Positions 1 to 51,781 of a DNA stretch of 51,781 nucleotides are shown here, piece after piece. Position numbers and translations under genes: made by a program. Numbering within the stretch: the first letter of the stretch is position 1; each line of letters begins with the position of its first letter. The DNA comes from Geminicoccaceae bacterium (lineage in GTDB: Bacteria; Pseudomonadota; Alphaproteobacteria; Geminicoccales; Geminicoccaceae), in assembly GCA_025062095.1 (NCBI GenBank), contig JANXAZ010000025.1:1-51781 (forward strand). The letters run 5' to 3'. Below the pieces are notes generated by a model. The model was given only the letters and a program-made list of their open reading frames with translations. It was not told the DNA's origin and searched no databases.

Positions 1-811
1 CCCCGGCGGCCCGCCAGCCCTCGAGGGTGGCGGGATAGGCGAAGGAGAAGGCCGCATCGCGCGCGACCGCGATCCGTTGCCCGAGCGGCGGCAACGGGCA
101 GGCGCCGCGCGCGAGGCCGGCGACGCTCGGCGGACGCGCCAGGCGCAGCAACCGCTCGAGATCGACCCCTTCGGCGACGAGATCGGCCGCCCGTGCGAGG
201 GTCCGCTCGAGGTTCGGCAGCTCCGCCGGCTGAACGAGGCCGAGGTAGCGGCTGGGCAAAGCGAGGAGGGGATCTTCGGGCAGCCAACCCAGAATGCGCG
301 TGGAAAAGCGCGCTTCGCACGCCCGGACCAGAGAGAGGGCATGGTCGGGGCCGGCTACGCGATCGAGCAGGAGCCCGACGATTTCTACCTCCTCGCGCCA
401 GCGCAAGAAGCCTTCCACGAGGGGGGCGATCGAGGCACCGAGCCGGGAGCAGTCGACGACGAGGACCACGGGCAGTCCCAACAAGGCCGCGAGGTCGCCC
501 GTGGAGCCGGAGCCGTCGGGAGCACCGTCGGCGAGCCCCATCATTCCTTCGCCGATGAGGATGTCGGCCCCTTCGCCGGCCCGCTCGAGCAAACCGACGA
601 GGGTCGAAAAGCGCATCGCCCAGCAGTCGAGGTTGAAACTGGGCTTGTCGGTGACGACGCTGTGGAAAAGGGGGTCCAGGAAATCCGGGCCGACCTTGAA
701 GGAGCCGACCGAAAAGCCGCGACGCTTGAGCGCACCCAACACCCCCAACACCGCGATGGTCTTGCCCGAGTCGGTCGCGGGCGCGGCGAAGAGCAGCGCG
801 GGGGCACTCAT
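1..811 (-). CDS. cobB: Cobyrinate a,c-diamide synthase, N-terminal 270 residues (cut by window edge)
   Basis: Amidates the a and c side chains of (hydrogeno)cobyrinate with glutamine and ATP during cobalamin synthesis (CobB/CbiA family, cytoplasmic). The protein starts MSAPALLFAAP and has the dethiobiotin-synthetase-type P-loop (ATDSGKT, about residues 12-18), then KVGPDFLDPLFH and the NLDCWAM segment typical of CobB, then IGEGMMGLADG. The glutamine amidotransferase half lies beyond the left edge. The ATG at 811 is the only start that places the P-loop at its usual N-terminal position. It sits 60 bases downstream of cobI on the same strand, so the two are probably co-transcribed. The symbol is the cobalamin cobB, not the sirtuin of the same name. 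Confidence 0.9.
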   Translation of the reverse strand, partial: MSAPALLFAAPATDSGKTIAVLGVLGALKRRGFSVGSFKVGPDFLDPLFHSVVTDKPSFNLDCWAMRFSTLVGLLERAGEGADILIGEGMMGLADGAPDGSGSTGDLAALLGLPVVLVVDCSRLGASIAPLVEGFLRWREEVEIVGLLLDRVAGPDHALSLVRACEARFSTRILGWLPEDPLLALPSRYLGLVQPAELPNLERTLARAADLVAEGVDLERLLRLARPPSVAGLARGACPLPPLGQRIAVARDAAFSFAYPATLEGWRAAG

Positions 812-871
812 CGCGCCCCCGGATCGCGCGAGGCGCGGCCCGAACGCGCGGGTTCGGCCCGCCGTCGCACG

Positions 872-1606
872 TCAGCGGACCACGGAAGGCGTCGCCCGCG
901 CCGGTCGTTCGCTCGGTGCCGGGCTTTCGCGCGCGGCCAGAACGATCGCCAGCGGCCCGACAGGTTCCTCGCCCGCCTCCTCGAGGCGCCGTCCCGGCTG
1001 ACCGGGGCTGTCCACGAGGAGGGCTTCGCGCGCCATCCGGGCGGCCGCCAGGGCTTCTCGGATCTTGGGCAGGTTGCGCCCGATCCGCAGCACGACCACC
1101 CGGTCCACGGTGCGCAGGATTTCGGCGAGCCGACGCGGGGGCAGCGTGCCGCTCACGATCGCGAGCGTCTGGTCGCGCAGGACGAGGGGCCAGAGTGCTC
1201 CGGCGGCGGCGGCGGAGAAGGGAGGGATGCCCGGCACCGCGACGCATTCGAAGCGCTGGGCGAGACGCTCGAGGAGCTGGGCGAAGGAAGGGTTGAACAG
1301 CGGGTCGCCCTCGCAGAGGAACACGACGTCCTGGCCCTGGCCGAGTTCGCCCACGATGCCCGTGGCGAGCTGGGCGTAGGCACGGGCGGTGGCGGCGGGG
1401 TCGCTCGGCGTCGGCAAGACGGCGACGAGCTCGCGGGTGCCGGGCTTGAGGTGCGCGGCGACGGTCTCGCGCGCCCGGCTCGTGCGCCCGGCCGTGGCGA
1501 CGAAGGCCACGACCTGGGTCGTTTCGAGGATCCGCACCGCCTTGACCGTGAGGAGCTCCGGGTCCCCGGGCCCGACACCCAAACCGATCAACTTGCCCCG
1601 CCGCAT
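872..1606 (-). CDS. cobI: Precorrin-2 C20-methyltransferase
   Basis: Transfers a methyl group from SAM to C20 of precorrin-2, an early corrin-ring step. The 244-residue protein opens with the tetrapyrrole-methylase signature GLGVGPGDPELLTVKA (about residues 7-22), then CEGDPLFNPSF and VPGIPPFSAAAAG, all typical of CobI/CbiL. I chose the ATG at 1606 because the signature follows directly. An open frame continues upstream to 1762, but that stretch is arginine-rich and matches nothing in the family. It precedes cobB on the same strand. No cobalamin-riboswitch B12 box was visible in the 510 bases upstream, which is mildly surprising for cob genes. Confidence 0.9.
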   Translation of the reverse strand: MRRGKLIGLGVGPGDPELLTVKAVRILETTQVVAFVATAGRTSRARETVAAHLKPGTRELVAVLPTPSDPAATARAYAQLATGIVGELGQGQDVVFLCEGDPLFNPSFAQLLERLAQRFECVAVPGIPPFSAAAAGALWPLVLRDQTLAIVSGTLPPRRLAEILRTVDRVVVLRIGRNLPKIREALAAARMAREALLVDSPGQPGRRLEEAGEEPVGPLAIVLAARESPAPSERPARATPSVVR

Positions 1607-2116
1607 CCCCGACCACCGTTCCCCGGGTTTCTCTCGTTGCGGGCGCAGCGCTCGGGCGAAAGCCGCGCCCTCGCCGAGGGGCGCCGCGGTTCCGGCGCCG
1701 CGGTCGCGGCCGCCCTCGTCTTTTCCGCTTCTTGCATAGCCGCTCGCCTTTGCGCCGTCCATCGCACCCGGGCGGTCGAAGATCCGCGCACCCGAGCCGA
1801 GCGAAAGGCTTCGGAGAAACGCGAGAACGGGGACGGCTAAAACGTTCGGACCCGAGCCGATCGCGAACGCGCACGAAAGAGGATCTTCGGCAGGCGGGAA
1901 ACGAAACGCCGGATGTGGAGCGTTTCCGCGCCGCTGGCACGGGCCGAAAACGGGGTGGGCGCGCGGCTCCGCCGAGCGCGCACCTCGTGCCGCTCGGCGC
2001 CGGTCGTCGCGCAGTTTCGGGGTCGAGCGGTCGCACCGCAGCGGGGCAACGTGTGCCTCGCCGATGGCGAAGAGCGAGGAAGCGCCGCATCGTGCGGGCG
2101 AACGTCGCGCGCCGGC
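1607..2116. other. 510-base spacer between asnB and cobI
   Basis: No convincing gene. Frames are open on both strands, but their translations are arginine/alanine-rich with no recognisable domain. It must hold the end of the asnB transcript and any cobI promoter, both on the minus strand. It contains the hairpin at 1959-1981 and an 11-base direct repeat (ACCCGAGCCGA at 1790-1800 and 1850-1860). I looked for the B12-box consensus of cobalamin riboswitches on the minus strand and did not see it. Confidence 0.5.
1959..1981 (-). terminator. GC-rich hairpin downstream of asnB
   Basis: GCGCGC at 1959-1964 pairs with GCGCGC at 1976-1981 and GGC pairs with GCC inside, giving 9 base pairs with a two-base bulge (GA) and a TCC loop. 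It lies about 135 bases past the asnB stop codon. There is no T-run, so it is at best a weak or Rho-assisted stop signal. Confidence 0.3.
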
Positions 2117-4021
2117 TCACGTCGGCGAGCCCGGGCGCTGCTCGGGCTCGAAGGATGCGAGCCAAGCCTCGACTTCGCCGAGCGAACGGCCCATGAGAAA
2201 GAGGCGGCCCCAGATCTCGAGCGTGATCAGACCGAACAGGGCGTGTATCCAGCGCTGTGCGCGCGCGACCAGGCGTTCGAGACCTCTGCGGCCGAACCCG
2301 AGACGGGTCTCGAGAAAGCCTCGGGCGAAGAAGTCGGGTCGCGCATAAGGTCGCGTCCAGTCCCACAGAGGCAAGGGAAAGCCCATCTTCTCGCGAAAGA
2401 CGAGCTCCCGGGGAAGGTGTCGCGAGGCGACCTGCTTGAGGATCCACTTGTCGGCGTACCGTCCGACCTTGTAGTCGAGCGGAAGATTGACCGCGCGCAC
2501 GACCAGACGCGGATCGAGAAAGGGCACGCGGCATTCGACCGAAGCGCCCATGCTCATCCGATCGAGCCGGCGCAGAAGCGGGCTCAAAAAGTCGCCGAGA
2601 TCGGCGAGCATGGCACCCAGGATCTCGCGGTCGTGGTCGTTTTCGACGAAGCCGTAAGCTTGCGTGCAGCTCTCGAGCCATTCGCGGCGCTGGAACCGGT
2701 CGAGCAACAGCACGGTCGGGGGCAGAAGCTCGCGGAAGCGGATCGAGGTCACCGGCAAGTCCGCCTCGGCGTAGAGCAGAAGGGCGAGGGTCTCGCGCAG
2801 GATCGCCGGCACTCGCTGCAGCCAGGGACGCAGGCGCTGCAGGCGTCGGCGACGGCGATAGGCCCAGGCGTAGCCTCCGAAGAGCTCGTCCGCGCCCTCG
2901 CCGGCCAGAGCGACGATCACGCCGTGCTCGCGTACGACCCGGCTGATGAGGTGATAGGCCACCGAGTTCGGATGGGTGAGCGGCAGATCCGACAGCCACA
3001 CGGTCTTGGCGAGAGCGGCTCGAAAGCTCCTGCCGTCCAGGCTCAAGGGGACGAAAGCGAGGCCTTTTTGCCGGCAGAGGGTTTCCGCGTAGGGCCGCTC
3101 GTCGTGCTCCGGGAAGCCCGCGATCGAGACGTGGAAGGCCGTGAGGTCGTCGCGATACCGCGCGGCGATCGCGGTCAGGACGGAGGAATCGAGGCCACCG
3201 GAAAGGAGCGTCCCCACCGGAACGTCCGAGACCAACTGTTCGCGCACGACCGTGGTCAGCTCCTGCTCGATCTCCCGGACGAGCGTCGCGGAGGGCAGAG
3301 CGGCGGCGCGGCGGTAAGCGGCCGCGTCGACCGCGCCCGGGGCCCGGAAATAGAAACGATGATGACGAACCCCTCCGACGACTTTGACGATTTCGCCCGG
3401 AAGGACGGCTTCGATGCCGCGCACGAGGCTTCCACGATTCGGGAAGTCGAGGTTGCGGTAAAGCGACCACTGGATGAGCGCCGCTTCGTCGACGCGCGGA
3501 TCCGGATGCTCGGGCAAGAGAGCTTTGATTTCCGAAGCGAATAAGAGAAGGTCACCAGTTTCGAGATAATAAAGTGGCTTGACGCCGAGCTGATCGCGAA
3601 CCAGCCAGAGTTCCCGTCGCTCGTTGTCCCAGAACGCGAAGGCCAAGATGCCCGCGAAGCGAGCGAGCGCCGCGTCGCCCCAAACGATCAGGCTGTGCAG
3701 CACGACCTCGGTGTCGCCGGTGGAGCGGAAGCGCACGCCGCGGCCTTCGAGTTCCCGCCGGAGCTCCGGAGCGTTGTAGAGCTCGCCGTTGTAGGCGAGC
3801 ACGAAGCGGCCCGAGGGATCGACCATCGGCATGTGGCCGGCGGGCGAAAGGTCTTGGATCGCGAGACGCCGCGACCCGAGGCAGACGGGACCGTCGTGCC
3901 AGATCCCCTCGTCGTCCGGGCCGCGGTGCGCGATCCGCCGGCACATGCGTTCGACGACGGGGGCGTATTGGCCGCCGGCCATACCGGGAGCGCGGCACAA
4001 GACGCCGGCGAGACCGCACAT
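2117..4021 (-). CDS. asnB: Asparagine synthase (glutamine-hydrolysing)-type amidotransferase
   Basis: 634 residues, the usual length. Residue 2 is the cysteine nucleophile of class II glutaminases (MCGLAGVL), followed by RGPDDEG, YNGELYN and STGDTEV. The C-terminal synthetase domain has the PP-loop GTLLSGGLDSS and the AGEGADELFGGY motif. The start at ATG 4021 is fixed by Cys2 and by a strong ribosome site (GGAGGAGGG) on the minus strand; the frame remains open to 4645 but that part is not AsnB. AsnB-type enzymes either make asparagine or amidate a sugar acid or peptide in surface-polysaccharide clusters. As last gene of a run with glycosyltransferases and phosphodiesterases, a glycan-modifying role is plausible, but the sequence does not prove it. 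It is separated from the preceding gene by 62 bases. Confidence 0.88.
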   Translation of the reverse strand: MCGLAGVLCRAPGMAGGQYAPVVERMCRRIAHRGPDDEGIWHDGPVCLGSRRLAIQDLSPAGHMPMVDPSGRFVLAYNGELYNAPELRRELEGRGVRFRSTGDTEVVLHSLIVWGDAALARFAGILAFAFWDNERRELWLVRDQLGVKPLYYLETGDLLLFASEIKALLPEHPDPRVDEAALIQWSLYRNLDFPNRGSLVRGIEAVLPGEIVKVVGGVRHHRFYFRAPGAVDAAAYRRAAALPSATLVREIEQELTTVVREQLVSDVPVGTLLSGGLDSSVLTAIAARYRDDLTAFHVSIAGFPEHDERPYAETLCRQKGLAFVPLSLDGRSFRAALAKTVWLSDLPLTHPNSVAYHLISRVVREHGVIVALAGEGADELFGGYAWAYRRRRRLQRLRPWLQRVPAILRETLALLLYAEADLPVTSIRFRELLPPTVLLLDRFQRREWLESCTQAYGFVENDHDREILGAMLADLGDFLSPLLRRLDRMSMGASVECRVPFLDPRLVVRAVNLPLDYKVGRYADKWILKQVASRHLPRELVFREKMGFPLPLWDWTRPYARPDFFARGFLETRLGFGRRGLERLVARAQRWIHALFGLITLEIWGRLFLMGRSLGEVEAWLASFEPEQRPGSPT

Positions 4022-4083
4022 GTTTCCCTCCTCCTCGCGGGCTCGACGCCTCGACGCGGAGCCCCTCAGGAACGGACCGAATC

Positions 4084-5664
4084 TTAGACCCGATCGGTCA
4101 ACGAAACCTTGGCGAGCTCCCCGCTTCGGTCCCGTCCTTCGAAATGAGGCGGCGGGTCGACCCCGAGAAAGCCGAAGACCGTCGCCGGCACATCGAGGAT
4201 ATGGCCGTCCGCGAGCCGCGCGCCGGCCGTCACGCCCGCTCCGGCGGCGAGGAGAAAGGCGTTCGGTCGATGGTTCCCGGTGTAATACGCCGGCGTCTCG
4301 TACCCGCATTTGCCGCAAACGAGCCCGGCGGAGGGGCCTTCCAGACGATCGAGGACGCGCGCTTGCTCGTCCCAGCTGATCACGATGTCCGGAAGATGAG
4401 GCCGTTCGCTGCCGGGAAAGAGCGAATCGAGGAGATAGACCCGCCCGGCGGGCCGGCGGTTGGTCGGATTGCGCAAGGCTCGGAGCTCGAGCTCGAGACG
4501 CGCGAGGAGCTCTTCGCGCGCCGCCCCGGGAGCGACGATCCCCCGCGGTTCCCGTCCGGCGAGGTTGATGCGCACGAAGCCCTCGTTGTTGTTGTGGATC
4601 GGAAACGCCCGCGTGCGCGTCCAGTCGATGTCCGCGTTGAGCCATTTGAGAGACAGCCGCGTCTGGAGACGACGCGGCAGACAGCGGCTCACCGCCATCC
4701 GCACCGGCAGCGGGACGAGCTCGCGCAATCGCGAAGCGAGGCTCCGCTTAGCCACCGGCGCGGAGCCCTCTTTCGGCCGGCCCACCCCCGGGGCGTGAAA
4801 GAGGTCGAGGGCGTGCAGGAGTTCGCCCATGAGGTGCGCACCCGAATAATTGGGGCCCATGCCGTCACCGGAAACGATCAGCACCGTGGTGCGGTCGTCC
4901 AGGTGCCGGGCGAGAATTTCGCCGATCGCCCGATCGACCGCCGCGTAGACATCGAGGAGGGGGTGCGGCAGACCCGGGACGGGCCGGTGCACCGGATAGT
5001 CGGGATCGCCCGTGTGCCACAAATAATGGCCGCCGCCGTGCGGCTCGCCGAAGGTCACGAACGCCATCTCCCAGGGATGCTGGCGGAGGAGCCAGTCGAC
5101 GGCACGGGCCTTGAGTCCCGCGGCGGCCACCAAGCGGTCGCGGAACCAGCGCTGGTCCGGAACCGTTACCTGTCGGCTGTGCTCGGGCGCCGGATAAGGG
5201 CCCACTTCGCGGATCAGCCGCTCGCGCAAGCCCGAGGGGCGCGAGAAAGGTTCTCCGAACCAGGTCCAGGTTCCCCATTCGCCGATCTGGACTCCGGCGA
5301 AGCCTTCGGTCGGGCTGTCCATGAAGGCGTCGAAGACGATGCAGCGTCGGCCGAGGCCATCGAGGAACTTCCAGAAAGGCGGGACGGCCATCCAGCGCGG
5401 ATCGGTACGGTGGATGCGTTGATCGCCCGCGCGCACCTGATAGGCATGATAGAGCCCGTGACGGCCGGGATTGACGCCGGTGTAGATCGTGGGCCAGGCC
5501 GAGACGTGGAGAACTTCGGCGGTCGTGCGCAGGCGCGACCAGGAGCCCTCGCGCATCAGGCGGGTGAAGGTCGGCAGATGACCCTCGCGCGCCCAGCGCT
5601 CGATCAAGACGGCATCGGCGGCATCGAGGCCGATGAGAAGCACACGGCGGGAACGAGCGCTCAT
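4084..5664 (-). CDS. Alkaline-phosphatase-superfamily phosphodiesterase/transferase-like protein (first of two)
   Basis: 526 residues of the type I phosphodiesterase / nucleotide pyrophosphatase fold. The first-metal aspartate is in LLIGLDAADAV (D14). The hallmark YTGVNPGRHG follows at about 61-70. A HxxxH pair lies at H209/H213, GDGMGP at about 266-271, and a late TGNHRPNAF carries the last metal histidine. Compared with characterised family members, the nucleophile position (ten residues before the glycine of TG) is His53 rather than Thr/Ser, the usual DxxxH is HxxxH, and the usual DH is DG. Substrate is unknown; activity on a phosphorylated glycan or lipid intermediate is an inference from the neighbours. 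No signal peptide or membrane segment is evident. ATG 5664 is preferred over GTG 5670. It lies 10 bases after the Gfo/Idh gene. Confidence 0.8.
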   Translation of the reverse strand: MSARSRRVLLIGLDAADAVLIERWAREGHLPTFTRLMREGSWSRLRTTAEVLHVSAWPTIYTGVNPGRHGLYHAYQVRAGDQRIHRTDPRWMAVPPFWKFLDGLGRRCIVFDAFMDSPTEGFAGVQIGEWGTWTWFGEPFSRPSGLRERLIREVGPYPAPEHSRQVTVPDQRWFRDRLVAAAGLKARAVDWLLRQHPWEMAFVTFGEPHGGGHYLWHTGDPDYPVHRPVPGLPHPLLDVYAAVDRAIGEILARHLDDRTTVLIVSGDGMGPNYSGAHLMGELLHALDLFHAPGVGRPKEGSAPVAKRSLASRLRELVPLPVRMAVSRCLPRRLQTRLSLKWLNADIDWTRTRAFPIHNNNEGFVRINLAGREPRGIVAPGAAREELLARLELELRALRNPTNRRPAGRVYLLDSLFPGSERPHLPDIVISWDEQARVLDRLEGPSAGLVCGKCGYETPAYYTGNHRPNAFLLAAGAGVTAGARLADGHILDVPATVFGFLGVDPPPHFEGRDRSGELAKVSLTDRV

Positions 5665-5674
5665 CGGCACGTTC

Positions 5675-6709
5675 TCAGCTGCGCGGAACGAATCGGCCGT
5701 CGGCGACCTCCGCGATCGCTACCCGCCGTCCTTCGCGGGCCGAGAGCTTGCCGGCTTCGAGCATGGCGATCGTCCAGATGTTGTCCTCGCCTCTGGTCTC
5801 GGCCGGCTGGTTCTTCTCGACCGCCGCTTGCAGGGCCATCAGAAGCGCGGTGGTGCCGCCTCGCGGGTAGGACTTCTCGTCGCCCGGCGGCACCGGGACG
5901 TTGCGGACCGGCAGGAACCAGCGGCTCGCCCCGCGGCGCAGGAACACCCGACGCCGATTGGTCCAGATCGTTCCTTTCTCGCCCTCGATGCGGATCGCAC
6001 ACGAATAGCGCGGAGCGCTCATCGTTCCCGTATAACTCACCTGAACGTCGCCGAAGTCGATCTGGGCCTGGCTGCACTCGAAACCCTGGTAATCGGACCA
6101 CGGCGCGCGCCAAGCCTTCACGACGAGGCTCGACGGTCGACCAAACCACATCCGCAACGAATCGAAATGATGTACGGCCACCGCCTGAAGCTGGGGAAAG
6201 TCGACCGTGGCGAGCCAAGGACCTTCGTCGGCTGCGCGCATCGCTCGATGGTCGACGAAGATGCAATGATCGACGCGCCCGATGCGCTCCTCCTCGAGAA
6301 GCTTCTTAACGGTCCGCTCGGCCGCCCAGAAACGATACTGTTCGGCGACGATCACCTGGCGGCCGAGCTCGCGAGCGCGCGCGAGCACGCGCGCGGCCTC
6401 GGCCACGGTGGGGGTGAAGGGCTTTTCGACCATCACGTGCAGCCCGCGCTCGAGGCAGGCGATGGTCTGCTCGGCGTGCAACCAGTCGGGGCTGGCGATC
6501 AGAGCCGCGTCGGCGGTGACTTCGTCGAGGGCGTTTCGGAGATCGGCGAAGGTGCGGCACCCGGGAGGCAACAACGGCCGCGCCTTCTCGAGATTGGCGG
6601 GATCCGGTTCCACCACCGCGACGCACTCGGTCCCCGGATACGCCGCCAGATATTCGAGCCAATGCCGGCCGCGGATACCGGTTCCCACCTGCAGGACTTT
6701 GACGGTCAC
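5675..6709 (-). CDS. Gfo/Idh/MocA family NAD(P)-dependent oxidoreductase
   Basis: 344 residues with an N-terminal Rossmann fold (VLQVGTGIRGRHW, residues 5-17), the diagnostic VEKPFTP lysine-proline motif (about residue 95) and a C-terminal alpha/beta domain with VHHFDSLRMWFG. Family members oxidise or reduce sugars, sugar nucleotides and cyclitols. The substrate cannot be read from sequence, but the setting between two phosphatase-superfamily genes and downstream of glycosyltransferases suggests modification of a sugar precursor. Its ATG overlaps the stop of the preceding gene by four bases (ATGA), indicating translational coupling. Confidence 0.9.
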   Translation of the reverse strand: MTVKVLQVGTGIRGRHWLEYLAAYPGTECVAVVEPDPANLEKARPLLPPGCRTFADLRNALDEVTADAALIASPDWLHAEQTIACLERGLHVMVEKPFTPTVAEAARVLARARELGRQVIVAEQYRFWAAERTVKKLLEEERIGRVDHCIFVDHRAMRAADEGPWLATVDFPQLQAVAVHHFDSLRMWFGRPSSLVVKAWRAPWSDYQGFECSQAQIDFGDVQVSYTGTMSAPRYSCAIRIEGEKGTIWTNRRRVFLRRGASRWFLPVRNVPVPPGDEKSYPRGGTTALLMALQAAVEKNQPAETRGEDNIWTIAMLEAGKLSAREGRRVAIAEVADGRFVPRS

Positions 6710-8256
6710 GAAGGCGCTCCTTCACGGATCGGGACGAGCGGCCAGGGACGGCCCTCGAAGCTCGCGCGGGGGTCGATCTCGAGCAGGGCGAGCACGGTCG
6801 GAGCCACGTCTTCGACCCGCGCCCCTCGCGGCAGATCGCCGGGATCGATGCCCGGCCCGGCGAGGAGTGCGAAGCCCGGACCGGCGTGGGTCCCCGGTCG
6901 CGGATCGGGCGAGACCCCTCGGACGATCCCAATCGACGGGCTCTGCAGTGCCCGGATCGCGCGCTCGCGCCGCCAATGCACGACGATATCGGGCAGATAG
7001 GGGCTCCTCGGGCCGGCGAGTTCGCGGTCGGCCCTGAGGATCCGGGCGACGGCGGGCTCGCCCGTGTCGGGATGGTGCAGCTCGAGAAGTTCGCGCTCGA
7101 GTCGGTCGAGAAACGGGCCGTATTCTTCTTCGGGAACGCGCCCGAGCGGCTCCCGCCCCGCGAGGTTCACGCGGATACAGCCTTCGAGATCGGTGATCAG
7201 GCAATAAGCGGTGGTTCTCGACCAGTCGATACCCGCGATGTCCACCCGCTGCGCGAGCTTGTCGCGCCATCCGCGCGGCAGCAGTCCCACGAGCCGTTTG
7301 CGGAAATCGGCGGGCAACAGGTCGCGGAGGGTCTTGACGGGATCGAAGCCCGCGCGCGGCCTCGCCCCTTCGCCGACCGCCTCGGCGGCGAGATCGGAAG
7401 AAGCGAGGTGACCCGCGCGGGCCAAGACCTTCGGCAGCAGATGCCAGCCGGCGCGATTGGGTCCGATGGCGTCCCCGGAGACGAGCAGGATCGTCGTGTC
7501 CGGTCCGGCCGCTTCGACAATGGCGGCGAGAGATCGATCGAGCGCGCGATAGACGCGCAAGAGATGCGGTTGCTCCATCGATGGCTTGAGCGAGCCCTCC
7601 TCGGGCGGAAGCCAACAATAATGCGCGGCCGGATGGGTCTCGTCGAGACAGGTGACGAAGAGATCCCAAGGCTTTTGTCGCATCAACCACACGGTGGCCC
7701 GGGTCCGAGCTTCGAGGGTGGTCTCGAGCTTCGCTGCGGTATCCCGCGGGTCGAGGGGCGCGAAACCCAGGGCGTGGGCTTCGAGACCGAGGGGGTGGCG
7801 ACCCACCGCCCTTTCGAGCGCGCGGGACAAGTTCTCGGGCACCGAGGTCGGCTCGAGGTACCGGGCCCAGGTTCCCCATTCGAGCAGGAGCACCCCCGCA
7901 TATCCCGGTTCCGGGTGCACGTACGGCGTGTCGAAAACGACGCAGCGGCGACCGGCCGCAGCGGCCAAAGTCCAGAAAGTGGGGGCGCCGTAAAGACCGG
8001 GAGAGAAGCGGCGCCAGCCCTGGACGCCGGGAGCCGGCTGAAAGGTGAACCAGACGCCGTGGCGCGCCGGACCCACGCCCGTGTAGAGCGAGGGAAGCGC
8101 GGCGACGTGGAGGAGCTCGGCCGGGGTGGCGAGATCGCCGCTGCGACCACGGGCGAGAAGCGCGCGCAGGGCCGGCAGATCGCCGGTTTCGGCCCAGCGC
8201 CGGAGATAGCGGCCGTCGCCGAGCTCGAGGACGAGCACGAGAACTTTGCGGCTCAT
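6706..8256 (-). CDS. Alkaline-phosphatase-superfamily protein (second of two, more divergent)
   Basis: 516 residues, a paralogue of the protein at 4084-5664 with the same landmarks: ELLHVAALPSLYTGVGPARHG, LDETHPAAHYCW, SGDAIGP and a late GTHAGPG. It shares the same departures from the family: His (H50) at the nucleophile position, HxxxH for DxxxH, and D-A where DH is usual. In addition the first-metal Asp is replaced by Glu (E11, in VLVLELGDG). Because both copies share the substitutions, this looks like a distinct subfamily rather than random decay, yet whether it is catalytic is open. The ATG at 8256 overlaps the stop of the preceding membrane-protein gene (ATGA). A longer open frame upstream is only the shadow of that gene. 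Confidence 0.75.
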   Translation of the reverse strand: MSRKVLVLVLELGDGRYLRRWAETGDLPALRALLARGRSGDLATPAELLHVAALPSLYTGVGPARHGVWFTFQPAPGVQGWRRFSPGLYGAPTFWTLAAAAGRRCVVFDTPYVHPEPGYAGVLLLEWGTWARYLEPTSVPENLSRALERAVGRHPLGLEAHALGFAPLDPRDTAAKLETTLEARTRATVWLMRQKPWDLFVTCLDETHPAAHYCWLPPEEGSLKPSMEQPHLLRVYRALDRSLAAIVEAAGPDTTILLVSGDAIGPNRAGWHLLPKVLARAGHLASSDLAAEAVGEGARPRAGFDPVKTLRDLLPADFRKRLVGLLPRGWRDKLAQRVDIAGIDWSRTTAYCLITDLEGCIRVNLAGREPLGRVPEEEYGPFLDRLERELLELHHPDTGEPAVARILRADRELAGPRSPYLPDIVVHWRRERAIRALQSPSIGIVRGVSPDPRPGTHAGPGFALLAGPGIDPGDLPRGARVEDVAPTVLALLEIDPRASFEGRPWPLVPIREGAPS

Positions 8257-8684
8257 GCCCAGCCCCGCACGATCGCAACGGAGCAAGCGAGCACGCCGAG
8301 CGCGGCGGCCATGTTGACCCAGACGGCAACGGGCGCCGGCCGATGACCCCAAACGGCCTGATAGACAATCATCCAGAGCACCAGCACGAGTTTCACGAAT
8401 ATGGCCGGGCCGTCGGGTCGATCGAGAAAGTCCAACGTGATCAGGGCGTAGGGTCCCACGCCCCTCAACCAGAGAAGATAAAGACCGCTCGGGACGAGCA
8501 GGATCAGCGCCGGCCAGCCCAGACCCCCGAAGAAGAGCATGCGCGCCCGCAACCACGCGGCTTCTTCGGCGGGCTCGATCGTTTTGAGGGCGGGTCCGGC
8601 GAAAAGCGACCACACGAACATGTGGCCGAGCCAGAGCGCGGCCGCGACGAGATGGACGGCAACGGCCACGTGGTACGCGCTCAC
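8253..8684 (-). CDS. CopD-like small integral membrane protein (second of pair)
   Basis: 143 residues with about four hydrophobic segments. It begins GTG-SAYHVAVAVHLVAAALWLGHMF, the His/Trp-containing first helix typical of CopD/DUF2269-type membrane proteins, followed by PALILLVPSGLYLLW and FVKLVLVLWMIVYQ. Function in this family is poorly defined (copper handling or heme-linked membrane roles have been proposed for relatives). GTG 8684 is chosen because the conserved first helix starts there and the preceding gene ends 8 bases upstream. The stop overlaps the next start by four bases. It is part of the glycan operon by spacing, but its link to glycan chemistry is unexplained. Confidence 0.65.
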   Translation of the reverse strand: MSAYHVAVAVHLVAAALWLGHMFVWSLFAGPALKTIEPAEEAAWLRARMLFFGGLGWPALILLVPSGLYLLWLRGVGPYALITLDFLDRPDGPAIFVKLVLVLWMIVYQAVWGHRPAPVAVWVNMAAALGVLACSVAIVRGWA

Positions 8685-8692
8685 GGGCGGCC

Positions 8693-9124
8693 TCAGCGCA
8701 GGAGGGGCACGGAGAAGACGACGGCGACAAGAGCCAGGGGCAGGCCCGCGAGCGCCCACACGGGGTGCGGCCTGCGGGCGAGCCGCGCGTGGACCGCAAC
8801 GAGCAGCCCCACGGCTGCGATCTTGAGCCAAAAAGCCGGACCTCGCGCTTGCAGGCCGCTCAGGGCACCGGCGAGCATTCCCGTGCCCGCGGCCGCGGCG
8901 AAGAGGAGCCAGCCGACGATCGGCAACGGCAGCCGCCATCGGAGCGGGACGAGGACGTGCGGCCAACGCGCGGCGGCCAGTACGCCGAGACGACGTTCGA
9001 CCTCCTCCGGCTGGCCGTCTCGCGCCAGCGCGAGCGCCATGATCGCCCAGAAGAGCGCGTAACCCACGAGGAGAACCGCGCTCGAGAGGTGGGCGAAGGC
9101 CGCGAGTTGCCAGCTTCCCGTCAC
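8693..9124 (-). CDS. CopD-like small integral membrane protein (first of pair)
   Basis: 143 residues, the same length as the following gene, with a similar four-helix hydropathy pattern: AFAHLSSAVLLVGYALFWAIM, then VGWLLFAAAAGTGMLAGA, then a third helix near FWLKIAAVGLLVAVHARL and a last one at the C-terminus. The GTG at 9124 forms a GTGA overlap with the stop of the glycosyltransferase gene. The pair could be two halves of a heteromeric membrane complex produced by duplication, but similarity between them is only in topology and the His/Lys positions. Family assignment is tentative. Confidence 0.6.
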   Translation of the reverse strand: MTGSWQLAAFAHLSSAVLLVGYALFWAIMALALARDGQPEEVERRLGVLAAARWPHVLVPLRWRLPLPIVGWLLFAAAAGTGMLAGALSGLQARGPAFWLKIAAVGLLVAVHARLARRPHPVWALAGLPLALVAVVFSVPLLR

Positions 9125-10392
9125 ATCCGTCGCTCCGCGGCCGCGAGCGCTCGTTCGCAGGCCTCGAGATAGCCTCTGGCGGTATCGTCCCAACTGGGTT
9201 GCGGATGAGCGAGCGCGGCGCGACCCATGACCGCGAGCTGCTCGCGCGAGGGCGGCTCGGCGAGGAACCGCAACCAAGATTCGCGCGAAAAGTCAACGAG
9301 AAAGCCCAAGGCCCCGTCGCGCAGGAGCTTGCGCATCCGCGTGCTCGGACTGCCCGCCACGGCCCGGCCGACTGAGAGATATTCCGGCACTTTCATCGTC
9401 GCGTAGCCGAGATCTCCGGTAGCGAACGCTCGCGGCTCGTAAGGGGCGAGACAGAGATCCGCAGCGGCGATCCACCAGGGCACGAGCTCGTGCGGCACCC
9501 GCCCGTGCAAGATCACAGCCCCGTCCGTCATCGCGGCCATTCGCGCGTAGCGCTCGCGGCGCGAGCCGTCGCCCAGGACGTGGAGCTCGATGCCGCGCGG
9601 GCGCAGAGCCATCAACGCTTCGATCGGGCCGTCGAGCGTGTGCGTCTCGTCGAGCACGCCCGCGTAGAGCATCACGAACCGATCCGCGGGGATCCCCAGC
9701 CGCGCGCGCGCCGTCTCTTGCGCAATGGGTCTGAACAAGCCGCGGTCTACCCCGAGCGGGACGACCGCGACCCGTTCCGGGGATACGCCCCAGACGCGCA
9801 CGATCGCGTCTTTGAGTTCCTCGGTTTCGGCGACGACCACCGGGACCCGGCGCAGGGCCGGGCCCGCGAGCCTGCGCCCCGCCTCTACCCGCACGCGCTT
9901 GGCCAAGCCGGCTTCGCGATGGCGGGCGGCGCTCGGGACGACGTTCTCGACGGGCACGCCGGGGATCCCCAACCGCAGTCCGTAAGCCGAGAGATGACCC
10001 GAAAGGATCCAGCTCTTCTCGAGAAAGACGTCGAAGCGCGCGGCGGCTTCGCGCACGAAACGGCGCAGCCGGGCGAGATAGCGCAGAAACTCGAGGGGGC
10101 TCATGTCGCGCGTGGCGCTGTCGTCGATCGCCGCGCGCGGACGGCGCTCGGGCTCGAGTTCGATCACCTCGACCTCGGTCGTGGGTCGGTCTTCGAGGCG
10201 GTAGCGCACGGCGATCGCCACTTCGGCGTAAGACGCGAGGGCGCGGGAGAGCGACAGGACGTTGCGGGAGGGGCCGGCCGTCGACAACAAACCGTGCCCG
10301 GGAACGAGATAGCAGATCCTGAGTCGTCTCGCGGCCGTGCGCCGGGGCTGAGTAGATAGGGTCGCAGGCGCCACGATCGCGGAGCCGGACAA
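9121..10392 (-). CDS. Glycosyltransferase family 4 (GT-B fold)
   Basis: 423 residues. The N-terminal Rossmann half begins RLRICYLVPGHGLLSTAGPSR, a typical GT4 acceptor loop. The C-terminal half has VVPLGVDRGLF, VMLYAGVLDE (nucleotide-sugar-binding strand), LHVLGDGSRRERY and the end motif MKVPEYLSVGRAVAGSP, where the Glu of PEYL corresponds to the donor-binding EX7E second glutamate. It transfers a sugar from a nucleotide-sugar to a growing glycan at the cytoplasmic face. The likely start is TTG 10392, supported by GAGGT seven bases upstream; a GTG six codons in is possible. It lies 15 bases after the GT2 gene. Confidence 0.87.
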   Translation of the reverse strand: MSGSAIVAPATLSTQPRRTAARRLRICYLVPGHGLLSTAGPSRNVLSLSRALASYAEVAIAVRYRLEDRPTTEVEVIELEPERRPRAAIDDSATRDMSPLEFLRYLARLRRFVREAAARFDVFLEKSWILSGHLSAYGLRLGIPGVPVENVVPSAARHREAGLAKRVRVEAGRRLAGPALRRVPVVVAETEELKDAIVRVWGVSPERVAVVPLGVDRGLFRPIAQETARARLGIPADRFVMLYAGVLDETHTLDGPIEALMALRPRGIELHVLGDGSRRERYARMAAMTDGAVILHGRVPHELVPWWIAAADLCLAPYEPRAFATGDLGYATMKVPEYLSVGRAVAGSPSTRMRKLLRDGALGFLVDFSRESWLRFLAEPPSREQLAVMGRAALAHPQPSWDDTARGYLEACERALAAAERRM

Positions 10393-10407
10393 GGTCTGGA
10401 CCTCGCA

Positions 10408-11478
10408 TCAGATCAAGGGGGCGGCGATCCGCCACCAACCGATGGCCACGGCATCGAGAAGACGGCGCATGAATTTTTCGAGCGAACTCGTGGTGAGCTC
10501 CGCCCGGAACGGGACCGGACCGCCGCGCAGGAGCTCGCGGTCGGGGACGCGCCGCTTGGCTTGGATCCGTCGGCGTTCGGCGAGGATTTCTCGGCGACGG
10601 GCGACGATCCAGCGAAAAGCCGACCACCACTCGGGAAGCCACCCCTTTTTCGCGGCGATGAACAGCTGGCCCGCTTCGAACGCCAAGAGGGCCGGCGCGA
10701 GCACGAGCAGCGTACGGGGCGAATAGTTCTTGAGCAGCAACAGCCAACGGTTGCGGATCAAGAGGTAAGCGCGACGTGCGGTGTACGCGCCGACCGCGCG
10801 GATCGACAGCCCTTCGGCGCCGTCACCGTGCAGGCACAGAGCCTCGGGCACGGAGAGGATCTCGCGGCCGATCAGGCGCAGGCGCAGACCGAAGTCGTGG
10901 TCTTCGACATAGATGAAGAAATCCGGGTCGAAGGTTTCGCCGTCCAACCGCGAGCGCGCGACCATGAAGGCCGCGCTCACCACGCCGTCGACCCTGCGCG
11001 TCGCGGCGTTCGCGCGCGCGCGCGGCAGGTTCTGATGGTGCAAGATCATAAGACCCAGATAGTGATTGTCGGCTCCGTCGTATTGCACCACGTCCGGCTC
11101 GTGGGCGTAGAGGATGCGCGGTGCGGCGACCGCGGCGTTGGGATGCTCCGAAAGGGCTCGCGCGAGCAGCGCGGCGCATCCGGGCTCGGGGATCACGTCG
11201 TTGTCGATGAAGAAGACGAGCTCGGTGCGCGCGAGATCGAGACCGACGTTGCGGGCCCGCCCGGGACCGTCGTTGCGGTCGAGGCGGACGACCCGGGCCT
11301 CGGGGAAAAGCGCTCGGGCGACCTTCAGACTGTCGTCCTCGGAAGCGTTGTCGACGAGCAGGACTTCGGCGAACTCGCGCGCCATGCCGCGCACGGCCGG
11401 CAAAGTCCGGGCCAGGTGCTTCGCCCCGTTGTAATTGACGATGCAGAGCGTGGGGAGAGTCGGTTCACACGTCGTCAC
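10408..11478 (-). CDS. Glycosyltransferase family 2
   Basis: 356 residues. The GT-A core starts near residue 6 (TLPTLCIVNYNGAKHLART) with EVLLVDNASEDDS, RNDGPGRARNVGL and the metal-binding FFIDNDVIPEPG (DxD). GVVSAAFMVAR and YVEDHDFGLRLRL (ED acceptor motif) match rhamnosyl-type GT2 enzymes. A hydrophobic C-terminal segment (TLLVLAPALLAFEAGQLFIA) may anchor it to the membrane. GTG 11478 was chosen because the fold begins just after it and GGGA lies upstream. An in-frame GTG at 11559 would add 27 unconserved residues. This is the first gene of the eight-gene minus-strand run, divergent from the CBS/DUF294 gene, so the operon promoter should lie in 11479-11678. Confidence 0.86.
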   Translation of the reverse strand: MTTCEPTLPTLCIVNYNGAKHLARTLPAVRGMAREFAEVLLVDNASEDDSLKVARALFPEARVVRLDRNDGPGRARNVGLDLARTELVFFIDNDVIPEPGCAALLARALSEHPNAAVAAPRILYAHEPDVVQYDGADNHYLGLMILHHQNLPRARANAATRRVDGVVSAAFMVARSRLDGETFDPDFFIYVEDHDFGLRLRLIGREILSVPEALCLHGDGAEGLSIRAVGAYTARRAYLLIRNRWLLLLKNYSPRTLLVLAPALLAFEAGQLFIAAKKGWLPEWWSAFRWIVARRREILAERRRIQAKRRVPDRELLRGGPVPFRAELTTSSLEKFMRRLLDAVAIGWWRIAAPLI

Positions 11479-11678
11479 GGTGGTCCCGGCAACGAGCACG
11501 AGCGCGAACCGCTCGATCCCGAAAGGACGAAACGCCTCATAACCCAGTTCCCGGTCCACGGCCAGCGCCGGGCATCCCGGAGTATCGCCGCCGTCGGGCC
11601 GAGAGGCGTCCGCGAGCGGTGGCGGAGAATCCGGACCGCCGGCTAGAGTCCGCCCGCGGGTCCTCCTCGGAGCGCGGC

Positions 11679-13142
11679 ATGACGCACTCGCAGACCGCTG
11701 TTTTTCGCCGTCTCGTGCGCGACCACATGGCTGACGCCCCGGTCGTGGTGCCGCTCGGCAGCACCGCGGCCGAGACGGTGGCGCTCATGGCCCAGAACCG
11801 CGCCTCGGCGGCGGTGGTCGTGGACGGCGACGGCGCGATCCGCGGCATTCTCACCGAGCAAGACGTCGTCCGTCGCATCGCCTGCCGAAGGATCGGCCAT
11901 CAGCCGGTGGACGGGCTCATGACCCGGCCGGTTTTCACGGTGCGTGCGGACGATCCGCTCTACCGCGCGATCGGCTTCATGCGGCGCAAACGGTTGCGGC
12001 ACATGCCGGTGGTCGACGACGGCGGTCGTCTCGTGGGCATGCTGTTCTTGCACGACGCCTTGGGATCCGCGGTCGGCCCGCTGCTCGAGGAGATCGACCG
12101 GCTCACCCACGAGGACACGATGGAGGGACTCGCCCAGGTCAAGGCGGCCGAGGTCGAACTCGCGCGAAGGCTCCTCGCCGACGAGGTGCCGGCGCCGGAG
12201 ATCCAGGCCCTGGTCTCCGACATCAACAACGACCTCTACCGGCGCGTGCTGCGGCTCGTGACGGCCGAACTCGAAAGCGACGGATGGGGTGCGGCGCCGG
12301 TGCCGTTCGCGGCGATCGTGATGGGCTCCGGTGGCCGACGGGAGAGCTTTCTCTTCCCCGACCAGGACAACGGCTTCGTCCTCGCGGACTATCCCGACGA
12401 AGCCCATGCCGCGATCGATCCCTGGTTCATCGAGTGCGCCGAGCGGATGACCCGGGCTCTCGATCGGCTCGGTTTCCGCTTGTGCAAAGGGGGAGTGATG
12501 GCGACCAATCCGCTCTGGCGCAAGAGCATCTCGCAATGGAAAGCCCAGGTCGCGGGTTGGATGCGCAAAAAACACGAGGCGATGCTGTTGTTCTGCGACA
12601 TTTTTTTCGACTTCTTGCCGGTTTGGGGCGAGCGCCGGCTCGCCGAGGATCTCCGAGCCTTCGTGACCGAGACCGCGCCCAAGAACCCGCTCTTTCTGCG
12701 GGAGATGTTCGGCATCCAGGCCGATCACCGAGCGGGGATCGGCTTGTTCAACCGGTTCATCACCGAGCGGCAGGACCCCGAGCACAAAGGGCACATCAAC
12801 TTGAAACTCATGGGCACGCTGCCGCTCGCCGAAGCCGTGCGCTTGTGGGCGCTGCGGCACGGCGTGGCCGAGACCGGAACGCTCGCGAGGATCCAGGCGC
12901 TCCACGCGATGGACAAATTGTCCGAGGACGAGGCGGATCGCCTGCGCGCCGCCTTCGTCTTCATCACCGGATTGCAACTGCGCCAGCAGATCGCGGATTA
13001 CGACGCCGGCCGACCCGTCGGAAACTTCGTCGATCCCAAGAGCCTCACCGATCGCGAGCGCGAGACCCTCAAAGACGCCTTCCGCGCCATCAACGACTTT
13101 CGCGCGCGCTTGAAGAGCGAGCTCACGGGGAGGTTGTTGTGA
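11679..13142 (+). CDS. CBS-domain DUF294 nucleotidyltransferase-like protein
   Basis: 487 residues. Two CBS domains (about residues 15-130, with MTRPVFTVRADDPLYRAI and MPVVDDGGRLVGML) precede a GlnD-like nucleotidyltransferase domain marked by IVMGSGGRRESFLFPDQDN, in which GS and DxD are the catalytic positions. A C-terminal helical DUF294 domain follows. Relatives occur next to acetate permease/acetyl-CoA synthetase and CrbS-type kinase genes, often with a DnaQ exonuclease and a small membrane protein. The same partners are found here at 18150-23156, about 5 kb away, so this may be a split version of that locus. Target of nucleotidylation is unknown. ATG 11679 has GGAG ten bases upstream; an upstream GTG at 11619 is less likely. 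Confidence 0.88.
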   Translation: MTHSQTAVFRRLVRDHMADAPVVVPLGSTAAETVALMAQNRASAAVVVDGDGAIRGILTEQDVVRRIACRRIGHQPVDGLMTRPVFTVRADDPLYRAIGFMRRKRLRHMPVVDDGGRLVGMLFLHDALGSAVGPLLEEIDRLTHEDTMEGLAQVKAAEVELARRLLADEVPAPEIQALVSDINNDLYRRVLRLVTAELESDGWGAAPVPFAAIVMGSGGRRESFLFPDQDNGFVLADYPDEAHAAIDPWFIECAERMTRALDRLGFRLCKGGVMATNPLWRKSISQWKAQVAGWMRKKHEAMLLFCDIFFDFLPVWGERRLAEDLRAFVTETAPKNPLFLREMFGIQADHRAGIGLFNRFITERQDPEHKGHINLKLMGTLPLAEAVRLWALRHGVAETGTLARIQALHAMDKLSEDEADRLRAAFVFITGLQLRQQIADYDAGRPVGNFVDPKSLTDRERETLKDAFRAINDFRARLKSELTGRLL

Positions 13143-13252
13143 GGCGCGCAGCAACGGTCCCGCAGCGCGGTCCGGTCGCGGCGCTGGTCAATCGCAATCC
13201 TCGAGACTAAGAACGAACTTCGGCCGTAACGCGCGATCGGCCGAGCCGCGGG

Positions 13253-13270
13253 CGCGCGCTCCGGCGCGCG
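13253..13270. terminator. CG-rich hairpin between DUF294 and hydrolase genes
   Basis: CGCGCGC (13253-13259) and GCGCGCG (13264-13270) pair over seven bases around a TCCG tetraloop. It lies 110 bases past the DUF294 stop and ends about ten bases before the hydrolase ribosome site (GGGGGAGG). It has no T-run, so it may be a weak terminator or a 5'-leader stem. Confidence 0.3.
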
Positions 13271-13289
13271 GGCATATCGAGGGGGAGGC

Positions 13290-14171
13290 ATGTCGAGCTC
13301 GTTCGAACACCGTGCCGTGCGCCTCGAGGCGGGCGAGTTCCCGGTGTGGATCGGGGGCTCGGGTCCGCCGGTTTTGCTCCTGCACGGCTATCCTCAGACC
13401 CACGCGATGTGGCGCGACGTGGCGCCGCGGCTCGCCGAGTGCCATACGGTGGTGCTCGCGGATCTGCGCGGGTACGGCGCGGCACCCAAGCCGCCCGGTG
13501 ATCCCGAACATCGCACTTACGCCAAAAGAACGATGGCCGCCGACATGGCGGCGCTCATGGAGGAGCTCGGCTTCCCGCGCTTCGCGGTGGTCGGTCACGA
13601 CCGCGGCGGCCGTGTCGCACATCGGCTCGCGCTCGATCGTCCCGAGCGGGTCGAAAAGCTCGCGGTGCTCGACATCGTGCCCACGCGCACCGTTTTCGCC
13701 GCCACCGACCGCGAGCTCGCCCTCGGCTATTTCCACTGGTTCTTCCTGGCCCAGCCGGCGCCGTTGCCGGAGCGGATGATCGGTGCCGATCCCGATTTCT
13801 GGCTCGAGACGCTCCTCGCGCGCTGGTCGGGCACGCGCGATCTCGCGCCCTTCGCGGGGCCGGCGCTCGAATCCTATCGCGCCGCGTTCCGCGATCCGGC
13901 CACGATCCACGCCACCTGCGAGGACTATCGCGCGGCGGCCACCATCGATCTCGAACACGACGCCGCCGACGCCGACCGCCGGATCGCCTGTCCGCTCCTC
14001 GTGCTCTGGGGCGCGCAGGGGCTCATGCATCGGCTGTTCGACGTCCTCGCCACCTGGCGCGAGAAGGCGGCCGGGCCGGTCTTCGGGCGCGCCTTGCCGT
14101 GTGGGCATTTCCTGCCGGAGGAGGCGCCCGAAGCGACGGCGTCGGCGCTAGCGGACTTCCTCGCCTCCTGA
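13290..14171 (+). CDS. Alpha/beta hydrolase of the fluoroacetate/haloacetate dehalogenase type
   Basis: 293 residues with the full alpha/beta hydrolase fold: LLLHGYPQTHAMW oxyanion region, the nucleophile elbow VGHDRGGR (D104), acid D128 and base H273 (CGHFLPEE). The nucleophile is Asp, not Ser, as in haloalkane and fluoroacetate dehalogenases. The carboxylate-binding R105 and R108 and the halide pocket H149, W150, W179 and Y213 are all present at the spacing known for the Rhodopseudomonas enzyme RPA1163 (D110, R111, R114, D134, H155, W156, W185, Y219). The predicted reaction is hydrolysis of a 2-haloacetate to glycolate. Homologues are also annotated loosely as epoxide hydrolases. ATG 13290 has GGGGGAGG just upstream. 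Its 3' end overlaps the convergent channel gene by 24 bases. Confidence 0.88.
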   Translation: MSSSFEHRAVRLEAGEFPVWIGGSGPPVLLLHGYPQTHAMWRDVAPRLAECHTVVLADLRGYGAAPKPPGDPEHRTYAKRTMAADMAALMEELGFPRFAVVGHDRGGRVAHRLALDRPERVEKLAVLDIVPTRTVFAATDRELALGYFHWFFLAQPAPLPERMIGADPDFWLETLLARWSGTRDLAPFAGPALESYRAAFRDPATIHATCEDYRAAATIDLEHDAADADRRIACPLLVLWGAQGLMHRLFDVLATWREKAAGPVFGRALPCGHFLPEEAPEATASALADFLAS

Positions 14172-15335
14172 GGCGAGCCGCGGTTGCGGTTCGGAAAGAG
14201 GTGCCGCCCGAGCCTGCGCCTCGGCGAGGAGGGCCTCGCGGAGCTGGGGGTCGCCGCCGATCAGGCGGTGGAAATCGGAGGCGTGCAGCTCCAGCAAGCG
14301 GCAAGCGGTGAGCGTGGTCACCGTGGCTTCGCGCGGCCGCCCTTGCAAGAGCGCGAGCTCGCCGAAAAAGCTGCCCGGTCCGAGGACGATCCGGTGCTCG
14401 CCGCGGCGCACGACCACCCGGCCGCGGTCGAGGAAGTACATGGCTTCGGGATGCTCGCCCTTGCGCAGGATCGTGTACCGCGGGGGCAAGTCGCGCTGAT
14501 GCAGCAGAGCCGTGATCTCGGCGAGCTGGGCAGGGCCGAGATGGCGGAACAGCGGGACGCGCGCGACCATCGAGGCGCGCGCGAGAAACTCCTGCTTTTG
14601 CAATTCTCGGGCGAAACCCGCGCCCAAGATCGCGGTCGGAAAGGCGAGCGTGGCCACGCTCAGAAGAGCCGCGAAGGACGCGATCGTCTTGCCGAGCGGG
14701 GTCATCGGCACGACGTCGCCGTAGCCCACGGCCGCGAGCGTGATCACCGCCCAATACAGCGCTTGCGGAATGGAGCCGAACTTGTCGGGCTGGACTTCGG
14801 CCTCGGCGGCGTGGATGAGCCCGGCGGCGAGGACGAGCAGAACGCCGATCAGAAGCAGAACCGAGCCGAGCGCTCGGCGCTCGTTGTAAAGAACCACGCG
14901 AAACGTCGAAAGCGTAGGAGAATACCGTACGATCTTGAGAATGCGCAACAAACGCAACATTCTCAACAAGAGAAAATCCGAAGGTAAAAACGCGTTCAAA
15001 TAGAAAGGGAGGATCGCTGCCAGATCGACCAACGCCGTCGGCGTGAGCGCCCATCTGAGCCGACCGAAAAGGGGATGCGACCAGCGACCCGCTCGATCTT
15101 CGACGACGACCCACAGACGCAGGAGATATTCGAGGGTGAAAACCAACGTGAAGACGGTCTCGACGAAGGCGCAGATCGCGTGGACGAGCGGTGGGAGCTC
15201 GCGCACCGTGTCGAGCACCGCCGCCGTCACGGCGAGCAGGATGAGCCCGGCGAGCAGGTTGCGAACCGAGCGCACGCTCGGGCCGGTGGCGTCTTCGTCT
15301 TCGAGCAGTTCGTAGATCCGAGCCCGCGACCACAT
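14148..15335 (-). CDS. Six-TM potassium channel with cyclic-nucleotide-binding domain
   Basis: 395 residues. S1-S6 membrane helices occupy about residues 25-250, with an arginine-bearing S4 (RMLRLLRILKIVRY) and a pore with the selectivity filter AVGYGD. The C-terminal third is a cNMP-binding domain (about 265-375) with FFGELALLQGRPREATV, where Glu and the later Arg are the phosphate-cassette residues, so cAMP or cGMP binding is likely. Size and layout resemble the MloK1 family of prokaryotic CNG channels. The start ATG 15335 has AAGGGAG upstream. The lipoprotein gene ends 21 bases upstream on the same strand, so the two could share a transcript. Confidence 0.92.
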   Translation of the reverse strand: MWSRARIYELLEDEDATGPSVRSVRNLLAGLILLAVTAAVLDTVRELPPLVHAICAFVETVFTLVFTLEYLLRLWVVVEDRAGRWSHPLFGRLRWALTPTALVDLAAILPFYLNAFLPSDFLLLRMLRLLRILKIVRYSPTLSTFRVVLYNERRALGSVLLLIGVLLVLAAGLIHAAEAEVQPDKFGSIPQALYWAVITLAAVGYGDVVPMTPLGKTIASFAALLSVATLAFPTAILGAGFARELQKQEFLARASMVARVPLFRHLGPAQLAEITALLHQRDLPPRYTILRKGEHPEAMYFLDRGRVVVRRGEHRIVLGPGSFFGELALLQGRPREATVTTLTACRLLELHASDFHRLIGGDPQLREALLAEAQARAAPLSEPQPRLASGGEEVR

Positions 15336-15356
15336 CGGCGAACGACTCCCTTCGCC

Positions 15357-15830
15357 TCAAGAGGCGGAAGGAGCTCGTGTTTTCCGCACGAACTGGACCC
15401 GCCGGCCGCAGGAGGGAGGTTGTTCGACGGCCTGCGCCTCGTTGGCCCCGAGGCTGCCGCGCCAGACCGAGAACGGACGCGGGGTCTCCCGCGGCGCCCA
15501 GCCGCTCTCGCGCAACGCGAACAAAAACGTGCCGTTGGGATTGACCGTACCCTCGACCGACCAGACGCCTGCTCCCGGGAACGCGTCCTCGGGCGCCGTC
15601 TCGACGGGAACGGCGCGGCCGGCGACGGCGTTGCCGATCCGGAAGAGCTCGAACGCGAGCGCACCGCAGCGGTCCCCCGCGCCCGGCACCGCTTCGGCGC
15701 GCCCGGACCAGTGTTCGCTGGCCTCCGTCCGAGGCGGTTCCAAAAGCGCCTCGCTGCAACCCGCGAGCAGGACAGCCGCCAGAAAGGGGCCCGCGGGAAT
15801 CGTCGTTCGGGACCGAACTCGCCGCGACAT
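15357..15830 (-). CDS. Predicted lipoprotein of unknown function
   Basis: 157 residues with a clear lipoprotein signal: positively charged n-region, hydrophobic FLAAVLLAG and a lipobox cysteine at C25. The mature part includes a segment that reads WSGRAEAVPGAGDRCGAL and VWSVEGTVNPNGTFLF; no domain was recognised. ATG 15830 gives the best-shaped signal peptide; an ATG at 15863 would add eleven residues. It is upstream of the channel gene on the same strand and may be co-transcribed with it. Confidence 0.7.
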   Translation of the reverse strand: MSRRVRSRTTIPAGPFLAAVLLAGCSEALLEPPRTEASEHWSGRAEAVPGAGDRCGALAFELFRIGNAVAGRAVPVETAPEDAFPGAGVWSVEGTVNPNGTFLFALRESGWAPRETPRPFSVWRGSLGANEAQAVEQPPSCGRRVQFVRKTRAPSAS

Positions 15831-15894
15831 CGGGATGCTCCGCGCGAACGAATGCGGGAGCATCCTAGCGGGGCCGGTGCCGGCCGCTAACGCC

Positions 15895-17577
15895 TCAAGC
15901 GACGCGCAGCGGCTTGTAGCGGATGCGATGGGGCTGGTCGGCCGCGGCGCCGAGACGCCGACGGCGGTCGGCTTCGTAGTCTTGATAGTTCCCCTCGAAC
16001 CAAACGACGCGCGAATCCCCCTCGAATGCCAGAATGTGTGTGCAAATACGGTCCAGGAACCATCGATCGTGGCTGATGATCACGGCGCATCCTGCGAATT
16101 CGACCAGAGCATCTTCCAGAGCGCGCAGCGTGTCGACATCGAGATCGTTGGTCGGCTCGTCAAGGAGTATGACGTTGGCGCCGGACTTCAACAGCTTGGC
16201 CATGTGGACGCGGTTGCGCTCGCCCCCCGAGAGCTGACCGACTTTCTTCTGCTGATCGGGGCCGCGGAAGTTGAACGCCGCGACGTAGGCACGGCTCGGC
16301 ATGGTGTACTTGCCGAGCTGGATCGTGTCCTTGCCTTCGGAGATCTCCTCCCAGACCGTCTTGTTGGGGTCGAGGGTGTCGCGGGTCTGATCGACGTAGC
16401 CGAGCTTGACCGTGTCCCCGATCCTGAGCGTTCCGGCATCGGGCCGTTCCTGGCCGACGATGATCCGAAAAAGCGTCGTCTTGCCCGCACCGTTCGGTCC
16501 GATCACGCCGACGATCCCGCCGGGCGGCAGGCGGAACGAGAGGTTCTCGAACAAGAGCTTGTCGCCGTAGGCCTTGGCGAGGCCCTCGGCCTCGATGACC
16601 AGATCGCCCAGGCGGGGACCGGGCGGGATGACGATCTGGGCCGTCCCCGGCGCTCGTTCCTGGGCCCGGCGCAAAAGCTCCTCGTAGGCCTGGATGCGGG
16701 CCTTGGCTTTGGCTTGCCGCGCGCGCGGCGAAGCGGCGATCCATTCTTGCTCGCGCGCGAGGGTCTTTTGCCGAGCGATCTCCTCGCGCTCTTCTTGTTC
16801 GAGACGTTTGCGCTTCTGTTCGAGCCAACCCGAATAGTTACCCTGGTAGGGATAGGCCCGACCACGGTCCAACTCGAGGATCCAGCCCGCGACATTGTCG
16901 AGGAAATAGCGGTCGTGCGTGACCGCCACCACCGTGCCCTTGTACTCCTGGAGATGACGCTCGAGCCAGGCGACGGACTCGGCGTCGAGATGGTTGGTGG
17001 GCTCGTCGAGCAGAAGAAGATCGGGCTGCGCGAGCAACAACCGACACAAGGCGACGCGGCGCCGCTCGCCGCCGGAAAGGGTGGAGACGTCGGCGTCGCC
17101 CGGCGGACAGCGCAGGGCGTCCATCGCGATCTCGAGCTGGCGTTGCAGCTCCCACCCGCGCACCGCGTCGATCTTTTCTTGCAACTCGGCCTGCTCGGCC
17201 AAGAGCGCGTTCATCTCTTCTTCGGACAGGGGCTCGGCGAAGCGCGCCGAGATCGCATCGAAGCGGTCCAAGAGCGCCTTGGTCTCGGCCACCCCTTCCA
17301 TGACGTTGCCGAGGACGTCCTTGGTGGGGTCGAGCTTCGGTTCCTGCTCGAGATAGCCGATGCGGACGCCTTCCGCGGCCCAGGCTTCGCCCGAGAAGTC
17401 TTTGTCGATCCCGGCCATGATACGGAGCAGGGTCGATTTCCCCGAGCCGTTGATTCCGATGAGGCCGATCTTGGCTCCGGGTAAAAAGGCCAAGGTGATG
17501 TTGTCGAGGATCTTCTTGCCGCCAGGAAAGATCTTGGTCAGGCGTTTCATCACGAAAACGTATTGATAGGCGGCCAT
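15895..17577 (-). CDS. ettA: Energy-dependent translational throttle protein EttA (ABC-F)
   Basis: 560 residues, a soluble ABC-F ATPase that binds the ribosomal E site and gates the first peptide bond according to the ATP/ADP ratio. Two nucleotide-binding domains are visible. The first has [20 protein letters not shown] and [11 protein letters not shown]. The second has [21 protein letters not shown] and [11 protein letters not shown]. The EttA-type arm region and a long helical linker rich in Arg/Glu/Gln (about residues 245-320, [18 protein letters not shown]) lie between them. ATG 17577 has GAGGAG seven bases upstream and matches the conserved [15 protein letters not shown] start. It is divergent from the receiver gene, with a 193-base gap. 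Confidence 0.97.
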
Positions 17578-17770
17578 GAGGCTCCTCGAGTGGGTGTGGT
17601 TGCGCGGAAAGTGTGGCGAAGTGCGCGTTTCTTAGCTCATCGCGCGCGCCGGCGGAAGGCCCGCGCGCGGCCGCGCTCCGGCCTTGCGCGCTTTTCGAAG
17701 ATGGCGGAAACGATGAGAATTGTTCGGGGACGCGCGTCGCGCGCGGGTGTCCCCGGCGGGGAGGCGGGCC

Positions 17771-18142
17771 GTGCCGAAACGGGTCTTGGTGGTCGACGAT
17801 GAACCCAACATCGTTTTGAGCCTCGAGTTCTTGATGCGCCGCGCGGGCTTCGAGGTCCAGGTCGCGCGCACCGGGGGCGAAGCGCTCAAGGCTCTCGAAG
17901 GCGAGCCGCCGGACCTCGTGCTCCTCGACGTCATGATGCCGGAGGTGGACGGTTACGAGGTCTGCGAGCGGCTGCGCGCCAAGCCCGAATGGCGCAAGAC
18001 GAAGATCGTCATGCTCACCGCCCGCGGCCGGGAGGCGGAGCGCGAGCGGGGTCTCGCGCTCGGCGCCGACGCCTACATCACCAAGCCCTTCTCGACCCGA
18101 GAGCTCGTCGAACAAGTGAAGCGGATGCTGGAGGTCGCCTGA
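17771..18142 (+). CDS. Single-domain response regulator (CheY-like receiver)
   Basis: 123 residues, receiver domain only. Acidic pocket D9/D10, phospho-acceptor D53 (LVLLDVMMPEVDGYE), T83 and K105 (YITKPFS) are all present, so it should be phosphorylated. There is no output domain, so it must act by protein contact or by phosphotransfer. GTG 17771 is preceded by GGGGAGGCGGGCC and begins PKRVLVVDDEPN, the usual receiver start. It is followed after 7 bases by the DnaQ-fusion gene and lies in one operon with the CrbS-like kinase at 20421, its likely phosphodonor. Confidence 0.93.
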   Translation: MPKRVLVVDDEPNIVLSLEFLMRRAGFEVQVARTGGEALKALEGEPPDLVLLDVMMPEVDGYEVCERLRAKPEWRKTKIVMLTARGREAERERGLALGADAYITKPFSTRELVEQVKRMLEVA

Positions 18143-18149
18143 GCGGGCC

Positions 18150-20228
18150 ATGGTCGAAGGCCGCCGCCTCGTCTTCTGGGTGAGCGGAGCGCTCGCTCTC
18201 GCGGTGTTCGCCCTCGCGGTCTTCGCCTCGGCCGCTCTGCACGATACAGCACCCGGCCGCGGCGGGGCCGCGCTCGCCTTCGGTTCGCTCCTCGCCGTCG
18301 CGGTCTTGGCCGCGGCCGTGCTCGTGGATCGCTGGCTGCTCGCACCGGCTCGCGCCCTCGCGCGCTCGATCGAAATCGTGCTCGCCACCGGCCGCGCGAG
18401 CGCCGCCCCTCTTCCCGCCCGGCACGCGCTCGGCGCGTTGCCCCTTCGCGTAGGCGCGCTCGTCGAGCGGGTGGTAGGGGCGGAAGAGCGGCTCGGGGAA
18501 GAGCGGGCCCGGGCCAAAGCCGCGGCCGAAGCCGATCGCCGACGGCTCGCCGCGATCCTCAGAGACATCGGCGAGGGGCTGATCCACGCCGCCCCCGACG
18601 GGCGGATCCTCCTCTACAACGACGCCGCCGTCACCCTCCTCGGCGCGCCCGCGGGTCTGGGCCTCGGTCGCTCGGTCTTCGAGGTGCTCTCCCACGAGAC
18701 CCTCGCCCATCATCTCGATCTGTTGCGGCGCCTGGCGCGCGGCGACGCTTCCGTGCGCGGGAGCGAGCCCTTCATCGTCACCGCCGCCGAAACCGGTCGC
18801 CTGCTGCGCTGCCGGCTCAGCCTCGTCGGCGACGAACCCCCGGGCGGGGAGGGTTTCGTCCTGGTCCTCGCCGAGGCGAGCGTGCCGGTCTCGGGCGGCA
18901 CGGGGCGCCTTCTGGACCAGCTCGAGAGCGGCTGGCGCGGGCCGGTGGCGGCGATCCGCGCGGCGGCGGAAGTGTTGCGGGAAAGCGCGCTCGACGAGCA
19001 GACCGCCTGGTTCACCCGGGTGGTGGTCGAAGAGACGGCGCGGCTCGAGGGTCTGTTGTGCGAGCTCGCGGCGGAAGCGCGCGCCATGGTGTTGCAGCAG
19101 TGGCCGCTCTACGACGTCGCCACCGGCGATCTCGCCGAAGTCCTGGCGGAGCGGCTCGCCGCCCGCGGCATCGACGTCCGGCTCGGTTGCGAGGGCGAAA
19201 GCGCCTGGGCGAGTGCCGACAGCGGCACGCTCGTCGTGCTGCTCGCGAGCTTCCTCGAGCGCCTGGCGCGCAAGGGCGTGACCGAGGCGACGCTTTCCGC
19301 GCGCAACCGCTCGCACGGCGTCACTTTGCGCCTCGCCTGGCGCGGGCCCCTTCTCGAGCGGGAGGAATTCGAAACGTGGCTGGCCTCGCGCCTGGAGGGC
19401 TGGGGTCTGCCCTTCACCCCGCGCGAGATCGCGGAGCGCCACGGTTCGGAGCCTTGGCTCGCTTCTTCCCCCGAAGGCGGGGTTCTCCACCTGCCCCTCT
19501 CGCCGCCCAAGGGCGTGCACCAGGTCCGCGCCCCGCCCGCCCTGCCGGCTCGACCGGAGTTCTACGACTTCGAGCTCGCCGCCGCTCCCGCCAGCCTCGA
19601 GAGCCAGCCCTTGCGCCAGGCGAGCTACGTTGTCTTCGACTGCGAGACGACCGGCCTCGACGTCGAGCAGGACGACCTCCTCCAGCTCGCCGCGGTCCGG
19701 GTCGTCAACGGACGAGTCATCTACGGGGAGGTGTTCGACTGTCTCGTCGATCCCGGTCGCTCGATCCCCGAGGATTCGATTCGCTTTCACGGCATCACGC
19801 CGGACATGATCGTGGGCAAACCGCCCCCGGAGGTGGTGGTCGCCCGCTTCGCGCGCTTCGCGCAGGGAGCGGTGCTGGTCGCGCACAACGCCGCCTTCGA
19901 TCTTTCGTTCTTGCACAAATACGAACGGCGCGCGGGCGTCCGTTTCGAACAACCCGTCCTCGACACGCTCTTGATCGCCGCCTTTCTCGAAGACCACCGG
20001 GGCGATCACAGCCTCGACGGCGTCGCCGCGCGGCTGGGAATCCCCATCCGGGGTCGGCACACCGCACTCGGGGACAGCCTGGCCACGGCCGAGATCCTGG
20101 TCCGTTTGCTGAGCATGCTCGAAGCGCGCGGGATCAAGACCCTCGGCGAGGCCATCCGGGCGAGCCGCTCGATGGTCGAGATCCGACGCCAGCGTGCGCG
20201 ACCGGTGGAGGCCGCGAGCCGTGTCTGA
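18150..20228 (+). CDS. Membrane PAS / degenerate histidine-kinase / DnaQ-like 3'-5' exonuclease fusion
   Basis: 692 residues in three parts. (1) Two N-terminal membrane helices (about 8-30 and 42-62) with a short periplasmic loop and a HAMP-like linker. (2) A PAS-like domain (about 130-240: LAAILRDIGEGLIHAAPDGRI) and a kinase-like stretch in which the phospho-acceptor His of the H-box is Ser260 (ESGWRGPVAAIRAAAEVL), with no N-box Asn and no GTGLGL loop, hence a pseudokinase. (3) A C-terminal DEDDh exonuclease: D497 and E499 (VFDCETTGLD), D584 (AHNAAFDLSF), H637 and D642 (HTALGDS). The nuclease set is intact. Family exonucleases proofread DNA or trim RNA; the substrate here is unknown. Coupled to the genes on both sides (7-base gap before, 8-base overlap after). 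Confidence 0.9.
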   Translation: MVEGRRLVFWVSGALALAVFALAVFASAALHDTAPGRGGAALAFGSLLAVAVLAAAVLVDRWLLAPARALARSIEIVLATGRASAAPLPARHALGALPLRVGALVERVVGAEERLGEERARAKAAAEADRRRLAAILRDIGEGLIHAAPDGRILLYNDAAVTLLGAPAGLGLGRSVFEVLSHETLAHHLDLLRRLARGDASVRGSEPFIVTAAETGRLLRCRLSLVGDEPPGGEGFVLVLAEASVPVSGGTGRLLDQLESGWRGPVAAIRAAAEVLRESALDEQTAWFTRVVVEETARLEGLLCELAAEARAMVLQQWPLYDVATGDLAEVLAERLAARGIDVRLGCEGESAWASADSGTLVVLLASFLERLARKGVTEATLSARNRSHGVTLRLAWRGPLLEREEFETWLASRLEGWGLPFTPREIAERHGSEPWLASSPEGGVLHLPLSPPKGVHQVRAPPALPARPEFYDFELAAAPASLESQPLRQASYVVFDCETTGLDVEQDDLLQLAAVRVVNGRVIYGEVFDCLVDPGRSIPEDSIRFHGITPDMIVGKPPPEVVVARFARFAQGAVLVAHNAAFDLSFLHKYERRAGVRFEQPVLDTLLIAAFLEDHRGDHSLDGVAARLGIPIRGRHTALGDSLATAEILVRLLSMLEARGIKTLGEAIRASRSMVEIRRQRARPVEAASRV

Positions 20229-20424
20229 CACGCGTTTCGCGCGCCTGCTCGCGGTGGCGCTCGTCGCGCTGACACTGTTCAATTTCCCGATGATCGAGGT
20301 GATCGAGCGCTGGTCGGAGCTCTCCGGCGTGGCGCTCGTGCCCGTCTATTTCTTCGGTGCCTGGGCCGGCGTGATCGCGCTCGCGGCCTGGTTGCTCGAG
20401 CGCGAGAGCGGAGGCGAGCCGTGA
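20221..20424 (+). CDS. Small two-helix membrane protein of the transporter-kinase operon
   Basis: 67 residues with two membrane helices (FARLLAVALVALTLFNFPMI and VPVYFFGAWAGVIALAAWLL). It starts at GTG 20221 inside the end of the exonuclease gene and its stop overlaps the next GTG by four bases (GTGA). Small two-helix proteins, some of them DUF4212, usually precede acetate-permease-like SSS transporters and CrbS-type kinases; this one likely assists assembly or gating of the transporter module. Membership of DUF4212 itself is uncertain. Confidence 0.75.
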   Translation: MSDTRFARLLAVALVALTLFNFPMIEVIERWSELSGVALVPVYFFGAWAGVIALAAWLLERESGGEP

Positions 20425-23156
20425 GCCAGCTCGCCACGCTCGCGATCCTGATCTCGCTCGCTTATCTCGCCTTTCTCTTCGCCCTCGCTTCCTGGGGCGA
20501 CAGGCGGGCGGAGCAGGGCCGCAGCGTCATCGCCAATCCTTACATCTACACGCTTTCGCTCGCCGTCTATTGTACGGCGTGGACCTATTTCGGCAGCGTC
20601 GGTGTCGCCGCCGGCCAAGGGGTGGGTTTTCTTCCGGTCTATCTCGGCCCCACGCTGCTCGCGCTCCTCTTCCTCGGCCCCGTGCGCAAGATCCTGCTGA
20701 TCGCCAAGGCCTACGGGATCACCTCGATCGCCGACTTCGCCTCCGCCCGCTACGGCAAGAGCGGGGCCGTGGCGGGGTTGGTCACGATCGTCGCGCTCGT
20801 CGGCTCCATTCCCTACATCTCGCTGCAACTCAAAGCCGTGGCGACGGGCATCGAGCTTTTGCTCGCCCACGACGGCGCGGACGCGCAAGGAGCGCTCGGC
20901 GCCGACAGTGCGCTTCTCGTCGCCCTCGTCCTCGCCGCGTTCAGCATTCTCTTCGGCACCCGCCACATCGATGCGACCGAGCACCACCAGGGCATGGTGC
21001 TCGCGATCGCCTTCGAGAGCATCGTCAAGCTCTTGTGCTTTCTCGCGGTGGGAGTGTTCGTGACCTGGGTCCTCTTCGCCGGGCCGAGCGATCTCCTCGC
21101 TCGCGCCGAAGCGGCGGGGATCGTCGATCGGTTGCACTTTTCCGCCACGCGGCTCGGCTACGCCGACTGGTTCTTGTTGACCTTGCTCTCGGCCTTCGCC
21201 GTTCTCTTGCTGCCGCGGCAGTTCCAGGTGGTGGTGATCGAAAATCTGGAGATCGGCCATCTGCGTCGCGCGAGTTGGATGTTTCCTTGCTATTTGCTGA
21301 TCATCAATCTTTTCGTGCTGCCGATCGCGCTCGCCGGCCTCATCCTCGGTGGAACGGTGGCCGAGGCGGACAGCTTCGTGCTGCGTCTGCCGCTCGTCCA
21401 CGGTCAAGGCTGGCTCGCGATCGTCGCCTTCTTGGGCGGTCTTTCCGCCGCGACGGCCATGGTGATCGTCGAGACCGTGGCGGTGTCGACCATGATCTCC
21501 AACGATCTCGTGATGCCGCTTCTGTTGCGCATCCGCTCGCTCGGTCTCGCCCAGCGGCCGGATCTCACCGGGCTCATCTTGGGCGTCCGACGCGCCGGCA
21601 TCCTCCTCGCCATCGCCGGGGGATACCTCTTCTTCCACAGCGTCGGCGAGGCGATGGGGCTCGTGAGCATCGGCTACATCGCCTTCGCCGGCGTCGCCCA
21701 GTTCGCGCCTCTGCTGTTGTTGGGCATCGCCTGGAAGGGCGCCAACCGCAACGGCGCCGTGGTCGGGCTTCTGGCCGGGTTCTCGGTCTGGCTCTACACT
21801 CTCGTTCTGCCGTCGTTCGTGACCGCGGGCGTACTTCCCGAAAGCCTGCTGCGCGAGGGCCCCTTCGGGGTCGCGCTGTTGCGCCCCACGGCTCTGTTCG
21901 GCCTCGAAGGGCTCCACCCCGTGGCCCACTGCACGCTCTGGAGCTTGTCTGCGAATACCGGGCTCCTCGTGCTCGTGAGCCTGCTCACCCGGGCTTCGGA
22001 TCTCGAGCGCCTGCAGGCCATTCTCTTCGTCGACGTCGAGCAGAGCCGGCGCACGCCGCGGCTGTGGCGCGGGGAGGCCAAGGTCGGCGCGCTCGAGGAG
22101 CTCCTCGTGCGGTTCCTGGGCCGTCCCGCGGCGGAAGCGATCTGGCGGGCGGAGACGGCGCGTCGCGGCCGGCCCCTCGACCCCGACGAGCCGGCGGACG
22201 CCGGCCTCGTCGAGCGCGCCGAGCGGCAGCTCGCGCGGGCGATCGGCGCCGCCTCGGCGCGGGCGGTGGTCGCCTCGGCGGTGCGCGGCGAGAGCATCGG
22301 GCCCGATGCGCTTTTGGAAATCCTCGATGAAACTCAGAAAGTCATCGAATACAGTCGCAGGCTAGAGCAGAAATCACAAGAGTTGGAAGCGGCGACCGCC
22401 GAGCTGCGACACGCCAACGAACGTCTCCGCGAATTGGACCGTCTCAAAGACGACTTTCTGGCCACGGTGAGCCACGAGTTGCGGACGCCCCTGACGTCGA
22501 TCCGGTCCTTCTCGGAGATCCTGCTCGACAACCCCGATCTCGGAGCGGAAGAACGAGCACATTTCTTGCGCATCATTACGAGCGAATCGGAGCGGCTCAC
22601 CCGCCTCATCAACGACGTCCTCGATCTTTCCAAGATCGAATCGGGGCGCATGGATTGGCAGATCGGGCCGGCCGACCTGGCCGAACTCGTGCGCGAAGGG
22701 ATCCGCGCGGCGCAGGGGCTCGTGGCCGAGAAGGGGGTGGAGCTCGAAGTCGCCATCCCCGACGAACCGGCACCGGTGACCTGCGACCGCGACCGGATCG
22801 TCCAGGTCGTGCTCAATCTCCTCTCCAATGCCTGCAAATTCGTGCCGCGACCGGGCGGCCGCGTGCGGGTCGAGCTCCAGCGCAAAGGCCCGATGTTCGA
22901 GATCCGTGTGGAGGACAACGGTCCCGGTGTGCCGCCCGCCGCGCGGGAATTGGTGTTCGAGAAGTTCCACCAGCTCACCGGCGACCTCAACACCCAGAAA
23001 CCCACCGGCACCGGCTTGGGGCTGACCATCTCCAAGCAGATCGTCGAACGTTTCGGCGGCCGGATCTGGGTCGAGGACGCGCGCCTCGGCGGGGCGGCGC
23101 TCTGCTTCACCCTACCGGTCGCCGAGAGCCCGAGCGCGGTGCGCGCCGCCGCCTGA
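20421..23156 (+). CDS. CrbS-like sodium/solute-symporter-type sensor histidine kinase
   Basis: 911 residues. An N-terminal SLC5/SSS transporter domain of about 13 helices (residues 1-540; YCTAWTYFGSVGVAAG and TSIADFASARYGKS are typical) is joined by a linker (540-660) to a coiled coil and a complete kinase core. The core has H685 (SHELRTPLTSIRSF), N-box (VVLNLLSNACKF), DNGPGVP and GTGLGLTIS. In CrbS/CbrA-type proteins such a fused transporter senses or couples a solute (acetate or histidine) to the kinase. GTG 20421 has GGAGG nine bases upstream. It should phosphorylate the receiver at 17771. Its stop codon abuts the convergent mlaC stop with no gap. Confidence 0.93.
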   Translation: MSQLATLAILISLAYLAFLFALASWGDRRAEQGRSVIANPYIYTLSLAVYCTAWTYFGSVGVAAGQGVGFLPVYLGPTLLALLFLGPVRKILLIAKAYGITSIADFASARYGKSGAVAGLVTIVALVGSIPYISLQLKAVATGIELLLAHDGADAQGALGADSALLVALVLAAFSILFGTRHIDATEHHQGMVLAIAFESIVKLLCFLAVGVFVTWVLFAGPSDLLARAEAAGIVDRLHFSATRLGYADWFLLTLLSAFAVLLLPRQFQVVVIENLEIGHLRRASWMFPCYLLIINLFVLPIALAGLILGGTVAEADSFVLRLPLVHGQGWLAIVAFLGGLSAATAMVIVETVAVSTMISNDLVMPLLLRIRSLGLAQRPDLTGLILGVRRAGILLAIAGGYLFFHSVGEAMGLVSIGYIAFAGVAQFAPLLLLGIAWKGANRNGAVVGLLAGFSVWLYTLVLPSFVTAGVLPESLLREGPFGVALLRPTALFGLEGLHPVAHCTLWSLSANTGLLVLVSLLTRASDLERLQAILFVDVEQSRRTPRLWRGEAKVGALEELLVRFLGRPAAEAIWRAETARRGRPLDPDEPADAGLVERAERQLARAIGAASARAVVASAVRGESIGPDALLEILDETQKVIEYSRRLEQKSQELEAATAELRHANERLRELDRLKDDFLATVSHELRTPLTSIRSFSEILLDNPDLGAEERAHFLRIITSESERLTRLINDVLDLSKIESGRMDWQIGPADLAELVREGIRAAQGLVAEKGVELEVAIPDEPAPVTCDRDRIVQVVLNLLSNACKFVPRPGGRVRVELQRKGPMFEIRVEDNGPGVPPAARELVFEKFHQLTGDLNTQKPTGTGLGLTISKQIVERFGGRIWVEDARLGGAALCFTLPVAESPSAVRAAA

Positions 23157-23783
23157 TCACGAGCTCTGCGCGAGACGCCGACGCATCTCGGCCAACAGAC
23201 CGTCGATCCCCGAACGGCCGACGATCTCGGCGGCTTCGGAGCGCTGCGTGACGACCATGCTCACGCCCTCGGCGACGACGTCGACGAGCACGAAACGGCC
23301 GCCGAGATCGCGCACCCGCCAGTCGACCGCGATCGGCTCGCCCTGCGGTCGGAGGATGCGCGTGAAAACCATGGTGTCGCGCTCGTCCACGGCCCGAGCG
23401 CCGAGGATCTCGTAGGTTTCGCCACCGTAACTGTCGAGGCGGTCGCTCATCGTCTTGAGCAACAGACGCCGGAACAAGTCCACGAACTCGCGACGTTGCG
23501 CTTCGCTCGCTTCGCGCCAGTAGCGGCCGAGGACGAGACGGGCGACGAGGGCGAGATCGGTCGCTTCGTCGAGGATCTTGGTCAGGCGCTCGAGACGCGC
23601 GGCGCGATCGAGGCTGCGATCGCCGAGCACCGCGAGCACGCGTCGGCCGAGATCGTCGACGAAGCGCGCGGCCGCCGGCATCGACCGTGCCGGTCTCGGG
23701 AGAAGGAAAAAAAACCAAGCGGCCGCGAGGAGCCCGCGCCGAGACCACCCCGCGCTCCGTTCAGCGCGCCGCGGCGTCGTCAT
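23157..23783 (-). CDS. mlaC: Phospholipid-binding protein MlaC
   Basis: 208 residues. A signal peptide with an RRGLLAAAWFFFLLPRPARS segment is followed by the MlaC/Ttg2D domain (LARLVLGRYWREASEAQRREF, then FVDLFRRLLLKTMSDRL and a C-terminal strand-rich part). MlaC shuttles phospholipid through the periplasm between outer-membrane MlaA and the inner-membrane MlaFEDB complex. The ATG at 23783 has AAGGAG upstream and lies inside the end of mlaA (23-base overlap, different frame). The mlaFEDB genes are not in this window. Confidence 0.9.
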   Translation of the reverse strand: MTTPRRAERSAGWSRRGLLAAAWFFFLLPRPARSMPAAARFVDDLGRRVLAVLGDRSLDRAARLERLTKILDEATDLALVARLVLGRYWREASEAQRREFVDLFRRLLLKTMSDRLDSYGGETYEILGARAVDERDTMVFTRILRPQGEPIAVDWRVRDLGGRFVLVDVVAEGVSMVVTQRSEAAEIVGRSGIDGLLAEMRRRLAQSS

Positions 23784-24528
23784 CGTCTCCTTCCTCGCGG
23801 AAGATCGCCTCGTAGCCGCGTTCGCCGGCCGGTGGTCGCCGGTTGCGGATCTCGGCGGCGCGGCGCTGGAGATAAGCCGAGCGGACCGCGGCATAGGGAT
23901 CCAGGCTGTTGCGGCGCAGGTCTCGGATCACGGGGTCGAGCCGGTGACGGGTGTCGATCGTCTCGCCGATGGCCCGCGCGGCGCCGATGTCGGTGTCGCC
24001 GAGACGGGCGAGGGGGTCGAAAGCCGCTCGATCGACGACCAAACCGGCGGCGTCGCGCACGGTCGAGGGCCCGAGAAGAGGCAGCATCAAGAAAGGACCC
24101 TCGCCGACTCCCCAGACCGCCAGGGTTTGACCGAAATCCTCTTCGTGTGGCGGATAGCCGAACTCGCTCGCCAAGTCGAACAGACCGAAGATCCCGATCG
24201 TGCTGTTGATGAACATGCGCGCGAAGGTCACGCCCGCACGGTCGAACTCGCCTTGCAAGAGGTCGTTCACGAAAGTGACGGGCGAGCGCAGATTGTCGAG
24301 GACGTTGCGCACGCCGGTTCGCAGCGGCCGAGGAAGTTCGCCGTAGGTCTGGGCGACCGGCCCCAAGAGCATCACGTCGAAGAGTTCGTTGAGACCGTAG
24401 ATGGTGCGATTGATCGGCTCCAGCGGATCGTGGACCTCTTCGGCGCCCACCGGCACCGCGGCGAGCAGGGCCGCCGAGAGCACGCCCGCGAGGGCCGGTC
24501 GAAACCGCGGTCCTTTGTTTTTCGACAT
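23761..24528 (-). CDS. mlaA: Outer-membrane phospholipid lipid-asymmetry protein MlaA (VacJ)
   Basis: 255 residues. A signal peptide (residues 1-28, ALAGVLSAALLAAVPVGA) precedes the conserved DPLEPINRTIYGLNELFD, RPLRTGVRNVLDNLRSPVTF and FGQTLAVWGVGEGPFLMLPL motifs of MlaA. It removes misplaced phospholipid from the outer leaflet and passes it to MlaC. The signal peptide lacks an obvious lipobox cysteine at the cleavage site, unlike E. coli MlaA, which is a lipoprotein. The C-terminus is acidic (EEGDDDDAAAR). ATG 24528 has GGTGGAG upstream. First gene of a two-gene unit with mlaC. Confidence 0.93.
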   Translation of the reverse strand: MSKNKGPRFRPALAGVLSAALLAAVPVGAEEVHDPLEPINRTIYGLNELFDVMLLGPVAQTYGELPRPLRTGVRNVLDNLRSPVTFVNDLLQGEFDRAGVTFARMFINSTIGIFGLFDLASEFGYPPHEEDFGQTLAVWGVGEGPFLMLPLLGPSTVRDAAGLVVDRAAFDPLARLGDTDIGAARAIGETIDTRHRLDPVIRDLRRNSLDPYAAVRSAYLQRRAAEIRNRRPPAGERGYEAIFREEGDDDDAAAR

Positions 24529-24937
24529 GGACGAGTGCTCCACCCGCGGCTGCAGCCGGCGACCGACAAGTTCACTTATGGGCACGTCCCCCGGCCGGCA
24601 AGTCGGGCCGGGGGCCCGCTCGCCCGGGCGGGGTGCGACCGCTCGCCGGGTGTTAGCGCTCCTTGGTTGAGAATTCGTTGCTCGTCCCCCGGATCCGCGC
24701 GCGAGGGCACGAAGAGCGGGTGCCGCCGACCGCGCCATGTGCACATGCGATGCCGGATGCGCCGCCGAGGATCTCGCGCCCGCCCGGCTCGCTTCGCACC
24801 GTAGCCGGGGCGGGGTGCGACCCGATGGGCCGCGCCCCGCGGGGACGGCGCCGGAAAGGCGCTCGCGGGAGCTCTTTGGCGGGGCGCACCTCGTGCAAGG
24901 CTTGTCGAAAGATATCAAGACATGTATATATCGCGAC
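24529..24937. other. 409-base divergent spacer between mlaA and the methionine operon
   Basis: It carries the mlaA promoter (minus) and the methionine-operon promoter (plus). Frames are open into both neighbours, but the translations match nothing. It contains a GC-rich inverted segment around 24591-24615 (CCCCCGGCC with GGCCGGGGG) and the AT-rich promoter/operator at 24902-24932, the most AT-rich stretch of this part of the window. Confidence 0.5.
24902..24932 (+). promoter_or_regulatory. Overlapping promoter and putative ArsR-family operator of the methionine operon
   Basis: TTGTCG (24902-24907) and TATATA (24925-24930) are separated by 17 bases, a good sigma-70 arrangement. An inverted repeat with half-sites GATAT (24911-24915) and ATATC (24928-24932) around a central ACATGT covers the spacer and -10, the expected place for an autoregulating ArsR-type repressor. 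The inferred start of transcription (near 24937) coincides with the ATG at 24938 and no ribosome site precedes that ATG, so the message may be leaderless. Confidence 0.55.
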
Positions 24938-25951
24938 ATGAGCAATAGCGTTTTTTCTCCGGACCGCCGCGACGCTTTCGAGCGGCTGTTCGACGCGCTG
25001 CGGGCCGCCGCCGAGCCCACGCGGCTTCGGCTGCTCGCGATTTGCGCCGAGGGCGAATGGACGGTGAGCGAGCTCGTGCAGATCGTGGGGCAACCCCAGC
25101 CGAGCGTTTCGCGCCATCTCAAACTGTTGAGTGAAGCCGGTTTGCTCGAAAGGTTTCGCGAGGGCAGCTGGGTGTTCTACCGAAGGGCGACGCACGGCGA
25201 GGGCGCCGCCCTCGCCGACGCCCTCGTGGGCCTGTTGCCCGCCGAGGACCCGACCTTGCAGCTCGACCGCGAGCGGCTGGCCGCCGTGCGCGCCGCCCGC
25301 CGTGAACGGATCGCGCGCTGGTTCGACGAACGCGCCCCCGCCTGGGACAGCGAGCGCGACATCGCGGTCGAAGGAAGCCGGGTGGAGGCCGTCTTGCAGC
25401 GTCTGTTCGCCGAGCGTCGTCCGGCGAACCTACTAGACATCGGCACCGGCACCGGCCGCGTCCTCGAGATCCTCGCGCCTTACGTTCAGGAAGGTCTGGG
25501 GATCGACATCTCCCGCGACATGCTCGAGGTCGCCCGTGCCCATCTCGATCGGGCCGGACTCAGACACTGCCACGTGCGTTGGGGCGACATGTACCGCCTG
25601 CCGGTGGCCTCGAGCAGCTTCGCCGCGGTGACGCTCCACCAGGTGCTCCACTTCGCCGACGACCCGTTCCGCGTACTCGCCGAAGCGCGCCGCGTCCTGC
25701 GACCGGGGGGCACGCTCGTGGTCGTCGATCTCGCCGCCCACGAATGCGAGCGCCTGCGCACCGAACGGAACCATCGCCGACTCGGTTTCAGCGAGGCGGA
25801 AATGGCGGGCTGGTTCGCCGCCCTCGGCCTGATCGGGGAGCCGCCCCTGCGGCTGGCGGGACCGGAACTCGCGGTCCTCGTCTGGGTGGCCCGAGCACCC
25901 GCCGCCACTTCGGAGCCGGCCGGGGCCGATCGACAGAGGAGGGCCGCGTGA
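24938..25951 (+). CDS. ArsR-family regulator fused to a SAM-dependent methyltransferase
   Basis: 337 residues. An N-terminal winged helix (about 10-90: AAAEPTRLRLLAICAEGEW, then QPSVSRHLKLLSEAGLLE recognition helix) is joined to a class I methyltransferase domain (about 130-300) with LLDIGTGTGRVLE as SAM motif I and HQVLHFADDPFRVLAE. Proteins of this layout sit upstream of metF/metH in many Proteobacteria. ArsR-type SAH sensors (SahR) are known to control methionine-cycle genes, so the methyltransferase-like part probably binds SAM or SAH as the signal; catalytic activity is not excluded. No metal-binding cysteine motif of classical ArsR was seen. The stop overlaps the metF GTG by four bases. 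Confidence 0.87.
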   Translation: MSNSVFSPDRRDAFERLFDALRAAAEPTRLRLLAICAEGEWTVSELVQIVGQPQPSVSRHLKLLSEAGLLERFREGSWVFYRRATHGEGAALADALVGLLPAEDPTLQLDRERLAAVRAARRERIARWFDERAPAWDSERDIAVEGSRVEAVLQRLFAERRPANLLDIGTGTGRVLEILAPYVQEGLGIDISRDMLEVARAHLDRAGLRHCHVRWGDMYRLPVASSSFAAVTLHQVLHFADDPFRVLAEARRVLRPGGTLVVVDLAAHECERLRTERNHRRLGFSEAEMAGWFAALGLIGEPPLRLAGPELAVLVWVARAPAATSEPAGADRQRRAA

Positions 25952-26868
25952 GCGAGACGGCGCGTTCGATGCGCGGGGTTCGGGCGGCAGGTTGGCTGGA
26001 CGAAGCCCTGCCGCCCACGCAGCTGTCGATCGAGGTCTTCCCGCCCAAGACGAAAGAAGCCGCCGAGCGCTTGTGGCAGAACCTCGAGCTGTTCGCGGCC
26101 GCCCGCCCGCGCTTCGTCTCGGTCACCTGCGGGGCCGGGGGCATCGGCGAAACCTCCACTTATCCTTTGGCCGTCGCCATCCAAGAGCGCTTCGGTGTCC
26201 CCGTGGCGGCGCATCTCACCTGCACCTCCGCCTCGCGCGCCGAGATCGAGGCCCTGCTCGAGCGCTACCGGGCGGCCGGGATCCGACGGATCGTCGCCCT
26301 GCGGGGCGATCCGCCCAAGGGCGACGGGCCCTATCGGCCGCGTCCCGACGGTTACGCTTATGCGGTCGACCTGGTGCGGGCGATCTCGCGTCTCGGGGGG
26401 TTTGAGGTCAGCGTAGCGTGCTATCCGGAAGTCCATCCGGAAGCTCCTTCCGCGGCCTTCGACCTCGAGAACCTCAGGCGCAAGGTCGAGGCGGGTGCAG
26501 TCCGCGCGATCGCGCAATACTGCTTCGATACCGATCGCATCCTCCGCTTTCGCGACGCGATGGTCCGCGCCGGCATCGACTGCGAGTTCGTGCCGGGGAT
26601 CATGCCGATCCACAGCTTCCAACAAATCAAGCGTTTCTCCGAGGCCTGCGGGGCTTCGATCCCCTCCTGGTTGGCGGATCTCTTCGACGGGGTTCCCGAA
26701 GGCTCCGCTCTTCACGGCATGATCGCGGCCACCGTGGTGAGCGAGCAGGTGCGGCGGCTGGCGGCGGAGGGGATCCGGGCGATGCACCTTTACGCCCTCA
26801 ACCGCGCCGAGTTGCCGCTCTTCGTCGTCCAGATCCTCAAGGCGTCTCGAGCGCCGATCACGGATTGA
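25948..26868 (+). CDS. metF: Methylenetetrahydrofolate reductase
   Basis: 306 residues, a flavoprotein of TIM-barrel fold that reduces 5,10-methylene-THF to 5-methyl-THF, the methyl donor for MetH. IEVFPPKT (catalytic Glu near residue 29), VSVTCGAGG, AHLTCTSAS, ALRGDPP and FVPGIMPIHSFQQ are all present. The GTG 25948 start is set by GAGGAGGG upstream and the GTGA overlap with the preceding gene. It is followed after 6 bases by metH, so folate reduction and methyl transfer are made together. Confidence 0.95.
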   Translation: MSETARSMRGVRAAGWLDEALPPTQLSIEVFPPKTKEAAERLWQNLELFAAARPRFVSVTCGAGGIGETSTYPLAVAIQERFGVPVAAHLTCTSASRAEIEALLERYRAAGIRRIVALRGDPPKGDGPYRPRPDGYAYAVDLVRAISRLGGFEVSVACYPEVHPEAPSAAFDLENLRRKVEAGAVRAIAQYCFDTDRILRFRDAMVRAGIDCEFVPGIMPIHSFQQIKRFSEACGASIPSWLADLFDGVPEGSALHGMIAATVVSEQVRRLAAEGIRAMHLYALNRAELPLFVVQILKASRAPITD

Positions 26869-26874
26869 GCGGGC

Positions 26875-29800
26875 ATGGTCGACTTGTTCGAATACGCCCG
26901 GGAACGGGTCGTACTGTTCGACGGCGGGATGGGAACCAAGATCCAGGCGGCCGGCCTGACGCTCGACGATTTCTGGGGGCTCGAGAACTGTTCGGAAGTG
27001 CTCAATCTCTCTCGACCGGATCTGATCCGCGACATCCATCGGAAATATCTGCTCGCCGGAGCGGATGCGCTCGAGACCAACAGCTTCGGGGGATCGCCGA
27101 TCACCCTGGGCGAGTTCGGGCTCGCCGATCGGGCGAAAGAGATCAATCGCCGCGCCGCCGAGCTCGCTTTCGAAGCGATCGACAGCCTCCCCGAAGACGG
27201 CCGGACGCGCTTCGTGGTGGGCTCGATCGGCCCGGGAACGCGACTGCCGTCTCTGGGGCACATCGACTACCGCACGCTCGAGGCCGCCTTCGCCGTGCAG
27301 GCGGAAGGTTTGCTCGAGGGCGGGGTCCACGCCCTTCTCGTCGAGACCTGCCAGGATCCGCTGCAGATCAAGGCGGCGGTCAACGGCAGCCGGATCGCCA
27401 TGGCGCGCACGGGCCGGCGTGTCCCGCTCATGGTTCAGGTGACGGTCGAGACCACCGGAACGCTGCTCGTCGGGACCGAGGTCGCGGCCGCCGCGGTCGT
27501 CGTCGGCGCGCTCGAAGTGTCCGCTCTCGGGCTCAACTGCGCGACCGGTCCCAAAGAGATGGCCGAACACTTGCGCACGCTGGCCCAGATCTGGCCGGGG
27601 CTGCTCTCCGTGCAGCCGAACGCCGGCCTTCCCGAGCTGCGCGAGGGCAAGACCTTCTATCCGCTGCTGCCGAGCGAGCTCGCGCATTGGCTCGAGCGTT
27701 TCGTCGAAGAAGACGGTGTCAATTTCGTCGGCGGCTGTTGCGGCACCGACGAACGCCACATCGCCGCGCTCGACGCCATGCTGCGGCGGCTCGCCGAAGA
27801 CGGCTGTCGCCCGCGGCCGCGACCACGGTCGCCCAAGCCGCTGCCGGCGCTCGCGTCGTTGTTCTCGGTGGTGCCCATGCGGCCGGAGAACGCCTACCTC
27901 GACATCGGCGAGCGCTGCAACGCCAATGGCTCGAAGCGCTTCCGCGAGCTGCTCGCGGCGGGAGATTGGGAGGCTTGCGTCGCGATGGGCCGCGAGCAGG
28001 TCCGGGAAGGCGCCCACGCTCTCGATCTGTGCACCGCCTTCGTCGGCCGCGACGAGGTCGCCGACATGGTGCAGCTCGTGAGCCGGATCCGCGGCCAGGT
28101 CGACGCCCCGCTCGTGATCGATTCGACCGAGCTGCCGGTGATCGAGGCGGCCCTCGAGCTCTACGGCGGCAAGGCGGTGATCAACTCGATCAACTTCGAG
28201 GACGGCGAAGAACCGGCGCGAGCGCGCGTCGAGCTCGCGCGCAAATTCGGTGCCGCGGTCATCGGTCTGACCATCGACGAAGAAGGCATGGCGAAGCGGT
28301 CCGAGGACAAGGTCCGCATCGCGTACCGGCTCGTCGACTTCGCATGCGGCCGGCTCGGCCTGCCGCCTTCCGATCTGTTCGTCGATCCGCTCACCTTCAC
28401 GATCTGCACCGGCAACGAAGACGACCGCAAGCTCGGCCTTTGGACGCTGGAGGCGATCGAACGGATCGCGCGCGAACTTCCCGAAGTTCAAATACTGCTC
28501 GGCGTTTCGAACATCAGTTTCGGATTGGCTCCTCCGGCTCGCCAGGTTCTCAATTCGGTCTTTCTCGACGAGGCGCGCAAGCGTGGCTTGACCGCGGCCA
28601 TCGTCCATTCTTCCAAGATCGTGCCGCTCCACAAGATTCCAGACGAAGAAGCCCGCATCGCGCGCGATCTCGTCTACGATCGCCGACGGCCGGACTACGA
28701 TCCCTTGCAGGCCTTCATCGCGCTGTTCGCGAATCGTCGCGCGGCAGCGCCGAAGCGCGAACGGCCCGCGACGGTCGAGGAAAGGTTGAAGCGACGCATC
28801 GTCGACGGCGATCGCCAGGGCCTGGAGGAAGACCTGGAAGAGGCCTTGCAGCGTTACGATCCAGTATCGATCATCAACGATATTCTGCTCGACGGTATGA
28901 AAACGGTGGGCGAGCTGTTCGGCGCGGGAAAGATGCAGCTGCCGTTCGTGCTCCAATCTGCCGAGACGATGAAAGCCGCTGTCGCCTATTTGCAACCCAA
29001 GATGCCCAAAGTCGAGGGGCATACCAAGGGTACGATCGTGCTGGCGACCGTCAAGGGCGACGTGCACGACATCGGGAAAAACCTCGTTGACATCATTCTG
29101 TCGAACAACGGTTACAAAGTGGTGAACCTCGGCATCAAACAGCCGCTTTCGAACATCCTCGAGGCGGCCGAGGCGCACAAGGCGGATGCGATCGGGATGT
29201 CGGGTCTTTTGGTGAAATCGACTCTGATCATGAAAGAGAACCTCGAGGAGATGGCGCGGAACCAGATCCGGATCCCGGTGCTTCTCGGCGGCGCGGCCCT
29301 AACCCGCGCGTTCGTCGAAGAGGACTGCTACAAGGCCTACGGCGGACGGCCCGTGGCCTACGCGCGCGATGCCTTCGAAGGGCTCCTCCTCATGGACAAG
29401 ATCATGGCCGGGACGTTCGCCGCTTATGTCGAGGAGCGCGCCGCAAAGGCGGCCGCGCGAGGAGGGACGACGAAGAAGCGGCGCGGCTTCGGCCTGCAGG
29501 AGGGGGAGCGCCGACCGCAGCGGCCCGTGGACCTCGAGGAGATCCGGCTGCGGCGCGAAGCCCTCACGCGCGACGTGCCGGTTCCCCGGCCTCCCTTCTG
29601 GGGTTCGCGGATCATCGAGCGCGTGTCGGTCCGAGCGCTCTTGCCCTATCTCAACGAGCAGATGCTTTACCAATTCCACTGGGGCTACGAAAAGCAGGGG
29701 CGCAAGCTGGACGAGTTTTTGGTCTGGGCTCAAAAAGAACTGAGACCGATCCTCGCCGATCTCGTGGAGAGGGCGGAACGAGAGCAGATCTTCGAGCCCA

Positions 29801-30372
29801 AGGCGGCCTACGGCTATTTTCCTGCGGCGGGAGACGGAGACGACATCGTCCTCTTCGAGCCGGGAAGCGACCGCGAGCTCGTTCGCTTCCATTTGCCGCG
29901 TCAGCAGAAAGAAGGGGGACTTTGCATCGCCGATTTCTTGCGCGACATCCGCGATCCCGAGCGCGACGTGATCGGCCTTCAGGTCGTGACCATCGGCGCG
30001 CGCGCATCCGAAGTCGCTCGGGCGTGGTTCGCCGAAAACCGTTACCAGGACTATGTTCGTCTTCACGGGCTCGGTGTCGAGCTCGCTGAGGCGCTCGCGG
30101 AATACGTCCACGCCCGCATCCGCGCCGAGCTCGGCTTCGCCCACGAGGACGCGCGCGACATGCGCCAGCTGCTCAAACAGGGTTATCGGGGAAGTCGCTA
30201 CAGCTTCGGTTATCCGGCATGCCCGAACCTCGCCGATCAGGGCCCGCTGCTCGAGCTGCTCGGGGCGCACCGGATCGGGGTCGAGCTCGGCGAGGAAGAC
30301 CAACTGTGGCCGGAACAGAGTACGTCGGCGATCGTTCTCCATCACCCGCAAGCGCGTTACTTCAGCGTGTAA
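26875..30372 (+). CDS. metH: Cobalamin-dependent methionine synthase
   Basis: 1165 residues with all four modules. The homocysteine domain (1-310) has the zinc-binding GGCCGTDERH. The pterin-binding domain (about 340-610) has IGERCNANGSKRF. The cobalamin domain (about 640-870) has GDVHDIGKN with the cobalt ligand His731. The C-terminal SAM activation domain ends with RYSFGYPACPNL. It moves the methyl group of 5-methyl-THF to homocysteine through methylcobalamin. Length is close to E. coli MetH. The dependence on B12 fits the cobI-cobB genes at the left end. ATG 26875 lies 6 bases after metF; there is no B12 riboswitch in the gap. Confidence 0.97.
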   Translation: MVDLFEYARERVVLFDGGMGTKIQAAGLTLDDFWGLENCSEVLNLSRPDLIRDIHRKYLLAGADALETNSFGGSPITLGEFGLADRAKEINRRAAELAFEAIDSLPEDGRTRFVVGSIGPGTRLPSLGHIDYRTLEAAFAVQAEGLLEGGVHALLVETCQDPLQIKAAVNGSRIAMARTGRRVPLMVQVTVETTGTLLVGTEVAAAAVVVGALEVSALGLNCATGPKEMAEHLRTLAQIWPGLLSVQPNAGLPELREGKTFYPLLPSELAHWLERFVEEDGVNFVGGCCGTDERHIAALDAMLRRLAEDGCRPRPRPRSPKPLPALASLFSVVPMRPENAYLDIGERCNANGSKRFRELLAAGDWEACVAMGREQVREGAHALDLCTAFVGRDEVADMVQLVSRIRGQVDAPLVIDSTELPVIEAALELYGGKAVINSINFEDGEEPARARVELARKFGAAVIGLTIDEEGMAKRSEDKVRIAYRLVDFACGRLGLPPSDLFVDPLTFTICTGNEDDRKLGLWTLEAIERIARELPEVQILLGVSNISFGLAPPARQVLNSVFLDEARKRGLTAAIVHSSKIVPLHKIPDEEARIARDLVYDRRRPDYDPLQAFIALFANRRAAAPKRERPATVEERLKRRIVDGDRQGLEEDLEEALQRYDPVSIINDILLDGMKTVGELFGAGKMQLPFVLQSAETMKAAVAYLQPKMPKVEGHTKGTIVLATVKGDVHDIGKNLVDIILSNNGYKVVNLGIKQPLSNILEAAEAHKADAIGMSGLLVKSTLIMKENLEEMARNQIRIPVLLGGAALTRAFVEEDCYKAYGGRPVAYARDAFEGLLLMDKIMAGTFAAYVEERAAKAAARGGTTKKRRGFGLQEGERRPQRPVDLEEIRLRREALTRDVPVPRPPFWGSRIIERVSVRALLPYLNEQMLYQFHWGYEKQGRKLDEFLVWAQKELRPILADLVERAEREQIFEPKAAYGYFPAAGDGDDIVLFEPGSDRELVRFHLPRQQKEGGLCIADFLRDIRDPERDVIGLQVVTIGARASEVARAWFAENRYQDYVRLHGLGVELAEALAEYVHARIRAELGFAHEDARDMRQLLKQGYRGSRYSFGYPACPNLADQGPLLELLGAHRIGVELGEEDQLWPEQSTSAIVLHHPQARYFSV

Positions 30373-30413
30373 GCGGACGCGCTCGACCTCGCGACGTGCG
30401 GTCGGAAGCGTCC

Positions 30414-32195
30414 TCAGGCGGCGTTGCGCGCGCGCTCGGCGGCGAGCAGGCGAGCGAAACGCTCGGCGGATATGACCTTCCCCAACAGATACCCCTGTCC
30501 CAGATCGCAGCCCGCGGATTGCATCGCGCGCAGTTGCTCGACGGTCTCGATACCTTCTGCGACCGCGACGATGCCGAGGTCGTGGGCGAGGCGAATCGTG
30601 CTGCGGACCAGCAGGCGCTGTCGGGAACCGGGCTCGGCCGCGACGAACGAGCGATCGATCTTGAGTTCGTGAGCGCCCAATTTTTGCAGGAGCGCCAGCG
30701 AAGAGTAACCCACCCCGAAGTCGTCGATCGAGAAGCGGATGCCGATTTCGCGCAGCGCGGCGAGGACGCGCTCGACGATCGGGCTTTCCACCAACAACGA
30801 GGTCTCGGTGAGCTCGAACGTCAGGAGTTCGGGACCGAGGTCGTGTTGGTGAAGCGTCTCGGCGACGTGGCTCGGGAGCTCGTCGTCGAAGAGCGCGCGC
30901 GCGGCCAGATTGACGGCGACTCCCACCTGCGAGCCGGCGACGCGCCATTGCGCGAGTTCGGCGAGCGCGGTGGAAATCGTCCAGCGCGTGAGGGCGACGA
31001 CCGAGCCGGTCTGTTCGGCGAGCGGCACGAATTCCGAAGGCGGGATAGGGCCGTATTCTGGGTGGTCCCAGCGCAACAGCGCCTCGCACCCGACGATGCG
31101 CCCGCAGCGGAGGTCGAACTTCGGCTGGTAGAAGAGTGTCAGTTGCTGCTCGCGCAGCGCTCGGCGCATCGACGTCACGGCGACCAAACGGCGCAGACTG
31201 TGCGGGTCGGTGCTCTGATCGTAGAGCTCGATGGCGCCGCTTCCCCGCTCGGCGGCGTATAGGCCGGCATCGGCGCACCGGACGAGCTCTCGCGCATCGC
31301 GGGCGTGCATCGGGCCGATCGCGATGCCGAGACTGGCCTCGACCTCCACCGAGAGCTCGTCCGCGAGCTGGAACGGTCTCTGGACGGCTTCCAGGATACT
31401 CTGGGCGACCCGCGTCGCGCGCTCGCAAGAACACGGCGGTCGCAACACGACCGCGAATTCGTCGCCGCTTAGACGGGCGGCCAGATCTTCCGGACCCAGT
31501 CGCTCCCGCAACCGCGCGGCGACCAGCCGGAGAAGCCGATCGCCGGCTTCGTGGCCGAGAGTGTCGTTCACTTCTTTGAAGCGATCGAGATCGATGAGCA
31601 GAAGCGCGAGCTCGCTGCCACCTTCGACGGCCCGCGCGAGATCCTGCTCCAAGACCTCGTAAAGTCGAGCTCGGTTCGCGAGCCCGGTGAGGTCGTCGTG
31701 GGTCGCCTGGTGGCGCAGGCGGGCTTCTTGGCGCCGCCGCTCGCTCGTGTCCCGCGCGGTCGAAAGGAGCATCGTCTCGCCTTCGACGGTCAGGACCGCG
31801 AGCGCCATTTCGACCGGCACCAGAGTGCCGTCGGCACGTCGGAATTCCGTCTCGAAACGGCCGGTGCGAGCGCGCAAGGCACCTTCGTCGAGATCCGCCC
31901 GGGAGGGTACGAGCGCGCGCAGAGGAAGATCGGCGAGATCGTCGGGTGCGCGCCGCCCGAGAAGAAGGGCCGCCGCGCGATTGGCCAGGCGAACCCCGAG
32001 CTCGCTCCCGAAAAGAAGGATGGCGTCGAACGCTTGTTGCACGATCGCCTGGAATTGCGCGTCCAACCCCGCGATCGTCTTGGCGCGTTCGACCGCGAAC
32101 GAAGCGAGGGTCCGCTCGTGTCGTCGTGCGAGCTCGGCACTGTACCGCGCGAGCAACGAGGCCTGAGCGCGACGAGCGGCGAAAACGGGGCGCAT
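30414..32195 (-). CDS. PAS-GGDEF-EAL cyclic-di-GMP signalling protein
   Basis: 593 residues. An N-terminal coiled coil and a PAS domain (about 45-155) are followed by GGDEF (about 165-320) and EAL (about 335-585). The cyclase motif is SGDEF (ARLSGDEFAVVL) and the rest of that domain looks intact (HDDLTGLANR, LLIDLDRFKEVND), so cyclase activity is possible. The EAL domain retains CEALLRW, NLAARAL, ELTETSLL, DDFGVGYSSL, KIDRSF and VAEGIET, so phosphodiesterase activity is likely. There is no membrane segment, so it is cytosolic. ATG 32195 is preferred because GAAGG lies nine bases upstream; ATG 32204 would place that site against the start. It converges on metH with a 41-base gap. Confidence 0.92.
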   Translation of the reverse strand: MRPVFAARRAQASLLARYSAELARRHERTLASFAVERAKTIAGLDAQFQAIVQQAFDAILLFGSELGVRLANRAAALLLGRRAPDDLADLPLRALVPSRADLDEGALRARTGRFETEFRRADGTLVPVEMALAVLTVEGETMLLSTARDTSERRRQEARLRHQATHDDLTGLANRARLYEVLEQDLARAVEGGSELALLLIDLDRFKEVNDTLGHEAGDRLLRLVAARLRERLGPEDLAARLSGDEFAVVLRPPCSCERATRVAQSILEAVQRPFQLADELSVEVEASLGIAIGPMHARDARELVRCADAGLYAAERGSGAIELYDQSTDPHSLRRLVAVTSMRRALREQQLTLFYQPKFDLRCGRIVGCEALLRWDHPEYGPIPPSEFVPLAEQTGSVVALTRWTISTALAELAQWRVAGSQVGVAVNLAARALFDDELPSHVAETLHQHDLGPELLTFELTETSLLVESPIVERVLAALREIGIRFSIDDFGVGYSSLALLQKLGAHELKIDRSFVAAEPGSRQRLLVRSTIRLAHDLGIVAVAEGIETVEQLRAMQSAGCDLGQGYLLGKVISAERFARLLAAERARNAA

Positions 32196-32378
32196 CGCGT
32201 TCATCCTTCAATAGGCACGGGGCCCTGTCTGGGCCAAAAAAGTTGAACAATCGCGAACGCGCATGTGGACCGAACGGTGCGCGCGGTTTCGTTAACTCTT
32301 CGTTCAGTTCCGGTGGCTAAGAACTCCTCCCGAGCGTGTCTCGGGCGTGACGTTTCGACGCGAGACCCGGAGGTGACG

Positions 32379-33917
32379 GTGATCGGACGGGTGGTGGCGG
32401 TCTCGGGCTCGCAAGTGGTGGCGACGATCTCGGAGGACGCCGGGTCGGCCGAGCGGGTCGAGAAAGGGCAGCTCGTGAAGATTCCGCTGCCGCAGACGCA
32501 CGCCTTTGCGATCGTTTCAGCCCTTTCGATCCCGATGCCGGATACGCCCGTGCGCCTGATGGAACTCGCACTCGTCGGGGAGTGTCGGCATCGCGGTGAC
32601 GGCGGCCGCTTTCATCGCGGATTGAGCGCCTATCCGGCGCTCGGCGATCCGGTGCTCGCGATCGAGCCGCGGGATCTCGCGGCGATCCGTGGCGCCGAAG
32701 GTCCCGAGACCATTCCGCTCGGAGCCCTGCATCGCGGCAGCGGCCGAATCGTCCACGTCGATCCCGACCGTTTGCTCGGTCGTCACTTCGCGGTGCTCGG
32801 CGCGACGGGTTCGGGAAAATCTTGTGCGGTGGCTTCCATCTTGCACACACTCGTCGAGCGCGGGACGCAGGCGCACATCCTCGTCCTCGACCCGCACGGC
32901 GAATACGCTTCGGCTTTTCGTGATCGGGCGGTGGTTCTCGGCCAGGACAATCTGGAGCTGCCCTATTGGCTGCTCACCGGCGAAGAGCTCGTGGAAGTGG
33001 TGGGCGGCGGTCGCGATCCGGGGCCGCAGCGAGCGGCCGAACTCCTGCTCGATTTCGTAGCGCGTGCCAAAGGCGCGTACCGAGACGCCAACGGAGACCA
33101 CCGGCCCGCCGTCGACGCGCCCGTTCCCTACCGGCTGAGCGACGTCATCCGTCTGATCGACGAAGTCGTGGGTCGGCTCGATCGGACTGAAAGCGTCGCG
33201 GCTTATCGGTGGCTGAAGAACCGGCTCGAGATCCTGTCGCGCGATCCCCGGTTCGCCTTTCTTTTCGGTGGCATCGCGGTGCGCGACGACATGGCCCGGA
33301 TCCTTGGAACTCTCTTCCGCATCCCCGCGGACGGTCGACCGATCACCGTCGTCGATCTCTCGGGGATTCCCAACGAGGTGCTGGAGGTGGTCGTTTCCGT
33401 CCTCCTCCGGCTCGCCTTCGACCTCGCCTATTGGAGCCGAGGTCGCATCCCCGTGCTCATCTTGTGCGAAGAAGCCCATCGCTGCGCACCGAGCGACAAG
33501 AGCCGCGGCTTCGCGCCGACTCGTCTGGCGATGGCGCGGATCGCCAAGGAAGGGCGCAAGTACGGCGTCGCGCTCGGGCTCGTGAGTCAACGCCCGAGCG
33601 ATCTCGAACCTTCGGTCCTGTCTCAGTGCGGTACGGTGCTCGCTTTTCGCGTCACCAGTCCGCACGACCAAGAGCTCGTCCACGCACTCTTGCGCGACGA
33701 TGCCAACGGTCTGCTCGATTTTCTGCCTTCGCTCGGCGACGGCGAGGCGATCGTGCTGGGCCAGGCGGTACCGTTTCCCGTCCGCCTGCAATTTCCCGAA
33801 CTGTCCTCGGAGCTCAGACCGCGCAGGGCGAGCCCTTCGTTCTCCCGCCCGGAGAGCGCCGAGGAGGATCCGATCGAGCTTCTCGAGAGCCTTGTCCGGG
33901 CATGGCGCCGTCGCTGA
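32379..33917 (+). CDS. HerA-like DUF87 ATPase
   Basis: 512 residues. The N-terminal HAS-barrel (VIGRVVAVSGSQVVATI and following about 90 residues) is followed by a FtsK/HerA hexameric ATPase core with Walker A GATGSGKSCAV (about residue 153), Walker B VLILCEEAHR and a C-terminal SQRPSDLEPSVLSQC sensor segment. Archaeal HerA is a DNA translocase working with the nuclease NurA in end resection; bacterial members have roles in repair or defence. No NurA-like gene was seen next to it. GTG 32379 is preferred because GGAGG ends five bases before it; a GTG two codons upstream lies on top of that site. Confidence 0.88.
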   Translation: MIGRVVAVSGSQVVATISEDAGSAERVEKGQLVKIPLPQTHAFAIVSALSIPMPDTPVRLMELALVGECRHRGDGGRFHRGLSAYPALGDPVLAIEPRDLAAIRGAEGPETIPLGALHRGSGRIVHVDPDRLLGRHFAVLGATGSGKSCAVASILHTLVERGTQAHILVLDPHGEYASAFRDRAVVLGQDNLELPYWLLTGEELVEVVGGGRDPGPQRAAELLLDFVARAKGAYRDANGDHRPAVDAPVPYRLSDVIRLIDEVVGRLDRTESVAAYRWLKNRLEILSRDPRFAFLFGGIAVRDDMARILGTLFRIPADGRPITVVDLSGIPNEVLEVVVSVLLRLAFDLAYWSRGRIPVLILCEEAHRCAPSDKSRGFAPTRLAMARIAKEGRKYGVALGLVSQRPSDLEPSVLSQCGTVLAFRVTSPHDQELVHALLRDDANGLLDFLPSLGDGEAIVLGQAVPFPVRLQFPELSSELRPRRASPSFSRPESAEEDPIELLESLVRAWRRR

Positions 33918-34397
33918 TCGTCGTCGGCGTCGCGGACTGCGGAGCTCGCTCGACGAGGGGCACGACGAGGTGGACGCCCGCGCGAGCCGAGGGATCGGGA
34001 GACGAGGTCCGCCCGAGGACGCGAGGCCCTGTCGTGGTGCGCGGATCCGTGCACCGTCGGTTCGCGCGCTCGAGCACGCGCGCGACTCCCGGGACCGGTT
34101 CGACTCGGTGGTCGTTTCCTTCGTTTCGCCGCGGGTCACCGGGACCGAGGCCGTTTCCGGGCGCTCGCGGGCATTCGGCGAAGCCGCGGTGCGCCGGCGG
34201 GGAGACGAACGGAGGCGGGCGCTCCCCGGCCATCGCCGGCCGAGGAAGAGGCTAGAATCCGTGGCCTCGGGCGCACATCGAGGGCGAGTACCGCGGGGAG
34301 GCCGAAAGCGGTTTCCGAGCGGCTTCTTCTGCGAACCTCGGTCTTTACCGATGGCGAGTGGGGGCCGAAGCTGAGCTTCGGGCAACGGGGGGAGCGG
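33918..34397. other. 480-base spacer between HerA-like and ureohydrolase genes
   Basis: No gene supported: the frames that stay open here are arginine-rich and match nothing. It probably contains the ureohydrolase promoter. The only AT-biased spot is around 34252 (TAGAAT), which could be a -10 element, but I found no convincing -35. No hairpin with a T-run was seen after the HerA-like gene. Confidence 0.4.
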
Positions 34398-35366
34398 ATG
34401 AGCGAGAGCCGATCGTTTTTGCCCGTTTCGGGGATGGAATTGCCGCGCTTCGCCGGCATCGCCACCTTCGCGCGGTTGCCTTGGATCCCGCTCGAACGGG
34501 CGGAAGAAGTCCAGATCGGGATCGTGGGCATACCCACCGATGTCGGCACGACCAATCGGCCCGGCGCGCGGCACGGCCCGCGCCAGATCCGCGATGCCTC
34601 GACCCAGATCCGTCTCGTCAATCAAGCCACGGGTGTCGCTCCGTTCCATCTCGCGCGTTGCGCCGATCTCGGCGACAGCCCAGTCAATCCGGCCGACACG
34701 ACGGATTGCCTCGCGCGGATCGAGAAGTTCGTGCGCGGCGTGATCGATCGGGGTATCGTGCCCATGAGCCTGGGTGGGGACCACCTCGTCTCGCTGCCGA
34801 TCTTGCGCGCGCTCGCACGCGAGTGCCCAGTGGGCATGATCCACTTCGATGCCCACACGGACTTCTTCGACAGCTACTTCGGAGGGTACCGCTACACCCA
34901 CGGAACACCCTTCCGACGCGCGGCGGAGGAAGGGCTTCTGGATCCGCGCCGGGTCGTGCAGATCGGGATCCGCGGCTCGACCTACGACGGGGAAGACGTC
35001 ACCTGGGCGCGGGCCCGGGGCGTGCGCATCGTGACGATCGAGGAACTCGCCGAGCGCGGTCCGGATTCGGTCATGGAAGAGGCGCGGGCGATCGTCGGCA
35101 GCGGTCCCGTTTATGTCAGTTTCGACATCGACGCGCTCGACCCGGCCTTCGCGCCCGGAACCGGAACGCCCGAGATCGGCGGGATCACGACCCGAGAGGC
35201 GCAGCGCATGATCCGCGCCCTCGACGGCCTCGATCTCGTCGGGGCCGATCTCGTCGAGGTCTCCCCGCCGCTCGACCCGAGCGGGCTCACCGCTTGGACG
35301 GCGGTGAACCTCGTCTTCGAGCTCTTGTGCGTGCTCGCTCGCGCGGTCGCCCGTCGCGCGGCCTGA
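34398..35366 (+). CDS. Ureohydrolase (agmatinase / guanidinobutyrase-type amidinohydrolase)
   Basis: 322 residues, a binuclear-manganese arginase-fold enzyme that releases urea from a guanidino compound. Metal ligands are visible in [20 protein letters not shown] and [19 protein letters not shown]. The segment [27 protein letters not shown] resembles guanidinobutyrase/guanidinopropionase-type sequences more than the E. coli agmatinase SpeB, so agmatine is not certain as the substrate. ATG 34398 is preceded by a strong GGGGGGAG site. Stands alone between spacers. Confidence 0.88.
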
Positions 35367-35688
35367 CTCCGTTCGCGACCGCCTCGCGGCCCTGACCCCC
35401 AGCAACGAGCCGAGTCGGAGCGATGCCTCGTGAAGGCGAGGCGCGCCGGGCCTCGCGGCGGCACGCGTCGATCCTAGCCGGCCGATCGCGACGGCGAACC
35501 GCCCGGCATGGACGTCGCTCGACGCCCCCGAACGCCGAGACGAACTCGCGGGGGCGGGCCCCGCGAGCGCGGGGTCGAGGCCGAGTGCGGCGCTCGGGCG
35601 GGGCGCGGAGGATTCCCGGCCTGCGCGGCCTCTACCGGCTTCCGCCCTGGCGCGCGGTCTGGACCGCCTTCACGGCGATCGGAGCGCC
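35367..35688. other. 322-base convergent spacer
   Basis: Lies between the ureohydrolase gene (plus) and the TRAP operon (minus), both ending here. No gene was recognised. It contains the perfect hairpin at 35545-35567 and two more GC-rich inverted stretches. Confidence 0.45.
35545..35567. terminator. Perfect 9-bp hairpin in a convergent spacer
   Basis: CTCGCGGGG (35545-35553) and CCCCGCGAG (35559-35567) pair perfectly around a GCGGG loop. Its position between two converging transcription units makes a bidirectional stop signal plausible, though there is no T-run on either strand. Confidence 0.4.
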
Positions 35689-35853
35689 TTAGCCGCGTCC
35701 GAGCCACTCCTCTTCGAGCGCGTGCCAGGCGGCCATGGCGACCACGGTCGCGCCGATGAGGATCAACGGCCAGGCCATGATCTTGAACACGATCAGGCCG
35801 ATGTAGGCGGCGAAGAGGAGCAGGCCGAGGAGCGAGGCGATCTTGTCGGTCAC
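35689..35853 (-). CDS. 54-residue single-helix or two-helix membrane protein at the end of the TRAP operon
   Basis: Starts GTG-TDKIASLLGLLLFAAYIGLIVFKI and continues with a second hydrophobic stretch (WPLILIGATVVAMAAWHAL), ending EEEWLGRG. The GTG overlaps the amidase stop by four bases (GTGA), and the hydrophobic pattern is regular, so it is likely real. Function unknown; by position it may stabilise or regulate the TRAP permease. Confidence 0.65.
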   Translation of the reverse strand: MTDKIASLLGLLLFAAYIGLIVFKIMAWPLILIGATVVAMAAWHALEEEWLGRG

Positions 35854-37184
35854 GAGGCGGGCTCCGAGGCGGCGAGCGTGCGCTCGAGCCAAGCGGCGAC
35901 GCGGAACAGGCGCTCGTCGTCGCCCGGTTCGGCGACGAGCTGCAGGCCCATCGGCAGACCCGAGGGCCCGGTGAAGAGGGGAAGGGTGAGGGCCGGCGCG
36001 CCCACCAGTGTCCAAGCCGTCGAGAACACCGGATCGCCGGTGCTCTCGAGGCCGGGTGCCTCGCCGGGGGCGGCGGGGGCGAGCACGGCGTCGATCTCGT
36101 GCATGAATGCGGAGAACTCTTCGCGCATCCTCGCGCGCACGGCCAGCGCCCTCTGGTAGTCGACGGCGCTGACCCGTTCGCCCTCGCGCACCGCCTCCTT
36201 GAACCCTTCGCTCACGAGCTCGCCCCGCTCGCGCACGAGCCGGCCGAAGCGGAAGGCGAGTTCGGCCGTCCAGATCGTCCGGTGGGCCGCGAGCGCATGG
36301 GCGAAGACGGGTGGTGCTTCGAGCGCGACCACGGCATCGCCCAGGGCGTCGCAGAGTTCGGCGATGGCCTCGCGCATGGCCGGCTCGGCGCGATCCGGGC
36401 CGGGAACCCAGACGTGCGCGAGCCTGGGGCGCACGGGCATACCCTCCTCGGCGGCGCGCGACAAACGGGGTACGGCCTGAGGTCGGGTCGCACCGTCTTG
36501 CGGATCGAAGCCCACGAGAGCCTCGGCCAGGAGCGCCGCATCGCCGAGATCGCGGGCGAAGACGCCGACATGGTCGAGGGTGGGGGACTGCTCCAAGACG
36601 CCGCTGCGCGGGATCAGCCCGTAGGTCGGCTTGTAGCCGACGATGCCGCAGAACGAGGCCGGGCGGATCACCGAGCCGTTGGTCTGCGTGCCGATCGCGA
36701 GCGGGACCATGCCCGCGGCCACCGCCGCTGCCGATCCCGACGAGCTGCCCCCCGGCGTGCGTTCCGGATCGAAGGGGTTGCGCGTCGGCCCGGGGGAGAA
36801 GGCGGCGAACTCGGTGGTCGCCGTCTTGCCCAGGATCACCGCGCCCGCGGCTTTGAGCGCGCCCACGAGCCAGGCGTCGCGCGCCGGACGTCGCCCGACG
36901 AAAACCGGCGAGCCGTACTCGGTGGGAAGATCGGCCGTATCGACGACGTCTTTCACCCCCACCGGCAGGCCCGTGAGGCGTCCGAAGGCGCGTCCGGCGC
37001 GGCGCGCCTGATCGAGAGCGTCGGCCTGGGCGAGCGCGTAATCGCGGTCGAGGTGCGCCCAGGCGCGCAGGCGCGGTTCGTCCGCTTCGATGCGGGCGAG
37101 GCAGGTCTCGACGATCTCGCGCACGCTCGCGCGTCCCTCGTCGAGCGCGCGGCGGAGTTCGCGTGCCGTGGGTTCCGCCGTCAC
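35850..37184 (-). CDS. Amidase-signature family amidohydrolase
   Basis: 444 residues. The Ser-cisSer-Lys triad is visible: K78 (VGVKDV), S147 (TPGGSSSGSAA) and S171 (GTQTNGSVIRPASFCG), with the spacing of malonamidase E2 (62/131/155). The C-terminal part has VGAPALTLPLFTGPSGLPMGLQLV, typical of the family. It hydrolyses a carboxamide to the acid and ammonia; the substrate is unknown. GTG 37184 lies three bases after the dctM stop. Coupling to a carboxylate-type TRAP transporter suggests that it processes, or releases from an amide, the imported compound. Confidence 0.9.
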   Translation of the reverse strand: MTAEPTARELRRALDEGRASVREIVETCLARIEADEPRLRAWAHLDRDYALAQADALDQARRAGRAFGRLTGLPVGVKDVVDTADLPTEYGSPVFVGRRPARDAWLVGALKAAGAVILGKTATTEFAAFSPGPTRNPFDPERTPGGSSSGSAAAVAAGMVPLAIGTQTNGSVIRPASFCGIVGYKPTYGLIPRSGVLEQSPTLDHVGVFARDLGDAALLAEALVGFDPQDGATRPQAVPRLSRAAEEGMPVRPRLAHVWVPGPDRAEPAMREAIAELCDALGDAVVALEAPPVFAHALAAHRTIWTAELAFRFGRLVRERGELVSEGFKEAVREGERVSAVDYQRALAVRARMREEFSAFMHEIDAVLAPAAPGEAPGLESTGDPVFSTAWTLVGAPALTLPLFTGPSGLPMGLQLVAEPGDDERLFRVAAWLERTLAASEPAS

Positions 37185-37187
37185 GGC

Positions 37188-38516
37188 TCAGCGCAGCCCG
37201 TAGATGACATCCGGCAGCCAGAGGGCGATGCCCGGGAACAGGTAGACGAGTACCATCGCGATGAAGACCATGAAGAGGAAGGGCATGCATCCCGCGAAGA
37301 TCTGTGTGAGTTGGACGTGGGGTGGAGCCACGCCTTTCAGGTAATAGGCCGACATCGCCATCGGCGGTGTCAGGAAAGAAGTCTGCAGGTTGAGAGCGAC
37401 GAGCACTCCGAAGAACACGGGATCGACGTTGAAATGTTTGAGAAGCGGCAGGAAGATCGGAACGAAGATGATGATGATCTCCGACCACTCGAGCGGCCAT
37501 CCCAAAAGGAAGATGATGAATTGGGTCAGAATGAGGAACGTAACGGTATTGAGATTCAGTCCGAGGATGAAGTGTTCTATGACCTTCTCGCCGCCGAGAT
37601 AAGAGAAGACGCTCGAGAAGTTCCACGATCCGATGAACAAGAAACAGACCATGGCCGAGGTCCGGGCGGTCAGGAACACCGCCTCTTTGAGCCGCGGCCA
37701 GTCGAGCGAGCGGTAGGCGGCGGCGAGGATCAGGGCGCCGAGGGCACCGATCGAGGCCGCCTCGGTCGGCGTGGCGAGCCCGAAGAGGATGGCCCCGAGC
37801 ACCGAGAGGATGAGGAAGGCGAGCGGGACGAAGGAGGTCAGAAGCCCCAGCCAGACTTCGACGGGACGAACCTTGGCCAATTCCCGCTCCGGCAGCTTGG
37901 GGGCGAGGGCGGGATTGGCGATCGCGCGGCCGACCACGTAGAGCAGGTAGAGGCCCGCGAGCAGGAACCCGGGCAGCATGGCGGCGGCGTAGAGCTTGAC
38001 CACCGAGGTGCCCGAGGCGGCGGCGTAGACGATGAGCATGATCGAGGGCGGGATGAGGATCCCGAGCGTGCCGCCGGCGGTCACCACGCCCGCCGACAAC
38101 CGCGTGTCGTAGCCGGCCTTGAGCATGGCCGGGAACGCGAGCAAGCCCATGAGCGTGACCACGGCGCCGACGATGCCGGTCGCGGTGGCGAAGAGCGCGC
38201 AGGTGATGAGGGTGGCGACCGCGAGCGAGCCGGGTACCCGGCGCATCGCGAGCTGGATGCTGAAGAAGAGCCGGTCGAGGATGTTCGCCCGCTCGACGAC
38301 GTAGCCCATGAACAAGAAGAGCGGTACGGCGACGAGCACGTCGTTCGCCATGATATCGTAGGTGTTCTGAACGAGCAGGCTGAAAATCCTCGGGCCCATG
38401 GCGTATAGCCCGAAGAAGACCGCCAGGGCCAAAAGTGTGAAAGCGATAGGGAAGCCCAAGAAGATCGCGACGATGAACAACACCATCTGCAGGATGGCGA
38501 CCTGCGGATCGGTCAT
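37188..38516 (-). CDS. dctM: TRAP transporter large permease (DctM type)
   Basis: 442 residues with about 12 hydrophobic helices. Typical segments are VPLFLFMGYVVERA, ATATGIVGAVVTLMG, GTLGILIPPSIMLIVYA and TPTEAASIGALGALIL. It forms the sodium-coupled membrane channel with the small subunit DctQ. ATG 38516 overlaps the dctQ stop by four bases. Second membrane gene of the operon dctP-dctQ-dctM-amidase. Confidence 0.95.
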   Translation of the reverse strand: MTDPQVAILQMVLFIVAIFLGFPIAFTLLALAVFFGLYAMGPRIFSLLVQNTYDIMANDVLVAVPLFLFMGYVVERANILDRLFFSIQLAMRRVPGSLAVATLITCALFATATGIVGAVVTLMGLLAFPAMLKAGYDTRLSAGVVTAGGTLGILIPPSIMLIVYAAASGTSVVKLYAAAMLPGFLLAGLYLLYVVGRAIANPALAPKLPERELAKVRPVEVWLGLLTSFVPLAFLILSVLGAILFGLATPTEAASIGALGALILAAAYRSLDWPRLKEAVFLTARTSAMVCFLFIGSWNFSSVFSYLGGEKVIEHFILGLNLNTVTFLILTQFIIFLLGWPLEWSEIIIIFVPIFLPLLKHFNVDPVFFGVLVALNLQTSFLTPPMAMSAYYLKGVAPPHVQLTQIFAGCMPFLFMVFIAMVLVYLFPGIALWLPDVIYGLR

Positions 38517-39103
38517 TGGACGAGCTCTCCCCGCGCGCGCATCGCCTCTCGCTCGTGCAGGATCGCCGTCTCGAGTTCCTCGACGTCGTGCAGCCGCAAG
38601 GGCCACTTGCCGTCGCGCAGACACAGGATGCAACGGCAGATCTCGGCGATCCCCTGCAGCGCAAGCAGCAGGCCGGCGATCGGGATCAGGGTTTTCATGG
38701 GATAGATCGGCATGCCCGCCGGGCTGTAGATGCTCACCTCCCACTGTTGCCAAGAGCGACGGGCGAAGGTCCATCCGGAATAGACGAGAGCGAGCGAAGC
38801 GGGCAGCAGAAAGACGAGATAGAGGACGAGGTCGACCGCCGCTTGCACGCGCGGCGGCCACAATCGATAAACGAAGTCGGCTCGGACGTGTCCGTTGCGC
38901 GAGAGCGTGTAGGCGCCGGCCATCAAGAACAGCGCGCCGTACATCATGTAGCTCATGTCGAACGCCCATGTCGTGGGCGCACGCAGGAGATAGCGCACGA
39001 AGACTTCGTACGCCGTGCCGAACGTCAAAATGAGGATCGTCCACGCGAAGCTGTGGCCGACCCACAGGTTGCTCTTGTCGATGATGCGGATGAAGCGTTC
39101 CAC
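38513..39103 (-). CDS. dctQ: TRAP transporter small permease (DctQ type)
   Basis: 196 residues with four membrane helices and the DctQ pattern TFGTAYEVFVRYLLRAPTTWAFDMSYMMYGALFLMAGAYTL (split here as TAYEVFVRYLL then WAFDMSYMMYG). It is longer than the usual 160-170 residues because of an acidic cytoplasmic tail (DVEELETAILHEREAMRARG). GTG 39103 begins at the conserved MERFIR-like N-terminus; the ribosome site is weak. Follows dctP after a 105-base gap that holds a strong hairpin. Confidence 0.9.
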   Translation of the reverse strand: MERFIRIIDKSNLWVGHSFAWTILILTFGTAYEVFVRYLLRAPTTWAFDMSYMMYGALFLMAGAYTLSRNGHVRADFVYRLWPPRVQAAVDLVLYLVFLLPASLALVYSGWTFARRSWQQWEVSIYSPAGMPIYPMKTLIPIAGLLLALQGIAEICRCILCLRDGKWPLRLHDVEELETAILHEREAMRARGELVQ

Positions 39104-39154
39104 GTGAGCGCTCGCGCCGTCGGTCTCGGGTTGCTGAGCGTGACCGTCACGAAA

Positions 39155-39180
39155 GACGGGGCGGTCGAAGCCGCCCCGTC
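39155..39180 (-). terminator. Perfect 10-bp intercistronic hairpin between dctP and dctQ
   Basis: GACGGGGCGG (39155-39164) pairs with CCGCCCCGTC (39171-39180) around a six-base loop. On the minus strand the loop reads CTTCGA and the stem is followed by TTTCG. It lies 28 bases after the dctP stop. Such stems at the end of a binding-protein gene commonly protect its mRNA or cause partial termination, giving more DctP than permease. Confidence 0.6.
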
Positions 39181-39208
39181 CCGTGCCCGGATCGGTTCTC
39201 GCTGGTCG

Positions 39209-40363
39209 TCAGAGGCTGAGCTTGCCGAAGTGATGCTCGTAAGCGAGCCGCTGGTCGGCGGCGTTGAACAGCTCGTAGGCCACCACCCGCTTGACCCAGG
39301 CTTTCTGGCTGTCGACCACCTTCTTGAAGAACGGATCCTTGAGGAGGTCGGCCAAGAGCTCGTCCCAGGCCTTCATCTGGGCGTCCAGAATGTCCTGGGG
39401 CGTGCGGTAGACCTTGACCCCGTGCTTTTCCTGCAGCTCGAAGAAGTCCTTGGAATACTGGTCGAGCGCGGTCGCCGTATTCGCCGTGCTCGCGGCTTCC
39501 GCCGCGTACTCGAGGATCGCCTTGTGCTCGGCCGGCAACGCGTCGAACTTGGTCTTGTTGAAGATGATCTCGAAATACTCGGTGGCCTGATGGTAGCTGC
39601 CCATCATGTAGTTCTTGGCGACGTCGTGCGCTCCGAGCCGCTTGTCCGAGGTCGGATTGTTGAACTCGAAGGCGTCGATCACGCCGCGCTCCATCGCCGG
39701 CAGGATCTCGCCGCCCGGCAGCTGCGCCACCGACAAGCCCATCTTCTGGAAGAGGTCGGCGGCGAGCCCGACCGTCCGGTACTTGAGCCCCTTGAGATCG
39801 GCGAGGCTGCGGATCGGCTTCTTGAACCAACCCAGGGGCTGGGTCGGCATCGGGGTCGCGAAGAAGCCGACCACGTTGAGCTTCAAGATGTCGTGCACGA
39901 GCTCGTTGTAGAGCTGCTTGCCGCCGCCCTTGTGGATCCACGCCAGACCCTGCTGGGCGTTCCAGCCGAGATAGGGCCCGGTGCCGAACAGCGAGGCCGC
40001 CTTGTGCTTGCCGTACCAGTACACCGTGACGTGGTGGCCGGCGTCGAGCACGCCCTCGTGCACCGCGTCCATGATCGAGAACGGACGGACCACCGCCCCG
40101 GCCAGGAGATATTCGATGCGCAGCCGGTTGCCGGCCATCTTGTTGACACGGTCGACGTATTCCATCGCCATGTCGTTGAGGATGTCGGTCGCAGCCCAGG
40201 CGCCCTGCATCTTGAGCACCACGGTCTGGGCCCGGCTGACGTTGGGCATGGCGATCGTCGCGGCACCGCCGGCGGCGAGCGCCGCGCCGGCCTTGAGGAA
40301 GCGACGCCGGGTCTTGCAGCCGTCGGCGTCGCGCTCCTGGACGACGACGCGGGTCTGGGTCAT
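39209..40363 (-). CDS. dctP: TRAP transporter solute-binding protein (TakP-like DctP family)
   Basis: 384 residues with a Tat-type signal (KTRRRFLKAGAALAAGGAA, residues about 17-35, cleaved near SRA-QT). Mature motifs such as WNAQQGLAWIHKGGGKQLY, KGLKYRTVGLAADLF, LPGGEILPAMERGVIDAFEF and the later ATEYFEIIFNKTKF match the TakP branch, whose members bind 2-oxoacids or related carboxylates. ATG 40363 has GGAGGTGGGAG directly upstream. It is the promoter-proximal gene of the operon and diverges from the SDR gene, with a 42-base gap. Confidence 0.93.
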   Translation of the reverse strand: MTQTRVVVQERDADGCKTRRRFLKAGAALAAGGAATIAMPNVSRAQTVVLKMQGAWAATDILNDMAMEYVDRVNKMAGNRLRIEYLLAGAVVRPFSIMDAVHEGVLDAGHHVTVYWYGKHKAASLFGTGPYLGWNAQQGLAWIHKGGGKQLYNELVHDILKLNVVGFFATPMPTQPLGWFKKPIRSLADLKGLKYRTVGLAADLFQKMGLSVAQLPGGEILPAMERGVIDAFEFNNPTSDKRLGAHDVAKNYMMGSYHQATEYFEIIFNKTKFDALPAEHKAILEYAAEAASTANTATALDQYSKDFFELQEKHGVKVYRTPQDILDAQMKAWDELLADLLKDPFFKKVVDSQKAWVKRVVAYELFNAADQRLAYEHHFGKLSL

Positions 40364-40405
40364 CTCCCACCTCCCTCGTGACGTTGACGTTGGCCGAGAA
40401 CTTGG
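40364..40405. promoter_or_regulatory. 42-base divergent regulatory region of the TRAP operon and SDR gene
   Basis: Contains a tandem hexamer TGACGT-TGACGT (40379-40390), which could be part of an operator. Because the gap is too short for two complete promoters, at least one must extend into a coding region or one gene must start later. No clear -35/-10 pair was seen. Confidence 0.3.
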
Positions 40406-41227
40406 ATGAGCATGGCGAAAATGTCTACACCGAACGCGTTCACACCGGGGCCGGAGAGCGGGAAGGCGGCGTGGCGGCTGGACGGCGAGGTGGCGCTGGT
40501 CACCGGCGCCGGCGCCGGCGTCGGTCGCGGGATCGCGCACGCCCTCGCCGAAGCCGGGGCGGCCGTGCTCGTGACCGACATCGATCTCGCCTCTGCCCGT
40601 CGGGTGGCGGAGGAGCTCGCGGCGAAGGGCGCGCGGGCCGCGTCCTTCCCCTTCGACGTGCGCGATCCCGACCAGGCCGAGGCGGCCTGCGCGGCGGCGG
40701 TCGAGCTCCTCGGCGGGCTCGACATCGCCGTCGCCAACGCCGGCTCGACCGCGCGCATGCCCTTCCTCGAGATGTCGCCGTCCTTTTTCGAGGAGCAGCT
40801 GCGCCTCAACCTCCTCGGCACGTTCCTCACCTGCCGCGCCGCGGCGAAAACGATGATCGCGCGCGGCACCCGCGGCCGGATCGTCACGATCAGCTCGAAC
40901 TCGGGCCGGTTCGGCGGTCGCGGGCGCGCGGCCTACAGCGCTTCCAAAGCCGGGATCATCGCGCTCACCCAGACCATGGCGATCGAGCTGGCTCCTTACG
41001 GCATCCTCGTGAACTGTGTCGCTCCCGGCCCGATCCGCACCGAGAAAGTGACCGCGGAGCGACCGAGCGAGGCCTTCACCTGTCGGATGGCGCTGCCGCG
41101 CTTCGGCGAGCCGATCGAGGTCGGTCGGGCCGTGGTGTTCCTCGCCTCGGAAGCCTGTAGCTTCACCACCGGCCACACGCTCGGCGTCGACGGTGGACTC
41201 ACCGTCACCGGCATCATGGAGGGTTGA
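40406..41227 (+). CDS. Short-chain dehydrogenase/reductase (SDR)
   Basis: 273 residues, classical SDR. Cofactor motif [12 protein letters not shown] (about 34-45), the acidic D-I-D after strand 2 (suggesting NAD), NAG (NAGSTARM), the catalytic Ser in [16 protein letters not shown] (Tyr and Lys) and C-terminal [10 protein letters not shown]. It oxidises or reduces a hydroxyl/keto group. Its divergent position next to the TRAP operon suggests action on the imported compound. Three possible ATG starts lie within 16 bases (40406, 40412, 40421); the first is listed. The archease gene follows after four bases. Confidence 0.92.
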
Positions 41228-41231
41228 CGGG

Positions 41232-41651
41232 GTGGCAGGACGCTACGAGCACTTCGTCCACGGCGCCGATATCGGCGTGCGCGGCATCGGCCCGACGGTC
41301 GAAGAGGCCTTCGTCCAAGCCGCGCGGGCGCTGACCGCGGTCATGGTCGATCCCGATCGGGTCACGCCAAGGGAGCCGGTCGCCATCGCGGCGAGCGCCC
41401 CGGATCTGGAGACGCTGCTCGTGGATTGGCTCAACGCCCTTTTGTTCGAGACCGCGACGCGCCACATGCTGTTCGGCCGCTTCGCGGTGCGGATCGCGGG
41501 CGACCGGCTCGAAGCCACCGCCTGGGGCGAGCCGATCGACCCGCTCCGGCACCAGCCGGCGGTCGAGGTCAAAGGAGCCACCATGACCGAGCTCGCCGTC
41601 CGCAGGCTGCCGGACGGCAGTTGGCTCGCGCAGTGCGTGGTGGATGTCTGA
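41232..41651 (+). CDS. Archease (RtcB-activating protein)
   Basis: 139 residues. [16 protein letters not shown] and [15 protein letters not shown] are signature segments, with the conserved acidic metal-binding residues D12, and the C-terminal [13 protein letters not shown] and LAQCVVDV. Archease speeds guanylylation of RtcB and widens its nucleotide use. GTG 41232 has GGAGGG upstream. Its 3' end runs up to the RtcB gene, consistent with co-production. Confidence 0.93.
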
Positions 41652-41700
41652 GGCGACGGCGACAGCGCGTTCGACGCCGCCCGAACGAGGGGGAACGAGG

Positions 41701-43131
41701 GTGGACACGTCGCGACTGGTACGGGTCGACGAGGCGACCTGGAAGCTGGAGCCCGAAGGCGCCATGCGGGTTCCGGCGATCATCTACGGCACCGAGGAGC
41801 TCGTCCGGGAGATGGACGAGAAGGTTCTCGAACAGACCCGCAACGTCGCGTGCCTTCCGGGCATCGTCAAAGCGGCTTACGCTCTGCCCGACGCCCATTG
41901 GGGCTACGGTTTTCCGATCGGCGGAGTGGCGGCTTTCGACGCCGATGCGGGCGGGGTGGTGTCGGCCGGCGGGGTCGGGTTCGACATCTCCTGCGGGGTG
42001 CGCACGGTGACCACCGGCCTCGACCGCTCCGAAGTCGCGCCCGTGGTCGAAAAGCTCGCCGATGCGCTCTATGCGGCCGTTCCCGTCGGGCTCGGTCGGA
42101 CGGGGCAGATCCGGCTGAGCGACGCCGAGCTCGACGCCATGCTCGAAGGCGGCGCGCGCTGGGCGGTGGCCATGGGGTGGGGCGATCCGGCCGATCTCGA
42201 GCGGATCGAAGAAAAAGGCCGCATGGCCGGCGCCGACCCCTCGGCGGTCTCGAAGAAGGCCAAGGAGCGCCAGCGCGCGGAGATGGGCACGCTCGGCTCC
42301 GGCAACCATTATCTCGAGATCCAGGTCGTCGACCGTATCCTCGATCCCGAAGCGGCGGCCGTTTACGGTCTCGTCGAGGACCAGGTGGTGATCACGATCC
42401 ACTGCGGCTCGCGCGGCCTGGGCCATCAGATCGGCACCGAGTTCTTGCGCGAGATGGCCATCGCCGCCCAGCGCTACGGGATCGTCCTGCCCGATCGCGA
42501 GCTCGCCTGCGCGCCGCTGCGCTCGGAGCTCGGCCAGCGTTATCTCGGCGCCATGCGGGCTGCGATCAATTGCGCGCTCGCCAACCGCGAGATCATCGAT
42601 CATCTCGCGCGCGGTGTGCTGCGCCGGATGTTCCCACAGGCGAAGATGGCTCTTCTCTTCGACGTCTCCCACAACACCTGCAAGCTCGAACGACACCGCA
42701 TCGACGGCGAGGAGAAGGAGCTCTTCGTGCACCGCAAGGGCGCGACGCGAGCCTTCGGCCCCGGTCACCCCGACGTCCCGGAGCCGCTGCGCAAGGTCGG
42801 CCAGCCGGTACTCATCGGCGGCAGCATGGGAACCGGCTCTTGGGTACTCGCCGGGGCGCCGACGAGCGAAGAGAAGAGCTTCGCCTCCGCCGTCCACGGT
42901 GCCGGCCGGGCGATGAGCCGTCACGAGGCGACGCGGCAGTACCGCGGAGATCAGATCGTCGCCGAACTGCGCGAGCGCGGGGTGGTCGTGCGGGCTCCCT
43001 CGATGCGCGGGGTCGCGGAAGAGGCGCCGGCCGCGTACAAGGATGTCGACGCGGTCGTGCTCGCCGCCGAGCGGGCCGGACTCGCGCGCCGGGTCGCGTA
43101 TTTGCGGCCCATCGTGTGCATCAAGGGTTGA
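41701..43131 (+). CDS. rtcB: RNA-splicing ligase RtcB
   Basis: 476 residues. GTP- and manganese-dependent ligase that joins 2',3'-cyclic-phosphate (3'-phosphate) and 5'-OH RNA ends, in tRNA splicing or repair. Metal and catalytic residues are visible in GGVGFDISCGVR (Cys), LGSGNHYLEI, IHCGSRGLGHQ and SHNTCKLE, and the guanylylated histidine in AVHGAGRAMSR. The GTG 41701 start gives the usual N-terminus (DTSRLVRVDEATWKLEPEGAM) with GAGGGGG seven bases upstream; an ATG at 41644, inside archease, would add 19 residues. Confidence 0.95.
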   Translation: MDTSRLVRVDEATWKLEPEGAMRVPAIIYGTEELVREMDEKVLEQTRNVACLPGIVKAAYALPDAHWGYGFPIGGVAAFDADAGGVVSAGGVGFDISCGVRTVTTGLDRSEVAPVVEKLADALYAAVPVGLGRTGQIRLSDAELDAMLEGGARWAVAMGWGDPADLERIEEKGRMAGADPSAVSKKAKERQRAEMGTLGSGNHYLEIQVVDRILDPEAAAVYGLVEDQVVITIHCGSRGLGHQIGTEFLREMAIAAQRYGIVLPDRELACAPLRSELGQRYLGAMRAAINCALANREIIDHLARGVLRRMFPQAKMALLFDVSHNTCKLERHRIDGEEKELFVHRKGATRAFGPGHPDVPEPLRKVGQPVLIGGSMGTGSWVLAGAPTSEEKSFASAVHGAGRAMSRHEATRQYRGDQIVAELRERGVVVRAPSMRGVAEEAPAAYKDVDAVVLAAERAGLARRVAYLRPIVCIKG

Positions 43132-43155
43132 TCGTCAACGCCAACAGGGCCGGAC

Positions 43156-43722
43156 ATGCAACAAGAGCCAGAAATCACCTTCAAAGACGTTCCGCATTCG
43201 GACGCGGTCGAAGCGCGCGTGCGCGAGTATATCAGCGAGCTCGAGCGATACTACGATCGCATCACAGCCTGTCGTGTCGTGCTCGCCAAGCACAACGCCG
43301 GCCATCACAAAGGCAATCTCTACCAGTGTCGGATCGTGATCCTGGTTCCGGGAGGCGAGATCGCGATCAACCGCGCCAATCCCAATAGTCACGCGCACGA
43401 AGATATTTATGTCGCGATCCGCGACGCCTTCGATGCGGCGCGTCGCAAGCTCCAAGACCACGTCCGCAAGATGCGCGGTCAGGTCAAGACCCACGAGCCG
43501 CCGCCGCACGGCCGGGTCAAGAGCCTGTTCCCCGACCACGGCTTCATCGTCACACCCGACGGTCAAGAGATCTATTTCCACCGAAACGCGGTGGTGAACG
43601 GCGCCTTCGATAAACTCGAGGTGGGCGACGAAGTCCGCTTCGTCATGGTCGAAGGAGAAAGCGCCGCCGGCCCGCAAGCCACCACCGTCTACCCCGTGGG
43701 CAAGCACCACATCGTCGGCTGA
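43156..43722 (+). CDS. HPF/RaiA ribosome-hibernation domain fused to a cold-shock domain
   Basis: 188 residues. Residues 1-105 are HPF/RaiA-like (SDAVEARVREYISELERYYDRIT, NPNSHAHEDIYVAIRDAFDAARRKLQDH), which in other bacteria binds the decoding region of idle 30S subunits. Residues 118-188 are an OB-fold cold-shock domain (HGRVKSLFPDHGFIV, EIYFHRNAVV, GDEVRF), with RNP1-like and RNP2-like motifs for single-stranded RNA. Starting 24 bases after rtcB, it is likely part of the same mRNA, which links RNA repair to ribosome storage. ATG 43156 is preceded by AGGG. Confidence 0.92.
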   Translation: MQQEPEITFKDVPHSDAVEARVREYISELERYYDRITACRVVLAKHNAGHHKGNLYQCRIVILVPGGEIAINRANPNSHAHEDIYVAIRDAFDAARRKLQDHVRKMRGQVKTHEPPPHGRVKSLFPDHGFIVTPDGQEIYFHRNAVVNGAFDKLEVGDEVRFVMVEGESAAGPQATTVYPVGKHHIVG

Positions 43723-44724
43723 GCCGTGCGGGCGGCGGACCTCGCCGACCGCCCCGGCGCGCTCTTCGCGAGGCCCAAGATCGGAAGCCGGCCGAAGCCG
43801 CGCGAGGCGGCGCGGTGGCGCGAACCTCCCTCGGCCTCGACGGCCGGGCTTCTCGCCTCGCGCCGAACAGCCCCGGACCGCTCGCCTTCGCGACGAACGA
43901 GCCGATTTCCCCGGCCGTGTGCGCTTTGCGCGAGCAGCATCCGAACACGGCCTTAGCTCCGGCTTCGCCGGCCCGGGCCGCGGCATCTTTTCTTCGATGG
44001 GGACACGGCTGGGTTCCGGTGCGGATGCGGGCAACGAGACCCGCCTCGAGCGTGCCGGAGCCGCTCCGCCTCGTGGCCGGACGGTGCGATGTCCCGATCC
44101 GCGACGCTCTCGCGGCCGCGCGCTCCGCTCCGACGACCGCGGATTCGGCCGCGCATGGTGGCGAGCGGCTCGTCGGCCCCGCTCGCGCGGGCTCGATCCG
44201 AAGACGCGCTGTCGAGCGGGCGAAAGGGCGCGATCGCTCGTTCTTCGCGGCTCGCACGCCTCGCCCGGCGCCGTCTTCGACCCGCTCTCGCGGTTGCGCT
44301 CGTCGGCCGTCCCGCACCCCCGCTCCCGCGGGGACGCGTCGGTGCGCGGCCGGAAAGTCGATGACCGTCGCCGTTCCGCGCGTCCGGCGTTCGAGCGCCG
44401 CCCTCGGCGCCGTACGCAATTTCCGCGCGCTCGTGCACGGCCGAGGGTTCGGCCGCCGAGGCCGTTTCCCTCCGCTGCGCGCGCGAGGCGCTCGCCCGGG
44501 ATCGCCGCCCGCGATCGGCGGGCGCGCGAGCCCGCCGCGAGCGGCGCGTTCGCCGTGATCCACGCCGGACGGACGGCCGCGGCCGAGCGCCGCGCCTTCG
44601 CTCGGTGCGCGACGAGGTGGGCGATCTGGCGCGCGTTCGGGGGAACGGGCACGATCGCCGAGGCCGGGGAGCGGTCGATCGCGCCTGTCCGCGCCCCTGT
44701 CGCGTCGGGAATTCGCTTCGCTCG
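43723..44724. other. 1002-base spacer without a recognisable gene
   Basis: Long frames are open on both strands, for example 43919-44728 on plus, but all translate to arginine/alanine/proline-rich sequence without domain, signal peptide or helix pattern, and they lack good ribosome sites. The region is dense in short inverted repeats. The start holds a possible terminator for the RtcB operon (see 43959-43993); the end must hold the SLC13 promoter. A small RNA cannot be excluded. Confidence 0.5.
43959..43993 (+). terminator. Possible terminator after the RtcB/HPF operon
   Basis: CCGGC-TTC-GCCGG (43959-43971) and the adjoining GC palindromes are followed by a T-rich tail (TCTTTTCTT, about 43986-43993). 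It is the only T-rich tail next to a GC stem in the spacer, 237 bases after the HPF stop. Confidence 0.35.
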
Positions 44725-46500
44725 ATGACCACCCCGCAGCTACTCCTGTTCCTGCTCCTGGCCGCTGCCCTCGCCCTGTTCGTGTGGGGCCGCTGGCGCC
44801 ACGACGTGGTCGCGCTCTCGGCGCTTTCGCTCGGCGTCCTTTTGGGCCTGGTTCCCGCGCGCGACGCCTTCGCCGGCTTCGCCGACCCGGCGGTGATCAC
44901 GGTCGCCTGTGTGCTCGTGCTTTCGCGTGCGATCCGCGATTCCGGGCTGCTCGACCGGCTCTTGGAACCCTTTTCGACGCGCATCGCCACGACCACGCGC
45001 CAGGTCCTGGTGCTCGGCGGGCTCACCGGCTTTCTCTCGATGTTCATGAACAACGTGGGCGCAGTGGCCCTCGTCATGCCGGCGGCCATTCGCCTCGCCC
45101 GCCGCACCGGGACCTCGCCCGCGCATCTGCTCATGCCCTTGGCCGCCATGTCGCTCCTGGGCGGGCTCGTCACCCTCATCGGCACCCCGCCCAACCTCCT
45201 CGTCTCGGCCCTTCGGCGCGAGCAGGTCGGCTCCGATTACGCGATGTTCGACTTCGCCCCGATCGGCCTGCCATTGACTCTCACGGGGCTTCTCTATCTC
45301 GCCGTCGGCTGGCGCCTGTTGCCGCGTCGCCGAGGCGTCCACGACGACGAAGAGCCGCCTTTCCGGATCGAGGATTACATCGTCGAGGTGCGGGTGACCG
45401 AAGGTTCGCCCTTCCGCGGCCGCTCGATCGGCGACCTCGAAACCGCTCTGGAAGGGCGGCTGCGCGTTCTCGCCCTGCTGCGGCAGGACCGCCCGCGGAA
45501 CATCGCGACCGGCTTCCGCCGTCTGTTCCCGGGCGACGTGCTCCAGGTGGAGGTGGAGCCGGCGCAGTTGCGCGAGCTCCTGGCCAAGGCGGGCCTCGAG
45601 CTCGCCGGACGGGCGGGAAGCGAGAGCGCGAAAGGTCTGAGTGTCGTCGAGGCGGTGGTCACCGCGGGCTCGCCGCTCGTCGGTCGGACCGCCGCCGAGT
45701 TCGCGCTGCGCGAGCGCTACGGCATGAACCTGTTGGCGATCCGCCGCGGCGGCGACCCGCCGCAGGCCCGCCTCGCGCTCGTCCCCATCCAGGCCGGCGA
45801 CACGCTCATGCTCGAGGGACCGCCCGAGCGCATGATCGAACAGCTGGTCGAGCTCGGCTGCCTGCCGATCGTCGATCGCGGCTTGCGGCTGGAGCGGCCC
45901 GAAGTCGCCTGGCGCCCGGCTCTGCTCATGCTCGCCGCGGTGGCCCTCGTCACCTTCGGGCTTTTGCCCGCCGCCATCGCTTTCACCCTGGGCGTGCTCG
46001 CTCTCCTGTTGTCCGGAGCGATGAAGCCCGATGCCGCCTATCGGGCGATCGACTGGTCGGTGATCGTCCTGCTCGGTGCCTTCATGCCGGTGGCCGATGC
46101 GCTCGCCACCACCGGTGCCGCGGATCTCCTGGCCGGTCTTCTCGCCCGCGCGACCGCCGGGGCGGATCCGATCTGGGCCTTGGCCGTCGTTCTGCTCGCC
46201 ACCATGGCGATCACCCCGATCCTCAACAATGCCGCCACGGTTCTCCTCGTGGGTCCGGTCGCCGTCGCCTACGCCAAAGGCGCGGGGCTGAGCGTCGATC
46301 CTTTCCTCATGGCGGTGGCGATCGGCGCTTCCTGCGATTTCCTCACCCCGGTCGGCCACCAGTCGAACACGCTCGTGCTCGGGCCGGGCGGATACCGCTT
46401 CGGCGATTACGCCCGGCTCGGTTTTCCGCTCACCCTGCTCACCTTCGTCCTGTCGCTCGCGCTCTTGCCGCGGGTGTGGCCGTTGTCGCCGGCGAGCTGA
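44725..46500 (+). CDS. SLC13-family anion/sodium symporter with two RCK_C (TrkA_C) domains
   Basis: 591 residues. N-terminal and C-terminal membrane halves with the family's hairpin signatures (FLSMFMNNVGAVALVMPAA, IGTPPNLLVSAL in the first half; TPILNNAATVLLVGP and FLTPVGHQSNTLVLGPG in the second) flank two cytosolic RCK_C domains (about 210-290 and 300-385: EDYIVEVRVTEGSPFRGRSI and VVEAVVTAGSPLVGRT). Members carry dicarboxylates, sulfate or other anions. ATG 44725 begins at the first helix; no strong ribosome site. With sulfur-mobilising genes downstream, sulfate is a reasonable guess, not shown. Confidence 0.9.
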   Translation: MTTPQLLLFLLLAAALALFVWGRWRHDVVALSALSLGVLLGLVPARDAFAGFADPAVITVACVLVLSRAIRDSGLLDRLLEPFSTRIATTTRQVLVLGGLTGFLSMFMNNVGAVALVMPAAIRLARRTGTSPAHLLMPLAAMSLLGGLVTLIGTPPNLLVSALRREQVGSDYAMFDFAPIGLPLTLTGLLYLAVGWRLLPRRRGVHDDEEPPFRIEDYIVEVRVTEGSPFRGRSIGDLETALEGRLRVLALLRQDRPRNIATGFRRLFPGDVLQVEVEPAQLRELLAKAGLELAGRAGSESAKGLSVVEAVVTAGSPLVGRTAAEFALRERYGMNLLAIRRGGDPPQARLALVPIQAGDTLMLEGPPERMIEQLVELGCLPIVDRGLRLERPEVAWRPALLMLAAVALVTFGLLPAAIAFTLGVLALLLSGAMKPDAAYRAIDWSVIVLLGAFMPVADALATTGAADLLAGLLARATAGADPIWALAVVLLATMAITPILNNAATVLLVGPVAVAYAKGAGLSVDPFLMAVAIGASCDFLTPVGHQSNTLVLGPGGYRFGDYARLGFPLTLLTFVLSLALLPRVWPLSPAS

Positions 46501-46574
46501 GCCCGAAGAGCGGTTCCCCGCACCGAACGCCTCGCCTATATGCGCATGCCGAGGGCTGCGCGCGGGAGGGGAGG

Positions 46575-48191
46575 ATGCGCTTCGGGCCTGTACCGATCGC
46601 CGAGGCGGAAGGCGGGATCCTCGCCCACCGTCTGATCGCGGGCGACCTCGTGCTGGACAAGGGCGATCGGCTCGATCGCGCGCGGCTCGCCCGCCTCGCC
46701 GAACAGGGCATCGAGAAAGTCGTGGTGGCTCTCCTCGAGCCGGGCGACGTCGGCGAAGACGAGGCCGCGGCGCGGCTCGCGGCTTTGCTTTCGGGCCCCG
46801 GCATCCGCGCCGATCCGGCGTTCACCGGCCGCGTGAACCTGTTCGCCACCGCCTCGGGTGTGCTCGAGGTCGACGCCGCGCGCGTCGATCGCCTCAACGC
46901 GATCGACGAGCGGGTCACCCTGGCGACGCTGCCGCGTTTCGCCGCAGTACGGGCCGAAGAGATGATCGCCACCGTCAAGATCATTCCCTTCGCCGTTCCC
47001 GAGACGGTGCTCGCCGAATGCCTTCGGGTCGCAGCCGAAGCGCCGCTTCTGCGCCTGCGTCCTTACCGGGCCAAGGGCGTGCGGCTCGTCCAGACGGTGC
47101 TCCCGGGGCTCGCCGAGAAAGTTCTCGACAAGACGGTCAAGGTCACGGAAGCGCGGATCCGCGCGGTGGGCGGCACGCTTCTGTCGGAGAGCCGCTGTGC
47201 GCACGCGATCGACACGCTCGCCGAGGAGATCCGCCGCCAAAAGCGTGCCGGGTTCGACATCCTGCTCGTCGTCGGAGCTTCGGCGATCACCGACCGGCGC
47301 GACGTGTTGCCGGCCGCGATCGAAGCCGCCGGCGGCCGGATCGAGCAGTTCGGTATGCCGGTCGATCCCGGCAACCTCCTGCTCTTGGCCGAACTCGAAG
47401 GGCGTCCGGTGGTGGGCCTTCCCGGCTGTGCCCGCTCGCCCAAGCTCAACGGGTTCGATTGGGTGCTCGAGCGCCTCGCCGCCGATCTGCCGGTGCGCGC
47501 CTCCGATCTCCGGGCCATGGGCGTGGGGGGGCTGCTGATGGAGATCCCGAGCCGGCCGCAGCCGCGGGCCGAGCGCCCCCGCGCCCCGGGGCCGATGCGG
47601 CTCGCGGCGATCGTGCTCGCCGCTGGCCGCTCGAGCCGCATGGGCGAGGTCAACAAGCTCCTCGCTCCGCTCGAAGGCGAGCCCATGGTCCGCTACGCCG
47701 TCGAAGCGGCGCTTTCCGCCGGACTCGCGGAAGTCGTGGTCGTGACCGGCCACATGCGCGAGCGGGTGGAGGCCGCCCTCGCCGATCTGCCCGTGCGCTT
47801 CGTGTACAACCCGCGCTATGCCGAGGGGCTTTCGAGCTCGCTCAAAGCCGGCGTGTCCGCCCTTTCTCGCGAGGTGGACGGGGCTTTCGTGATCCTGGCC
47901 GACATGCCGCGGATCAGAGCCGAGCATCTGCGCGCGCTCGCCCGTGCTTTCGATCCAGGTGCGGGAAGAGGCATCGTCGTGCCGGTACACGGCGGCCGAC
48001 ACGGCAATCCGGTCTTGTGGGGGCGCGCTTTCTTCGCGACCTTCGAGGCGCTCGAAGGGGATACGGGGGCTCGGCACCTCATCGATCAGTATCCGGAAGC
48101 CGTGGCCGAGGTCGAGATGCCCGATGCCGCCGTCCTCCTCGACGTCGATACCCCGCAAGCCCTGCTCGCGCTCACGGGAGAAAGCGGGTGA
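46575..48191 (+). CDS. Molybdopterin-binding domain fused to a MobA/MocA-like nucleotidyltransferase
   Basis: 538 residues. Residues 1-330 resemble a MoeA/MogA-type molybdopterin-binding fold (GGILAHRLIAGDLVLDKGDRL, VVGASAITDRRDVLPAAIEAAG, VDPGNLLLLAELEGRPVVGLPGCARSP). Residues 341-538 are a nucleotidyltransferase with LAAIVLAAGRSSRMG, LADMPRI and GNPVLWG, as in molybdenum-cofactor CMP/GMP transferases. The fused layout is typical of alphaproteobacterial proteins that cytidylate molybdopterin for xanthine-oxidase-family enzymes. Start ATG 46575 lies within GGGAGGGGAGG. The stop overlaps the next GTG by four bases. Confidence 0.9.
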   Translation: MRFGPVPIAEAEGGILAHRLIAGDLVLDKGDRLDRARLARLAEQGIEKVVVALLEPGDVGEDEAAARLAALLSGPGIRADPAFTGRVNLFATASGVLEVDAARVDRLNAIDERVTLATLPRFAAVRAEEMIATVKIIPFAVPETVLAECLRVAAEAPLLRLRPYRAKGVRLVQTVLPGLAEKVLDKTVKVTEARIRAVGGTLLSESRCAHAIDTLAEEIRRQKRAGFDILLVVGASAITDRRDVLPAAIEAAGGRIEQFGMPVDPGNLLLLAELEGRPVVGLPGCARSPKLNGFDWVLERLAADLPVRASDLRAMGVGGLLMEIPSRPQPRAERPRAPGPMRLAAIVLAAGRSSRMGEVNKLLAPLEGEPMVRYAVEAALSAGLAEVVVVTGHMRERVEAALADLPVRFVYNPRYAEGLSSSLKAGVSALSREVDGAFVILADMPRIRAEHLRALARAFDPGAGRGIVVPVHGGRHGNPVLWGRAFFATFEALEGDTGARHLIDQYPEAVAEVEMPDAAVLLDVDTPQALLALTGESG

Positions 48192-49447
48192 GCGACGGCG
48201 GAAGAGGGACGCAGCGGGCGGCGACGAGGGCGGGTCTCGACGTCGCCGGTCTCAGGGGCGAATTCCCGATCTTCGCGGCGATGGGGCCGCGCTTTCATTA
48301 TCTCGACAACGCGGCGACCGGCCAGATCTGCCGAGCCGCGGCCGAAACCCTGGTCGACTTCGAGACGCGGGCGCGGGCCAACGTCAAGCGCGGGGTCTAT
48401 CGGCTCGCCGACGAAGCCACGCGCGCTTTCGAGGAGGCCCGGGCGCGCATCGCGGGCTACCTCGGCGCCCGCGAGGCGCGCGAGGTCGTGATCACGAGCG
48501 GGACGACGCACGCCCTCAACCTCGCCGCCCACACGCTCTGCGCACGCTTGCATCCGGGGGACGAGATCCTCCTCACCTGTGCCGAGCACCATTCCAACAT
48601 CGTCCCCTGGCAGCTCGCGGGCCGCCGCGCCGGAGCAGTGATCCGCGCCGTCCCGCTCGCCGAAGACGGCCGGCTCGACCTCGACCGATTGGAGGCTCTC
48701 GTCTCCCGTCGCACCAAGGTCGTCGCCGCGACCCACTGTTCGAACGTCACCGGCGCTCTGACCGATATCGGGCGGCTGGCGGAGGCGGCGCGGGCGGTGG
48801 GCGCGGTGCTCGTCGTCGACGGGGCCCAGCGAGCACCGCACGGACCCTTGGACGTCCAGGCCCTGGGCTGCGATCTCTATGCCTTCTCCGGCCACAAGGT
48901 CTTCGCCGCGACCGGCGCGGGGGCGCTGTGGATCCGCGGGGAACTCGCCGACGAGCTGCCACCCTTCATGGGTGGCGGGGAGATGATCCGGCGCGTGACC
49001 CTGGAGGCCTCCACCTTCGCGCCGCCGCCGCATCGCTTCGAGGCCGGCACCCCGCCCATCGGTCCGGCCCTCGCCCTGGGGGCCGCCGTGGCTTGGCTCG
49101 CCGGCCTCGACTGGCCGGCGATCCACGCCCACGAACAGCGTCTGCTCGAACGGCTGCTCGAAGGCCTGCGCACGATCCGCGGCCTGCGACTGCTGGGGCC
49201 CGCGGACACGCGGGCGCGCGCTCCGCTCGTCTCCTTTCTCGTCGAGGGCGTCCATCCGCACGATGTCTGCCAACTCCTCGACGCCTTCGGCGTGTGCACG
49301 CGCGGCGGCCATCATTGCGCCCAGCCCCTGCACGAGGCCCTGGGCGCGGAAGCGAGCGTGCGGGCGTCGATCGCACTCTACAACGACGACGCCGATATCG
49401 ACGCCCTCCTCGCGGGGCTTGAGGAAGTGGTGCGGAGGCTCGCGTGA
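48188..49447 (+). CDS. SufS/CsdA-like cysteine desulfurase
   Basis: 419 residues, fold type I PLP enzyme that moves sulfur from cysteine to an acceptor. YLDNAATGQICRAA, TSGTTHALNLAA, AEHHSNIVPWQ, the PLP lysine K237 (FSGHKVFAATGAGAL) and the persulfide loop Cys377 (RGGHHCAQPLHEA) are all present. In SufS-type enzymes this Cys receives the sulfur. GTG 48188 has GGGAG upstream. Coupled by a four-base overlap to the SufU-like gene, its likely acceptor. The neighbouring molybdenum-cofactor gene could also use the sulfur (XDH-type cofactor sulfuration). Confidence 0.93.
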   Translation: MSDGGRGTQRAATRAGLDVAGLRGEFPIFAAMGPRFHYLDNAATGQICRAAAETLVDFETRARANVKRGVYRLADEATRAFEEARARIAGYLGAREAREVVITSGTTHALNLAAHTLCARLHPGDEILLTCAEHHSNIVPWQLAGRRAGAVIRAVPLAEDGRLDLDRLEALVSRRTKVVAATHCSNVTGALTDIGRLAEAARAVGAVLVVDGAQRAPHGPLDVQALGCDLYAFSGHKVFAATGAGALWIRGELADELPPFMGGGEMIRRVTLEASTFAPPPHRFEAGTPPIGPALALGAAVAWLAGLDWPAIHAHEQRLLERLLEGLRTIRGLRLLGPADTRARAPLVSFLVEGVHPHDVCQLLDAFGVCTRGGHHCAQPLHEALGAEASVRASIALYNDDADIDALLAGLEEVVRRLA

Positions 49448-49881
49448 GTGCCGAGCTCTATCACCGCGCGATCGTCGAGACGGCGAAAGAGACCGCCGAG
49501 GCCGCGCGTCTTCCCGCACCGGACGTCACCGTCGAGGAGGACAACCCCTTGTGCGGGGACCGCATCGTCCTCGATCTGCTCTTCCGTGACGGCCGCGTGG
49601 CGGCGGTCGGCCACAAGACCCGAGGATGCCTCTTGACCCGGGCGGCGGCGGCCGTGCTCGCGCGTCGCGTTCCGGGCTGCGCGGCGAGCGATTTGTTCCG
49701 CGCGATCGCGAGCCTGCAGGATCTCCTCGAAGGCCGGGACGGATCGCCGTCGTGGCCCGAGCTCGCGATGTTCGCCCCCGTGCGCGCCGTGAAGAGCCGC
49801 CACGAGTGTGTCCTTCTACCGTTCCGCGCGCTCGAGCGGGCGCTCGCCTCGGTTCCGCCCGCGGCGGAGAGGAAGCCGTGA
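49444..49881 (+). CDS. SufU/IscU-like Fe-S scaffold or sulfur-acceptor protein
   Basis: 145 residues. The NifU/IscU N-terminal fold has the three SufU ligand cysteines plus Asp: C37 and D39 (NPLCGDRI), C62 (TRGCLLTRA) and C122 (SRHECVLLPF). In Gram-positives SufU binds zinc through these residues and accepts sulfur from SufS. Such a SufS-SufU pair outside a full suf operon is unusual for Proteobacteria. Both ends are coupled by four-base overlaps (GTG 49444, with GGAGG upstream). It has no NfuA-type domain. Confidence 0.88.
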   Translation: MSAELYHRAIVETAKETAEAARLPAPDVTVEEDNPLCGDRIVLDLLFRDGRVAAVGHKTRGCLLTRAAAAVLARRVPGCAASDLFRAIASLQDLLEGRDGSPSWPELAMFAPVRAVKSRHECVLLPFRALERALASVPPAAERKP

Positions 49882-51128
49882 GGCGCTGGACCGCCGACGC
49901 CTTGCGCGCCCTCGATGCCGAAGATCCTCTCTCGGCGTTCCGCGATCGGTTTCTCTTGCCTCGAGGCTGTGTGTATCTGAATGCGCACACCCTCGGCCCT
50001 CTCCCCGGGGACACGCCCGCGGCCCTCGCCCGGGTGATCGAGGAACGATGGGGCGAAGGGCTCGCGCGGGCATGCGAACGGCCGGGAGAGACGGCGCTCC
50101 TCGAGGAACTCGCAGAAGCGATCGCACGGCTCGTGGGCGCCGCACCGCACGAGATCGCCGTCGGCGGTTCGATCTCGGTCGACCTGTTCGAGCTTTCGGC
50201 CGCGGCCGTCGACCTGCGGCCGGGTCGATCGATCCTTCTCTCCGAGCGACGGAGCCTTCCGACCGCGCTTCGCGCGGTGCAGGGCTTGTGCGAACTCTCA
50301 AGGGGCGAGATCGAGCTCGTGCTCGTCGAGGAAGACGAGCCGCTCGCCGACAAGCTCGACGAACGCGTGGCTTGTCTCGTCGTGAGCCACGTCGACGATC
50401 GCACCGGCCGTCTGGTCGATCTTCAGGCTCTGTCCGCGGCTGCGCACGAGGTCGGCGCGCTTTTGCTCGTCGACCTCTCGCACTCCGTCGGGGCGATGCC
50501 GATCGAGCTGCAGGCTTGCCATGTCGATTTCGCCGTGGGCTGCGGCGACAAATATCTGTGCGGCGGGCCGGGGGCGCCGTCGTTCCTGTTCGTCGCCGAG
50601 CGGCATCTGGAACGCGTTCGCCTGCCCCTTCGGGGGCGGGTCGGCGACGCCGAACCCTTCTGCGTCGAGTCCGCTCGGCCCCCGGGGCCGGGGATCGGAC
50701 GGTTCGCGCTCGCCTCGCCCTCGCTTCTCGCCCTCGAGGCCTTGCGCTGCGGCGTCGCGGTCGTGGCCGAGGCCGATCTCCCGCTCGTGCGCGCGAAGGC
50801 GATGCGCTCGAGCGAGGCGTTCCGGGCCCTCGTGGGCGAACGCCTGGCCGGCTACGGCATCGAGCTCGCGAGCCCCGAAGACCCGCTCGCGCGCGGAGCG
50901 CACCTCGCCTTTTCCCATCCGCGCGCGGAAGCGATCGCCTCGGCGCTCGCCGAGCACGGGGTCAGAGGCGATTTCCGCCGCCCGGATCTGGTGCGCTTCG
51001 GCTTCGGACCGCTGTGGAACAGCTACGAGGAAGTGTGGATCGCGGCCGAGCGGTTCGCTGAGGTCGTGATCGAACGCGCTCTGGCATCGGGATTTCCGCC
51101 CGAAAGGCCCGAGCGCGCCCGATCCTAG
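49878..51128 (+). CDS. Kynureninase-like PLP-dependent protein with altered active site
   Basis: 416 residues. The overall match to kynureninase is clear: NAHTLGPLPGDTPAAL, SERRSLPTALRAVQGL, VVSHVDDRTGRLVDLQAL, VDLSHSVGAMPIELQACHVDFAVG, then the PLP lysine K225 in CGDKYLCGGPGAPSF, and RPDLVRFGFGPLWNSYEEVW. The Tyr before the PLP Lys in known enzymes is Asp224 here, and the Gly-Trp-Phe-Gly-His segment near the aromatic pocket reads GRVGD. Both changes make true L-kynurenine cleavage doubtful; a different substrate such as cysteine derivatives is possible. GTG 49878 overlaps the SufU-like stop (GTGA). No other tryptophan-pathway gene is in the window. Confidence 0.8.
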   Translation: MRRWTADALRALDAEDPLSAFRDRFLLPRGCVYLNAHTLGPLPGDTPAALARVIEERWGEGLARACERPGETALLEELAEAIARLVGAAPHEIAVGGSISVDLFELSAAAVDLRPGRSILLSERRSLPTALRAVQGLCELSRGEIELVLVEEDEPLADKLDERVACLVVSHVDDRTGRLVDLQALSAAAHEVGALLLVDLSHSVGAMPIELQACHVDFAVGCGDKYLCGGPGAPSFLFVAERHLERVRLPLRGRVGDAEPFCVESARPPGPGIGRFALASPSLLALEALRCGVAVVAEADLPLVRAKAMRSSEAFRALVGERLAGYGIELASPEDPLARGAHLAFSHPRAEAIASALAEHGVRGDFRRPDLVRFGFGPLWNSYEEVWIAAERFAEVVIERALASGFPPERPERARS

Positions 51129-51398
51129 GCTTCCCGAGAGGCTCTTCCGTTCGGCTCGCGAGCCTCCGATAGGCGCGAGAGACCGATCGCGACGGGACCC
51201 GGCGGCGGCCGACGGCGCCGTCTGTCACGATCCGGAGCCGCACGGCTCCCTTCTTCTGCCCGCCTCGGCCGGCTCCCGAGAGCGGAAGAGCCGCGGCCGT
51301 TCGCTGCCGAGGCGAACGTCGCGACGACGGGCCGAGCGTCGTGCGCGGCGAGGAACGCGCGCTCGATCGGCACCGTCCTCGGAGGTACGATCTCCGCT
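51129..51398. other. 270-base convergent spacer
   Basis: Between the kynureninase-like gene (plus) and the inositol-monophosphatase gene (minus), both ending here. No gene or T-rich terminator was seen; GC stretches such as GGCGGCGG are present without a clean stem. Confidence 0.35.
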
Positions 51399-51781
51399 TC
51401 ACGGCCCCGAGGGTCCCAGGGGCCGCATGCCGGAGCGGTACGCCTCGTAGGCTCCGAGCGTCGCCGCGAGGAGCGCCCGGTGAAGGGCGGGCGGGGCCGC
51501 CACGATCCCGGCGTGCGCGGGCTCGGGCCGATTGAGGCGGAGCGGCTCGCCGCGGGCGTCGGTGGCCACGGCTCCGGCCTCCTCGAGGAGGAGAAGAGCC
51601 GCGGCGATGTCCCAGTCGTTCGTCGTGCGCCAGCTGAGGTAGCCGTCGAAGCGCCCGGCTGCGACGAGCGCGAGCTTGTAGGCGAGCGAGCCCAGGCTCG
51701 CGAGCGCGACGCGGGGTAGAAGCGCCGCGAAGTTCCGCCTGCGACCCTCGAAGCGCGAGATGCAGATGCGGGCGCCTTCGA
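51399..51781 (-). CDS. Inositol-monophosphatase-family protein, C-terminal 126 residues (cut by window edge)
   Basis: Read on the minus strand from the right edge to a TGA at 51399-51401. The visible part includes SLGSLAYKLALVAAGRFDGYL, then WDIAAALLLLEEAGAVATD, which is the family's C-terminal metal-site motif (WDxAAGxLLxxEAGG). Members remove phosphate from inositol phosphates, histidinol phosphate or 3'-phosphoadenosine compounds (CysQ); the fragment does not decide. The N-terminal GDxxD/DPxDGT half lies outside the window. The end LGPSGP after the motif is short. Confidence 0.8.
   Translation of the reverse strand, partial: EGARICISRFEGRRRNFAALLPRVALASLGSLAYKLALVAAGRFDGYLSWRTTNDWDIAAALLLLEEAGAVATDARGEPLRLNRPEPAHAGIVAAPPALHRALLAATLGAYEAYRSGMRPLGPSGP

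Follow-up and report, generated by a model that had tools for sequence, protein, structure and literature searches.

The window (the whole 51,781-nucleotide stretch of DNA analysed here, from a Geminicoccaceae bacterium) encodes a membrane-anchored protein in which a dead histidine-kinase core precedes a putative DEDDh exonuclease. We use the name PHX for the protein family of this open reading frame (18150-20228). Comparison of PHX genes and their neighbourhoods suggests that the dead core is a landing site for the neighbouring single-domain receiver, and we propose that PHX is probably the effector of a two-component path with a nuclease output, acting through docking of the receiver on that core.

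Architecture of PHX and its kinase-like core

The PHX gene is overlapped on the opposite strand by an open reading frame of 734 amino acids. PHX was present in all five other genomes of the genus that were searched, full-length in four (84, 74, 73 and 73% identity) and split over two contigs in the fifth (75/85% identity). Because congeners match at 73-85%, the PHX frame is the real one. Features of the locus are collected in Table 1.

Table 1. PHX, its domains and the neighbouring genes, in window coordinates
Feature	Position	Strand	Description
DUF294-CBS nucleotidyltransferase gene	11619..13142	+	about 4.6 kb upstream of receiver gene
Single-domain receiver gene	17720..18142	+	140 aa as listed (TTG start), ends 7 bases before PHX; Response_reg E 1.2e-30
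PHX gene	18150..20228	+	membrane-anchored PAS - pseudokinase - putative DEDDh exonuclease, 692 aa, ATG start
Two membrane helices	18171..18341	+	about residues 8-31 and 39-64; hydropathy, helices in AlphaFold2 model; ends read from sequence
PAS domain	18543..18875	+	about residues 132-242; Pfam, AlphaFold2 model
Pseudo-DHp hairpin	18900..19097	+	residues 251-316; Ser260 in acceptor column, Arg263 three residues on
Degenerate CA (HATPase-like) domain	19101..19514	+	about residues 318-455
Conserved linker around RPEFYDF	19551..19577	+	residues 468-476, ahead of nuclease
DEDDh exonuclease domain	19629..20099	+	Pfam match residues 494-650; D497, E499, D584, H637, D642
SLC5-type sensor kinase	20421..23156	+	911 aa as listed; intact HisKA and HATPase_c

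An initial sequence-only reading had described two membrane helices, a PAS-like domain, a kinase-like stretch and a full DEDDh nuclease, and each of these parts was borne out. Pfam matched PAS at residues 132-238 (E 9e-9) and RNase_T at 494-650 (E 1.7e-34), with HisKA at 263-303 below the Pfam cut-off (E 0.01) and no HATPase_c match in PHX. Hydropathy peaks lie near residues 16-22 and 49-55. An AlphaFold2 model of the whole protein, built with 70 aligned members (pLDDT 86.6), contains in order two N-terminal helices, a long helix, the PAS domain, a hairpin (251-278, 283-316), an alpha/beta CA-like domain and the nuclease. The linker ahead of the nuclease is strongly conserved (R468 in 102/102 members, D473 in 101/102).

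The same reading had proposed that a membrane signal gates the nuclease directly. This is less likely, because the loop joining the two helices has only about 8 residues and leaves no periplasmic sensor. The helices were thus set aside as an external sensor and main input; the PAS domain and the receiver are the likelier inputs.

The phospho-acceptor column of PHX is occupied by Ser260, and no histidine is found at positions 259-261 in any of the 102 members that bear a DHp hairpin. Profile-profile alignment (hhalign) with the intact neighbouring kinase covered 200 columns (probability 99.05, E 2e-18); in this alignment the N-box, DxGxG and GTGLGL motifs of the kinase face unrelated PHX residues, which agrees with the earlier observation that the N-box and GTGLGL loop are missing. 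Among the 68 members scanned, a single one matched HATPase_c (E 0.0039). A working kinase with an overlooked N-box is ruled out by the Pfam, hhalign and HATPase_c results.

Residues 244-458 were modelled separately for structural matching, because exonuclease hits crowded out all others when the complete model was compared by VIA. The resulting AlphaFold2 model (pLDDT 89.0) adopted a DHp-CA fold, and its Foldseek matches were histidine-kinase cores, led by HK853 chains from kinase-receiver complexes, while DivL ranked 19th. In VIA-align superpositions, the CA part fitted PrrB (Z 15.4, 2.6 Å, 132 residues), while the whole core matched DivL with Z 12.9 over 199 residues at 12.8 Å, a deviation indicating that the two halves of the core are placed differently. 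By sequence, the PHX family profile matched VicK (profile positions 49-477, E 3.9e-24) and DivL (E 2.5e-7). Residues 245-460 of PHX are therefore kinase-related.

Apart from PHX itself, the protein of the window's genome that scored highest with the pseudokinase profile was the neighbouring kinase (50.5 bits; next 24.8). That the PHX core arose from a duplicate of this SLC5-type kinase is only suggestive, since solved kinases reach up to 45 bits with the same profile. A duplicate of the neighbouring kinase would recognise that kinase's receiver from the start.

The five nuclease residues (D497, E499, D584, H637 and D642) are identical in 132/132 members, whether a receiver is present or absent; these members were collected via the family itself, so nuclease loss would be invisible among them. 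The nuclease part of the model superimposed closely on the PolC exonuclease (Z 24.4, 1.6 Å, 190 residues). PHX thus apparently carries an intact putative DEDDh exonuclease site and fold.

To place PHX more widely, genome contigs were searched by pattern. At least 596 stretches matched, 530 of which encode a relative by tblastn, a figure that counts PHX and plain DnaQ-like matches together. The best 80 of the 530 were kept; by title they are mostly from Pseudomonadota, with single records from Nitrospirota, Caldilineaceae and Desulfatitalea. Together with 60 further stretches and the window they make up the 141 loci analysed. Dropping five near-duplicates (97% identity) and four unusable rows (L206, with unrelated residues in the DHp region; L039, L172 and L108, with too short a flank) left 132 members. 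At a strict profile threshold, a PHX member was found in 51/398 sampled genomes of the window's phylum and in 25/385 of its class. The same domain order thus recurs in other genomes, and the predicted PHX architecture is that of a widespread conserved family, beyond this locus.

Joint retention of the receiver and the DHp hairpin

Two genes recur around PHX: a single-domain receiver of about 130-140 amino acids, mostly directly upstream, and an SLC5-type kinase. The receiver gene directly adjoins PHX in 92/132 members, and these adjacent receivers keep the acceptor Asp (91/92) and the Lys (92/92). The 62 full-length neighbouring kinases all have the acceptor His, and 61 have the N- and G-box residues, with one gap. 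Among up to three nearest receiver matches in each of the 141 loci, there was no natural receiver-PHX fusion.

Across the family the commonest neighbour is the DUF294-CBS gene, found in 66 of 89 loci with full flanks and in 22 of the 23 of these whose DHp is reduced. SSS transporters, DUF4212, DUF485 and acetyl-CoA synthetase also recur. Because DUF294-CBS, SSS transporter and acetyl-CoA synthetase genes are among its neighbours, PHX probably belongs to a carbon (acetate/pyruvate) utilisation setting.

If the dead DHp serves to bind the receiver, both are expected to be kept and lost together. A receiver was adjacent in 91/102 DHp-bearing members compared to 1/30 DHp-reduced ones (Fisher p 5e-19, a value that ignores kinship). 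Here the DHp threshold was 55 amino acids over 256-316, set after a first threshold (72 amino acids over 245-316) had scored L057, L038 and L105 as reduced; with that first threshold, the receiver was adjacent in 89/99 and 3/33, respectively. Restricting the comparison to the 89 full-flank loci gave 59/66 for DHp-bearing and 0/23 for DHp-reduced members. The earlier guess that the neighbouring receiver matters thereby gains comparative support.

To account for kinship, changes were mapped on a phylogeny built from the exonuclease domain, which requires at least 11 changes of DHp state and 17 of receiver adjacency. Eight independent pairs on well-supported (starred) branches were compared: the receiver followed the DHp in 5.4 of them on average and went the opposite way in none (median p 0.031). 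The tree is a quick one, with 40/133 inner branches starred and three long branches, and the pair test is modest evidence, its median p rising to 0.0625 when presence anywhere in the genome is scored instead of adjacency.

Receiver orthologues were also sought genome-wide in 48 genomes, some of them incomplete. Best scores formed two groups, at least 177 and at most 145 bits, and six receiver-positive control genomes all fell in the upper one. By this measure, a receiver orthologue is present somewhere in the genome for 97/102 DHp-bearing and 6/30 DHp-reduced members; in the corresponding pair test 4.9 pairs went the same way and 0.0 the opposite way.

Eleven DHp-bearing members have no adjacent receiver, and six of these (L043, L093, L106, L110, L191, L182) have one elsewhere in the genome, so the DHp can be retained when the two genes lie apart. 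The other five are from genomes in which no receiver was found. One has Ala at the position of Arg263 (L034), two have low DHp scores (26 in L198 and 18 in L105, with CA scores of 144 and 152), and two keep a full DHp with Arg263 yet have no receiver in the genome (L075, L077). Among the 30 DHp-reduced members, L159 retains an adjacent receiver with its shortened DHp, five have a receiver elsewhere (L047, L052, L194, L168, L169) and 24 have none. L168 and L169, once taken for DHp-less exceptions with an adjacent receiver, were dropped as such: their receiver sits in a separate receiver-kinase operon, split from PHX by an opposite-strand DUF294-CBS gene.

These arrangements bear on an alternative that we consider unlikely, in which receiver, SLC5-type kinase and PHX are merely operon neighbours: the receiver would have another partner, PHX would be an independent membrane nuclease with its DHp used for dimerisation, and in some lineages the clusters would have been broken up as a whole. 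Receiver-kinase pairs without a PHX DHp do occur in five genomes, including the separate operons of L168 and L169, and because the receiver persists there despite a reduced or missing DHp it has another role in those genomes. In most cases the kinase has also disappeared together with the receiver: 45/66 DHp-bearing full-flank loci have it, compared to 1/23 DHp-reduced ones. However, the six members that retain the DHp with a receiver elsewhere in the genome argue against mere co-location, as does the pattern of residue relaxation described below.

On the tree, DHp-bearing rows that are receiver-less by adjacency are sister to DHp-reduced ones (L191 with L194; L075 and L077 with L082). This fits a sequence in which receiver loss comes before DHp decay, with the exception that the L194 genome keeps a receiver elsewhere. 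The ratio of DHp to CA score was no different in the 11 DHp-bearing members that lack an adjacent receiver (median 0.51) than in those that have one (0.50); over the full set of 25 receiver-less members scoring above 50 for CA the median is 0.18, which mostly restates DHp loss.

Among members that have no adjacent receiver, several eroded forms of PHX occur. Some have a shortened DHp and keep PAS and CA (L045, L047, L050, L052), others have lost CA and keep traces of PAS or the N-terminus (L158, L160-L162, L168, L169), and some are nearly bare nucleases (L170-L172, L178). The retained PAS in the first group would suit a model in which the true input acts on the PAS domain: a ligand in the cytoplasm or a redox signal would control the nuclease via the kinase-like core, and the receiver would be a minor modulator. 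We regard this as improbable: L170, L171 and L178 keep the nuclease residues without a detectable PAS, and the link between receiver and DHp is left unexplained.

Arg263 and a model for control of the nuclease

Arg263 lies three residues past the lost histidine. It is present in 92/92 members with an adjacent receiver, compared to 11/19 of those that lack one and keep at least 40 amino acids of the DHp. Counted by genome, Arg is found at this position in 97/97 DHp-bearing members with a receiver and in 98/100 with a receiver and at least 40 amino acids of the DHp, compared to 5/11 of the members without a receiver that keep as much. Because working kinases commonly have Arg at this position too (SHELRTPL), retention by itself is not a specific sign; what is telling is that Arg is lost in members without a receiver.

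In the same 11 receiver-less rows E295 (kept in 6) and W436 (kept in 4) are relaxed too, while W353, D357, W397, G399, W410, H431 and R447 hold in 10 or 11. This confinement of relaxation to R263, E295 and W436, with the CA columns held, speaks against the merely co-located genes considered above. Because the CA columns stay conserved without a receiver, the CA core appears to do something else as well, perhaps holding the nuclease.

A precedent comes from DivL, whose acceptor position is Tyr550 and in which R553A disrupts binding of DivK~P (PMC4211667). PHX Arg263 aligns with DivL Arg553, at the same spacing from the acceptor position.

We therefore favour a model built on receiver docking. 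The SLC5-type kinase would phosphorylate the single-domain receiver. Once phosphorylated, the receiver would dock on the dead DHp hairpin in PHX, in the manner of DivK~P on the pseudokinase DivL. Docking could move the DHp-CA core, with the PAS domain tuning it, and this movement may change how accessible or how active the membrane-tethered DEDDh exonuclease is, either exposing or restraining it. From the comparative data we judge docking of the receiver on the pseudo-DHp to be likely; that it controls the nuclease is somewhat favoured. This prediction is directly testable, because one residue (Arg263) and one small partner decide.

A different use of docking would let the pseudokinase dephosphorylate the receiver or serve as its sink, and in this way tune kinase signalling, leaving the fused nuclease a separate job. 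The PHX core does resemble DivL, whose action is exerted on signalling rather than on an attached enzyme, but DivL is reported to have no phosphatase activity (PMC4211667), and the nuclease residues of PHX are invariant in all 132 members regardless of the receiver, in a sample where nuclease loss could not be seen. We hold this reading to be highly improbable.

It is also conceivable, though improbable, that the DUF294-CBS nucleotidyltransferase opposes PHX. One enzyme would place a nucleotidyl mark on RNA or protein and the other remove it, the mark would set the acetate/pyruvate response, and membrane nucleolysis would be the direct output of a two-component system headed by a nutrient transceptor kinase.

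Relation to known systems

The window kinase shares with CrbS/CrbR (MxtR/ErdR) and CbrA/CbrB an SLC5-type transporter domain on a histidine kinase. Its N-terminal part matches structure 10ed (E 8.6e-68), the SLC5-STAC structure of CbrA (PMC13022988), while the Pfam SSF model gave no match on this kinase. DUF294-CBS, SSS transporter and acetyl-CoA synthetase genes lie near these systems as they do near PHX. CrbS has a C-terminal receiver domain (PMC5715377). The window kinase, unlike CrbS, has no receiver domain of its own: there is no Response_reg match, and HATPase_c ends at residue 901 of 911. Its likely partner is the single-domain receiver. Also unlike CrbS/CrbR, no canonical receiver-LuxR regulator of the CrbR type was found in the window's 143-contig assembly, where two GerE proteins were examined, one with a receiver match below the Pfam cut-off and the other, on reading, without a receiver.

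Separate exonucleases do occur in acetate-switch gene sets, as the sequence-only reading had stated for CrbS-type loci. Pseudomonas putida PP_0353 is a free putative exonuclease that shares an operon with a CBS-domain gene; ErdR binds the promoter of the latter, and PP_0353 is needed for growth on pyruvate but not acetate (PMC9927547). Like PHX, it is RNase_T-type, linked to a CBS-domain gene and found in a carbon-use setting; what sets it apart is its description as a putative exonuclease, with PAS or kinase parts unmentioned in the available portion of that source (PMC9927547). One Pseudomonas genome that encodes PHX (L056) contains two DUF294 genes as well. A free DEDDh exonuclease follows each of them, and these two nucleases reach only 72-93 bits against the PHX exonuclease profile.

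The nuclease itself resembles the proofreading exonucleases DnaQ and PolC in its complete DEDDh residues and fold, with PolC as the nearest solved relative. Unlike these, PHX lies outside any polymerase, and its nuclease is preceded by the remnant of a membrane sensor kinase.

Among the open-licence papers listed by literature searches there was none on a pseudokinase-exonuclease fusion and none on DUF294 together with an exonuclease; a search of PMC5436829 for nuclease and CBS terms found neither. The parts each have precedents (DivL for the sensing pseudokinase, DnaQ/PolC for the nuclease, CbrA/CrbS for the kinase), and it is their combination for which no paper was found there. New here are the presence of a receiver gene right beside PHX in 92/132 members, the co-occurrence of receiver and DHp, and the retention of Arg263 with the receiver across the PHX family.

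The closest comparison is DivL of Caulobacter, the example in which conversion of a kinase core into a sensor of a phosphorylated receiver has been studied. It shares with PHX a core without the acceptor His, a PAS domain upstream, an Arg three residues past the acceptor position, and profile and fold matches. The partner of DivL is the single-domain receiver DivK, and a single-domain receiver is likely for PHX too; docking has been demonstrated for DivL and is proposed for PHX. DivL acts on the CckA phosphorelay, whereas PHX carries its own nuclease and adjoins the genes for its receiver and an SLC5-type kinase. The authors of the DivL study left open how widely nature uses this reversed wiring (PMC4211667). 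If PHX works in the same way, such wiring would be widespread in Proteobacteria and extend to direct control of a nuclease; a nutrient sensor could then switch a nuclease directly. A function would also be at hand for the exonuclease and DUF294 genes that belong to the acetate-switch gene set (PMC9927547).

Variation ahead of the nuclease

In three members of the PHX family of membrane-anchored PAS-pseudokinase-DEDDh exonuclease proteins (L173, L174 and L177), none of the PHX profiles (N-terminal, PAS, DHp and CA) matched the ~290 residues preceding the nuclease, and perhaps a different regulatory domain replaces these parts. At another locus (L206, genome G204), the DHp stretch looks like unrelated residues between recognisable flanking domains, with the appearance expected after frameshifts; this locus was excluded from the PHX counts.

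Neighbouring genes and a LuxR-type protein

The ABC-F-like ATPase gene of the window is divergent from the single-domain receiver gene, and homologues lie near PHX at several loci. Often located between PHX and the DUF294-CBS nucleotidyltransferase gene is a ~180-aa protein (27 loci, one protein cluster; for example L154:4533-5072), which apparently has two membrane helices; a Pfam scan of one representative returned no match at E 0.001. The receiver part of a LuxR-type protein encoded in the genome of the window matched Pfam at 20.1 bits, below the cut-off, and, as read from its sequence, lacks the acceptor Asp.

Coordinates of the two features
Feature	Location	Strand	Basis
ABC-F-like ATPase gene	window 15895-17577	(-)	two ABC motifs, read from sequence
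LuxR-type protein	L214:1471-2286, contig C49 of the same genome as the window	(-)	Pfam scan

DUF294-CBS genes and separate exonucleases

The Pseudomonas genome containing L056 carries two DUF294-CBS genes (L218 and L221), and a free DEDDh exonuclease comes after each of them, a recurring nucleotidyltransferase-exonuclease pairing. These free exonucleases belong to a DEDDh subfamily distinct from PHX. In Comamonas (L075:4109-6594 and L077), PHX has immediately upstream of it a DUF294-CBS gene and an ORF encoding a separate DEDDh exonuclease, so that two exonuclease types occur within one cluster.
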